Below, in pieces: positions 1-64,000 of a stretch of DNA of 64,000 nucleotides. Below the pieces are notes generated by a model. That model saw only the letters and a program-made list of their open reading frames with translations, did no database searches and was not told where the DNA came from. Source of the stretch: Trochalopteron elliotii (taxonomy: Eukaryota > Chordata > Aves > Passeriformes > Leiothrichidae); the NCBI GenBank assembly GCA_024734555.1, contig JANPWX010020521.1, forward strand, positions 248,827-312,826, given 5' to 3'. Every line of letters starts with the position of its first letter. Positions within the stretch are counted from its first letter, which is position 1. The translations under genes and the position numbers were made by a program.

Positions 1-8
1 ACAAAGCT

Positions 9-45
9 CCCCCCCTCCCCTCCCCTCCCCTCTCCTCTCCTTTTC
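9..45. repeat. (CCCCT)n / CT-rich simple repeat
   Basis: A pyrimidine tract begins with perfect CCCCT pentamers and decays into CTCTC and TTTT. The opposite strand is a run of AGGGG units, the kind of G-rich strand that can form quadruplexes. The same pentamer recurs at 53251-53280 beside the assembly gap. Confidence 0.9.
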
Positions 46-59
46 CTTATTTTAAGAAA

Positions 60-1347
60 GCCAGAAGTTCTTTGGTTCCACACATGAAATTCATCAGAAA
101 ATGGTTTCTCTCAGTTTTACGCTTCCCCCTTTTGTCCTTTGCAAACATAACCACTGACATACTTAAATTTTTTTTTGTAACCATTAAAAATGTGAATTAA
201 CCTGAACTATGACACCCCCAAGGCCTCAGCAGAAAGCCACCATCTTCAAGACAATTACTTGTTACAATTACATTTTGTTGCTTCTCTTCTAGCCATTGTT
301 TTAAAATGTATGTTGAAAAATCTCTGAATGTATATGATAGTTTCCTAGATTGCATCATTTTTGTCATGGATTTTTGTTTTTATTTCCAAGTCAAAGTAGG
401 AAAAAATATAAAATCAGCATCTCCCAGTGTAATTTTCCCTCTGCAGAGCAACTTGCAGTCTTGAAAGTGAACAGCATTCTCTCCTTTTAAATCTCATGGA
501 GTGATTTTTTAGGTCAATTAATTTCCCCAGCCTAGATTTGTTATCACTATCGCCTTCCAGTCATGGTGAGAAACATGCACATAACATTATTATTTGTGTT
601 TTGTCAGCTACCTGATTATCTGGCAATATCCTTAGATGCCTTATATTAGGGATAAATCCAACTGGTTCCCACTTCATTCTTTTGATTGCGTCAGGAATAT
701 TGCCTAAAAGCCTCACATTGTTTACTACTGCTTTTCCTGGCATTGGTACAGAAGATTTTAGTTCAGTCTTACTGAGTTTATTTCTAATGTATTCCAACTT
801 TGTATCCACTGGCATCTCTCTGCTCTATGAGAAATATTCAGACAAATACATTTTTTCTATGTAAAGGCAATATCAATTGGCTAGTTTCAGGGTTATCATA
901 AATCCTGCTGTGTTCTGATATATACATAGAAAGCACAAGTTATTTTCTTATAGCTTCCTTTGCCCTTGCTTCTCTAGAAACCGCTATGATTATTTTATAT
1001 GCATTTTGATCCCTTATTTTAGGCAGTATCTATGCTTGATGATTTGGACTCAGTTTGATTTCTGCTTGTTTACTGAGCACTCTTACAAGGACACAGTTGT
1101 TTCTGGAATGAACTTCTGAAGCAAGCATGTTTGTGGAGAAAACGTTTGTGAGAAGATAAAGCTAAGTGTGACATTCTCCCTCAACACCAAGAGACCTGGG
1201 AAAAAAAACAAAACCTTGGAAAAAGATCACTTCAACCTGTTAATGTTTCATGATTTTGATTTAGTAGTTGTCAGGGAATTGTATTTTTTTTTCCTGATCA
1301 GTACTCAACATTCTTAAAGGAGGTAATTTGTTAAAAAATCTAGAAAT
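60..1347. other. AT-rich intergenic sequence, no gene seen
   Basis: Only short chance open frames are present (60-84 codons, antisense to one another), with no recognisable domain, splice-flanked exon or repeat family. The stretch ends where the CR1 tail begins. Confidence 0.6.
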
Positions 1348-2725
1348 TCATAGAATCACAGACTATGGAAAATACTTGTTGAGGTCATTAAGTGAAATCA
1401 TCAACCCAGCACCACCACGTCATGTTCATCATAAATCCTGTTCTCAGGTGCTGTATCCACACATCTTTGGTAACTTTCAGGGGTGATGACTCCACCATTT
1501 ACATGGGCAGTCAGTTCCAATGCTTTGCTTCCACTTCTGTGGGAAAAGTTTTCCTAATATCCAATCTAAACCTCCAATGGCACAACATGAGGCTGTTTCC
1601 TTTTCTTCTTCTTGTGTCCTGTCCCCCCTGTTCCCTGGGAGCAGAGTCTGACCCTTCCCTCGCTGCACCCTCCTGTCAGGGAGTTCTCAAGAAGGTCCCC
1701 CTGAGTCTTCTTTTCTCCTGGGTGAGCCTCCCGCAGCTCCCTCAGTTTGTCATAGTGCTCCAGGTCCTTCCTCAGCTCTGTTCCCTTCTCTGGGCATGCT
1801 CCAATCTCTCAAAGTCCTTCAGGTGGTGAGGTGCCCAGAGCTGGACATGGCACTTGAGGTGTGACCTCAGCAGTGCCAGCACAGGGACGGCCACTGCCCT
1901 GCTCCTGCTGCCACACCATGGCTGGGACAGTCCAGGGGCTATTGGTCTTCTTGGCCACCTGGGCACCCCTGGGCTAGTGTCCAGCTGCTGTCACCAGCAC
2001 CCCCTGGGCCTTTTCCAGCTTTCCAGCCACTTTTCCCCCAGCCTGGAGCTGCGGGGGTTTGTTATGACCCAAGGGCAGGACCCAGCACTTCCTCTGATTG
2101 TACCTCACCCCATTGGCCTCATGCCATGGATCCAGCCTGCCCAGACCCCTCTGCAGAGCCCCCCTGCCCTCCAGCAGATCCACACCCCCACCCAGCCTGG
2201 TGCTGTCTGCAGTCTTGGTGAGGGTGCACTCAATGCCCTCTGCCAGGTAATCAATGAAGATGTTAAACAGTGCTGATGAGCTGTTCCACCACCTCCCTCA
2301 GTACTCTTGGATGATTCTCATCCAGCTCCATTGACTTATGTGGGGCTAAGTTTCCTAACAATTCACTGACCATTCCATCATGGATTATGGGGACTTCATT
2401 CTGCTCCCTGCCTCTCTCTTCCAGCTCAGGGGCTGGGTACCTTGGGAACAAGTGGTCTCATTATTAAAGACTGAGGCAAAGAAGGCAGCTCCTCATCTTT
2501 GTCTCTCTGTTTCCCTCCACATCCAACAAAGGATTCTCCTTGACTCTCTTTTTATTGCTCATATATTTGCATAAATGCTTTTTAGCATTTTTTTATACAT
2601 CTTTTATAGCGGTGGTCAGATTAAGTTCTAACTGGTCTTTGGCCCTTCTAATTCTCTCCCATGACCTCACAGCATCCTTGTAATATTCCTGAGCTTCCTG
2701 GTCCTTTTTTCCAGAGGCAGAAACA
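1348..2725 (-). mobile_element. CR1 LINE fragment, 3' part
   Basis: The plus strand shows the reverse complement of a CR1 LINE 3' region. It starts with a tail motif (TCATAGAATCACAG). Hallmark phrases follow in the expected order: CCTAATATCCAATCTAAACC near 1553-1574, the stretch about the ageing of cases by dominance of GGCCACCTGGGCAC near 1952-1966, and TTAAACAG near 2263. The far end near 2640-2720 still resembles the longer CR1 3' region. The element therefore points to the minus strand, is 5'-truncated as most CR1 copies are, and is old: many substitutions and no intact reverse transcriptase frame. The GC-rich overlapping ORFs here (for example 1392-1829 and 1854-2276) read antisense through it and are not genes. 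The 2725 boundary is approximate. Confidence 0.88.
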
Positions 2726-5051
2726 GAAATTTGCACATGGATGTTTCATCACTATCTGATGCAAGCCTATGTGCACAGAGCTAAGTCCAAGGAAAATAAG
2801 GAATTTATACTTCAGATGCTTCAATATTCTTTTTTTTTCTCTGCACACCTGATCAAATGTTGTTGAATAATCCTTTTGAATGTAAAATTTTTAATCAAGA
2901 AATTGATTTAGATTTTGGAAATAAGGGTTTCTCTGTCTCCCTAAAAAAAAAAAAGTTGCATGTTTATCGCTAATTTCTACATTTATATATTACTGTGTTT
3001 CTGAGTAAGGAATGCCTACAGTTTTGTACAGAATGTACAAGTGCATTATCTTCTTCCCAGGAGGATATGGATGATGGGATTACCTTATATAAAGCCCAAC
3101 ATTTGAAATACGCATACCTTTCCTTAAAATAATAATACAAAACAATATGGGGTGGGAGGGAGATGTTATCCATTTATTGTGGAGATGGTAAGGAGGTGGC
3201 TGCAGATTTTTCAAATATTTATTAATAGGCTCTTTTGTGCCATCCATTACCATAGTAACAAAATAGCTCATGCAATCATGGCTTCATTCTTCATTTTCTG
3301 AAGATAAATAGATGGGAACTGAGATGCACAGATGAGACTAAAAAACCAGTGTCAAAACAGGATTTCTGCACTGGAGACAGTCTGAAATCTAGATTTCTGG
3401 AGTCCTATCTATTGCTTTAACTAAATTAATCTGTCTTTTTACTGAAGAACAAAGTAATTAGATAATTAGTCACTAAATAAATTAAAGTTTTTTCTCTTTT
3501 TTTACTGTTTTGCTAGTCATCTTGGCTGATTTACCTGATGGTGCCTGTGTGAAGCCTTCCTTGTGAGCAGCATGCGTGGGAGCAAAACCACAGCATGTTT
3601 CAGTTTTGCTGATTGGCCCTTTGAACTCAGTGTATTTCTTGCTTTGTTTCTGAAGGATTTCAATATCCAGGTAACACTGGCATTGTGTGTTGGTCTCAAA
3701 AGGTAAATTTTATTTGAATTTGTTTGAAAAGCACTGAAATACTTATCTTTGGGGTGGCAAGAGTGTGTACTGTCTGTGATCTGTCAGACTCATCCCAAGG
3801 ATTTTTGGAAGCATTAGTTCTCCTTCACCAATGTCTCACACTGTTTAATACTAAGGTGTCACTGGAAGACCCAGACTAAGTCTTATCAACTCAAAATGAA
3901 AAATTTATTGGGATTTTTCTGAATATTTCAATGTTGCAACAAAATCCCTTTTTCTTCCAGATGAAGCACATTTCTGAGAAAACTGTTCATCTTCTAGCAA
4001 TGAACAACACTGGTGAAAAATAGTCAGTCTGTTCAAGCAGGTCTTTGGATTTCTAAAGTGTGAATTCTGGTGCTGGAGGTTGGGGTCTTGTCTGCCCTTG
4101 CCCTCAAAGATACTGTTTCCTACAAGGGCCAGCAGCAGAGAATCCCAGACAGGTCGATATCACTGCAGAGCTGGGCTTTGCAGTGTGTGGCTCTTTCAGC
4201 TCTGATTTGCCCCTTGCTTTTCCTGGGTAGGCAGCAAAGGACACCTCCTGAGCTGTACCCTGGTTTTTGCCCCTCATTTCACCTGGGTGAAGCTGTTGGC
4301 TAGCCGAGTTCCACACCGTCCTTCTGGGAAGCAATTTTTGCCATCCAGCTTTTGCCAGCCCACTCCTGTGGGCTGAGCTATGACTGCCAACAGCTCAGGA
4401 GCATTTCTCAAGGTAACCACTGAACTTCTTGTTTGGAGGAACATCAGAAACAAAAGGTGATGTGTGGCAGTGCTAAAGTGATGTAAAAAATGTTAATACT
4501 TTTTTTTTTCCCCTCTTCAACTGCCTTTACTAATGTTTCCTTCTCTCCAACAAAAGGAATGACACCTGCAGTAGCACCTGGAGGATCCATCTGTATGATC
4601 AGTGTCTACATGAGCCATGCTTCTGTATTACCTCCTCTTCCTCTGCCTGGTTTGATACATATCTCCCTTTCTTTCTGCTCTCCTTTTATATAATTCATTT
4701 CTCCATCAGTGCAAATATTTCTTTCCCCCCACAGATTGAAAAAGTTCTAATTGGCTGTACTTTCAGGTTGTAACTTTCCTCTGACTGTACATCAGCAAAC
4801 TGTACCTTCTTCACTCATGTCTTAGGTAAAAAATGTGTCAGGCTTTATCAGTCTTCCTCTTCTCTGTGATGAAGTTTGAGTTGATCTTCACTCATGACTC
4901 CTCTGGAAGCATCACCTGGACATTTTTCAGAGATTCTTCCATTTCCTGCAGCCCTGAAGCTCTTGGCTGAGAGTTCGGAGTGAAATCAGAGAAAGACACG
5001 AGGACAAGTGGGAGAAAGACATGCCCAGAGACTGTGTCAGGGAAAAAGACA
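2726..5051. other. Intergenic sequence, no gene recognised
   Basis: AT-rich sequence runs to about 4050, then a more GC-balanced part follows. Short open frames at 4070-4303 (plus) and 4104-4334 (minus) overlap antisense and show no domain. The last 180 bases lie downstream of the minus-strand Topors-like ORF and may include its 3' flank. Confidence 0.5.
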
Positions 5052-5057
5052 TTTATT
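5052..5057 (-). promoter_or_regulatory. Candidate polyadenylation signal AATAAA
   Basis: TTTATT on the plus strand is AATAAA on the minus strand. It lies one base beyond the TAA stop of the Topors-like ORF (stop codon 5059-5061). If used, the 3' UTR would be extremely short. Six-base matches also occur by chance in AT-rich DNA, so support is modest. Confidence 0.4.
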
Positions 5058-5058
5058 T

Positions 5059-5820
5059 TTAATTTTGTGAAGATTTTCCTCCACCCTCTTTGTGCTGCCG
5101 GTGGGGCTTCTTCCTGGGCTGGGGGACATTCAGGGGCCTGTGAGCCTTTCTTTTTGGGTGGCACCATGATCCCTGAAACAAGTGGTCCCTGTCCTGGCTG
5201 GGAGTGGAGGGACTGTGACTGGAACCCTGGGCAGAGGGACCTGTGGTCACTTCCTGCCCTGGCGCCTCCTGGGGATGGACTTGCTCTGTGGGGATGGGGA
5301 CAGAAGAGAAGTGGCTGGGACCATTGTGGGGTCCAGCTGGACCCCATCTTTGGCTAGAGCTGCTGGAACTAGAGATAGCTGCAGGGTTTTCTCGCTTATC
5401 CCTGGCAGCATGGGAGTGCAGTAGGCCCCTGGCCCTCTCACTGCACCAGCTCTCAATGACACTGATGATGCTGTGGACCAATGGTCCTGTATGCTCCTGC
5501 AGTAAATGCTGCAACCTCTGGACCAGGACCTCTGCAACAGGGCCATGCACACATAGGCTGTGCAGGATGCTGCTCTCTGCACTCTCTACAAGCCACCACT
5601 GATCCCAGTATATACCCACCAACCTCTGGTGCAGCCAGGGCTGCACCAGGTCCAAGAGATGCTGCTGTTGGCGTAAAAGTCCTGCCCAGACCTCAGGCAG
5701 GAGGCCACCCACAGCCATTGGGCAATGGGGGCTGTTTTCAGCCAGGCCACTGGCAGCTGTCCCTGCCTGGCTGCTGGACTCTGATAGCCCTTCCATGTCC
5801 ACATCCATATCCTTGTCCAT
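5059..5820 (-). CDS. Topors-like protein lacking the RING finger, single-exon ORF
   Basis: This 253-codon open frame is the longest in the window that does not run through N bases, and it sits in a local GC-rich island. The protein starts with an acidic Met/Asp stretch (1-10) and a Ser/Ala-rich linker (11-35). A Trp- and Leu-rich, probably helical block follows at about 40-135 (EVWAGLLRQQQHLLDLVQPW, then LLQEHTGPLVHSII). A Ser run lies at 150-156, and the tail is basic and Pro-rich (PKRKAHRP, PRKKPHRQH), like a nuclear localisation signal. From memory of the family, the middle block and tail resemble songbird proteins annotated as E3 ubiquitin-protein ligase Topors-like. TOPORS is a nuclear RING-type ubiquitin and SUMO ligase. 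No cysteine/histidine RING is present here or in frame upstream, so ligase activity is not expected. Start: the first ATG of the frame, about 116 bases from a TATA box. It could be a young duplicate with a changed N-terminus or an expressed pseudogene. A protein search would decide. Confidence 0.6.
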   Translation of the reverse strand: MDKDMDVDMEGLSESSSQAGTAASGLAENSPHCPMAVGGLLPEVWAGLLRQQQHLLDLVQPWLHQRLVGIYWDQWWLVESAESSILHSLCVHGPVAEVLVQRLQHLLQEHTGPLVHSIISVIESWCSERARGLLHSHAARDKRENPAAISSSSSSSQRWGPAGPHNGPSHFSSVPIPTEQVHPQEAPGQEVTTGPSAQGSSHSPSTPSQDRDHLFQGSWCHPKRKAHRPLNVPQPRKKPHRQHKEGGGKSSQN

Positions 5821-5839
5821 GTCTGTGTGTCACAGACGC

Positions 5840-5890
5840 CTAGGGAAGAGCTGAGGACCACAGGCTGCTCCCTCTTGCTAACATCCTCAT
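5840..5890 (-). CDS. Short upstream ORF (16 codons) in the putative 5' leader
   Basis: An ATG at 5888-5890 opens a 16-residue frame (MRMLARGSSLWSSALP). It stops at 5840-5842, 19 bases before the Topors-like ATG. If transcription starts below the TATA box, this uORF would precede the main frame and could lower its translation. It is too short for coding statistics, so it is offered only as a leader feature. Confidence 0.25.
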   Translation of the reverse strand: MRMLARGSSLWSSALP

Positions 5891-5935
5891 CGGCAGTCCA
5901 GGATCAAGCCAATCTGACCCAGGGTCTGCTGGCAC

Positions 5936-5944
5936 CTTATATAG
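5936..5944 (-). promoter_or_regulatory. TATA box for the Topors-like ORF
   Basis: The minus strand reads CTATATAAG here, a strong TATA match. It lies about 116 bases upstream of the ORF start, leaving room for a start site near 5910 and a leader of about 90 bases. A TATA box on a retrocopy-like gene suggests that a promoter was duplicated with the gene or acquired. Confidence 0.5.
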
Positions 5945-5957
5945 CAGTGAGGGACAT

Positions 5958-6125
5958 GATGCCACAATCATCCCCCCGGATGTCACAATCCATCACTTGG
6001 TAACATCATCCTCTGTCACCTTGATGACATAATTGAATGTGTCAATTGAAATATGTAAGATACAGACACTGTATTATGTAAGCCATAAGGTCACAGTGAT
6101 GATGATCATCCTGGTAATGTCACAA
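5958..6125 (-). promoter_or_regulatory. Repeated TGACATCA/TGTCAC-type motifs upstream of the TATA box
   Basis: Two near-identical 15-16 base units occur: GATGCCACAATCATC at 5958-5972 and GATGTCACAATCCATC at 5979-5994. Variants follow (GGTAACATCATC, TGTCACCTTGATGACAT, GTCACAGTGATGATGATCAT). The cores resemble CRE half sites (TGACA, TGTCA). Clustering just upstream of a TATA box suggests a promoter array. Factor binding is inference. Confidence 0.3.
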
Positions 6126-6557
6126 AGGACATCAGACTTGACTGTGACTTTAGCCTCCTCCAGTTGCCCGCACTGTTCACCTTCTCCAGTACAATTCCTG
6201 TCAAAATAAACAATTCAGTCCTGAACATCTTCTTCCCAATTGTTTCCATCTTAGATACATTTGGTCCCAGGTTTGGGATTTTGTGCAGCATTATTTGGGC
6301 AATGTCAGATTTGAAGTTTATGGTGCTCTTCTCTTGCAAGATTCCATTTTCCAACACGTCCCCAGTTCTCCCCTCCAGATTTTATGTTCGTGTTGGCCAT
6401 CACTCGGGCAACTGTCCTTCAGAGATTGTGAAATCCAGCCATTCCTTACAGTGCCAACTGAAACCTTTCCTGGCTTCCTGCACCAGCCTATGCTGCAATT
6501 TCTGATGGTCATTAATGGATCTGTCTGCAACCTCGTCAATTTTCTGCAGCCATAAGT
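6106..6557 (-). pseudogene. Possible broken coding stretch of unknown identity
   Basis: Two protein-like segments lie on the minus strand in different frames. The first, about 6557-6410, reads without stops through LWLQKIDEVADRSINDHQKL and on to WHCKEWLDFTISEGQLPE before a stop. The second, within 6106-6357, reads ILQEKSTINFKSDIAQIM and continues for about 83 codons from its Met. Together they look like one degraded helical protein with a frameshift between 6360 and 6410. I do not recognise the family. The position directly upstream of the Topors-like promoter may mean that both were duplicated as one unit. A chance origin is possible. Confidence 0.25.
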
Positions 6558-9500
6558 CTGTTAACACAGGTCTAATGGTTTGACTTTAAATGATGGTGCT
6601 GTCCTTCACACCGGTTACAAAACCCCTAAATGTTCTAAAATGGGCAGCAGAATAAAGTGAGAGTGAAAATGTAGATATAAATTTTTAATTCTGAGGGCTT
6701 GTTTTTGTTCCAATGTCACGTGTTCATAAAATGTTTTTACAGACATTAGAGCAGTAGAGGTCTTTAAGAGAGGATCATGTCCTTTTAATGCTTCCCTCAT
6801 AGGTGTGTGAGATCCAGGTTGATGTACATTCTATTGGGTTGTTGAATACTGATTTTTATTAGTGGCTTAGAAAATACATAGTAAGCCTTGTATTGGTGTA
6901 CATGAAACGCGGGCAGCAGGAAGAAAGGTTATTTTATGACCACATCCTTAAAATTTCCATTAAGACTTGAAATGATTAAAGAAAAAGAACTAGAAAGATT
7001 TAGGCTTCTTACATAATTCTTTGGAAGAAGAGTGCTTTCATGATTTGTGTTAGTAACATTCATAAAGAAAGACATAGTGACTGTATCGAGTGAAGGACAT
7101 ACAGTTAAATCACTTATATTCTACTTTTTATGGCATGATTGAGTTGTGAATTATGTTCATTTTCCTTGAATTTACAGGCTGGAACAAATGGTGAAGTCTT
7201 AGTTATAGGAGTATTTCCATGACTATAACTTTCTTTGTGCCAGCACCCCTTCCTTGGATGCAGGTTGACTGTCTGAATTGTGCTGGCAGGGTGCAAAGCG
7301 TTGCAGGTTGTGCTTGGAGCTCAGATGGACAACTCAGGGTGATCTAAGAAGGGTTGGCTTCTATCTGCCCCACATTAAGATAGGCAGCAAGGTCTGGTTA
7401 ATAGAGCTACTGACTTTGTAACCATGAGCTTGGATTCTAGTGCAAACTGGTTCTGCTTCCATTTCTCATCCTTAAGAGAATATTTGTCTTGTTTGCAAAG
7501 ATCTTTCAGTCATTTAGGTGATTAGAATGGATGAGATTGCTGTGGTTCTGGAGCTCAATCTCTGTTCTTCTCCATGTGTCTTGTAGACAAATATGCATAA
7601 AATGTGAAGAATGAGGCTACAGGACATAAGCCAGATACTCATTTGTGCATCTGAGATAGGATTAATGAGTGGCCAGCCTTGACGAGAAGCTCAAGTGCAA
7701 ATCAATTTACAAAATGATAAAGCAAGAACTTCCTTAATGAACAGATCAAGCATTCTGAAACATTATAGTTCACATACAGTTCTCCCCTTCCAAAATTTTC
7801 TTGGGAAGGCCATGTTCAATGGCACAGAAAAGGTAATGCCACATTTATGACAGTCATTGATAAACATCACAAATCAATCTACAGCAATTAAATTCACCGT
7901 TCCACCCTGCCAAACTCTTCTGCATAGATGTGAGGTGAGTTAATGGAGCTCTTCCTGCCAAGGAATGCACACAGAGGTGTGCACTGTTATACCATGTCCT
8001 ACAGTTGGAGAACATAGTCCTATGAAGTGTCATCATACTATTTGTGCTTGTCACTCACTCAGACAATGTATTAAACTGGAGATTAACTATTATTAATTGT
8101 ACAAGAACTACTAGTCAAGCCATGAACATAATTTATTGTACATTCTGTTGAACAGAGAGTGCTCACTGGGGTGATCTGCTGGTACTCAGGTGATCCTGGA
8201 GAATTTAATATTCAGCTGGGATACATGAGTCTATGCCAGGAGACTGCTCAGCACAGCATTGTGAGACTCAGTTATATCCACAGTAAAAAGTCCTCTTTCT
8301 TTCCACACCCCAAAGGAGGCAGACCTGTCTGTGGTTATGTCTCTGCTCTTTCCACCAGAGCAACTGAGGACACATTTACTGATAAGGCAATTCTAACTTA
8401 CATGTCTGTCACTTCTACTGAATGTTTAATGAAAGATTATCTCTTGAGATAGTTTTCTCTGCACATTGCAGGAAAAGTTGTGTGACACTTATTTCAATGT
8501 GCAAACCTTGATTCTGTGCAGGGTTGAGATGGATAACAGTAGTCTCACTTGTATTTGTAGTTGAATATCTATTGAATCAAGTCCTCCGCGATTTATTTTT
8601 GGTCAAAGGACATTTCACCTCATCAGCACATTGGAGCAAGAGATCTTCAACAAGACAGGAGTTTCAGAAATCAGATATTTTTTTATTACTTTTGTTTCAA
8701 CACTGAATTAATTTTTAAAGGCAGCTACCAGAGCAGAAACATGTTCTGTAGAAAGACCTGGTAAGCTGTGTTGCATTAGTAAACACATCAGTTTTCAGCT
8801 ATTCACAGACCCACTTCTGAAAAACTCTTGAAGCAACTGAGTATTTGTAAATACCTGGCTGAACAGACACAGGATGCTGCTGTTAACAGAACACTGCTCA
8901 TTTCATTAGCATTTTGATCTGGTCTTGAAATAAAAAGTGTATACAAGCTTGACTTGTCACTAGAGCCATCTGAACAGATCCAAATGACACCACTGACATC
9001 TTCAGCAACTGCTTGAGGTCTGAGCAGGTCTGTTGTTCAAGATTCTCAGCCTGGTTAATTTTTTTTTTCCACAGGGTTGTAACAAATGCATGATGCTTGG
9101 TGAGAAGAAATAAAAGGCAACTCACCGTGGCAGAATATTCTTGTGTTTGCTGTGACTTGGGATTCAGCATTTAACTTCAGGGTTTATCAGGAATGATTTG
9201 CAAGATTTCAGAGGGCTCAAAATGCTACAGGAATTATTGTAAACTGGGGTAGAATTTATGAATTATGCCCCACTGAGCAGGCAGTTATTCCACCACTGCA
9301 TCTGGCACCACTGACGATCCACATGGCAGGCTCATCATGAAGGAGTGATGAAGGTCCAAACCTCTGCTTATTTGCATCAGTGAAGGAAGGCTGCTGGCTT
9401 CAATGGTGGCAGAGACTGAAAATTCACTCATTCCTACAACCAGTCCCTGTAAGCTTGGCCTGTGAGGCACACAGGTTGTTTAGATCCTTTTAGAGATTAT

Positions 9501-11689
9501 TTTATACAAATGGAAAGGAACCGATGAGTCCCCAGGGCTTTTAGTTTGACATATTGTTTGTGCTTTAAATTCAATTTTACAGGAAATAGGAAAGAGTGTC
9601 ATTTTTCTCAGGCACTAATCTCTCCACAATATGGAGATCCAGTTCATTTCTTTGAGTCAGTTTTTGAATGATTATATGAGAAATGTTTAGGTTTTTTTTC
9701 CCCAGCTTTATAGTTAATATAAAGACATAGATTTATTAATAATGAAAATTGGCTATTTTCTTGGTGGTTTAAACATGTAACCACCAATTTATTCAAATCT
9801 TGCTGGATATAGGAAAAATATGTTTAATATGTTTACTCATGAATTTAATGTAATTAAATTGGGGAAGAAATTTTCCCAACAAAGGTATTTATTTCCCACC
9901 AGCAGTTAGAGAAGTATTTCTATTAACTGACTACTCAGAAATATGACTCACTTGGTGCAATGGAGTCCCAAATACACAAGTGACTTTACAGTTTCTACTT
10001 GTATTTCTGCTTTTAGGTATAAGCCAAGACAGGTCAAAAGAAGGCCAAATCAAGATTTAGTCAATGACGTTTTTTCCCCCTATGAAATGGAGAGCTTTTT
10101 CTTAGCTTAGCATGGTTGTGTAGTGTAAGTCCTGCTGTTCTATCTCTCTTAATCGAGGGTTATTAAAAACAACAGGTTGGTGGTGTAGAATGAACTGTGT
10201 GAAACAGTGGAATTGCAGCTGTGGATGTAGGAGGAGATCAAAGGCCTGTGGCTACAGACAGCTCACCACTGGTGAGACAGCTCACCATTAACTCCTTATA
10301 ATAGAAAGAAAATTGTCTTTAAATGAACTAGTTTTATGCATAACATAGAACACAATCATACCCCACCACCACCACCACCATGTATCTCTCAAATGTTATA
10401 CAGCAAATTTGGATATTGTGTGGAACTGAAGATTGGGTAAGAGACCTTTGGCAGCATCCATGCAAAGATGAATCCACACTAACTCATCTGTATCAAGTTC
10501 CCCCTTGGTATCATACTCCTACCAAAGCACTTGGGATGCTTATGGATCATCTTAAGCTGGCGAGACCACCCCAAACTGTCAAATTTCACATCTTAAGAGC
10601 AGGAGGATGAGCACAATGCCACAGAAAGTTTGTGTGTATCAGTATGTATCAGTTTTGATCTTATCATTCTGATGAATGAGCTTTAATAGCTGCATCATTT
10701 TAGCTGTGTGTTAATGGTATTGCAGCTGGGCTACCATTTCATAGGTGAGACTGCAATCCTTAATTAGTGGAAGAATTAATTATTTTGCATATTAGGTGTG
10801 TTTTCTGGGCTCACATAGGATACAAAAATTATAGATAAACAAGTTAGTGGGAAATGTCAACAACCTAGGCAGTGATTTGGACATAATAACTGGATTTCAG
10901 GTAGAGAGGTGTTTGAATACATATGCTGGATGCTTTCATAAAGTTCAACAGCTTCATTTATAGTAAATACTCCTGAGAAACTTTCACTTGCAGAATTATG
11001 TTACCACTTAACTCATGAAGCAGAGCTCTTTGTAAGAAACAACAAGGACAACAACAAAACCATCAAGAAACTGCCTCATAGTGCAAGAACAGATGAATCC
11101 TAGGGTTAATCTGCTTGTAGGGAAATGGTTTGAAGCTGAGGGTTAAATTGCAGTGTATGAATGTAGAATATCCTGTTTTGGTTTAATATTGGGTGGTTTG
11201 GGATCAAGCCCAGACCAAAGGTCATCCTAACCCTGGTTTGCCATCCAACTCAGCTTGTTAGGAATGGTTAGGGAGGGGTTAGGCTGAAGAAAAGGCCATG
11301 GAAGGGAATGCAATGTCTCCCTCTGCTTGAGGGCACCTCTGATTCTTGAAAAGGGTGGGAAAATGCCCAAGATTCCCACCCTCACAATCTGGGCTCAAGC
11401 ACACACTGAAGCAGGATGGCTCAGAGGCCTCTGCAGCCTGTGGAGGGAAGAGGGAAGCACCACCAAGGTTGAATAAAGGTCATCACGAGCCACCTCTGAC
11501 TCCTGCCAAGTTGAAACTGGTGCAATCAAGCTTGACTGCTAAGTGAGTAGTTGCCAAGGCCCAAACTCCCTCTTAGGCATGGCACAACACTGATCAATGC
11601 AAAGTGTATTTGCGCCCCTATAATGGCTATACTGTCTGTTCAGGCTGGTCTATCAAAAACATGGACAAAAATAAAATTTATTGATTTGC
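6558..11689. other. Intergenic sequence, no gene recognised
   Basis: Over five kilobases of AT-rich unique sequence contain only scattered short frames (60-97 codons), none with a domain, codon pattern or flanking splice signals that I would defend. The single notable low-complexity item is the (CCA)n run at 10363. Confidence 0.5.
10363..10380 (+). repeat. (CCA)n microsatellite
   Basis: Six perfect CCA triplets lie just before an ATG at 10380. The following 76-codon frame has no recognisable domain. Confidence 0.85.
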
Positions 11690-12090
11690 ACTAATGTGGT
11701 GTTTGCCCTTAGCTGGCTGCCACTGGCCCAGCAAGATTCTCTCTCACCGTCCCTCTTCAGCCACATAGGGAGAAAATAGGATTAAAAGCTTGTAGGTCAA
11801 GAGAAAGACAGTTTAATGGAAAAAAAATAGAGTAAATTCTGCACATAGAAACAAAAAAAGGAAAAAATTCTCTAGAGCATGAAATACACTTTTGGTCAGA
11901 TCCCTTGCTCAGTTCCCTCCCAGCCTCCTGTCCATCCCCATCCTACTAGTGTTTGAGGAGGAGTCCTTGGAGTGGCAGCCTTGATGCTGTGTGAGCATCC
12001 TACCACAAACACAAAGCACTCCAGGGACTTATGTGGCAAAAAGTTCACCCCACCAAAACAGAGGCAGAGAGGAGGCATTCATCTACACTA
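11690..12090 (-). mobile_element. Probable old LTR remnant (avian ERVL-like), minus strand
   Basis: The order of landmarks matches, as I remember it, an LTR family common in birds read in reverse: a GGTCAAGAGAAAGACAG stretch followed by TTTAATGG near 11796-11818, TTTTGGTCAG near 11890, a CCTCCCAGCCTCCTG stretch near 11917-11931, and GCATCC..ACAAACACAAAG near 11994-12018. Many substitutions and small indels separate these anchors and no partner LTR or internal region is visible, so it would be a solo or truncated copy. Ends are approximate. Comparison with an avian repeat library would settle it. Confidence 0.35.
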
Positions 12091-15000
12091 GCTCCATCAT
12101 CTTTCTTTCTGGGAAAAATAATTCAGCTGCAGTTTGGAAGCTACTGAGAGAGAATGCAACACTAAGCACTGTTGAAGCAAGTTTCTCTGATCGAGTGAGT
12201 TGTTGTCCTGCTTAGTGTTGATTCCTCATTTAGCAAGCAAGCTTAAAAACAAGCAAACAAACAAACAAGCCCTGAAAGTGTTTTTCCCTTCCACTAGGAA
12301 TGTGATACTTCAGATACTTCATTTTTTTGCTGAAAGGTGATCCTCATAGCAGCAGGGTCTCTGCTTACAGGTGTATATATGTCTAAAATGAAGGGATGTA
12401 CTCATCAAATGGGGTGCAATTTAATATATTTTAAATAATTTTCTGTTTGTTTTCTCTTTTTTTCACCTGAAATCTTTGCAGAGTCATAGGAGAATTCAGA
12501 GATGTGAAACAAAATTCTAGTGGGAATTTTTTGAGCAATGGCCAACTAAGTTTTCGAAGTAGAATGAAAATGAATTTTGTGTCCCCCTGAGAAAACTGCT
12601 ACAACAAGCTTGACATCACATTTCTCATTTAAAAACAAATTAATCAAATACAATACAATCAATACAATTGATTGTATGCCCTGTGGGAAAACACAACGGA
12701 AAAGGCATTAAAGAGGCATTTTATTTCAAGAGGAAGAAGCAAAACAACCAGTTTAAATGATTAACCCAAAAAGTAGAGGTATCTGTGAGATGAGATCAGA
12801 GGAGGTAACTCTTCTCAGCACCCCTTTTGTAGAAAATCCTCAAACAAAGGGATTTTATCTGATGGTAGATAAAAAAGGTGATACTATGGTTTAATAGCCA
12901 TTGAGGGGAAATTCTCAATGCTCTGACTGTGTAACTTTGCCATTCCAGGACAATTCAGGATCACTAGATTTATGTTGTGGCTTGAGACACTTTAAGGTTG
13001 CATTAATACTGGAGATCATAGTGAAAGTAGGACTTGATGTATGACTGCTTGTAGTTGGGAGATAGGATGAGCTGCATGGCCCTGAGATCCCAGAAAACTG
13101 AGATTTCAGTAATTATCCTCAGAGGCAGTCTGCCTGCAGTACATGAGTTTGATGTGTTAAGTCAGAATGGGAAAAGAAACATCTATGTTTGACAAACAAG
13201 TCTACATAGGAAAACAACTTGTTTATTCCAGAAATTCAAGTTTCAGCTGTTGAGTACAAGATACAGTGATACAGCTGCAAGAGGGGAAAAAAACCCACAC
13301 ATATCAAGAAATTTTCTAGGGCTCATTCAGTATTTTTGTGGAGGATGTGACTAGAAGGGCTTAGAGGACAGAGAGGTGGCTAAACTGGTATCTGCCTTTT
13401 TAAGACCCCTTTCTGCTTGTTTTTCTGGCAAGGCTTGTGTCATGAGATTGAAAGATAGAACATGGAAAAATACATATAAGATAAATGATTTTGCCTTTGG
13501 CAGTCTGTTTTCCTGCATCTTATGCTTCTCATAGAAACTTTTTGGGGAGGAGCACCCTGTTAAGACTTTTGCGTAGCCAAGATTTGATCCCAAATCCATA
13601 GCCTGGATTTTCCTCCTTCTGAATGGGCAAGAAATTACTCTGAGCAGGAGAAAGGTCTGCTTCTGCAGTGGATTTAATGCACCTTTGGCTCTGAATGTTT
13701 CCCTGCAATGGAAAAAAAAATAAACAGTAAAGCACCACTGCCACAGAAAAATGACCCCACGGAGGCTTCCCATATTGTCGTGAAATCAAGAACAAGCAAA
13801 ACTCTTACACAAGCTGTCATGAAAGCAGTTAGAAACATGTCAAATTAATTTCTGTCTGCATTTCCTTTAAAAAGTGTTGGAACTTTTCGGATTATACTCC
13901 TTTTTGACCCAGAGATGGGGCAACTGAGAGGCATTTTAAAAACTTATTCCATTTTCAATCTCTTGTGAAGGGTGGGACAATATAGATGTTCCAGTTCAGG
14001 CCATCACAATCAGAAGCCAAACTATTTCCTAATTACAATACATTATATAAGCGTTTCTTGGCCTATCAGCTTTTGCCACACAATGCCATTAATGCCTTAA
14101 AGCCGATCATCTAAAATTGCCCCTCATGGGTCCTACTACAATGCACCTTCCATAGTTCTGTTTCTCCAAAGTATCTGGTCTTATTTCAGGGCCATCATTT
14201 GAAACTTGTTTCCAGTTCCATTTCTCTCTCAACAATGTCCATCCTATTCCATGGCATTTCTAAGTCAGCATTTCTTATCTCAAGGTTTACATACAGATGC
14301 ACATTACATGAGCCTTCTGTCAGGCGCTGAGAATTCTCTGCAAATCCACTTCCCACAGGAATTGATACATTTTCTGAAGGATTGGATAAAATTTTGCTTA
14401 GTTATGAGACTTCTCAACATAGGAGAGATTTCATATAAGAAATTTCGTAAGAGAATGTGAGCATCTTCATGTCCTCTTGTGCAAGGCAAGAATTATTTGA
14501 TTAAGCTTTGGATGTTGCAGATGGACAGAAGAAAACAGAAAAGAAAAGGGAAGCAGAGAAATACAACCAATTTGTCTCCATTTTTGGAGTCCATATGTTT
14601 AGCTCTTCACTTCTGTTTTCCTTGGCAATCTCTGCCTATTTGAATGTCAAATTCAAGTCAGAAGGATTAAACACGAGAAACTTCGAGATATCTTTACAAG
14701 GTGCATTTATGGTCAGTGAACATGGACTTTCCAAAGTCATGATGTTGTTTGCAAAGAGATTTCCTAGCTGCTAGTGCTGTAGAGTAAAATGAATCCCACT
14801 TGAGGGAGAGAAAACATAAAAGGGGAAAAAATAAAAGGGAAAAAGTAAAAGAGAAAAAAAAACAGAGACCTTTTGAATGCCTCAAACTGTTTTCTTCTTT
14901 GGAGAATTCATACATCCAATGAGTGTGTTGTTTATTTTTACTGCTGAAGAAGGTCCTTAGTACCTCTGCCTTTTTCACATCCTGTGCAACTGGGGCTCAG

Positions 15001-16939
15001 CAGTGGGCCCACATTATCTTATCCTTGTCACCCATGTATTTACAGAGGCTTTTCTGGATGTCTTTGACATCCCTGACCACATCAGAGTCCATTTCAGCTT
15101 TGGCTTTCATACACTCAACCCTGCCTGTTCAGACAGTATCTCTGCATTCCTTATGGGACATCCTTTCAATTAAAAATTACAAAGTAAGTTTGATGCGTTT
15201 TGTGTTCTCCTTCTGGCATCCAGCAGTAGTAGATCCAGTTGGATAGAGAAGCTGTAGGTAAGATGAAGAATGGCAGTTCCTTGGGAGACCATGATTTTCA
15301 GGACCATGGGTTTTTTTGATAATACCATGCTACTTAAATTCAAAGGTGCAGTTTCTAAGAGAAAGCAGACCATTCATATGGGTTCTAACAGGGTGCAATA
15401 AAAGAAGACAAAAGAAATGAGGTTTTAAAATGCTGACTTGCATCAGAAAACCATTATATCTGAATTTTTTTTCGGCAAAGCGAAAGACTCAAGTATGTTT
15501 AGAATTAATTGAATGTGTCTGAAGATCTAAAACTGTTAAATTCCAGACAAATTAAAAAATACTCCTTAATTTGCATGAGATTTGGATAGAAGAACAGAAG
15601 AAAGTTAAAATATTGTTGCCTCCATTTTTGACTGTTCAGGGCAGTATTTCCTATGTCTGTTTTCATTACCACAGACTATGAACAGTCCTCCACAGCAGCT
15701 TTTGCTGCAGTAAAGTCAGTAACCATTCTTGCCAGCAGGACCAGAAAGATTCATGTATGGAAAAATGGTATTTACTTGATAAATAGTGAAGAAATTTTAT
15801 CTCAGACCACTCAGTTCCTTAAAGCCAAGTAGTCACAATCACAGTTAAAATCTACTGCATTCTAGATACCAACCACTTGATTCTTATTGATAAACCCACT
15901 TCTTATAGTTCAAAAGGACCTGTACATTTCTGTATCATACTTCACAGAAACCTAGACAGAAATCCCTGTGCTAAAGATGCATGATCAACTTTCTCATCTC
16001 CAAATATTACTATGGGAACCACAGCTTTTCAGAGAGCAAAATAAACTGGTGGATTTCTCTGCCTTATTCTAACTTAAAATTTGAGTGAATCCCTACTTAC
16101 TGGCAATCACTGATTGCAGGAACACAGCCAGATCACTCCTCAGATGAAAGACTCTTGTTTTCTCTTTGTAGAATGAGCCTTTCTTCCCCTCATCTCAGGA
16201 ATAGGAATGACGTTTCTTTCTGTGTGTTGTGATAACCATCCCAGATTGGTCCAGTATCTCTGGCATAGCCAGCTGGAGGAAGAAGAAATGAATAAAGAGA
16301 AGACAGACGAAGCTGGTTCCCACTCCCACCACTGCAGCCTTCCACCTCCCAGGAATTTCAGTTTCACCCATATCCTGAGCAAGAAATTACATGTTTTTTC
16401 CAGTGATTCCTGAGATAATTGTTTCCATTTATTTTTCTAGTTATTTTACTTCTGAATCACTTCAACATCTGAACCATGGCATCCCATGGCAAAGAATCTT
16501 GAATCAGTATAACCTGCTGAATGGTATAGATAATTTCAATTTTTTTTAACTAGGTGGTTAAAGTTGAAGTGGCCACTTTCTTGCACAAGCAACCCTGGAG
16601 CAACTGAACCCAACTGATTTTTCAACATTTGCTCTTCTGCCCACAGACCCTTCCTTCACACCCCTTCAGGAATAATGGAAGCTGTCAGAAATGAAGAATC
16701 TATTAAAATTAAATTCTCTGTCCTAGAAGTATGGGGTTTTGAGAGGGTTTTGCCTTATTTTCAAGACTTCTTTGTAGCTGGATTCTAGCAACTGAAGCCA
16801 GAATACCAGAACACCTCAAAGAAAGTGTTGATTTGTGGGTTTTTTTTGAAAATGCTAAGGAACATTCATAATTTTCTGGAGTTCTCTGCTCACAGCTATG
16901 ACCTTGCCCACCCCTCTTTCTCAACTCTACCCACCTCTC
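12091..16939. other. Intergenic sequence flanking the provirus on the left, no gene recognised
   Basis: Base composition is ordinary, with GG dinucleotides present throughout. An (A)nC-rich patch lies at 12243-12270 (AAACAAACAAACAAGC). A minus-strand frame of 140 codons at 13351-13773 is Phe-rich with no domain and is probably chance. This flank is the natural control for the G-depleted provirus beginning at 16940. Confidence 0.5.
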
Positions 16940-17635
16940 TGTCCTAGGGTGACTATGATGCCTGTATCCCCACATTGTCTGTTCTGTGTTCTGTACCTTT
17001 AAAACTGGTTCTGAGAGTGAGCAGGGAAAGAAGAAGTATGCAGTTTGTTTTGAGAAACAAACTCACTCCTCTGAATCTGCTCTCGTCCTTGGGACTGTGC
17101 GGTTATTTTTTTTTTTTCCTTCGTCAGATGCACGGAGGGCAGCCAGAGAGAGAGGGTTTTTTTCCCCTTTGTTAGTCTAGCTAGCTGAGGCAAAGAAGCT
17201 TTCCTGGACTGGTTTTTTTTTTTTTTTTCCCTTTCTTTTTTTCTCTTTGGGACTGTTTAAATCTGCTCTGGACTGAAAAACCCAGAGGAGCACTGGGATC
17301 TTGCACCTGTGGCCCACCGGGCTGGGACTCAGCATTTTCCAGTACCAAAGCAACTAAAACTGATAAACAAACTCCTAGCACAGACTCTCAGTTTTGCCAT
17401 CTCTCTTCGGAGCAGCGAGAAGTTTTATTGTTTCATATTATTATTATTGTTATTATTATTATTATTCATTCTTTATGCTTGTGGGCATTTTGTTTGTTAA
17501 ATAAATAGGGGTTTTTTCCACTCTTCTCTGAGGGAGTTCTTTCCCCGGACCGGCTGGGGGAGGGGCTGTTTGGATTTGCTTTTCAGAAGAACCCCATTCA
17601 GAAATTTCCTCCCAAATTTGCCCTAAACCAGAACA
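16940..17635 (+). repeat. 5' LTR, unedited
   Basis: The 696-base LTR runs from TGTCCTAGGG to CAGAACA. It holds T-rich tracts (17107-17119, 17213-17231), an (ATT)n run (17437-17466) and an AATAAA signal at 17500-17505. GG and GGG are common throughout (AGCAGGGAAAG, CACGGAGGGC, CACTGGGATC). It aligns from end to end with the 3' LTR at 22732-23417, where most of these G bases are A. Beyond G/A sites the two copies differ at perhaps 15-25 positions plus small indels, so the insertion is not very recent. Confidence 0.93.
17500..17505 (+). promoter_or_regulatory. AATAAA polyadenylation signal in 5' LTR
   Basis: The hexamer lies in GTTAAATAAATAGG. Its counterpart in the 3' LTR is at 23278-23283, so the signal is conserved between the copies and supports plus-strand orientation and an R region just downstream. 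Confidence 0.65.
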
Positions 17636-17646
17636 TACATTAATAT

Positions 17647-17664
17647 TGGTGCCCAATGTGGGGC
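17647..17664 (+). other. Primer binding site, tRNA-Lys(1,2) type
   Basis: TGGTGCCCAATGTGGGGC begins 11 bases after the 5' LTR. It matches the 18-base complement of the tRNA-Lys(1,2) 3' end except at two positions, both T where a CpG would have C, as expected from methyl-CpG decay. Its GG and GGGG runs are intact although the next bases are already G-poor. That fits a site copied from the primer tRNA rather than from exposed cDNA. Confidence 0.85.
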
Positions 17665-19838
17665 TCAAAAAAGTAGAAAAAACTTGTATTAATTATTAAG
17701 TGCATTTTAGTTGTTCTTTGTGTAGAAATAAAGTAACCATGTTACCCCTTGAATCCCTAATGTCTATTAAAATAAAGTCCTTGCTGTATTTCTGTTCCCT
17801 AAGTTTCTTTGAAGTTCTAATACCTTTCTAGTCCCTAAGCTTGTTTTCTTATCCAAAATTAGCTCCAATGTTATCCCTAACACATAACTTTTACACTAAA
17901 AGTGCACAAATTAAAATTGCTACTTTGTTAAGTTTAGTGATCATGATTTATAAAAAGTTTATGAAAGTACTGAAGTTTGTAGCAGGTATGTTTAGTTTAT
18001 AGTTTCTTCGTCCTACCATGCATCCTAGTTCCAGCAGCATATTTTAAAAATTTATAAATAATTGCACCCACTTTGTTAAAAAAGGAACAAGAGATGAAAC
18101 TTTTCAGTCTTTCCTGTCCCTTGTATCTTTTAAATCAGTCACATCACTTTTAAAAAATGTTCAGTGTCCCCTGAATATTAAAGATACCATCTTCCTGGTA
18201 TTTCATCTAGTAAGCTTCCTCTATATAGTTTGCAGCTTGTCTAAAATAAAATCTAAAATTTCCAGAGGGGCTGATGAAACCCCTAACCCAAAAAAAACCC
18301 CAAGTGTAAAAAATCCTGAGTAGAATAAAAAATGAAAAGATATAAGCCAACCCCTGAAAAAATTTTCTAACCCTATAACCTAAAACTTTCCATATGAACA
18401 CATTCAAAACCCGGCTGAGGTGGGAAAATACTTAAAAAAGAAGTGCCAAAATAATTCCAAAAACAAAAAAATTGTTGCAATAAGCTGAGCCCTAGCATAT
18501 GCTTACCGCACACTGCTAAATAAAGTAAAGCAGCAAATAAAGGCAGGGGGCCAAAAAAATAAATCAGCAGCTAAACCAAACAGTGAACCTAAGCCCCTAC
18601 CAGTTGCTGGGGCAAAAAAGCAAACACAAAAAAACAATCAACCAATAAACAATAATCCAAGTAAAAAACCCTCAACAATACCTCCCAACAACACCCAATC
18701 AAATGTCCAACCAACTAACACCCAATCAAAAACCAATCAAACTAACACAAAATCAAAAGTCCAACCAACTGATACAAAGTCAAATGTCCAACCCACTAAC
18801 ACACATTCAAAAACCACTATTAAGTCCTTCTCCCTGAAAGACCTTCAAAACCTAAAAAAAAATTACACTCAACAACCAAATAAATCTATAATCAGTTAGT
18901 TAGTCCGTCTTTAAAATACTGCAAATAAAGCTACAATTCTAAACAGCACTAAAGCAAAGCATTTGAAATCCCTGTCACATAATCCAGTTATCAACCAAAA
19001 AATAATAAAAAAAACTACCCCTTGCAGTCTTTGGGAACGGATCCTGAAAAGTGTAACACAAAAATATCTATGTGCAAACAATCTCTATATACAACAAACC
19101 CAGTAAAAAACCATAAAACAAAAAATTCAGCGCTGAAAAGAAATAACAGTAACAGAAATTATCTTCTCAGATAACATAAACACTAAAAACCCAAACTTAG
19201 TACCATGTACACCTGTAATATAGCAAAAACTTGTACGACTTGGGCCACAAAAATACTCTTCTTCTTTAGCAATAATAAAAAAAAACTACATGGGGAAAGC
19301 GTACTGAATATAACAAAAAAACTTCAAGCATATGCAGATGCTGTGCATGGCCCAACACATGCCAAAATCACAGCCATAAAAACCCATCTGCAAAAATTAA
19401 AAAGCAAAATAGAAAAAAATCACCATACACTCAAAAATAAAATTAAAAAAATAAAAGAAAACTTTCTCCAAATCTCAGCAGTACAAGTCAGAAATTCTAA
19501 CACCAAACACAAACATTCCCCAAATAAAAAAAGAGAGGACATGCCACAAAATAAACTGTAGTCCCTCCTGCATGATTGTAAAAAATATATAAAAAGATGA
19601 AATAAATAATCTACCAATGATCTGGCACAACAGCTGCGTAAATTGTTGAACAGCAAAACTCAAAAAAAAAAAAAATCCACTAAAAAAAAAAATAACTCCA
19701 GTCACCCAAAAACAAACAAATAACCAAGTTTAAAGAAACCCAGCCTCTAGCCAAGTAAAAGCTAAGAACAACCGTGTTTTTTAAATTGTATAAATTCATT
19801 AGCCTAACACATCTAAACCACAAAAATATAAAACCTTA
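17665..19838 (+). pseudogene. gag-region remnant, hypermutated
   Basis: Position between the primer site and the protease motif is the main evidence for gag. I cannot identify matrix, capsid or zinc-knuckle motifs with confidence. G is scarce, but several GG-rich islands survive (near 18264-18268, 18405-18425, 18546-18551 and 18609-18613). A four-unit 27-base tandem repeat lies inside. The Lys-rich open frame at 19205-19561 is probably what Glu- and Gly-rich coding sequence becomes after G-to-A change. Stops occur in all frames elsewhere. Confidence 0.55.
18697..18816 (+). repeat. 27-base tandem repeat, about 4.4 copies, in gag region
   Basis: Units start at 18697, 18724, 18751, 18778 and 18805 (partial), with an exact 27-base period and no indels. 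The one open frame reads as nine-residue units of the form S-x-V-Q-P-T-N/D-T-x. The third unit keeps Asp where the others have Asn, as expected if G-to-A hit three of four GAY codons. This frame is the same (modulo 3) as that of the protease and RT motifs downstream. Confidence 0.85.
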
Positions 19839-20070
19839 GTCAATACTAGTGCACAGTGCACATTAATTCCATCAACACATATAAAAACAAAATCTATCTC
19901 TATCGCTAGTGTAACAAAAAAATCACAAAATTTTACTTTAATAAAAACTAATGTTAGTCTAACTAAAAATGAATAAAAAAAGCACCCTATTGCAACTAGC
20001 CCAAAAACCCCATGCATTCTAAGCATAAACTACCTCCGAAATAAATATTTCAAAAACCCAAAAAAATTCA
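19839..20070 (+). pseudogene. Retroviral aspartic protease remnant, active site mutated
   Basis: The sequence reads V-N-T-S-A-Q-C-T-L-I-P from 19839. In retroviral proteases the catalytic triad is Asp-Thr-Gly-Ala. Here the Asp codon is AAT (19842-19844) and the Gly codon AGT (19848-19850), both single or double G-to-A outcomes. About 180 bases on, I-L-S-I-N-Y-L matches the C-terminal helix region of such enzymes, again with Ser and Asn where Gly and Asp are usual. The enzyme would be inactive. A TAA follows shortly after. Confidence 0.75.
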
Positions 20071-20117
20071 AATAAACGTTTAAAATAGCAGCTGTAGTAA
20101 TAGAAAGTGTTAAGCAA

Positions 20118-20990
20118 TTGAACACCTTACCTAAACTATCAAAAAACCCATCTACTGTAAAACTTCTAAAAAGAAAAAAACAAGTGCCAATTACCACTTC
20201 AACAGTGCATCGCCAACAATATAAAACAACTCAAAATGCCGTAATCCCCATCCACAAAATAATTCATAAGCTAAAAAACCAAAAAACAGTCAACAAAACC
20301 CACACACCCTTCAACAACACCATTTGGCCTGTACATAAATCTAAAAAAAAATAAAAATTAACTGTAAACTATCGTGCCTTAAATAAAGTAAGTCCATCGC
20401 TGAGCGCTGCCGTGCCAAACATATTAAAGCTCCAGTACAAGCTAAAGTCCAAAGCAGCAAAGTAGTACACCACTATTAACATTGATAATGCATTTTTCTC
20501 CATTCCTTTAACAGCAAAATGCAAACCTCAGTTTGCCTTTACATAAAAAAGTGTACAATACACTTAAAACCAATTACCCCAAAAGTAACACAGTCCTACA
20601 ATCTGCCATAAACTAATTCAAACTACACTAAAAAAAAATAAAACTCCAAAACCTCTGCAGTACATCAATAACATCATTGTGTAAAAAAATACTGCAACTA
20701 AAGTATTAAAAAAAAAAAAATCCAAATTCTGCTAAAAACTAAATTCACTATCAAAAAAGCAAAGTTAAAAAACCTGCTCAAAAAATCCAATTCCTAAAAA
20801 TTAAGTAAAAAAATAAACAACGTCAAATTCCTACTAATGTCATCAACAAAATCACAACAATGTCTCCATCTACCAACAAAAAAAAACCCACAAACTTTCC
20901 TAAGTGCCGTAAGTTTTTGAAAAATGCATATCCCTACGTACAGCCAAATTGTAAGTCCTCTCTACCTAGTTACCCGCAAAAAAAACACTT
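20118..20990 (+). pseudogene. Reverse transcriptase remnant, active site mutated
   Basis: An open stretch from 20118 reads through HRQQYKTTQ, AVIPIHKIIHKL and TPFNNTIWPVHKSKKK, which match the finger region of retroviral RTs in order. Further on and in the same frame, L-P-Q-K-stop (20574-20588) stands where Leu-Pro-Gln-Gly-Trp is expected. Y-I-N-N (20661-20672) stands where the catalytic Tyr-x-Asp-Asp is expected, followed by I-I-V and a TAA in a Trp position. Every deviation is explained by G-to-A. The frame is shared with the protease, suggesting one pro-pol frame. The boundary to RNase H is approximate. Confidence 0.8.
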
Positions 20991-21569
20991 TCCACTGAAA
21001 CCCTAAACAGCAACACACCTTTGCCCAAATCAAGCAAGAGATCGCTCATACAGTAGCCCTTAACCCAGTCAAAACAAAACCAAATATGAAAAACATACTC
21101 TACTCTGCAACCAAAAACCATAGTCTGTCCTAAAATCTTTAGCAAAAAGTACCTGAGAAAACTCAAAAACAACCATTAAAATTCTGAAACCAAAGTTACA
21201 AAAAGTCTAAAGCCAATTATACTCCCACAAAAAAAAATTTTAGCAGCCTATAAAAAAGTCCAAGCTACCTCAAAAGTAATAAACACTAAAACACAACTCC
21301 TCCTAGCACTCCACCTACCAGTGCTGAAATAAATGTTTAAAGCAAAAGTTCCCTCTACCCACCATGCCACCAATGCTACATAAAATAAATAAATTGCTGT
21401 CATCACACAGCACGCCCATATTAAAAAACTAACTCACCCTGAAATTTTAAAAATAATTACAAATTAACCTAAAAATAAAAACTTTAGTCTCACAAATAAA
21501 AAAAAGCAAAAACCAGTAACACGTGCTAAAAAAGCTCCACCATACAACCAACTGCCAGCAAAAAAAAAC

Positions 21570-21840
21570 ACCCTACGCTCTTTTCACTGACAGTTCCTGT
21601 CACATAATAAAAATAAACCAAAAGTAAAAAACAACTGTGTAAAACCCCACACAACAAATCACTAGAACCACAAAAAAAGCACAATAAATCAAACCAACTT
21701 GCTAAACTCAAAACTATTCAATTAACATTACTAAAAAAAAACAAACCAAAGCTCTACCTCTATACTAATTCATAAATAGTAGCCAATGCTTTACAAAAAT
21801 AATTTAAAAAATTTAAAAAAGATAACTAGCACCATAAAAA
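21570..21840 (+). pseudogene. RNase H remnant of pol, mutated
   Basis: F-T-D-S-S at 21583-21597 matches the first conserved RNase H motif, with its Asp retained and Ser where Gly is usual. Y-T-N-S-stop-I-V-A-N-A at 21761-21790 matches the later Asp-Ser motif, with Asn for Asp and TAA in a Trp position. The two segments differ in frame by one base from each other, so at least one small indel accompanies the substitutions. Confidence 0.7.
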
Positions 21841-22039
21841 ATACCAATTTAAACTACCAAAAAGTAAAAAAACATTACCACTCAAATAAAAAAACTACCT
21901 ATAAAAATCCATCATATAAATACCCATATCCCCAAAAATAAAACTAATAAAAAACACCAAAACAATGAACAAATAAATCAAGCTGCAAAAATAAAAGTAT
22001 CAAAAATAAACTTAAATTAACAACACAAAAAAAATTGTT

Positions 22040-22500
22040 CCTAACTCAATAAGCTCATGATGCCTCAGGTCATCAGAGCAAAAATACCACCTATAAATAA
22101 ACACAAAACCAAAAAGTAAACCTAACTATAAACAGTATTTCTCAAGTTATTCATAACTGTAACACATGTACTGCAATCAAGCAAGCCAAGCAAATAAAAC
22201 CCCTGTAGTATAATAAACAGTAGTCCAAATATAAGTATAAAAAAACCTAGCAAATTAATTATATCACACTACCCCAAACACGTCAAAGTAAGTGCTACGT
22301 ACTCACAATAATAAAAACCACCACGGGGTGGCTAAAAACCTACCCTGTGCCTCATGCTACAACCCGTAACACCATTCTAAACCTTAAAAAACAAGTTGTC
22401 TAAAAGCATAGTACCCCTATTAAAAAAAAAATTTACATCAAATCCACCTCAAATACAGACAAACCCATCCATAAAATTGTCTTTACTCAAAAACCATGTT
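22040..22500 (+). pseudogene. Integrase remnant of pol, mutated and probably truncated
   Basis: A-H-D-A-S-G-H-Q from 22053 and H-N-C-N-T-C-T-A-I-K from 22152 are the His and Cys pairs of the integrase zinc domain, in one frame. T-stop-Q-I-N-Y-I at 22245-22265 is the start of the catalytic core, with Asn for the first metal-binding Asp and a stop in a Trp position. A further match, T-T-G-W-L-K-T-Y-P-V-P-H, runs near 22320-22355. After about 22500 no integrase-like sequence is readable, and the remaining Asp/Glu motifs are not visible before the 3' LTR. The C-terminal part may be deleted. Confidence 0.75.
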
Positions 22501-22731
22501 GTACATAATAAATAATGCACAAAAATAAAACAACACAGTGTGTACCTCAAAAAAATCTGATTGTTAAATAAAAACCATGTATACATATCACTTTTTATTA
22601 AATATCACTGCCATTATCTGTATATAGCTGTATATTATTTTTATATAAATATATACATGCATAATGTGTGTTTGTAGAATTAAAATTCAATTAGTTTTAA
22701 TAAGCTGACAATATAATAATAAAAAGTAAAA
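22501..22731 (+). other. Pre-LTR noncoding segment with degraded polypurine tract
   Basis: AT-rich, TATA-like sequence without coding signal. The last 14 bases (AATAAAAAGTAAAA, 22718-22731) directly abut the TG of the 3' LTR and are purine except for two T bases, as expected for the plus-strand primer tract. No envelope gene fits between integrase and this point. Confidence 0.5.
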
Positions 22732-23417
22732 TGTCCTAAAGTAACTATGATACCTGTATCCCCACATCGTCTGTTCTGTGTTCTGTACCTTTAAAACTGA
22801 TTCTGAAAGTAAGCAAAAAAAGAAAAAGCACGCAGTTTGTTTTAAGAAACAAACTCACTCCTCTAAATCTGCTCTCGTCCTTGAAACTGTGTGGTTATTT
22901 TTTTTTCCCTCGTCAGATGCACAAAAAACATCCAAAAAGAGAGGGGTTTTTTCCCCTTTGTTAATCAAGCTAGCTAAAACAAAAAAGCTTTCCTAAACTA
23001 TTTTTTTTTCCCTTTCTTTTTTTCTCTTTAGAACTGTTTAAATCTACTCTGAACTAAAAAACCCAAAAAAGCACCAAAATCTTGCACCCGTAACCCACCG
23101 GGCCGGGACTCGGCATTTTCCAGCACCAAAGCAACTAAAACCGATAAACAAACTCCTAGCACAAACTCTCAGTTTTACCCTCTCTCTTCAAAGCAGCAAG
23201 AGGTTTTATTGTTTCCTGTTATTATTATTGTTATTATTATTATTCATTCTTTATACTTGTAGTCATTTTCTTTGTTAAATAAATAAGTTGTTTTTTTCCA
23301 CTCTTCTCTGAAAAAGTTCTTTCCCCAGACTGGCTGGGGGGAGGAACTGTTTAAATTTGCTTTTCAGAAAAACCCCATTCAGAAATTTCCTCCCAAATTT
23401 GCCAGAAAACCAAAACA
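22732..23417 (+). repeat. 3' LTR, G-to-A edited
   Basis: This 686-base LTR is the partner of 16940-17635. Editing is dense over most of it: CAGGGAAAGAAGAAG became CAAAAAAAGAAAAAG, CACGGAGGGC became CACAAAAAAC, ACTGGGATC became ACCAAAATC. By eye about sixty sites are G in the 5' copy and A here, and about three the reverse. A short GC-rich pocket at 23094-23113 is untouched. Edited G bases are mainly followed by A or G, i.e. TC and CC on the minus strand. Confidence 0.93.
23278..23283 (+). promoter_or_regulatory. AATAAA polyadenylation signal in 3' LTR
   Basis: This is the counterpart of the 5' LTR hexamer at 17500-17505, in GTTAAATAAATAAG. It would be the functional genomic-RNA processing signal of the provirus. 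Confidence 0.65.
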
Positions 23418-26400
23418 CTGTCTCATGCACATTCTTTGCTAAAGCTGACCCTGACAATGTGTGTTGAGCCCATCTGTTTCCTCTAGATTTGAACTTTGTG
23501 CTTGAGGTTCACATTTTATTACCACAACTACCACTGAGAGGCACGGACACCCTCCAGCTGGTGCCAAACCACCCTGTGTCAAAACTTCTGAAGTGTCCCA
23601 TTCCTTTGTTCCCCTCTTCTCTCAATCCCAGCTACAATCTAATGGTTCCTCCTCTTTCTGCCCTTCCTTCTTTCCTCTCTTTTCATTTTTTCCTGAGGTC
23701 AATCAGCTGCTTTTTCCCTAATTTATCCTTGTGTTTGGTTAATTTAGAGGGAGTTTTAGGAGTTGACTCAGATCATAAAAGGCTCTAAAGGGCACCAAAA
23801 CAACAACTAAATGGAGTTGCACATTCTTCCACTGTGGGATTTACTGTCTAGGTTTGTTTTGAGTATTCATCTTATACTGGCTGTTCAAACAAAGCAAGAA
23901 GTTGTACTTTTTGTCAGAACATCCCCAGTTTCAATTGTATCATCCATTTAGAAAGAAAGTGTCCAGGTAAACTGACAAGTTCTTAAACAATATTGATAAA
24001 CGGGAAGGGAAAGCCAAGATTTGCAAAGGAATACAACATCTCTCTGGCCTTGCATCTTCTTCCTCCATTATCCTTTAGGAGAGTGGTAGGGATACCAGTC
24101 TCTGACAGCAGGCATGGAAGAAATGCAACACCAAGAACTTTCTATAATTTACCAGCCTGAGGGCAGCACAGAGAGACTAAGCCATTACACCAGGTAGTCA
24201 GATAGCATTTTTAATTCATTAAACTGCCAGATGTTTTGTGTGATGGACAATTATCCAATGGCTTTTTTACTCCCTGCGACTCTGAGTTGCACTATAGCCA
24301 GAAAAATTGTGTTGAACACAATTTTGAAATGTGCGGGAAATGGAAAGTGAAGTAAGAAAGACAGCAATAAAGATGTAGTGCTTTCTCCCTCCTCAGATGA
24401 CAAGGAAATCAAGCAAACATTTCCTCACAAGATAATCTTAACAGCTTGTTTCAGAGACGAGTCACAAAAGAAATTAAATGTTCTGCTAAGGATGGGGTCA
24501 ACTGCCAGTCAAGACTCAGAGCTCTCAGTAAAGGTCTCTAGAAAGAGAAGGTGTGAAGAGATGCTGAGAATCTTTAGTATAATTAGGGAAGGAATTTTTT
24601 CAGAATTTGTTTAAAATACAGCTTTTATTTTTTTAGATCAAGGAACAGTGAATATCCTAGGATGGTTAAAAATCCCCTTCACTTTACATAGGCATATTTC
24701 AGAAAAATCAGAGTAAATAGCTAAGCTTTGTGTCACTAGAAAGCAGGCAAGACATTTCACTGCTGGAAGAAGAGGAATCTGGATACTCTAGGGAACACCA
24801 AGGAACATAAAAACTGCAGTTAAACAGACAATTCATTTCACTGGCTCTCCAATAGAGCAAGGCAAACATAGCATCGGTCAACTCTGAAAATGTGGATCCA
24901 CTTATAAACACAGAACTGCTTTCAGCATTCTTGTGCGGGATTTGAATTTTCTAGGGGGAGTATCAATGTACTTGGAGAAAATAGATAATTACCCCCCAAA
25001 CCAGCTACACACTTAAACCAGTACACTACTTGAAATGAAATGGAAGTGCCTTAGATATTAAAATCTGTCTTTCTAGATAATCTATCAATGTGATATACTG
25101 TCTAGATCCTAATTAAAGTCAAAATCATGTGCCTGGCTATTGCTTTCATGATTTCATCTTGTCCGCTCAGAATTAAATCTAAAAAAGGAATAGCTGAGTC
25201 CTGGTTTATAATTTTTTCCAGATTCTAAAGAGGTCTCAGTAGAAGGTATGGGAAAAAAAAAAAAAAAAAAGACTTCTTGCTTTTGCCTTTTAAAATTTAC
25301 TACTTCTAAAATTGCCAGTCAACAAATTCAGTTTTCCATGTGAAAGTCAGGCCAGGTTAGTTATGTCTCTTGCAAAGGCAGCAATAAAGAATCAGCTGGT
25401 TGTGAGAAGGGACAGCTCCCAGCTCCTACCGTGTCAGTATGCTGGCACTGATGAGTTACTTGTAATTTATTTCAGTCAGCAGAGACAGCAGATACGACTC
25501 TGTGTGCACACAGGAAGGATTGCTCAAGTCAGAACAGACCATTCTATTCAAAGGCAACTTTCAGTGTAAAGTTACAATTTGTCATGCTCCTAGAAGGGGG
25601 AGAAAAATTACTATAATGCTTCCATTGTTGCATAAAGCAAATGTGTGGCTGGAGTTTGATGAGGTGATCTGGCTTTTAAACTTAATCCTGGAAAACAGTG
25701 ACTGAGGAGTTACTGAATACAGCTGACAGAGAGGGAAAATAGAGACAAGATTAGCTTCATTAAAGTATTTTCATCATGGAAATAGAATTTTAAAAGATAG
25801 GTAAGGTGAAATTGCTTAAATTGTGAGATTCCAATAAGCAATATCCCAATATTTTGCAGACAGAATTTCACTCTTTTTCTTGAATTGTTTAAAGTTTTTC
25901 TGCTTTTTAAAAATTTGATTAATTATTTATTATTCTCAGTGGAGAGAAGGAAATGTGAGATGCTTAAAGTTTTAATAGGGTAGGATAATTTATATCTGTT
26001 TCATATTTTTTTTTAATTTAATTCTTTGACTAACATAACCAGAATTATTAAAATTTCTGAGAAATCATTGGGGTCTTTTGGCTGAGTACAGTCTGTTAAG
26101 CTTTTTCTAATGCATATTGCTCTGTGGGTATGTTGCTATTGGCATTGATGGGGAGACATGGTTGTGCTCAGCCTGCAACCACCACAGGCTAAGACAAGAT
26201 CAAAAATGGCTGACATATATTTTTCTATTTTATGAAAATGAGACTGATTTTAATTGTGATACGGTCCATGTACCATTTGCATCTGAAGAACTGCAAAAAG
26301 CACACACAGAGTTTATAAACAGAGCCAAATTGATTAAATACTGACAGAGGACAATGCCTATGCAGAGACCTAATACCATGACTGGTTAAAAATTAATGCA

Positions 26401-29400
26401 GCTGAAACTGTTCCAAGAACTGAACATAAATCTTGATCTGTGCCATTAGCCACAAGTCAGGGCAGCTGCCTGATTTGATGTCCTGCCTTCACCAGCAGCC
26501 TGTGTTCATCAGCAGGTGCAGGATGTCCTTTGTATCAGAAGTTATCCTAATAATGGTTTAGCTGGAAGTTTTTTAAAAAGAAACTTTACATCCCTTCTAA
26601 AGTCTGTTTCTGATTTTATGGTGCAGCTTTGTGTTTACTCTGTCTACGTTTTATCACATGAAGAAGAATTAGCCTAGGAGGGATGATAGGGTGGACATTA
26701 TTTATATATTTCAGTAGTAGGAGAAATCTGCATTTATTCTGGTGCTTCAGGTCCTAAATTAGTTGTAAAATTTGAAATGGTCTTCAAACTAATTGCATGT
26801 TATTAGGTTCATTTGTAAGGAGAGTGAAAATCATTCCAGCTTCTGCATTGTGTTGTTCTGGAAACTTACATCTATCTCAGTACAGAAAGGTGAGCCTTCT
26901 GATAACCAAGAACGGACAGAAATTTGTCACGGGAGGTGCCTTGTAGCATAATGTGGTACTTAGCTTGAAATACTTAACTTGTATTCCTGCTGAGGAACAG
27001 CAATTTTCTTCATTTTCCTGTTTTTCATCCTAGAAAACATTCATACAGAATATCTGCACTCCCAGGTGTTTGCAAAAGATAGAATTAGCCAAGAAAATAT
27101 TCTTTAGGTTCAAGGCCTGTGCCAGGAAACATGGAAGGGTGTGGCAAATTCGGAAATTGAGCCTGACAAAAAGAGCTACACCTAATATGATTGCTGGTGG
27201 TGCTCATGCAGTTGGTCATCCAGGTGAGAGGGTGACAATGCCATGGTGTCCTCAGACATTAATATTTTATTTAATCCCTCATGTTTCAAGCCTACATGCA
27301 TGAGGAAAATGCACAGAGATGATAATGGCCCTCTGGATTTATTGGGTTTTTTTTACTGAACCTTAAAAATGAGACAGTCATCACTGAAGCAGAGTTTTTT
27401 ACCTTCCTAAATCATCCTATGGAAGTTGCACTCATAACAGAGACTGACTCTACATGTTGATATGGAAAACAAAACTTAATGCTCATCTCTTCGGAAGGAA
27501 AGTCAAATTTCTACTACAGTGACTGGTAATCTTTTGTCTTGACTTTCTGAGATGTGCAAAAGTGCTGGGTTTGTCTGAAGTGGGATTACTTTCCTCCTCT
27601 CTAGTTAATCTAGTGAAAACATTACTTGTATCTTTAAAAAATCATGTCTGCACAAGACTGTAATTTAAAGGCTAAAAGCATTAGAGAAGAAACTTCTCTT
27701 TTGTTGCCATTTTGGACCCTGTACAATATTGGTTTCATTTTCGAAACTCCTGTTAGGACTCACAAAAAGGTAAGTATGTAAGAATCAGAGAGTATCATGA
27801 GAATAAAATGAGTATTGTTGTTGCCCTGAGTGAATAACTTTTAAAAATCACTTTTAACATCTCTCATACTGTATAGCAACAACAAATTCCAGGATTTTTA
27901 ATGCCACACCAAACACTCTCTTTTTGCCCCTGCATGTGGCTATTAATTCCATTAACAAATGAGAAAAGTGGATGCAACTCATTTAAACCTGTTGATAGCT
28001 TCAAATTATCAGTATTTAAAGGAAATATTCAGATAGAACTTTCTATTTTGTTACAAATAGGAGACTTTTCTTGGTGACATCCATCATAGTTAAGAATCTG
28101 CTGGGAATGCATCTGATATATTGACATTTGCGGTCATTACACTGCAACTCACTAAAAGGTTTCCTTAAACAGCAGGATTTTCACCTGAGGCTGCAGCATG
28201 TGTTGGAAAATTGGTGTTATTTGAGAGGGGCTTTCTGGAAAACTTAAAATCTGCATTTTTGTTTTTAAATACTAGGTTTAGTTTTGCCAGAAATATGATT
28301 AAATCTGCCCTGCATATGAATTGCAGATTACTTTGTTCACAGTGGTGGGAAAAGAGGAAAATGGAAAGCATGCATGGTTTAAGACACTTATTTTACTCGT
28401 CCCTCAGGGAAGGACAACAGGGACATGGGAGATGAGGTAGTAAAACTTTGTTCAAATTCTGCATGTGGGATGTCTGGAAATGCCAAGCCTCACAAAAGAC
28501 CCAGACCTTCCTTCCCTAACTTTTCATTCTACATGGAAGGAAACTTTTCCACTAAAACATAATCCTTCACCACAGCTGGAAATCTATATGTTTTGCTCTT
28601 TCCTAGATGAGACTGTGTCAGAGAAATTTCTCAAAATCTCCTGGTGTTGCAGCTTCCTGGTGACACTTTTAACTCATCCATGAATATATAGAAACATTCA
28701 CTGTCCCAGAGGATAAATCAAGGCCATTCATTGCCTATGGCTGCCACAACGGCCCACAGTGGACCTATACTTCCTGACAGGTGTTTTAATTCTGGCAAAT
28801 CACTTTCTGAGCACATTTTATTTGTTTCTTGTTCCATTCCTACCATTTTATAAGGTTTTGTTTCTTCATTAACTCAGTCATGAGCTGGAAATAGATATGT
28901 GTATCTCATGAGTGTGCCCCAGAGAGGGGCAATAATACACAATAATGCTTTGTTTGATGCATTAGAATGAAGACTGTCAAATTATGAGATACTATTATTA
29001 TAGTACTACTTATTACATCTATAATGATATAGTACCATACCAGCTTATTGGCTGTGTTGTATGTATATATAATATATATTATACATGTCTATTTTACACA
29101 GATAGTACTTATTGCTTATTTACACAGGTATTATTCATTATTTTAAACAGATATCATTTAATACATGTCATAATTGTAGTATTATAGTCCCCCAAAGAGA
29201 TGAAAACTGAAACATTAATATCTGAATAACTCAAGTTCTAACAGTAATTTACAGATCTGAGGAAAATATGAAGTTCATAAGAACTTTTGCCTGAGTTTTG
29301 CCCTTTGTCTGGATGCTCTCCAAGTGGTCTCTGTGTCATGGGCTGGGACCAGTAGTTCTTGCTACTGGAGCAGCACCATGTGGCAAAGCAGGCAGGTTCT

Positions 29401-29735
29401 GAGAGCCTCCCTGTACTGTGAGAAATGGACCCTGGCTTTTTTAATTAAGGAAGGAGGGGTTTTTAAAACTTAGAAATATGGAACTTAACACTAAAACTTC
29501 CAGTTTTATTATCAATATTGTGGACTTGATTTTCAAAGGCAACTGTCTCTCAATAATTCTTACAGACTGCAGACTGGAATCTTTATACATTTTAATTTGC
29601 TCTACCAAGATGTTGTTTTTTAAAAACAAGTAACAGGTTAAAATCCAGGTATAAGGCAGTTATATTAAAAATAATTGGATATCTGGGGGGTTTTCTCAGT
29701 ATTTGTTTCTCAAAACTGACACACAAGCTAGACAT
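23418..29735. other. Intergenic sequence right of the provirus, no gene recognised
   Basis: G content returns to normal at once after the 3' LTR, which marks the limit of the edited DNA. Only short unconvincing frames are present (up to 99 codons, 23489-23788). An 18-base poly(A) lies at 25253-25270, and an AT-rich stretch with TATA-like and TTATTA runs at 28984-29180. Confidence 0.5.
25253..25270 (+). repeat. Poly(A) run of 18
   Basis: An uninterrupted A run. No retrocopy body or target duplication was recognised upstream, so it is simply a homopolymer. Confidence 0.9.
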
Positions 29736-29900
29736 GGAATCATAGAATCAGTAAGGCTGGAAAACTCTTCCAAGATCATGGATTCCAGCCTTTGGCCAAG
29801 CACCACCTTGTCAATTACACCTCAGCACTAAGGTTCATGTCCAGCTGATTCTTAAACACCTCTGCCACAACAAGCAAGGACTAAACCCACAAAGTAACAG
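29736..29900 (-). mobile_element. CR1 LINE 3' end fragment
   Basis: The plus strand begins GGAATCATAGAATCAG and continues with a CR1-tail-like GGCTGGAAAACTCTTCCAAG, GATCAT and TTCCAGCC, the reverse complement of a CR1 3' terminus. Similarity fades after AACACCTCTGCC near 29863. Very short, 5'-truncated copy in the minus orientation. Confidence 0.75.
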
Positions 29901-31419
29901 CAGCCTCCACCTCACTCCTTTTCCCACTTCAATTTTAAAAGCTGGTTTTGATGTTAATTCTATACCTGATTTGATGAAGCCTATTTAATGAGTTTAAACA
30001 TTTATCTTTCTGCAAGTTGTTAATTACAGCTGCATTTGTATTGAAAATGGAAAGGTAAACAGAGATGATAACTTCTGGTCTTTGCTAATTCTGTTTTAAG
30101 GAATTTCAGAATATGGACAATGCTTGGAAGAAAATATGTACTAAGGAACAGGACTTTAGTGGATGGTTAATAATCATAATGGCAACTATGAACATAATAA
30201 TGATGCTATTGATAGCAATAACCAGTTATTTTGCTTTTTAATTTATACTAATTACCTGAAGAAACCACAGAACAAATTCTTGATTGGTACATTTTTCAAG
30301 ACAAATTGTGAAAATTAATTCATTTCCAAATAAAACTTTCAGCTGATTAAGTGCTGATATGCTCTTCTTTCTATTTTATATGGAAAGTTTTTTGTATGGT
30401 CAGAATATCCTGGATTCCATAAAAGCAAAATATGTTAAGTGAGGGTATTTTTAATTACAGGAAGCGAAGCTTAAAAGAAGTATGACATTTTTCAAACCTT
30501 TCCCCTCTTTTTTTCCCCTTAAGTTGAGATTGAGTGAATATTTGATACTGCTGAGAAGCAGGGCAATGATTCAGGCAGGCACTTGAAAACATGCCTAATT
30601 TTAAGCTATGCATTTGTTAAATAAAGAGCCAGCTAGGGCTTGTGGGATCCTCATTCAGATTTAAACCTGAGTCAGTATCTTTTGTGCATTGAAAGTCAGG
30701 AAAAATGAACTAACCCAATTCTGATTCCTAATGATGAATCCAGTTAAGCAAGTATGTGGGTGTTTAAGGACTGTTCCAATTTATGCTTTCTATTTTTGTG
30801 TTACTTATGCTGTGATTAAAATAAGGATATAATGGACATACACTGTGCACAGATTACTTCTGTCTTCAGGAGCATTTCTCTTCCTGCTTCCCTGTATTTC
30901 TTGAGGTTTTCTCTTTCCCTGGTCAGTAAGATTTTTGTACTACTTTGCAATAGTGTAAGAACTAACTTCTTCTATCTGTTATAAGTATTATTGATAAACA
31001 ATTATTCATATAAACATGGCTCCCTCTTTCAGTTTGTCTGTGATGTGTGAGATATTTCTCAGGGGTTAAATGCAAACTCCAGCTTTGCCTGTAACACCAC
31101 TGTAAAACCACAGTTTTCCCTTGGTCAGTGCAAAACTGACTGCAATAGCAAATGTGAATGGGTAGAAATCTATCTCAATAGCAGAGAGGAAAGGAAAAAG
31201 CCAGGATGTTTGCACTTACTGACCTGTGAGAGAAGTTTCAATTCTGGAATTGCAGGGATGTGAAATACCACTGTTCACACACAGTGAAGAAATGCCATCG
31301 TGCTGGTGCAGATTTTTTTCCTTTGTTGGATTAGAAAAAGACATCACACAACAGAAAAGCCCAGGATCTTTGTCATTCTGCACATCCTTGTGTCGTCTAG
31401 AAGATCTTTTTCACAAAGG
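29901..31419. other. AT-rich intergenic sequence, no gene seen
   Basis: No frame above 60 codons with plausible content and no repeat recognised. Confidence 0.55.
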
Positions 31420-31830
31420 TGGTCAGAGGGATGGAACTCCTTCATATGAAGACAGACTGAGAGAGATGGGGGTGCTCAGCCTGGAGAAGAGAAGGCTTCA
31501 GGGAGACTTTATAGCCCCTTCCAAAGTCCAAAGAGTCTTCAGGAGAGCTGGAGGGGGAATCTGGACAAGGGAGAATGGCTTCCCACTTCCAGAGGGCAGG
31601 GTTGGATGGGATACTGCAGAAAAGGTCTTCCCTGTGAGGGTGGTGAGGCCCTGGCACAGGGTGTTCAGAGAAGCTGTGGCTGCCCCTTCCCTGCAAGTGT
31701 CCAAGACCAGGCTGAGCAGGGCTGGGAGCAACCTGGGATAGTGGAAAGTGTCCCCAGTCACAGCAGGGAGGTTGCAGTAAGTGACCTTTAAAGTACACTC
31801 CAACCCAAACCATTCTGTGATTCTGTGATG
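31420..31830 (+). mobile_element. CR1 LINE 3' end, plus orientation
   Basis: CR1 phrases run in forward order: GGTGCTCAGCCTGGAGAAGA near 31470, AGGCCCTGGCACAGGGTG near 31646, GTGGCTGCCCCTTCCCTG near 31676 and GTCCAAGACCAGGCTG near 31700. It ends with two octamer-type units, ATTCTGTGATTCTGTGAT, at 31812-31829. Moderately diverged and 5'-truncated. The 171-codon plus frame and the 224-codon minus frame across it are by-products of its GC-rich sequence. Confidence 0.92.
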
Positions 31831-34800
31831 ACTCTATTACTATTGCATTTGGCCGCTCTTTTTCTTTTAGTTCTCTATAATTTTGTGAACAAAACCAACC
31901 CTTCCCCATCCCAAGAGGATTGAGTTGCTTGAGCCCAGCTCCTAAACACAGTCCAGCAGTGGCAGAAACCATTCTCTGAAGTTTAACCTGAAACGTAGCC
32001 AAAGAGCTGCTGCAGATAGAATTAATCAGAAAATCTTCCATTGGGCCATAAGGTGAAGAAAGGACCCCCTGGCTTTCTAAACTGCTTCTAGGATAGAAGC
32101 CTGGATGTGGCTGCATTCAATCTTTGCTCCAGAGTTAGGCAACAGTTTATATTTAAATATTTATAGAGGTGTAATTAAATCTTTATGTGACTTTGTCCTT
32201 CAGCAGTACGGATGGTGCACCAAATATATTTATATAAATAATTATTTATTTAAATTTATTGCAGTAAGGATTAGACTAAAAGATCATCAGAATTATTTAC
32301 TACACAACATAGGTATCTATAACTACAAGTACAATGCACTATTTTTGAAGCAATATTAAAGCTAGCAAAAACCAAAAATTTCGTAGATATTGATGCCACT
32401 CACCTACACCAATGACTATGCCAATCTCAGACTCAGGGAGTAACCTTGAGTGACATTCTTGTTCAAGGCAGGAATCTTCACACTGTAAGGAACGTGTTAA
32501 AGGTCCCTGATGCTAAAGACTGGGAATTGTTAAAGTTAAGACTGCAAATCCTGTGTCTCCAGGCCTGTGTCATTTTAGCAGCTTTTAGGTAAGTTATTGA
32601 TAACTTGTTGGTTCCCTTATCAGGTACTTTAAGAGTTAGTTTGTTCTTCCTCAGGATGTTTAATTTTAGGAATGATTAGTCAGGCTGGTTTCAGGTTCTT
32701 CAACATCAAACACAGCATGCCCTTCCCCCACACACTCCACCCCCTGCCCTCCATCCACCCCTGGTAAGTTCACAAATAACAAATTTGGAGTTGTTTTTAC
32801 GCCTGCTCCAGGTGGCATATCCAGCTACAGAATCCACCCCAAACCACCCTCAATTTAAAAATGCCAAAAACTGCTGTGCCCACAGCATCCCCAGCCAGGG
32901 GACAAGCTCAGACTGTGCTCCTGGGTCATGGCTGTGTCCCCAGCTCCCTGGGGCTCAGGAGACTTCAAGAGCTGGAAACAGACATCCACAAATGCTGGAG
33001 TCCCATTATATCCAGGACATTGGCAGCTGTGGGACTAGCACCAGCAACGAACGTGGATTGATTCTCACGTCCCATGTATCAGTCTGGCATCCACAGCCTT
33101 TGTGCATGTGCATTTATTTGGAAGCTGTTATTCCTTTTGTTTGCTTTCTTCTTACACAGACAGTGATTAGTTTAGTATATGCCCTGTTGAATTAATCACA
33201 GTTTAGTCTTCTCTGCTGGAATACAGATGTTCCCATTTATATCCAGTAAAAAGCGAAGAACGCTGCATTTTTCTTTCTAATGCCCTAACACATGATTTTG
33301 GGAAGAAACAAGTTTTTATCCGGAAAAGAGAAAATACATACTTTGCTGTTTTCCCTTATTTACTCAGACAAATCCCTTTATCACTGGTGAAAAAAAGAAC
33401 GGGGCTCTTCTACTAACCTTACATATCTGTTTCATTTCATTCAAGTGATAAGATTATGTGATTTCATGTTAAACATCACTTGTTCCTGCTGCTGGTGCAG
33501 AATTTATATGAATCAGAGAGTGAAATCATGACATCAAAGTCATATTTTTTTTAGAAGCACTAATCACCAGACTAATTATTGTTGTTTATTATCAATGCCA
33601 TAATGTACAGAATCAGATCTACTGTGAAAGTTGGAACTTTGACTCTAAGCCATCACAGCTCAGAATTTAGGTGTAAATGTTTATGCACATTGGTTTATGC
33701 AGATTTACCACTATTTTGTTTTACCTTCATTCAGGAAAAAATGTCATGTCAGGGCCAGAAGAAATGCCTGATCAGTCCTGTAAGATCTTCATGGATCTCG
33801 ACCTCCTCAGAGGGGTATACATGAAAAATATTTACCTATGTTTTGTGAACAAAGATTAAAGAGCTGTGGAGAGGAGAATAACTTAATACTCAACCTTACT
33901 GTGAAAAATAAGCAAGGTTCCTCAAGATCCTTTTAATTGATCTGTTGTGCTTTAATCTTAAAGCTGTCCCATACATCAGCTTTGACTTCCAGGAAACCTC
34001 AATCCTTTATAAAAAATGTAGTTCTGCTTACATTTCTGTCACAGAAAAGTTGCCGTTCTTTTCAGGAACAACAGGAATTGATCCACACTAAAGAAAACCA
34101 TGCCTGGGATATAAATGAAAGGCACATAGAGCTGCATTGAGCACTTATATTGTTCCAAAAGTTATGTCTGTTGTTGCACCGATAGGCAGAGAAAAGCTGA
34201 AGAGTTGAATGTAGATAAAAAAAAAAGTTTATAAAGAAAAAGATTAATAAATTAATAAATATATAAGAACATTAAACGCCAGCTCATATTTGCTTATCTT
34301 ATGTTCTGCATAACAACTGCTGTATAGAATATTATGCACCACCTCAGGTTGGCATGGAAATCATCCTGTAATAGAGGATGAGGATTTTTCCTCAATTGTA
34401 CCTGTGTTTGAAACAGCTGCTTCAATTACAGCAATAGATTGTATTTGTAAATTAAATCCACCAGTTCCTGGAAATCAGCTCATACCAAATGCTTTTGTTT
34501 GTGTTTCTAGCAACACAGGCCATTACAAGACTGGTAGAGCCACTGCTTGCTCTCACAGTACTTTCCCTAGAATCCTTAGTGAAATTCATTCTCTCAATTC
34601 CTTTCTTCAAAGGTTCCAGTGGCATGGTCTTTGGACTTCTTAGGATTGGTCTGGCAGTGCAAAATAAAGAGAGGACTTACAGCTCATCTTTCCAGATGCA
34701 AAGATAGATGAAAACTGGAGTATTCTCTGAGCCAGCTGTAAAAAATGTAGAACAAAAACCCAGAGGGACTAATGACTGCTCCAAGCCCCAGCAATTCTCA

Positions 34801-37800
34801 GTTCCAGTGACATGTGGGAACACTTGGACTGGTCCTACCTACAACAACTCAGGGAAGTGTGATAATAAAAACAAAATAGTGGGCAATTAATATTGCATCT
34901 AATCCAGGGCATCTACCTTTTCTCAACACAAACCATGTGTTACATATCTCTTTCAAGCCCAGCAGAGTCTTACAAGATCAGTTAGATACATTTATCTAAC
35001 TGTGAGTGTGCGATATAGTTATAGAATACAGGTTAATATCTAAAGTTCATTTCTGGAAAACAATATCTAATAAGCACTTTGTTTCCTTAGCTCTGCTATC
35101 TACATTACAAGTTAATTAATTACTTTACTTACAAGCTTCTGCACACAAGTAAATGAGCTCAGTTCTTCTGCTCCTTTGCATTCCATCTGCTCTTTTACAC
35201 ATCTGAAAGCCCCTGTAAATTTGGCTGTTATGTCAGTATATGAGTGCTAGGGGAAGACAGAAGAAGTACTTACCTGCCAGATCATTATTTTTATTTCCAA
35301 GGAGGTTAATATTCAAAAATGGCCCTCCACAGTCATTGAAAAATTGGGCTGGAACAAAAAAAATCAACCACCAAATATTTCTAATACACACATCAATTTT
35401 ATATTGTCACTACCTTGAGAAATACATATTGCACATAAAAACATCCAAGATATATATCACAAAACAAATTTTTTTGTCCACTAAAAGGCACTGTAATTTT
35501 TCATTTAATTATGAGTCACTCAAAGCAAGATTTCCATGTTTTTGGTGATAATTGCTATCCAAAACATAATCAGTCACCCAACACTACCTGACTGACAGTC
35601 AGCAAATGTGTGAAACCCTCCATGCTTGGTTTAGGCCAGCAGCCCTTGGAGATTTATATGCATTGAGAATTGATGTGCAACACATGTTTTTTATCTGAAA
35701 AGGCCTACACCTCTTTGGGGAAATAAATCAACATTTTTGTTATGATACACAGCAACCTAATAACACTTCCAGATAATAATAACAGGATAACCAATTTTTA
35801 ATTTATTGTCAAAATTTCAGGATATGGATTACCAGCAGAAATATGTTAATAGAGTTTATGGGTCAGATTAAGATCACTAATATTTAGAGTGAAATCCCAC
35901 TTAAAATAAAGTATTTAATTGGTTACAGGTATTGTGCTACCACAGGAATTGTTAAGTTGAATGAAGCCACTGGAAGCAAACTCATCCTGTCCAGCTTTTA
36001 CTGACACCCTTTGAGTCAGTTTTTGTCATTGCAGCAGAGTCAAGTGACTTGTCACATATTTCGATGTAATACAAAAATATTTTTGGTGGTGTAAGGAACT
36101 CTGAGAGCAGAAAATATGGTGTTTTAAGGCTAAAGAACTCAGAAGTCAGTCTCCATGAGAGAGCAGTGCAGTCTCAGCCCCTGTGCTTGGCTGTGGTGCA
36201 TTCCATCAGTCCTCTGAAGAGCTCTGGGAATGAATTTTTCCCCTCTTGTTGAGGGAAGATGGATATGAAGCTTTCTTTAACTGCCTTTGCTTCCACCTTC
36301 TCTCCAAACACACAGAATGTGAAGACTATATAAGAAAACAATTCTTCATAAAATTCCCAATGCACAGTCTTTCAAGCCAACATTTTCTTTGAGAGCCTGA
36401 ATTTTTTGTTTTGCTGACAAGGGCAGTAACAGTAATATATTGTTTTGTTCTTGGTTGATATTGTGATCATAATTCTACAAATCCTGTTAATCCTACCACA
36501 ATATTGATGTGTATTAGCCTGGGGAAATGTAGAGATGTCTGTAGTATCCTTAAAGATTTTCCTTTCCTTTTCTGCCTCCTTTTTTTGTTTTAGAGTGGCA
36601 GTGATCACATAAGTGTTACACAGTAAATTATTCCTAGGGCTTAGGGGGATCTGACATTGCCGTGAAAAAATGTGAAAAAAATGTGGAAGCAGAAGTAGAT
36701 CAAGAGGGTAAGAAATTAAGATCTTCCTAGAATAACTGTGACTTTACCTCTGTTGCCACAGTCAATTGATGTTTGGAGGACTGTTATGGGATTTCATACC
36801 AGTTCATCAACACAGAAAATGCATGTCAGCTCTTGTTCTGGTGAGGGAGAATCTGGGGCCTCTGCATTGAGTGTCCTTTAACCTAACACGATGACAGGTT
36901 GCTGGCAGAAGCTGCTATGCTAGGCTAGGTTGGTGGATGAGACACCAGGGCCAGTTTTGCACCAGTCAGGCAGGTTCTGTGCCTCTCCATCTCTTCAGCA
37001 CTTGCCTGGATTCCTGTCCCAATCAGTTGATAACTCTGTCCCACTGCAGCATGTAGGTTTCCCACACTGTGGTGCTTTGACTCATTCCCTGTTCTGATCT
37101 TGCAAGAAGAACTATAAATCTATAGATCAACCCAAACAACAACAGAAAAGGATAATCGTTAATTAAACTGCATTGTAAAGCATTAAATCAGATAAGCTTT
37201 TCAATTAACAGTTCAATTTCTTTTGGCTTTATTTTGAGAAAGGAACAGCATTTACAGCCTGGAGATATAAACTCCTTTACGCCTTTTTTGATGAAACAAG
37301 ACACTCCCGCAGGTTTTTCCTCTCTCATTTCACCTCTCAGACCTAAAATATTCCTCAACAGGGAATGACTTTCCCCTGGGACAAAAACACATTGAGAAGA
37401 TAAGGTCTGTGTTTCAATTCCTCGTTCTTAAAGTGAATTCAGCAGTGTACACAGAAGCTGTTTTTTCTAACAAATATTTTTTTAGATTCATGTGTCCTGG
37501 GAGCTGTTCCTGAAAGACAGGGCTAGGCTGCAAAATTGAGGCAGATTCTAGGCAGGATTCTAACTTTTACTTTTATGGGGAGAACTATAGCAAAGTCAGG
37601 ACTAGACCTTTGCTTTTTTGTCTTTTTTGAGCCTTTCTGAGCAACCAATCTCACCACCACTTGTGCATGATGTATATTGAAACTTTTATACTAGGGAAAA
37701 TACAGTGTGTATAGCCTCACCAACAGCACCAGTCCTCTTCCAAGCACGTGAGGATGATGGGTCTGAGCAATAATGCCTGATGAAAGGCTTTGAGAGAGAA

Positions 37801-38189
37801 ATGGATGCTGTACTAGGCTAAGAATTAAAGGTATTTAAGAGCAGCCCAGCTGTGTGTTCATCAGCCTGCCCTTAAATGCTGAGCAGAAACAGAGCCTTTG
37901 TACAATGCTGTATCATCAAGCTTTGTTTTCTCTTCTGTTTTCCTTCTTGCTGACTGTAAAAAACAAAGGAGAGTTACTGATTTTGCCATCAGCATTTGGA
38001 TGCAGCCAACATCCAGGGAGCAGCACAAATTCCTCCACAAAAGGGTTAGGGCTGTGAGATTTTAGCTCCACACCTAGGCTGCCCAGGCTGTAAGGCCACA
38101 GAACCCAGAACCAAGTTCTATATCTCATCATGTCAGACTCCGCACACCCATATTCACAGTCAATACACCCAAAAGTCAAAAGAAACTAA

Positions 38190-38355
38190 AACATTAAAAC
38201 AAAAAAAAACCACCAAAAAAAATCAGACAAAAACCACAGACCCCCCCCAAAACAACGAAAACACACAAAAACCAACACAAAACCCCACCAAAACCACACA
38301 AAAACAAACAAACAAAACTACAAACAAACAAACACAAAACCAAAACCACAACCCA
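38190..38355 (+). repeat. A/C-only low-complexity tract
   Basis: About 165 bases composed almost wholly of A and C (AAAACCACC, ACAAACAAACAAAC, CCCCCCCC). Only a handful of G and T are present. Confidence 0.85.
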
Positions 38356-40785
38356 ATTGAAAAACCATGTTTTTTTTAAAACGGGGTTAATTTGCCTCAT
38401 TTTAATCTCAGTGTTCCCATGACAGAACAAAATTAATTCTTCATGTCTGTTAAGTTCTGAACTTATATCTTGAAAACTTTTCCAAGCAATCAAGACATCT
38501 TTGCCTTTATTTGTATGCTTCTAGTACTCTGAGACTACTGAGTGGTTTCATGAGCCCTTTTTCTGTCACCGTCAGGGAGATCCTTGCACATTTGCCTACA
38601 GAGGGAGTAACATTCATGCCATTCTTTGAGAGATCTTCAGTGTGAAAACATATTGGGTCAAACTTCAATATACTGCCTTCCAGCAAGAAAACTACTGCCC
38701 TGTAAAATGTGATCATGTAGCACAGGTGTACTTGCACAAAACGTACAGCTCAGTTTCCTATTTTTTTTTCCTACTCCTTTATCTTTAGTAAAAGACACCT
38801 CTTTTCAACCTTAGAAGCACATATCATAACAATAAACCAAACAATTTATTAAATACTTTGTTTGTTATGGGTATTTTTGAAGGATTTTTGTCCCTGTTGG
38901 CAACAAAAAAAACCCAAAACACCCAAACAATTTTTTTTAAATTCTGCACATTTTTACTTCACATGTGTAAGAATAGGTTCCCCATCAAATTGTCTAGTTA
39001 TGGATTTCATGAAAGGCCCTCAAGCAAAATGAGTCCTCTTCTGTTTGCAAATGTTCCTGTTAGAAACAGAGGATGAAAAGAGCAAAACAATTTGCTGCAT
39101 GACAGTGGTGAAGTGCTGAAAGGGCAAAACAGCCTTGGGGTATAGGGACATTCTTTGTGTGACAGTGGAAAATCCTGGTTTTGCTAAAAGGAATTTTTAA
39201 AAAATCAATCCTTCGTGGGGTGAAAAGTACAAGAAACACATTTAAAAGAGGTAAAAATGGGTAAAATAGGTTAAAAAATGAGATCACAAGCAGGTTTTTA
39301 TCATTTGCAAATTTGAAAACTGGAAATTTAGCAAGAACAGTTAAAAAATTACAAGTTGTCAAGTTCATTTAAAGTAGATTTAAAATGCATGAAATCTAGG
39401 TATGGAAACAGAGGTGTGTACCTACTGACATCTTATTCTCTCCATCACCAGAAATCTATGATGCACTTTGTGTAAGCATATATTCAACCACTCCCCCAAA
39501 AGATTCCTCCCCATTTTGAGCCACTTTGGCAGATATTTTGTGTTCTAGAGGATAAAATGGTCTGGTCAGTTCTGACACTGGTGGTGGAGCTGTCAGGGTG
39601 ATGCTATGCAAGGGAAAGAGAGCCAGGAGGTGCAGAGTCTTGGTCACTGCTTCATCTGCAGCCTGGAGAGTGGCAGGAACAGTGTGAGTTCTTTGAGCAG
39701 AACCAGCATGACATAGTCACATTGAGATGATAGATATAGCATGTAGGGATGATAACAAACAGTAATAAAGGTAGATATAATAATTATACTATTATCTTGT
39801 CCACCACCAATGTGAAAGTGTTGTTTAATAATTGAAATATATATGTAAAATAAAATTAGAAATAAGTGTTAAAATATATAGGCAATACATACGTGCTGAT
39901 TGAGGTGCACCAATTGGCTCTGCTTGTGAACAAAGTTAGAAAAGAGAAACTGTTGTTTCACAGAAATATTTCCTATTTCTTTTGGCTGTTCTGGGGACAC
40001 ACCAGACTTTCACAATTAGAGTAAACCAGCCATTTCCGTGACCTTGAAAGCTTTCATGCCTAACACTATAAAAGTATGTTCTTGGTGCTGTAGTTCAGGG
40101 CACTTTAAATAATGCATCATGGTAGATATAAATTTCCTGAATGTTGCTGCATGCTGCAAATGCTTTTACATTTAAATTGTAGTAGACATTGCACCGTGGG
40201 ATACACTATAATTGCCATACTGTTTTGGAGAAGCAGAGCTGAGGTTGACAAGAGTTTATAAAGTGTTTGTACTCTTATTGGTTCTAAAGTTGGTAATTCC
40301 ATAATTCTACATTGAGTGCCTCTGCAGGGACTGTCCTGAATGTTGACCATGTAAAAGGAGTTTAGGATTTTTGCTAGATGCCTGTACATAAAACAGTTTA
40401 AGAAATGCAGGTGATGATTAAAAAAAAAAAAAGTATAGCTTTTAAAAAAAATATATAGCTTATACTTGTTTTGCTCAAGCATAGATTCAAAACCAAAAAC
40501 TGTCACTGCAGGGAACTGCAACCTGGTAAGCAGGTCAATGCAAAGAAGGCAGTGCTAGCCCTGCTAACAGTAAACCTGCTGAGTGGATAATGAGATACGG
40601 TGCTCTGCAGCATTGCAAATCAGACAGAAACCTGTGAGGGCACTGGCTTCACTTACAGAAAAATGAAGGCAAGGCAATGCATGAACTGATTTGAGATTTA
40701 ATTTTTATGTTTCTTGGTCCTGCAAGAAGCCTGATGCAATATGCTGGGTTAAATGAAGCATGCATTAAAATGATATTGACAGAAT

Positions 40786-40850
40786 GGGAAAGAGAGAGGT
40801 GGGGGGGAGGAGAAGAGAGAGTGAGGGGAAAAGGGAGAGGGTGAAAGTTT
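40786..40850 (+). repeat. Purine (GA)-rich low-complexity tract
   Basis: A near-pure A/G stretch includes GAGAGAGG, a GGGGGGG run and AGAGAGAGTGAGGGG. No coding or repeat-family meaning is evident. Confidence 0.8.
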
Positions 40851-42027
40851 TACAACAAAGATGTTTCTAAAGCAAGTTTTCAGCTTCTTCTTGTTCCTTT
40901 ACTCAGAAAGACCAAGTTCTTAACTGGAAATATTAAATCCAGGCAGAGCACTTAAATACAGATGTGCTTTTGTTTTGCCTTAGTGTAGTTACAGACCAGA
41001 GAGAATTGTGGTGTTTGTGTCTTCAAGAACCCACACCGTGTGTGGTGCCTCCTGAATTCCATGGGGTGCCAGTGGAAGAAGCTGCAATGTCTCAACATGT
41101 TGAGGCTAACATACTTCACTGTAGGTGGGAGAAAAGTATTTTTTTTAAAAAAGAAAAGTTAAATATTATATTATAATAATTCATTTTCTATTCAGCTACA
41201 GTGAAATATCTTGTGAACCAACAGAAGCCTCCTGAAGCAGAATGTCAAAGGACCGTGAGCAGGTTGCCCAGGACTATAAAACTGTACCTTTACAGAGCAG
41301 TAGGAAAAAGAGGCATTGAGGTATATTTTGCAATTAGAGAACAGAAGCAAGTGATAGTTTGAGAGGACTAGGACTATCTGTCTCCCTCTGAGTCTGGGTT
41401 GATGTTAGCAATTTAACTTGTTAAAAATATTGCTCAGCACCTACTCAGGGAATGGAGTCAAGGAGGTAAAATGGGTTTGGTGCTCAGCTGAGAAGGTAAT
41501 TGCAAACCAAGTTTAAGACAGAAAACAAAGAGCAAAAGGAGTTCTATCCTAGAGAGAAGAATACTATTTACTACTTATTAGGCACTGCAAACAGAGTTTT
41601 CTTTGTGTTTGTGGGCTGAAAAACATAAAATATATATGCTACAAGATTTTCAGAAACACAGTTTTTTCATGCAGGAAGAATGGGGATGAGATTTGAAGTT
41701 AAGTGTTGAAGTCACACTTCCTTTATCCAATAAAGAATCATTTTAACTCTGTTTAAAACTTTTTCCCCTGCTTAGTTGTTTGTTTGGAGTTTTTTTTCCT
41801 TCTCCCCCAGTGTCCAAATTAGTAGGTGGAAGTATAACCAGAATATTATTGAAGTGCTCAGCTCATGCAGGATGCAGACATAAATGGATATTACCTGATA
41901 TGATAAAATATTCTATGTTTGCAATTGTTTTCATGGGCATAATGGCCTTGTGAAAATTCTAATTATTGTAGTCAGTTATGCTACACATGTGTCTACTGGG
42001 TTTCAGTGACATTCATCTTGGGGTTAG

Positions 42028-42126
42028 AGGTGGCTTGGGTTTGTTAGTTAGTTAGTTAGTTCATTTGGTTTTTTTCGGTTTTGTTGTTGTTGTTGTTTGG
42101 GAGGAGTGGTTGGTGTTTTTTTTGTT
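42028..42126 (+). repeat. G/T-rich tract with (GTTA)n and (TTG)n
   Basis: Contains GTTAGTTAGTTAGTTAG and TTGTTGTTGTTGTTG within a G/T-only stretch. It is the strand mirror of the A/C-only tract at 38190-38355. Confidence 0.8.
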
Positions 42127-44533
42127 ATGCTCTAGCAAAGATGTTAAAATGCAGTGTAAGAATAATTTGCAAGAGCATTTACATATTTTTCAGTTATGGT
42201 CAACTGATTGATTTCCTGGCCTGGGGTTCATGCTCAGTGAAAGTTTTACTGCCTTAATGGATTATCAGGCTTAAACCACTGAGCATATTTATTGTACCAG
42301 TCAACTTTCAATGCATAAAAAAACCCCTTGTATTTCTATAGTGGACCTCTAGCTAGGGAAGATTACATTAACGGTCTTAGTTTTCAAAATCAAGGGGCTG
42401 TTTCTCATAATTTTCCATCACACCAAAATATTCCTGCATTTTGATTGAATTTTGGTCTTTCACTTGTCCTCCTCAACGTTACTGTAAAGTTTGGTGAGAG
42501 TGTGAGTCCAATAGAGGCTGCAATATGTGTTACAGGCACAAGAGAAAACTTGATTCAGATGTGGTGGATCTAGAGGTACATAGTCTCATGGATCCACAAA
42601 TACTGCAGAACACAGTCACCACCAGAATACAACAGGATGGGCTGTTTTAGCTGGTGAAAGACACTAAATATTCACATTCAAACCACAGAGTCCTTTCTTC
42701 ACCAAAGGTCTTTAAAAAAGCATTAATGTAATTGTCACTATTTTCTCTTATTGCATAATTCTGACTTTAAGTAGAGTAATGGGAGCTGCTGTCATTAACT
42801 ATAGATACCGATGCAACCTTCTCACAATACAAAGTTAAGACAAGAACAGCAGGAATGATTTTGCAGTTTCTGAATTTTTGTATCCATTGAAGCAACAATT
42901 GCAGTGCCATTCTTAAATCTTCTGTGAGCTGATTCAGTGGTAAAGCAGTAAGGTGTGAATCTTCTTGACCAAAAACCAACACCTAGGTTTTGTTTGTGTA
43001 GACACATTACTTCTTATTTTTCTGTCTTGACATTGCAAAAGGCTCCACGAAACTCCAGTTTTTCTGTATGAGGGACAATTTGTTGAAAGTTATTTGGATG
43101 ATTTTTTTGCTGGATGATCCTAGATGTTTTTGGTGCTGTGCCATCTGCCTGATTAGGCAATTGAACCAGTGTCAAAGCCCTTTTCTTCCTGGTCCTGTCC
43201 CTGACCTGAGCAGCCCCTGTCTTCTTAGAGGGTGTCTTCTTAGAGGAGTTTTTTGAGAAGGCAAGAGCACCTAAAAGCAAGACACCAAATATTTTTCCTT
43301 GCTTTTACGGACATGAGGAAAACACTCATGCCCATAAAAGCAGTGCTGTTACTTCTGGAAAGCAGTTTTCTCTCATAATCTGCACTAGGCATGTACCTGG
43401 TCTTTGTGGTGAGCTCTCCTAAAACCACAAAAACAGGAGCACTGGAGAGAAATCCTCTCTGGTGTCAGGGAGAGTCCAGTTCTTCTCCAGCAGCACAGCA
43501 CAGAGAAAAAGATTGTTGGCACCACGTGTGCAGAGAGTCAGTCTGAGCCCCTGCTGAAGAGGGAATGGGGTTTGAAGGGTATCTTTTCACCCTGTTTCAT
43601 TTTTGTTCCTCAAGCTCCCTCCCTTTCCTTCCATGCATAAGAAATACGACACGAGCCAGGACCCAAGACAGGTTACTTGTAAACATGTTATTGCATTGTT
43701 TGGCAGTCTACAAACTGAGGAGCTACTGAAAAGAACATAAGAGTCAAAAAAAAAAAACCCTCTTGAATAAATAAGCAGATTCACCATTTTAAAAGCATAA
43801 ACTTGGTCCACTGATCAACTTTACTCCTGAGAAAAGAAGGTTAAGAGACTCCATTTAGATTTGTTTGCTTAATTGATTTCGAATTTGGTTTTTTAGTTGT
43901 GTTTTTAATATTATTTTTCTGCCTGGTAAACTCTGTTTGATCATCTTCAGAGAGAATACAGTTGTTTAAAAATTCATTACTGCCATTTTTTACTTGTAGG
44001 ATTTTTAATAAACTACAATTTGCAGACCCTGTGCGCTAGCATGGGAAAAAATGAATATTTTATAGAAATACATTGAGAAAATAAATTACCTGTCTCAGAT
44101 TATAGGCAGATATGACTTTCACTGATGGCAGAAATAAAAAAAAAATGCTTGATATTTTCATGTTCTACAGCATTATATTATATCATGTCTTGTAAGGAGC
44201 CTGTTTCTTCTTCATTTCTCTATTCTCACATGCCCTCCTCTCCTTTTTTCCTATGAATCCAGTATGACAACCCTAGTCAGTAGAAAAATTCAGGCTGAAG
44301 CTGTTGGTGTTGCATCAAGCACAGCCCACTAACATTCCATGCACCTTCTTTCTTTCTGTTTCCATCCCCGTGTCTCAATACTTTAGCCACTGCGGACTGA
44401 ATAGGCTGAGGAAATGGGAGAGACAGAACTTTCTGGATGAGGAGAGAGCTTTATCAGACCATCTCATAAAAGACAGAAAAACTGCACAATCTGGTGGGCA
44501 GAGAGACTTCAGGTGGTTTTCACATCCCAGGTG

Positions 44534-44581
44534 ACAGGATTTCTGTTCCCCAACAGGGAACAGGATTTCTGTTCCCCAACA
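44534..44581 (+). repeat. Two 22-base direct repeats, 26-base period
   Basis: The 22-base unit running from ACAGGATTTC to CCCCAACA occurs identically at 44534-44555 and 44560-44581, separated by GGGA. Most simply a small tandem duplication. Confidence 0.9.
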
Positions 44582-46929
44582 CCCAACACCGTTCCATCTT
44601 TAGCAGCTAATTTAGGCAACTCTTGTATTTTTCTGTCAAGCCTGGTTTTCTCCACCATCTCAGAAAGTGAGAAATAAGCACCTTTGCTATCCTTTGTTGT
44701 GCTTTTAATTCCATCTTCAGTGGTCTACAGATGGTTTCCTTTCTGTCAGTCCATGTCTGGGGACTTTGCCTACCTTGAAACTTGCTGCTGAACCCCTCCG
44801 TGACAAACTCAAATTTCCATTCACTTAATGACACAGCACTTATATCTTTTCTCCTTTCCTTCTCCTATCTCTACAGCTTAAAATCTCTCCATTTCAGACC
44901 TGGGAGCTGTTTCTGTGGGAATGTCTCATGAAATTTGATGCAGATATCACATGAGTGTAAGGTCATATTCCTTATGCAATGTAAATAGGTTTTGGCATTT
45001 GTAACTTAGGGAAAAGATCCAATTGCATTGAAAGACAGAAATAGAAAGTAAGCCTTAAATTTTAAGGCAGACAATTAAATTCCACTACTAACATTTTGAG
45101 ATTAATGGTACAGTGAAACAGGCCCACTTTTTGTGGCTCATTCTACTAGAATTGAATTAGACTCATAATGTGAACATATGGAAGCAGTTCCCTTCATGTA
45201 TATTTAAATTCAATATTAATATTTAACACATATTCAGGCCTATGATTTTTCAGTCAAAATGTGGCAAAGATTGGAGAAAAATCTTCCTCTGCTGCAACTC
45301 TAGAAACAGTTATTCATTTCAGTGTAATTAATGTGGACTTAAAGCTGAAGCCAAAAGGAATACCCCTGGTAGCAGACTGTCCATGCATCAGTTTTAAATT
45401 TAGACTTTAACACCTCGAGGTTCAATTTTTGTTCTAATGTGCCATTCACAAAAATATTTTTGTCATTTTTAGCAGAAGAAAAAAAAACCCTCTTACCAGA
45501 AAAGGAGTGGAATGGATTAGCAATCTGTACCACCAGCCAGTAAATTCACACCTAGCTGAGCCTTACTCCAGACTGCTGGAACAATTTGTAACCTCCTAGA
45601 GAGGGGTGTGTATCCCTCGCCTGATTTTAAGTGGCACTGCGAATTCCTGGCTCCATCCAGTTATGTTTCTTAGAGAAAGTTAGTTATGTTTCCTAGAGAT
45701 AGTTCTTGAGCGAACCATCATTTCAAGTGTGGATCCATCTCTCATCATCTCCTCCTCCTCCAGGAGGAGGTGGGAGTGGGACACCATAGCCCTGAGGTAC
45801 CAGTGGAGACCCCAAGAATTCTTTTCCTCATTCCTCTCCATGTCATTCTGAGCACCTCAGTTTAAAAGGCTGGACTGGCATTCCCCACGGGTGGCTGATA
45901 CTGAAACAGACACTTTTTAGTCATCACAAGAATTTTTCCCATTCCTGCCACTGCTCAGACACATGAGTGTGCTGACTTCACTGCTGATTTTGGTGGCAGT
46001 TGTTTGAATCTGCACGTGACTGTTCTGAACTCATTCTTGAAAGAACAATTCAAAATCCTGTGTTTTGGAGCTGGAATGAGTGTGCTGAGAGGGCAGTCAT
46101 GAACCACAAAAAGATGGAGCTGTCTGCCTTTCAGTTTAGGACTGTAGCTGATGGAGTTTGCGCAGTTGCTGGGTTGTGTATTCAGGTATCCTAAAACCTC
46201 AGAGCTTCCGAAGGCATGGGTTTTAGGGAAGACAGCTCTTTGCAAATGCTTATAAATAAAAAAAAAAAAAAAGTTCAGAAGTCCTTGTCTTCGCTGCTAT
46301 TTAAAAGTATAAAAAAGGCTGAAGTAGGTTGAAAAATTAAAAAGGTTGAAAGTAGATTTGGCACAGTGGGTAGTTAAGAGGCCTTTCTTTTACTTTCTCG
46401 TTATGTCAATAGAGCTGTATTCACTGTGGATCTTATGTGCTTTTAATACATGCATACTTTGACTTTCAAGTTTGCAATTATCTCCAAGAGAATCCCCGCC
46501 CCCAATACTCCTGAAGAAATCTATCCCATCATTAGCATAACTTGCTTCTAATATATTAATATTGCGTGTTAATTTAAACTAGCAACATAAGAACCAAAAC
46601 CATCCATCCATTCCTTATTCTTGTTAATCTACTGGATATTTAGCCTTTTAATATGCTCAGAAGACTATGCTCTTTTTTCTTAATAATGAACAATTTCATA
46701 AATAGAATGCAGTAAAGAGCCTATCTTCATGTAAATACCTCTTGGTTTTTTTGTTTTTTTCCAAAGTATTTATCTAGCACTGAAAAAAAAAAAGCTTTTT
46801 CAGGGCAATGTAGAATGGCTAAACAATACATAGACAACTAGAGATAGGTAAGTAGTGAGAAAATCAGCACTGGAAACAGAAAGACACTTTATTGATATTA
46901 TAAAAATTGTGTTCTTATTGATCTCACCA

Positions 46930-47258
46930 TCTCAGCCAACAGTCTGAGAGAGCTGGAGTCATTCAGCCTGGAGAAAGGGGACACCTTCTGTGGCTTTCTG
47001 GTACTTCAAGGGGACTGCCTGTCCATATAAGAGATCCTCCTTTTCATAAGTGCCCCACGGCTGTGAGAGTGGAAAGGCCCTGGCACGGATTACCCAGAGC
47101 AGTTGTGGCTGCCCCATCCTTGGAAGTGTCCAAAGCCAGGTTGGATGGGACTTGCAGAAACCTGGCAAAGCAGAAGGTGGCTCTGCCTATGGCAGGGGTT
47201 GGAATGAGGTTTTCTTCAAGGTCCCTTGCAACCCCAGCTCTTCTGTGATCCTGTGATT
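46930..47258 (+). mobile_element. CR1 LINE 3' end, plus orientation
   Basis: Forward CR1 landmarks: TTCAGCCTGGAGAAAGGGG near 46962, AAAGGCCCTGGCACGGATTA near 47072, GTTGTGGCTGCCCCATCCTT near 47102, GTCCAAAGCCAGGTTGGATG near 47129. The end, TCTGTGATCCTGTGATTCT, near 47240, shows degenerate octamer units. An internal part between 46980 and 47040 is rearranged or lost. Confidence 0.9.
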
Positions 47259-50200
47259 CTCAGAACTACTCAAATCTTTATATTCTCTGCATATATAGAG
47301 ATATATTTTAAATCCCCATCACGTCATTGCAAGTATAGTTAAAACTCTGTGAGGGACTGTACTCAAAACAATTGGAATAAACATTCACAAATAAAGCAAC
47401 ATATTTGGAAGTTTTGCCATATTTCTGACCATTTTTTTAGGAAACAAGAGAAAGACCTCCTATAGCAACTATTAGTTTCTTTTTTCACAGCACCTATTAG
47501 CTTTATTTTTGTCTTAATAGAAAGAAAAAACAACAACGGAGGCACGTTTAAACATCACAGTTGACAACTTAACTAGGAAGAAATAAGTAAAAATTCAGTA
47601 ATTTGATGGATTTACAGCGCATATCAGAAAATACAGTAATCACATAGGCAGCTGGCTTAAGGGAAATAAACATAAGTGGTTTACAGAATGCAGAACAAAA
47701 TTCTGTAGTACTCTTCCACAACAAAGTGTGAAGGTTGGAATCAGAAATGGAATGGAATGGAATCAGAAATGGAATCAGGAGCACAACACATGAAGTAATA
47801 TAAAATAAACTTCTCATGTCTACTGGAATCATTGTCTAGAGTGTGATCTCTGATTTAAAGGAAGTTAAGCCCAGCAACTGATAGAAGACAGAAACTGCTT
47901 CAGGGAATGGAGAGATCTAACCAATATTGAATATTAAGGGGGTTTCATATTTGTTGTCCATTAATATTAATACAATAGGCAAAAACTTCATTTTCAGAGC
48001 ACTTCTCATTAGCCCATCATGCAGGTCTAGTGCTGTTGCTTCCCAGAAACCTGACTGGATTAAAATTCTGACTGTCTTGACCTTTTGGTTATATCAAAAG
48101 CAGATTTTGAGTGGATAATAAACAGAGATCATCTCAGTATTGTTGCTTTTGAAGTATTTTAGACATATAGTCTTTTATACAGACAAGCTGAAAGTAATTG
48201 CCAAATTTCTTATGACTTTCTTTTACAATTTCATGGCCAAACCTAGAAAAAATTAATTTCAATTTCTTTCTTTTTTTTTTTTTTTTTGATACTGAATTTA
48301 AAGTCTCTGACAATCTCTGAAATTTTAGTTATGGAGGATGTGTGAAATCACACACATATAATTGCAGGCAGCTTTAGGACTCAATTTGGAGTCCTTTGAA
48401 ACCTGAACAGAGCTAAGTCCCTTAAGCCCTGTAACGGATAAAAAGTTTGCAGGCCTTAAATGTCTGGCTTTTAATTACTATCTATAAAATAGTTACAAAA
48501 ATATTTTCTTGTCTTGACTTATCTATTTGGGGTGTAAGGAGCTCAGCAGCAAGAGCTCTGCAGGGATGTGTTTTGCAGCTCTCAGTGCAGTTGCTCTTTC
48601 TATCACTCCCAAAGCTCCCAGGAGCTGCAGATGCAATACAATTCTTTTTGACAACTGGTGCAAGTCCCTGTATTTAACATTCTATCCAGTGACACTTCCA
48701 GAAAGTCTCAATCTTTGTATTTGGAAAAAAAAAATAAATCTTCCTTTCTACTAATAAAATTGTTGCCTGGAAATATATTGCTTTCTATTGAAATGCTGTC
48801 AAGTACTGAGGTTAACACCCTGATAGTACCAATCACATTCAAAATGACAAATGTCTACCAGTAAGCCTCCTTCTCCAGACAGATGCTTCCAACTCACTTG
48901 CTGTGATGGACAGATAGAGGTAATAGATCTGTATCACTGAATGGGAGTCTTGTGAAAATTTTAAAGCTTCTACTGCCTCAATCAGACTTAGATGTCTTCC
49001 AGCACTATCAGAATATGCATCTATTTTAAAGTCATACTATTATGAGTTTCTTGTTTCCTAAAACCCTAAACAAAACCGAAATGTTCACAAAGAAAAAATA
49101 AGCTACTGCATTTTTTAAAGACTGATTGTGATGAAATGATCAAACATTTCCAGCAGACAGTGAGAGCAAGCTGAGGAGACTGAAAGAAGAGAACCTGAAA
49201 AGGACAATCAGAGAAATAAAACAGAAGGAAGATTTCACATCATGCTGTTACGGGCAGAGCAGTCTGACCCCTGGGAATTTTATTTAATTTATTTTAATGT
49301 CAAGCAACATAAATTTTGATTACTGGGGGGAAAAAAGGGGACATTATTACATAACATTAAAACAAAATTCCATTCCCTTTCACATGCTCAACTTCAAACA
49401 TATCCTCCCCCACCTTCAGTCTCAACATTCCTCACCTTCAATGCCTCTAGTGCTCAGTCCTTCCTTATCCACTCTTTCTGCTTTCGCTCTCACTGTAACA
49501 GCTCTCTGACACCCAAATTATCAAAGTACTTAATGCAGTAATTATCAAATTAAACGAGATTTGGACAGAATACTCTCTTCATACACAAATATTTTGGTAA
49601 ATTCATGTCCTGTGCCAAAATAAGGATTTCAAAAACTTTAAAAAGCCACCCCAAAACAAAACCAACACAACAACAACAATTAAATAATCAAACAAAACCA
49701 AATCCCAAATACAAAGTAAAATCCAGGCTGGCATTTAAATCTATAAAAGATGGAGTGCGGAATTTTAGATTATAAAAACCTTTATTAAAATTATGTGGTA
49801 ACCTTATTTCTGCTTGAGTAATAATTTAGTGGACAGCTGTTTTTTTAAGAATTCCAACTTTTGTCAGTAAAGTAGGTAAATATTGAGAATTAATTATACT
49901 GATAGTGCTTGACATTATAATTTATATTTTAAATGTTTAATACTGTTATTATAATTAATATTAAAGAGACTGGCAAATTTACGCATAGTCTTGGAATTAT
50001 TTTTTTCAATAATTTAGATTATAAATTTTCACTTACTATAAATGCCAGGGAAATTATCAAACACTATCTTTTTGTCTAGCCTTCATGAAAAACTTCATCT
50101 GCTGCTAATTACAGGTGCATAAATGACAAAATTCAAGGGATAGGGGAAAAAAAACCATTTTCATTTCTCTTTCTTTTTCTGTACTCAGTTATTCCCCTCT

Positions 50201-50920
50201 ATGGATCAGTTTGCAGCCACCTCAGCAGAACTTTTTCCATGGATCTTGTCCCAGGCTAGTGTAGAATTTCTTTATACACTGCTACACTGGAGAGCTGTTG
50301 TAGTGTCCCTGTATTGAAGGAAATTTTCTTTATTCAAGGGTTTCCTTTATCTTAAAGGAGATGCAAACATGGTTAAAAAAAATAAATAAATAAAAACCCA
50401 AAACAGTTTTGCAGTTTATGCTTTTCAAATCTTGAAATGATCAATAGCTTCTTCTCTTGCTGCCAGTTGTAACAGACACCACTAGTGCAACAAACCTCAT
50501 GTTTATGAGCTCCAGATCACAGTATGAAGTCAGATGCACTTGCAGGGAAATTTTCCTAGATATACTTTCATTAACTGTGTTAACAGAATAGAAATAGGAG
50601 CAGCTACCCAGACACAGTGGAATCTAGTAAAATTAAAGGAATGTGAGTTGAAGACACAGAATGTAACTTTTTGAGGCATATCTGAGTTTCCTATTATATT
50701 TTTTCTTTCTCGTAAATTCGCATGCTTGTGTTAGCAGTTAATTTTGGGACATCATGTTGAAAAGATGAAAAGAAAAAATAAGACATTTATTTTTTAATTA
50801 AATAATTTTTCCCTGTGCCTTCTCTAAACTATAACTGGACTATTTTCAATACAATGTTTTTTTGTCCATGGTTTTTTTGTTGGTTTGTTTGTGGTGTTTT
50901 GGTTTGTGTTTTATGTTTTG
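47259..50920. other. AT-rich intergenic sequence, no gene seen
   Basis: Only short frames. Includes a poly(T) run at 48270-48287 and a small tandem of GGAATGGAATCAGAAATGG type near 47735-47780. Confidence 0.5.
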
Positions 50921-51009
50921 TGTTTTGTTTTGTTTTGTTTTGTTTTGTTTTGTTTTGTTTTGTTTTGTTTTGTTTTGTTTTGTTTTGTTTTGTTTTGTTT
51001 TGTTTTGTT
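50921..51009 (+). repeat. (TTTTG)n pentanucleotide microsatellite
   Basis: About seventeen near-perfect TTTTG units extend from a less regular T/G-rich lead (50871-50920). The apparent Phe-Cys-Val-Leu repeat frames on the plus strand and Lys-Gln-Asn-Thr frames on the minus strand are translations of this repeat, not proteins. Confidence 0.95.
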
Positions 51010-53250
51010 GTGGAGATGTGGCTGGTACAGATTACAGACATGGCTCTTTTCAATGCACAGAAGCAAGACTTGCCCTATGAGATCACAGAGTGGTTAGCAT
51101 TTCTTCCCTACTTTGTACAAGGCAGGACTGGATTCTTTGCCTCTTTACCTGTCTGAAATGTGAAACACTTACCAATGTATTTGCATTTGCCATGCACATT
51201 CCCTGCAGAATTGTTTCAAAGAGCTGGAGATTTTAGTGAATAAATCAGTAGAATTATTTTTGCTTTTGCCTTCCATCATATAGGAGAGGTTTTCTCATGA
51301 AAAGCAGGTGCAGTAAGTCCTATGAATTTAGAACTCTTCTTACTTCTCACAGTTTAGTACATTTTGGTTTCTTAAAAGCTAAGGAAAAAAAACTGTGACT
51401 ACTGAAAATCCAGACTGATGACTACAGAACTAAGCTTCCTTCCTAAGATATTTGATTTCAAAATATATTTACTATTAAGGCAGGGACAGGTCCAGCCTCA
51501 TGAGGAGCCACAATAAGGTTTCAAGCACTGATCCTAGGGGCAGCCACGGCCAGATTCTACACCTTGCATTTCTTTTACACTTGCTTCAAAATATATTCCT
51601 CTCAGACTGGATCCAAAATATAAATTTAAAAGTTACCATTTTCTCCTATGGTGAATGCTGAATTTTGTGTTCTAGCAAGTTTTCTGCTGGAGAAGAGAGA
51701 CTTGGAGCCCTTCAACAATATTTGCTTTGCATTCACAGAAGGAACAAGCTATGTACTTCTCGATTTTCCATCTTTATCCAGTAGAGCTGACATGACCAAT
51801 TTTCTGTTTAAGTATTCATTGCTAGCAAATTCTTTAGTCATGAATACAAAACAATTTTATTTGTAGCTTTCAGCAGCAATGCCCTCAAAATTTCCCTTCC
51901 TGGGCAGGTGTATAAAATACAGGCATACCTGCATTTTATCCCTCAGCAAATTTTGTCATTATTGAAAAAGATGAAAATTCTTGGAGATGTTATTAACTAC
52001 CTTTAGGTCCTTTTATCAGAAAAACATGGAATTCCTTTTCCCCTTGCTGTAAAACTACTGCACATTTTTAACCATTCTGAAACATCTAAACAAGTGTAAT
52101 TTGAAGCTTTTGGTATGGTGGGTAAATAGTGCATTCTGAAGATAAAGCAAATTACTTTTGCCAGGTGCTCACAAGTACACACCCAGCTACCAGCTCCTGG
52201 AAGCACTTTAGCTGCAATGTGAGGGCCAAATGAGAGCACAAAGCCTGAGCAGCACTGCTCCTGTGGTGTCAGTGCAGAGGTGCAAACACCTGATCAGCAG
52301 AGGCTGGACATAGTCACTGGGAAATAAAACCAAGGCTTCTGTCTCTGCACAGCCCCACAGACAGCCTGCCAAGGCTCCTGTTTAACTGAGGAAAAATCCC
52401 CTTTAGATATTTACTGATGGACCTTCCCTCACAGAGGGAAAAAGCAGAGATAGTGACTGGATATATTTAATTTCTGAGTCTATAAAATAATTTGGCTGAG
52501 TATCAACATCTATTAGTTATTGTTAGTTGGGTAAAAAGCACTGCTTATCTCTAATGTGAAATAAATAACTGTTTTAGATAAAGTAATGATGTGAAATGCT
52601 TTCAGACAGCTAGAAGGAATAACAGAATTCTAATTGAATCCATTATTTTATGGGGTCACCAACAAAAATATATAGCCTTGATAGAAGCTTTGTAAAAGAT
52701 TCATTAGTGCTTTAAATATATTTTTGTCATTTGTCATTGACATGCTACCTTAACTGCAGCAATAAAAGCTTGCACTATCTTCCATTATGGGTGTTATTGT
52801 TCATATAATCAAGAGCTAAAAGCAATATGCAAATGTAGGGACTAAGCAGTAATGAACACTTTTAGTTATCATTGTCTTGCACAGAAATAATGGGATAAAT
52901 ATTCCATAATGAATATGTTCTTGGAGAACAAGTCTTTGGCAAGGAAATTCTTGTTGCTACAGAAACCTGTGGAGTGTTTTTTCACAAGATTTGGAGGAAA
53001 ATGGCTCATATGACCTTTGAAATATGCTTCCCCCTTTCTGAAGTGCAACTCAGTATTAGCTGCTGGATCCATTTGTGAAAGATAAGAATCACTACCTCCG
53101 GGCATTATTTTTCTTCTTGTTAGGAATAAACTTAGGACAGCAGACAGTGTAAAGTGACTGTCCCTTTTGTAAGGAGATATCCAAGGATTCCTGGAATCTG
53201 TTAAGACTTTGGAGGTGACATAAACAAACAAATCAACTTTCTTTTCTTCT
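51010..53250. other. Intergenic sequence, no gene seen
   Basis: Ordinary AT-rich unique DNA. The 120-codon minus frame at 52869-53231 has no recognisable motif. Confidence 0.5.
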
Positions 53251-53280
53251 CCCCTCCCCTCCCCTCCCCTCCCCTCCCCT
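53251..53280 (+). repeat. (CCCCT)6 simple repeat at gap edge
   Basis: Six perfect CCCCT units end 16 bases before the N run. The complementary strand is (AGGGG)6. Confidence 0.95.
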
Positions 53281-53296
53281 TTAACTCACACGCTTA

Positions 53297-53681
53297 NNNN
53301 NNNNNNNNNNNNNNNNNNNNNNNNNNNNNNNNNNNNNNNNNNNNNNNNNNNNNNNNNNNNNNNNNNNNNNNNNNNNNNNNNNNNNNNNNNNNNNNNNNNN
53401 NNNNNNNNNNNNNNNNNNNNNNNNNNNNNNNNNNNNNNNNNNNNNNNNNNNNNNNNNNNNNNNNNNNNNNNNNNNNNNNNNNNNNNNNNNNNNNNNNNNN
53501 NNNNNNNNNNNNNNNNNNNNNNNNNNNNNNNNNNNNNNNNNNNNNNNNNNNNNNNNNNNNNNNNNNNNNNNNNNNNNNNNNNNNNNNNNNNNNNNNNNNN
53601 NNNNNNNNNNNNNNNNNNNNNNNNNNNNNNNNNNNNNNNNNNNNNNNNNNNNNNNNNNNNNNNNNNNNNNNNNNNNNNNNN
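53297..53681. other. Assembly gap (385 N)
   Basis: Unsequenced bases. The three minus-strand open frames drawn through this gap (53281-53929) are artefacts of reading N as coding. Confidence 0.99.
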
Positions 53682-56600
53682 ACAGCTGTTTTCCTCCTCT
53701 TCCATAGATATAATTCTTTTCCTTGACTAGGAAAAATGCTCCAGTCTTCAGTAACACAATTTTTCAGTTTCTCTTTGTCCCTAATTTCAAAACGTGCCTT
53801 CACTCTTAGTGCAGTGTGTGAAGGAACCCTCAAGTGCCCCCAGCTTAAACCAGAAGTAAGCAACCCTCTCTTTTCTATTTTTTCCCTAATTGTCCACTTT
53901 CTGGATTCTCTCAGGTCTTTTCTCTCCACAAGACTCTTCTCTTTTGTTAGTGCACCACTGATTCAAGTCAAAGTCAATTTGCTGCAGTGAGCTCAGTGAT
54001 TTTTTTTTTTTTTTTTGCAGCTAAATCATATCCAGAGTCTTAAAGGAGCTGTATCAAGTCTGCACAAGTTGTTCTGATCAAGACACCTCCTGTAAATCTC
54101 TTCTAGTGTGGTCTTCTACTGTGAAAGGCAAACAGCATCACTTCAGAGCAGTGTCACAGCCCAAAATAATGGAAATAATAGAAAACAAAAAACCCCAAAA
54201 CCCAAAATCTCAAAAAATCCCCTAACATTGGGAATAGAATAAGCTTCAAACTGTGTCTTCAGTGCACTGTAAAAATATAGGAAGAAGTCTCAAAGTGATT
54301 TTAATTAGTGGACTAAGACTTACTAATGTTTTCTTATTTTTGTTTGAAACACAAGGTGTTTCAGCCCTCTTACTGAGACAGTACATAATTACTGCACATA
54401 TCCACAGAAATTTTGGGGAAGGAGGATGTTTGTACATCTACAAGGTGTTTTAGATGCATGCCCAAATATCCCAGCGATAGACAACTCTATGCTCATGAAG
54501 CGTGTCTTCAGGATTGTTTTCTTTGTTCAATATATATTTGGGGCCACGTGGCTGTGTATTCAGAACACTACATACAGGAATAGAAAAATTCTACATTTGT
54601 TAACATAAATCTGATTAAAAATAATGAAAGGGCTTTGGAAAGGTAAAAATTGCTCTTCTAATTTCAATTCATATTTTGTAAGCAAACCACAAGAGACCTG
54701 ATTTCACTTCAGCACTTAGAAGCAAGAAGAAATTGGTGCGTAATGGTTTACAAACCAGCCAGGCAGCACAACAACAAGTACTGGAATAAATTAAATTAAT
54801 GATGTGCTTTCCAAACAAGATAGCATTTGTCAAAAATAATTCTGTTAGCTATAATATGCCTTGTCTTTTATTCAGCTATAAATGCCAGAGTCTGTTGCTG
54901 GTCCAAGGATATGAGGTGAGACCCTGGGCTGTGTCCTCACAGCACTGTGTAATTTGCCACTGGCTAATTTGCTTTCTGCCTCTTTGCTCATTCTTTTCCC
55001 TCTCTACCTCATAGCTCTGAAAGGTAAGAAATTATTTTACAGTTTCATCTAAGAAATCTTCTGAGTCCATCTCACTTCTTAGAGATAAGAAGGAACTGAA
55101 ATCAATATGTGATTTAGCAAGTCTCCAGGGGCAATGAGACACCAGATACACAAAACAAACTTATGACCAGGGGCAGAGCCAAACTTGTCTCCCCCAGAAC
55201 AGCTTCCTTTGATGGCTGAAAATCTCAGGTTCACCTCAAAGTCAAATAGAAACAAAATCCCTGAAACTGCAATGATGCAAAACCTGTTCGTCTGATTAGC
55301 ATATAAACTTTCTTTGTCTTTTAGATGAGGATTAAGCAACAGCTACTTCAGTTTCACATTTCTGACCTCGTCTCCTGCTTCTGCCTGAAGAAAACTTTAG
55401 CATTGTCTACACTTGTCCAGCAATGCCAATGACCTTCTCTCCCATCTAGGTCCCATAAATGTGGCTGGAGGTGTTAATGGTGATAATCCCATCTCAGAAA
55501 ATTATTGCCAGGCCATCCGTGGTTCAGATGCAGAAGGGAACTGGCAGCCAACCTGTACTTGCATAAATGACCCTTCAACACAAATGTGAACAGCAATGAA
55601 GGAATGATACAAGCATTGATTATTAAATTACTGGAAACATCAACAAATATTAGCTCATTTCCCTTGGTCAAGTGTAAAGGGATTGTTCTTACAAATAAGG
55701 AAAAACTAAACTTGTAGCTGAAGATCCATCAAGATCAGGGCCCTGCTCCTGTTCCTCTCTACTAATTCACTAAAGTAAAAGCTCTTCTCAAAAGACTCTG
55801 TGTCAGAGCCTCATGCCCACATTCTTCAATCTAATCTTAAAAATGAACCTGCCTGAACCTGCCCTGACTTTAGGAGTCTGAATCTTGAAGGGTTAGATTC
55901 AAACATTTGGAGCTTTTCAACTTACATGTATCATTGTTTAACGCTTTGGCTTAAATTGTATACATAAAATAATAACAAAAAGAACTATGATGATCAATAG
56001 CTTCAGTCAATGTATACAGCAATCACCTGGAAATAAATATTTGCTGGAAGAGGTGAATGAAATTCTTATACTTCAAAATATGGCTCTTTGCAGAAAAAGA
56101 GTAAAGGGATATGATAAAAATCATGACTGAGAACAATTAATCAATAACTGCAGCATAATTGCATTTGTTGCTGTTTCAGTCAATGAAATATCTCACCCAC
56201 CTCAACCTGTAGTTGTGGAGCAAATTAATATACATAACTCAAGAACAACTCTGGCACTTCTACAGGAAAGGATCCCCGGGCAGAGAGATCTTGGTGCTCT
56301 CCTCCTTTCTTTTGTAAAAAAAAAAAAAAAAGCTCTTAAAGCCGATTTTGACACATTACCTGCATTGATACTGAAAATTCATTGACAACAGACTTTTTGA
56401 TTGATTAGCAATAGCAGCTTCCTTGGTATGAGGAAGAGATATACTATTACAGGCCTTTCTTTCCTTGCTATAGCACAGATCTGTTTGGTATTTCAGAAAT
56501 TATTTTTGCACCTGTCTCTCATTTTTAATGATTGTGGAAGACACATTCAAAGATGTGAGGAAAATGGATATGGAAACAGAACGTGTCATCACCATGGGTT

Positions 56601-58345
56601 TGTATGGCATGCAGGCAGTACAGGGCAGAATAGTGGCATGCAACAGTTAAAACTGTTTACTTTGATCCCACTTCCCAAGATTATATGAAACACAGATGTT
56701 CCTTCCAGCTTTTGCTTTTCATTTTTTTTCCTAGCTTCACATAGTAAAATACTGCAACAGGAAATCTTTAATTTGGGGAATTATTGATTATAAGAATAAG
56801 CCAGATGTTGTTATGCGTGATTATTTAACTCCGTAGTAGAGGTTTAATAATGGAATTTTTGTTTTATTCAGCTTCTTCATTGTGGAATCTTTCCCAGAAC
56901 CTCTGTGGAGGAATGCAAAACTTCAGTGAACCCTGAGAGCTTTCATGGTTCCTGCCACTTTTCACTCCAGAGGATCTGAGCCAAGTAATTAAACAAGATG
57001 GAGCTGAAATCAAACCTTGCAAGCCCAGCAACCAACAGATTTATAGAGAGCAGCAAAAATGCCTTTTTTGTTGTGGTTGCTTTTGTTTGTGTTTGAATTG
57101 TCACAAAGTCCAGTAAATGGCTCAGTTCTATCACAGTCAGAGGGAGGAAAGATTCATGGCACTGCTGGGCAAAAAAAAAATTACTCAGTATGATCATTAA
57201 CATTTATTTCACACTTTTCATTTAGAGCTCTTAGATAGCCTTTAAAAGCAATGGAAATTTCAATGAGTTTCAATGACTAAGTGTATCTTAAGAAAAAAGA
57301 ACTAGCAAGTTGCTTCCCCTTTAATTGAAGTTCTCCATTGCAATCATGATAGCATTAAGGAAAGAATTAAACTCCTTGTGCACTGTAGCTGCATTTCACA
57401 GAGACAAAATACATAGATGCAGACCAAGATTAAATCCATTAGAGGACTTTGTAGTGGTATTATCTATCATAGGCATATATTACTCCTCACATTTACATTT
57501 TTTTTTCATTTCAAATGTCCATTTTCTCGTTATTTGCATCCTCCGGTTTTCTTACAGAGGTCACAGTGTTTGCTCTGGATTGGGCTAAAATTCCACTTAG
57601 TTGACCATTTTGTTTAGAACAACACATGCTGCTTACCAGCAGGGCACGAGAACTGTTTTCCTTCTTGGACAATGTGGTGAGACATTTATTTCACGTTGTG
57701 GGAAGCCTCTGCAGTTCAGAGCATCACGTTTTGGGTGCTACCAGTCTGTTGTTTCGCCAGTTCAAATAACGCGGCCATTTCCTTCTAGAGTTGTTATAGT
57801 AGTGCAAAAATCAACAGATTAAGGTCCAGCCACTGGATACAGAGAGTTTTGTTAGAAAACAGACAATATTCTGCCTGATTGCTTGAGGAGATAATGTCAC
57901 CATCCAGACTGGAGGCACACAGTACAGGATGCTGCCTACACCAAGGAGACAATTTAGGATCTCCACATCTCAGTGAAGAGGGTAAGGATAAAGTAGGGAA
58001 CAAGTAAAAGCATTAGGTTCAAGTGGCCCGGTCTCTTGAAAGGACACATGTCTCCCTTACAGGAGTCTCTTCCTAAACTCTCCAAAAGCTAAGGAATGAG
58101 AATACTCTTTACTACTTCTGATACACCAAATTGCATTTTTCCAGTCTACAGAATGTTCAAAGGCAGTAGGCTCTGAGGACCCAGCCTCAGGGCAGTTTAA
58201 AATGACTATTTTCCATACCCAGGAAATGAATTTTCTCAGAGTTTTATCTATACATGTGTAGAGCTGGCTTGTGATGGCTCAGTGTTCAGAAAGCATGCCA
58301 GTTTTTACTGTTATTTCCTAGCAAGCATAGGTCTGTCTTCCAGCA
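53682..58345. other. Intergenic sequence, no gene recognised
   Basis: AT-rich with poly(T) at 54001-54017 and poly(A) at 56317-56331. An A/C-rich patch lies at 54183-54225. Frames up to 95 codons, none convincing. Confidence 0.5.
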
Positions 58346-58868
58346 GGTATGAAACATGATCTTAAATCCTGCATTCAGTTTTGGGGCTTTCAATTCAGGA
58401 GAACATCAAGGGGCTGGCGTGAGTCCAGAGAAGGGAGCAGAGCTGGAGAAGGGTCTGGAGCAGCAGGTGAGGCTGAGGGAGCTGTGGGGGCTCAGCCTGG
58501 AGAAAAGGAGGCTCAGGGGGGTACTTCTCATTCTCTACAACTCCCTGACAGGAGAGTGTGGTGAGGTGGGTGACAGTGTCTTCTCCCAGAGAAGTGACAG
58601 GATGAGAGGAAATGGCTCAGGTTGTGCCATTGCATGTTTAGACTGGATATTAGGAACCTTTTTTTTTTTCACAGAAAGGGTTGTAAACCATTGGAATTGA
58701 CTGCTCATGGAAACAGTAGAGTCAACAGCCCTGGAGGCATGCAAAAAATGTGCAGCTACTGCACTTGAGGACATGGTTTAGTGGTGAACGTGAGATAGTG
58801 GTGCTGGGTTAAAAACTGGACTTGATTTTAGAGGTCTTTTCTAAGCTGAGCAATCCTGACTCTTTGTC
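58346..58868 (+). mobile_element. CR1 LINE 3' region, plus orientation
   Basis: Forward CR1 text runs from about GAAACATGATC, including GGGGCTCAGCCTGGAGAAAA near 58487, GGCTCAGGGGGGTACTTCTC near 58511, TCTCTACAACTCCCTGACAG near 58533 and TTAGACTGGATATTAGGAA near 58638. It ends at GAGGTCTTTTCTAAGCTGAG near 58832. A T10 insertion splits the GGAAC-TTTTTTTTTT-CACAG segment. The terminal octamers are not preserved. The 114-codon plus frame inside is a chance frame. Confidence 0.92.
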
Positions 58869-61800
58869 TCTGGCACCCTGCTTGTGCCACAGACCTATTC
58901 ATAAATATCTAGAACACAAGAGTTTTTTAAAATTTCTTGTTCCTTTCTCCCTCACCACTCTGTTAAGTTCCTGACAGCAGCATGAGAAATTCTGGCAGCA
59001 TTTTCAGTATTGCTCTGTTCCAATCCTCTTCCTTCAGCTCTGCTAACCCAAGCACAGAGTGAGCAGAGACTGCTCTGTCGGTGGGGCATCCAAATGTTGC
59101 TAATGAAATTTCACGGGAGGCAGCATGGAAAAACCCTGGCAACATATGATAGGGGGAAAAATGGAGTTTTAAAAATCAAAGATAATCCCTTCAAAGGAAA
59201 GCATCCCTGCTAGAATATTCACATCACAGATCCCAGTTTTTGGGTCAGCTTTAAAGGCCAGGATGGACTTTCTGAGCCAGACATCAGCTGAACATCACTG
59301 GCATGAAGATTTCAACATGGGGCAGCTAGTCATTGGGATGTTTTCCCACTTTATTATTTATGGGGAAGGAACAGAGAAGGAAAACAACAGTAAGTATTTA
59401 TTGCTAAGTTTGCCCACAGCATTCATCACAAGGCTACTACTGTTTAATGTGATTGCATTCAGTAGAGTCATGGATCAATAGAGTTCTGATAAGTGCTTTG
59501 GAAGGACTGGAAAACAAGGAAAAAGTTTTTCCCCGGACTGCCTTGAACTTGTGGATGCTTTTGATCAGTGGGGGAGTGTGTGTGTCCTCAGACAGAGAAC
59601 CTGCTGTTTTCATAGTGCAAGCCTTGAATCCCACACTCTGCACTGGAAAGTTGGTGCAAAGGAGCCAGAGAATGAAAAAAATCCAGCAATGTGTTGTAAC
59701 TGGAAAACTGGTTTGGAAAATGACACATTAAATAATAAACTTGAGCTGTTCTGCATTCAGCCTAAAGCTGTGTTTGTCTTGGCAAAGACATCTGAATGTT
59801 TTGGTCCCACTGAGGAATGGAAATGACCCCTCAGCCAAAAAAAGTTGTGGGGGTGCCTAATCCAGTGGTTTAATCTCTCTTCACCCAGTCAGCTGTAATG
59901 GCCTGAGGATCACACAGAATGGACAGGTATTAACACCTTTCTGCAGTTCAGCAGGAGACCAGAGAGGCTGTGCAAGGGCATATTAAATAGCCCTAGAAAA
60001 CCAATATTTAACACTTAAATAGCCCTCTTTGTACCAGTGCAGTCCAGCCATCAGATGAAAGATAAGTGACATAATGTTGTGTAGATTCGTTGTAGCTTAA
60101 GACAAAGTTTATTTGGAAAGAAAGAGAAGTTTTTATTATGCTCATGTATATTTAGTTAATCTCCTCTCCTATCTTTGCCCTCAGCTTTTTCTCAACGTTT
60201 TTTCAGAAGCCTGAGAAAGTATTCATGAGAAAAAAACATATTCCTTCCCCCTCCAGGTCAGAGACAGAAGAAATCAGGAGAACATTTGAGTTCTTTTTCT
60301 AAACCACACAGCATCATTCCTAGTCCATAGCAATGGAAGTTTAACATTACAAGTGTTTATTGTTAGAATAAAGTAAATCCAAAATCAACAGGTCCAAGCT
60401 TTCAGCTTGGTCGTATCTGGCGGTTTGACAGGACAGTGACCTTCATGATCATTTGCTCACTCTCATGTCATTATTATCTTCTGAGTAAATCTATAACTTT
60501 AGTTCAGGTTAAGCATTTGAACAGTGTGAATTAAATGAATATTACTCCATAGAAATTTTTTAAAAATATCAAAAAAAAATCATGGCCTTTAATCTAATGC
60601 TGACAAAGAATGATAATAGAAACAAAAGGCAGAAGGCAGAAGTTTACAAAACTGCTCACCAGGGTTTAGGTTTCCCATTGCAAACAAGTACTGCTGTAGG
60701 AAATGCAATCACTGCTGGTGTTGCTGCCAGATTCTCAGCTGACAAAACCTGGCATTAATTAAATTCAGTCCATTGAATTTTATACTTGTTAAACAAATCT
60801 GTGAGCTTGATTGTTTATTTGGCTGGTTGGTTTGTTTTATGTCTCTTTGGCAAAAACAACGCTCACACTGGTTGCTAAATTTGCTTCCAGAGTTATTTAA
60901 TTTCTACCCTTTTCAGGTTTTGTGTCTTTCTTCCCTCACTTGTGGCAATCAGGAAATCTTTTGTGTTTATAACCACAGACTTCATCCCTGGAAATCTTGT
61001 TCAGAGCACAAGCTCAGTCACCTCAGTGCTCAGTGGAGCAGAGTCAGTCCTCACCGGCAGTGCTGTTCTTATTGAAACTACTCCCAATGTCTTCTCTGTC
61101 CAACCAGCTGTCAAAGATGCTTTCCCTTTTCCTTCCAGAGCCCTTGCAGTGTGTTTGTGAATTCCACAATCCTGTGAAATTTGTCCTGTGTTCTTCCAGG
61201 CACAGCTTTTGCTAATCATTTGTGTCACAGAAGTGGAACTACCTCTGCTGGGCTGGGTGATGGGTGTTCCATCCCATCCTATAAGTAATCCCCACAAAAC
61301 TCCTGCAGCAGCAGTTTACCTTGTCGAAAAGGTGGGTGGATATAAGTAATTTTAACTCCTGTGTCAGCAGGTTGGACAAAAATATTATTCCACGGAGACC
61401 AGAACTGATATTCTGGTTAAGAGAATAAAGAATTAAACTCTCAGAGACAGTTTCTCAGTCACAATAATATCATCAGCTTAGAGTATGGCCCATTACCAGA
61501 AGATGAATTTTGGACAGCACAGTAAGTACACCACCAGTTTCCTGCCACTGCTTAGGTGGAAGAGCAGGAGTGATTTCATCCTCTTCTGTAAATATGGTAG
61601 GTCCAACAGAGTTAATTCATTTCCCTTTTCTCATCAAGTGGTGTTCACATCCATATTTTCTTTCCAATTTCCATTAACAATCCTGTGTTGAACGTGGATT
61701 TCAGCCCAGACTACCTGTCTGCCCCATGTAAGAAGTGATACTGCCCCCAACTCGGTTGTGGTATTTTAGAAATGTTAGGCAGGCACTTTCAGAGATGTAT

Positions 61801-64000
61801 TTGACAGAGCATGATTAACACAGGAGCTACTAAAAATTATCTCAGAGAGAGGAGATTTCTTAGAAGAGTTGCACAGCTGAGTGCTGCAATCCACTCAAAA
61901 ATCATCCAGGAAAAGCTCTAAAGTTGGTTAGGGTAGGAGGGAAAGAGAACAGCACAGACACTGTACTGAAACTGTCCCGAATTCTCACTCTGGTGTGGGT
62001 ATCTCTTCCCATGAGTGAAATTTACTCAATATTTTTTTTTTCATCACTAGATCTTGGCTAGCTCAGAGTTTGGATGGAGTTGCAAAAGGCCATTCTTGGT
62101 TAGACTGTGGTCACTGAAGCAGTAAGCATCAGATGAAAGGCTGGGAAGCCTGGTTTGAAACTCCCTTCTGCTGGAGCCTGGAGTGTCTGCTGGGGAAAGC
62201 ACCTCCTGCACACCAGCTGCTACAAACCCTCTTCTCTGACTACAGGAAAATGCTTTTTGATGTCTCTCCTCAGTAAAGAATAATACTGAGGCTTGAGAAT
62301 TATTTTCTGGAGTTTCTTTTGAACCCATGAGACTTCTCATCGTTAGACACCTTGAAGCTCAGACTAGATATAACAGGCAGAGAAGGGAAAAAATTATGCT
62401 TTCTGAGGGCAAATACAGCTTCATTCACAATGGAAACTGATTTCTAACAAAGAATGAAGTTTTGAGTGACTGCAGTATTCAGGAACTTGTTCTTTCTTCT
62501 TCTCACATATCCTGTAGCAAACAAACAATTTTTTGTCCCCTTCATTAGATTTCAAACTACCTAAAAGTTGAAGTAGGAAAAAAAAAAAAAAAAAGGAACC
62601 CAGGATGTATGAAAAATTAGAATACTGTTGAGAAGGATTGTACTGTAGAAAATTTCAGTTCTGCAGTTCAGGAACCTGCACAGCCCACTGAAAACATTTC
62701 ACCCAGGAACTCCAGCAGCAGGCTGAAATAGATATGCTTTCAATTTTTCAGTCATCCTGGCGCAACACACTTGTAGTTCATCCACTGTGTACAAGAACAC
62801 TCAATCACATTACTGAATATCTGCCTAATAAATCAGCAGCCTTGTATATAATATCTTATGAAACAGAACTGCCTCTTAATTAAGTTCTAAAGCAAACACA
62901 GAGACAGAGTTGTGTCCTGAAGCAGCATTTTGGCTGCTCCATCTCCACTGGAGCTGCTGCTCACTGCCAGTGTTTTCCTGGCACTCAGTCCAGATCAGCA
63001 AAATATTAAGTTAAAATTTTATTAGACAGCAGATGTGCTCTGACTCAGCTGAAGGTCTGCATGCTCAGCTGGAGGCAAACACTCCATCTCCTGAATACTG
63101 AGCAATGTGATTGAACAATGAGATTGATGCTCACATTGTGTTTTGGAAACTCAGGGTATTCATTCTTGGGAAACAAGAGAATTTTCTCAAATATATTAGA
63201 GGTTACCTTAAAAGTGCAAACCATTGTGACTAGAAGCGACTTATGCTTAAACTCTATAGATATCAAAAAAAAAAAAAGGTCAAAAAACACCAAGGGAGAT
63301 TTTGGCACTGGAACAAAAATTACTTAGAATTTACCAAAATACATGGAATACATTGTGAGTCCCCAAGAGTCCTGAGTCCTCAAGATTCTAGGGAAAATGC
63401 TGGCCAGAATTCCCATGTCATTATAGTTTTGTAGCTGTAAAATGTAAGCAGAGATGGTGTCATCATTGTGACTGGTAATTGCGAAACACACCCTAAGTGA
63501 CAAGGAAAAAAAAAGAACAAAAAAAAAGGCATGAATGCATTTTAGGGTCACTGGGCATTTGTTTTGCTCTTTCTTTCTCCTACTACTCTATGGATTTTTT
63601 ATTTGTATCCCCAGCAAGGCAGAGGATTTCTGCTGTAAACTTGGGGAACTGATTATTGATTTGTTTGTTTATTTAAGCTGTGCTCATGTGCTTTTAGAAT
63701 TAATTAGTTTTGACATTATCCTTCCTAGACAGAGCTGTTATTGGTAGCATAAAAATAAATAACTGGACGATGGGCATGGGGCTCCCACTCACATGAATAT
63801 CAATCATTTCTTTGTGAATTTTGCAGGCAGGGGCCAGTTTGAACCAGGGAAAAAGGGACATGTTCAGTACCAGGGGATGGCCAAGAAGAATTACAGCTTT
63901 CCAAGAGACCATCATTGCTGGAATTAGATACAGAAATAGAGTGAAGATAAACTGTATTTCCAGAAAAGGGCTGGTTATCCACCTGCACTTGAGAGCAATT
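58869..64000. other. Intergenic sequence to window end, no gene recognised
   Basis: Unique sequence with short frames only. Homopolymer A at 62579-62594. The 97-100 codon frames at 60773, 61001 and 62047 lack domains and overlap antisense or in shifted frames. Window end truncates whatever lies beyond. Confidence 0.45.

What the first reader, a model, noticed from the sequence alone, without database searches (positions are those of the whole stretch)
17665..23417. Provirus carrying massive strand-biased G-to-A hypermutation
Seen: from just after the primer site to the end of the 3' LTR the plus strand is stripped of G while C stays common. Whole 60-base lines have 0-4 G (the line at 21901 has none). 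Both host flanks and the 5' LTR are normal, so the boundary matches one reverse-transcription product rather than a regional composition shift. Known: AID/APOBEC deaminases convert C to U in single-stranded minus cDNA, giving plus-strand G-to-A. Birds lack APOBEC3, yet genome surveys have reported edited LTR elements in birds including finches, implicating AID or APOBEC1. Inference: this copy is an extreme case that was integrated and fixed.
Basis: partly seen in the sequence, partly recalled or inferred. Interest (0 to 1): 0.88.

Follow-up and report, generated by a model that had tools for sequence, protein, structure and literature searches.

The report
Bird provirus edited except one end
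An old retrovirus, likely of the bird ERVL group, has had most of its editable G letters changed to A everywhere except its primer site and, almost entirely, its front repeat, and several sister copies in the same genome show the same lopsided pattern, which suggests that a host DNA-editing enzyme, likely of the APOBEC1 kind, struck late while the virus was being copied into DNA.

Summary
Confirmed, with one correction. The element is 16940-23417: two LTRs, a primer site, and an internal region of 9.4% G. Against little-edited copies from the same genome, G-to-A exceeds C-to-T 195:10, 106:3 and 94:3 in three internal pieces; the first change lies three bases past the primer site.

The unexpected part is the LTR pair. 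LTRs should be identical at insertion, yet 61 G-to-A changes separate 5' from 3' LTR, against 3 A-to-G; about 12 more are shared by both. Of 11 two-LTR copies compared, this one included, 7 show a significant 3'-LTR excess (up to 82:1) and none the reverse.

This fits deamination of the minus strand after plus-strand strong-stop synthesis: 5' LTR and primer site come from that early copy, while the 3' LTR minus strand is displaced and exposed later. Mouse Mtv proviruses show the same at 2-16 sites (PMC12548423).

The context is TC/CC, the reverse of AID's: hotspots 38/248, coldspots 156/255 edited. The genome has an AID-like gene with two APOBEC1-like exons beside it. The enzyme's identity is inferred.

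The parts
16935..16939 (.). 5' target-site duplication, CTCTC
   Evidence: 4 of 5 bases match 23418-23422
16940..17635 (+). 5' LTR, nearly unedited
   Evidence: G/(G+A) 0.49 at purine-followed sites; about 12 A sites shared with LTR3 where copies have G
17647..17664 (+). primer-binding-like site, unedited (resembles the tRNA-Lys-1,2 type by recall, not tested)
   Evidence: no G>A at 17636-17664 against 9 of 9 copies
17665..22731 (+). internal region, hypermutated G to A; first change at 17667 or 17669, depending on the copy
20001..20800 (+). pol piece used for comparison (reverse-transcriptase-like by eye only; no call matched it to a family)
22251..22400 (+). integrase core fragment, with stops on both sides
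   Evidence: Pfam rve E=0.0048, below its cut-off; relatives; 4 of 4 stops in 22137-22457 stand at Trp of the relatives
22418..22420 (.). junction where this copy lacks about 320 bp present in 10 of 10 copies compared
22721..22731 (+). polypurine tract by position, stripped of all but one G
22732..23417 (+). 3' LTR, edited at 61 of 145 aligned G sites
23418..23422 (.). 3' target-site duplication, CTGTC

Best explanation
This is an integrated provirus, likely of the bird ERVL group, whose internal region and 3' LTR, but not its primer site and hardly its 5' LTR, carry strand-biased G-to-A changes that were most likely made by an APOBEC1-type deaminase on the minus-strand cDNA after plus-strand strong-stop DNA had been copied. 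Shown: polarity, strand bias, context, the break at the primer site, the 5'/3' LTR asymmetry and its recurrence in sister copies. Inferred: little editing happened before U3-R-U5-PBS was copied into plus-strand strong-stop DNA, which became the 5' LTR. The rest of the minus strand lay single-stranded and was edited, more heavily away from the primer site. While the 5' LTR was completed on the strong-stop DNA, the old minus strand of the 3' LTR was displaced, exposed and edited, but less (51 of 87 purine-followed G, against 70 of 78 just upstream). Plus-strand completion fixed the uracils as A, and the product integrated already broken. Inferred too: the enzyme is one of two APOBEC1-like deaminases encoded beside AID.
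For: LTR pair 61 G>A: 3 A>G: 2 C>T: 9 T>C in 682 sites; at 59 of 61 sites at least 6 of 8 little-edited copies have G. Internal pieces against the least-edited copies: 195:4:10:4, 106:4:3:4, 94:3:3:3 for G>A:A>G:C>T:T>C. Break at 17662/17667. 7 of 11 LTR pairs skewed to the 3' LTR at p<0.01, none to the 5' LTR; sums 373 G>A to 44 A>G. Rise along the internal region and drop at U3 (p=9e-5 and 7e-6). Pooled rise from U3 to U5 over six pairs, P=2e-4. TC/CC context, AID hotspots 38/248, coldspots 156/255. Integrase: 25 of 29 differences fit G>A alone, 4 of 4 stops at Trp. AID-like gene and two APOBEC1-like exons in the genome. Precedent with the displaced-strand explanation: PMC12548423 passages.
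Against: The window's own LTR3 leans the other way along its length (31/45 edited in the U3-side half, 20/42 in the other, p=0.052), and the pooled trend rests mainly on two elements (P=0.03 without C1227). 4 of 11 pairs show no significant skew (18:8, 6:4, 6:5, 3:2), and in C1234 both LTRs are edited alike. The rise along the internal region uses different reference copies, of which the pol one is itself partly edited (G/(G+A) 0.34), and pyrimidine-followed sites rise somewhat too (31/142, 30/88, 24/65 edited). Only four purine-followed G sites lie in the primer stretch, so the exactness of the break rests on few sites. For both APOBEC1-like exons other APOBEC-clade Pfam models outscore the APOBEC1 model; their activity is untested. 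Pol hits were ranked by likeness to this edited copy, so the share of edited copies is not a genome-wide rate.
Confidence: 0.82

Rival explanations
1. Intermolecular plus-strand transfer: an unedited strong-stop DNA from a second cDNA in the same particle joined an edited minus strand, giving a clean 5' LTR and primer site.
For: Predicts the same break at the primer site.
Against: Does not predict the drop in editing exactly at U3 (70/78 to 51/87) or the pooled rise towards U5, and must recur in 7 of 11 pairs.
Confidence: 0.09
2. Both LTRs were edited at insertion and the 5' LTR was later replaced by gene conversion from an unedited copy.
For: Many little-edited LTR copies exist as donors.
Against: Needs a tract ending at the primer site, intact duplications, and one direction only: no pair of 11 is skewed to the 5' LTR. 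About 12 shared edits remain in the 5' LTR.
Confidence: 0.05
3. AID rather than an APOBEC1-type enzyme made the changes.
For: An AID-like gene is present in this genome.
Against: AID-type hotspots (WRC) are edited at 38/248 and coldspots (SYC) at 156/255, pooled over six pairs; window alone 6/41 and 30/50.
Confidence: 0.05
4. Another TC-type deaminase, for instance an APOBEC3-like gene that the search missed, made the changes.
For: Dinucleotide context cannot tell TC-type APOBECs apart; mouse APOBEC3 also prefers TC or T(T/C)C (PMC12548423 section 8).
Against: The 6 matches of APOBEC_N in this genome look AID-, APOBEC2- and APOBEC1-like; only 12 candidates were scored.
Confidence: 0.25
5. The low G is an ancestral base bias of the family.
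For: Many copies in the genome are G-poor.
Against: Little-edited copies have G/(G+A) near 0.5 at the same kind of site; the two LTRs of one element differ; 25 of 29 integrase differences fit G>A alone and 4 of 4 stops stand at Trp, against 153 of 690 G>A-compatible differences among the relatives.
Confidence: 0.01

Closest known systems
Endogenous MMTVs Mtv17, Mtv21, Mtv61, Mtv62 with 3'-LTR-specific G>A (PMC12548423; passages, and sections 6 and 8)
   Same: G>A changes confined to the 3' LTR beside shared ones; runs of neighbouring changes; the authors' displaced-minus-strand explanation; very low G (10.8% in Mtv21).
   Different: 2-16 LTR differences there, 26-82 here in six pairs; a mammal with APOBEC3 there; here a probable bird, with the break resolved to the primer site.
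Ultra-edited zebra finch ERVs such as TguERVL1_I-int (Knisbacher and Levanon 2016; not held, known only through PMC12548423 Table 3 and PMC6523648)
   Same: Songbird ERVL-type element with mass G>A.
   Different: 71.5 G>A per kb in that table; 134-170 per kb in three pieces here, counted against single copies. Whether that paper looked at LTR asymmetry I could not check.
APOBEC3-edited HIV-1 with twin gradients (PMC4488724; passages)
   Same: Editing of single-stranded minus DNA, heaviest upstream of the polypurine tract.
   Different: One rise here, near saturation from mid-pol on, plus an edited 3' LTR beside a nearly clean 5' LTR.

Membership tests
Deaminase-hypermutated provirus | Large excess of plus-strand G>A over C>T against unedited relatives | tested here: met
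   195:10, 106:3, 94:3
Deaminase-hypermutated provirus | Nearest-neighbour context of a known deaminase class | tested here: met
   GA 157/258, GG 116/196, GC 39/159, GT 20/194 edited, six pairs
Deaminase-hypermutated provirus | Confined to the element, host flanks untouched | tested here: met
   fitted 3' break lies inside LTR3
3'-LTR-specific editing (Mtv type) | G>A unique to the 3' LTR, with some shared by both LTRs | tested here: met
   61 against 3; 12 shared; 7 of 11 pairs
AID editing | Preference for WRC, avoidance of SYC | tested here: not met
   38/248 against 156/255
APOBEC1 editing | TpC preference (PMC6854741, passages) | tested here: met
   shared with other TC-type APOBECs
APOBEC1 editing | Active APOBEC1 in the host germline | not testable with these tools
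   two APOBEC1-like exons found; activity unknown
ERVL | 5-bp target-site duplication | tested here: met
   four sister copies exact by eye; window 4 of 5
ERVL | Foamy-like polymerase/integrase by phylogeny | tested here: inconclusive
   only integrase chains matched the fragment, at E about 1; they are foamy-virus entries by recall; no tree built
ERVL | No envelope gene | not tested
   integrase fragment ends about 275 bp before LTR3, but this copy lacks about 320 bp there

The most novel reading that the evidence does not exclude
A bird genome holds a population of ERVL-type proviruses whose 5'/3' LTR differences are a time stamp of deamination: an APOBEC1-type enzyme does in the bird germline what APOBEC3 does in mammals, and strikes mainly after plus-strand strong-stop synthesis, on displaced and still uncopied minus-strand DNA.
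Probability: 0.5. Interest if true: 0.78.

Novelty: new variant of a known kind. Interest (0 to 1): 0.64.

Why it matters
The 5'/3' LTR difference tells when, within one round of reverse transcription, the editor acted. In the papers I could see this was reported at 2-16 sites in mouse Mtvs and four or fewer in mouse MLV copies; here it recurs, with up to 82 G-to-A sites in one pair, in a lineage said to lack APOBEC3. It makes the question of which enzyme guards the bird germline testable, points to a TC-type deaminase beside AID, and warns against dating such proviruses by LTR divergence: 85 substitutions separate these LTRs, of which 61 were probably there at insertion.

Tried and rejected
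Ancestral composition bias, AID as sole editor and 5' LTR conversion were tested and set aside (see rivals). Post-integration mutation is set aside because flanks and 5' LTR are spared.

Led nowhere: Pfam and PDB searches of pol- and gag-like pieces; relatives in viral contigs, prokaryote contigs and phage records; Rfam over the window; protein search with the 92-residue pol piece; NCBIfam for the deaminase exons.

Rows dropped: 9 fetched pieces held no LTR in the expected place and orientation, so 9 elements left the pair count. Of the 16 best other pol hits 8 gave pairs; two more pairs came from LTR hits; with the window 11. The first LTR comparison was wrong for minus-strand loci, which are not flipped; redone. 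One search stopped with an error before its last seven pol rows; one search covers five of them; L062 and L067, cut by contig ends, were not compared. Against the window, 31 pol comparisons gave 6-106 G>A; one copy (L043) is more edited than the window and gives 6 G>A to 38 A>G (L061 was counted twice).

Age: 24 of 682 LTR sites differ other than by G>A, 3.5%; at a recalled songbird rate of a few 1e-9 per site per year that is several million years, not calibrated here.
Full report
What is there. The window (64 kb of an unnamed 1.04-Gb genome) holds a two-LTR provirus at 16940-23417, with a primer-binding-like site at 17647-17664 and flanking 5-bp repeats matching at 4 of 5 bases. An integrase fragment (22251-22400) finds one relative, and that one finds 76 proteins, itself included; those with a host name are from birds (Hirundo, Turdus, Zosterops, Limosa). 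Exact 5-bp duplications in four sister copies (read by eye) and the bird relatives suggest an ERVL-type element. I built no tree, and no call matched the reverse-transcriptase-like pieces.

Is the G depletion editing? Yes. The LTRs differ by 61 G(5')-to-A(3') against 3 A-to-G, 2 C-to-T, 9 T-to-C and 10 transversions in 682 aligned sites. At 59 of the 61 sites at least 6 of 8 little-edited LTR copies carry G, so the change was G to A; over 34 copies, edited ones included, G is in the majority at 56 of 61. For the internal region I compared pieces with single copies of the same genome. Against the least-edited copy of each set: 195 G>A, 4 A>G, 10 C>T, 4 T>C over 1460 bp at the 5' edge (L003); 106, 4, 3, 4 over 793 bp of pol (L068); 94, 3, 3, 3 over 554 bp at the 3' edge (L008). 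Over all copies compared, G>A was 95-195 (9 copies, C>T 7-10) at the 5' edge and 26-94 (12 copies, C>T 1-4) at the 3' edge; in pol it was 6-106 with C>T 2-15, the 6 being against a copy more edited than the window. The three best figures are 134, 134 and 170 G>A per kb; the highest in Table 3 of PMC12548423 (section read) is 120.8, counted against a different kind of reference. In 91 integrase columns 25 of 29 differences from the relatives' majority residue fit G>A alone, 1 fits C>T, 3 fit neither, and 4 of 4 stops stand at Trp; among the relatives 153 of 690 differences are G>A-compatible.

Where does it start and stop? A change-point fit on purine-followed G/A sites puts the 5' break between 17662 and 17667 (support 17573-17670 or 17601-17678, by range fitted). 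Against 9 of 9 copies there is no G>A at 17636-17664, and the first is at 17667 or 17669. That stretch has 8 G sites, 4 of them purine-followed, so the exactness rests on few sites. The 3' break is fitted inside LTR3 (23327/23328), where a last G-run was spared.

Zones. Editing of purine-followed G is 164/222 at the 5' edge, 76/81 in pol, 70/78 at the 3' edge and 51/87 in LTR3; the rise (p=9e-5) and the drop at U3 (p=7e-6) are significant. The reference copies differ between pieces and the pol one is itself partly edited. Pyrimidine-followed G is edited less, 31/142, 30/88 and 24/65 in the same pieces and 10/58 in LTR3.

Why the LTR asymmetry matters. In the textbook scheme LTRs are identical at integration. 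A nearly clean 5' LTR and clean primer site beside an edited 3' LTR are expected if deamination acts after plus-strand strong-stop DNA (U3-R-U5-PBS) has been copied: that DNA becomes the 5' LTR, while the original minus strand of the 3' LTR is displaced and exposed again. PMC12548423 (passages) gives this explanation for four Mtvs with 13, 16, 2 and 9 LTR differences and reports four such sites in one MLV copy. I tested 11 pairs: 61:3, 67:5, 82:1, 42:3, 54:5, 26:8 and 8:0 are skewed to the 3' LTR at p<0.01; 18:8, 6:4, 6:5 and 3:2 are not; none is skewed to the 5' LTR. The pol hits behind eight of the pairs were ranked by likeness to this edited copy, so 7 of 11 is no genome-wide rate. Pooled over six pairs editing rises towards U5 (P=2e-4), as displacement predicts, but two elements carry most of that and the window leans the other way. 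The window also has 12 A sites shared by both LTRs where copies have G: a little early editing, CpG decay, or inheritance. Its polypurine tract is nearly stripped of G, whereas C1234, whose LTRs are both edited alike, keeps it intact; one skewed copy (C1212) keeps it too, so this is only suggestive.

Which enzyme? On the minus strand the order is TC and CC, then GC, then AC. CC sites depend on the neighbour: edited in 77/101 if the next G is edited, 37/89 if not, like the runs described for Mtv21 (PMC12548423 section 8). AID hotspots are hit at 38/248 and coldspots at 156/255. Several mammalian APOBEC1 enzymes prefer TpC (PMC6854741 passages), and zebra finch is listed as having an APOBEC1 homologue (PMC3880073 passages). 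In this genome APOBEC_N gives 6 matches from 12 scored candidates: an APOBEC2-like frame on one contig and, on another, an AID-like gene in three stretches, one with a TGA inside, plus two exons about 10 and 26 kb away. These two have APOBEC1 as best PDB match and pass the Pfam APOBEC1 cut-off, though other APOBEC-clade models score higher; both keep HxE and PCxxC (read by eye). Activity is untested and a missed APOBEC3-like gene is not excluded.

Literature limits. My searches listed no report of 3'-LTR-specific editing in bird elements; I saw listings, and passages or sections only of the papers named. Knisbacher and Levanon 2016 is not held.

Verdict. Hypermutated songbird LTR elements are known; the late, 3'-LTR-specific form at this scale and recurrence, resolved to the primer site, is a new variant.

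Noticed in passing
L010 and L011 (contig C1234, both LTRs of one copy): Both LTRs are edited alike (65 and 67 G>A against the window's 5' LTR) and the polypurine tract is intact: either early editing or descent from an already edited copy.
   Followed up: partly
L043, with L070 and L071 (contig C1288): A copy more edited than the window: 1 G of 251 purine-followed sites in the 800-bp pol piece, LTRs 67:5.
   Followed up: partly
L100, L101, L102 (contig C439) and L099 (contig C1672): AID-like exon with two APOBEC1-like exons nearby, and an APOBEC2-like frame elsewhere.
   Followed up: partly
window 18685-18811: Tandem array of a 27-bp unit, 4.7 copies, in a gag-like position.
   Followed up: no
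window 1403-1793 and 58425-58810: Inverted copies of a dispersed repeat, 72% alike.
   Followed up: no
window about 38140-38370: G-poor A/C low-complexity tract outside the provirus; the lowest plus-strand G/(G+A) of the flanks.
   Followed up: no
window 16940-17635 against 22732-23417: At 6 sites the 5' LTR has T where most little-edited copies and the 3' LTR have C, possibly CpG decay of the 5' LTR alone.
   Followed up: partly
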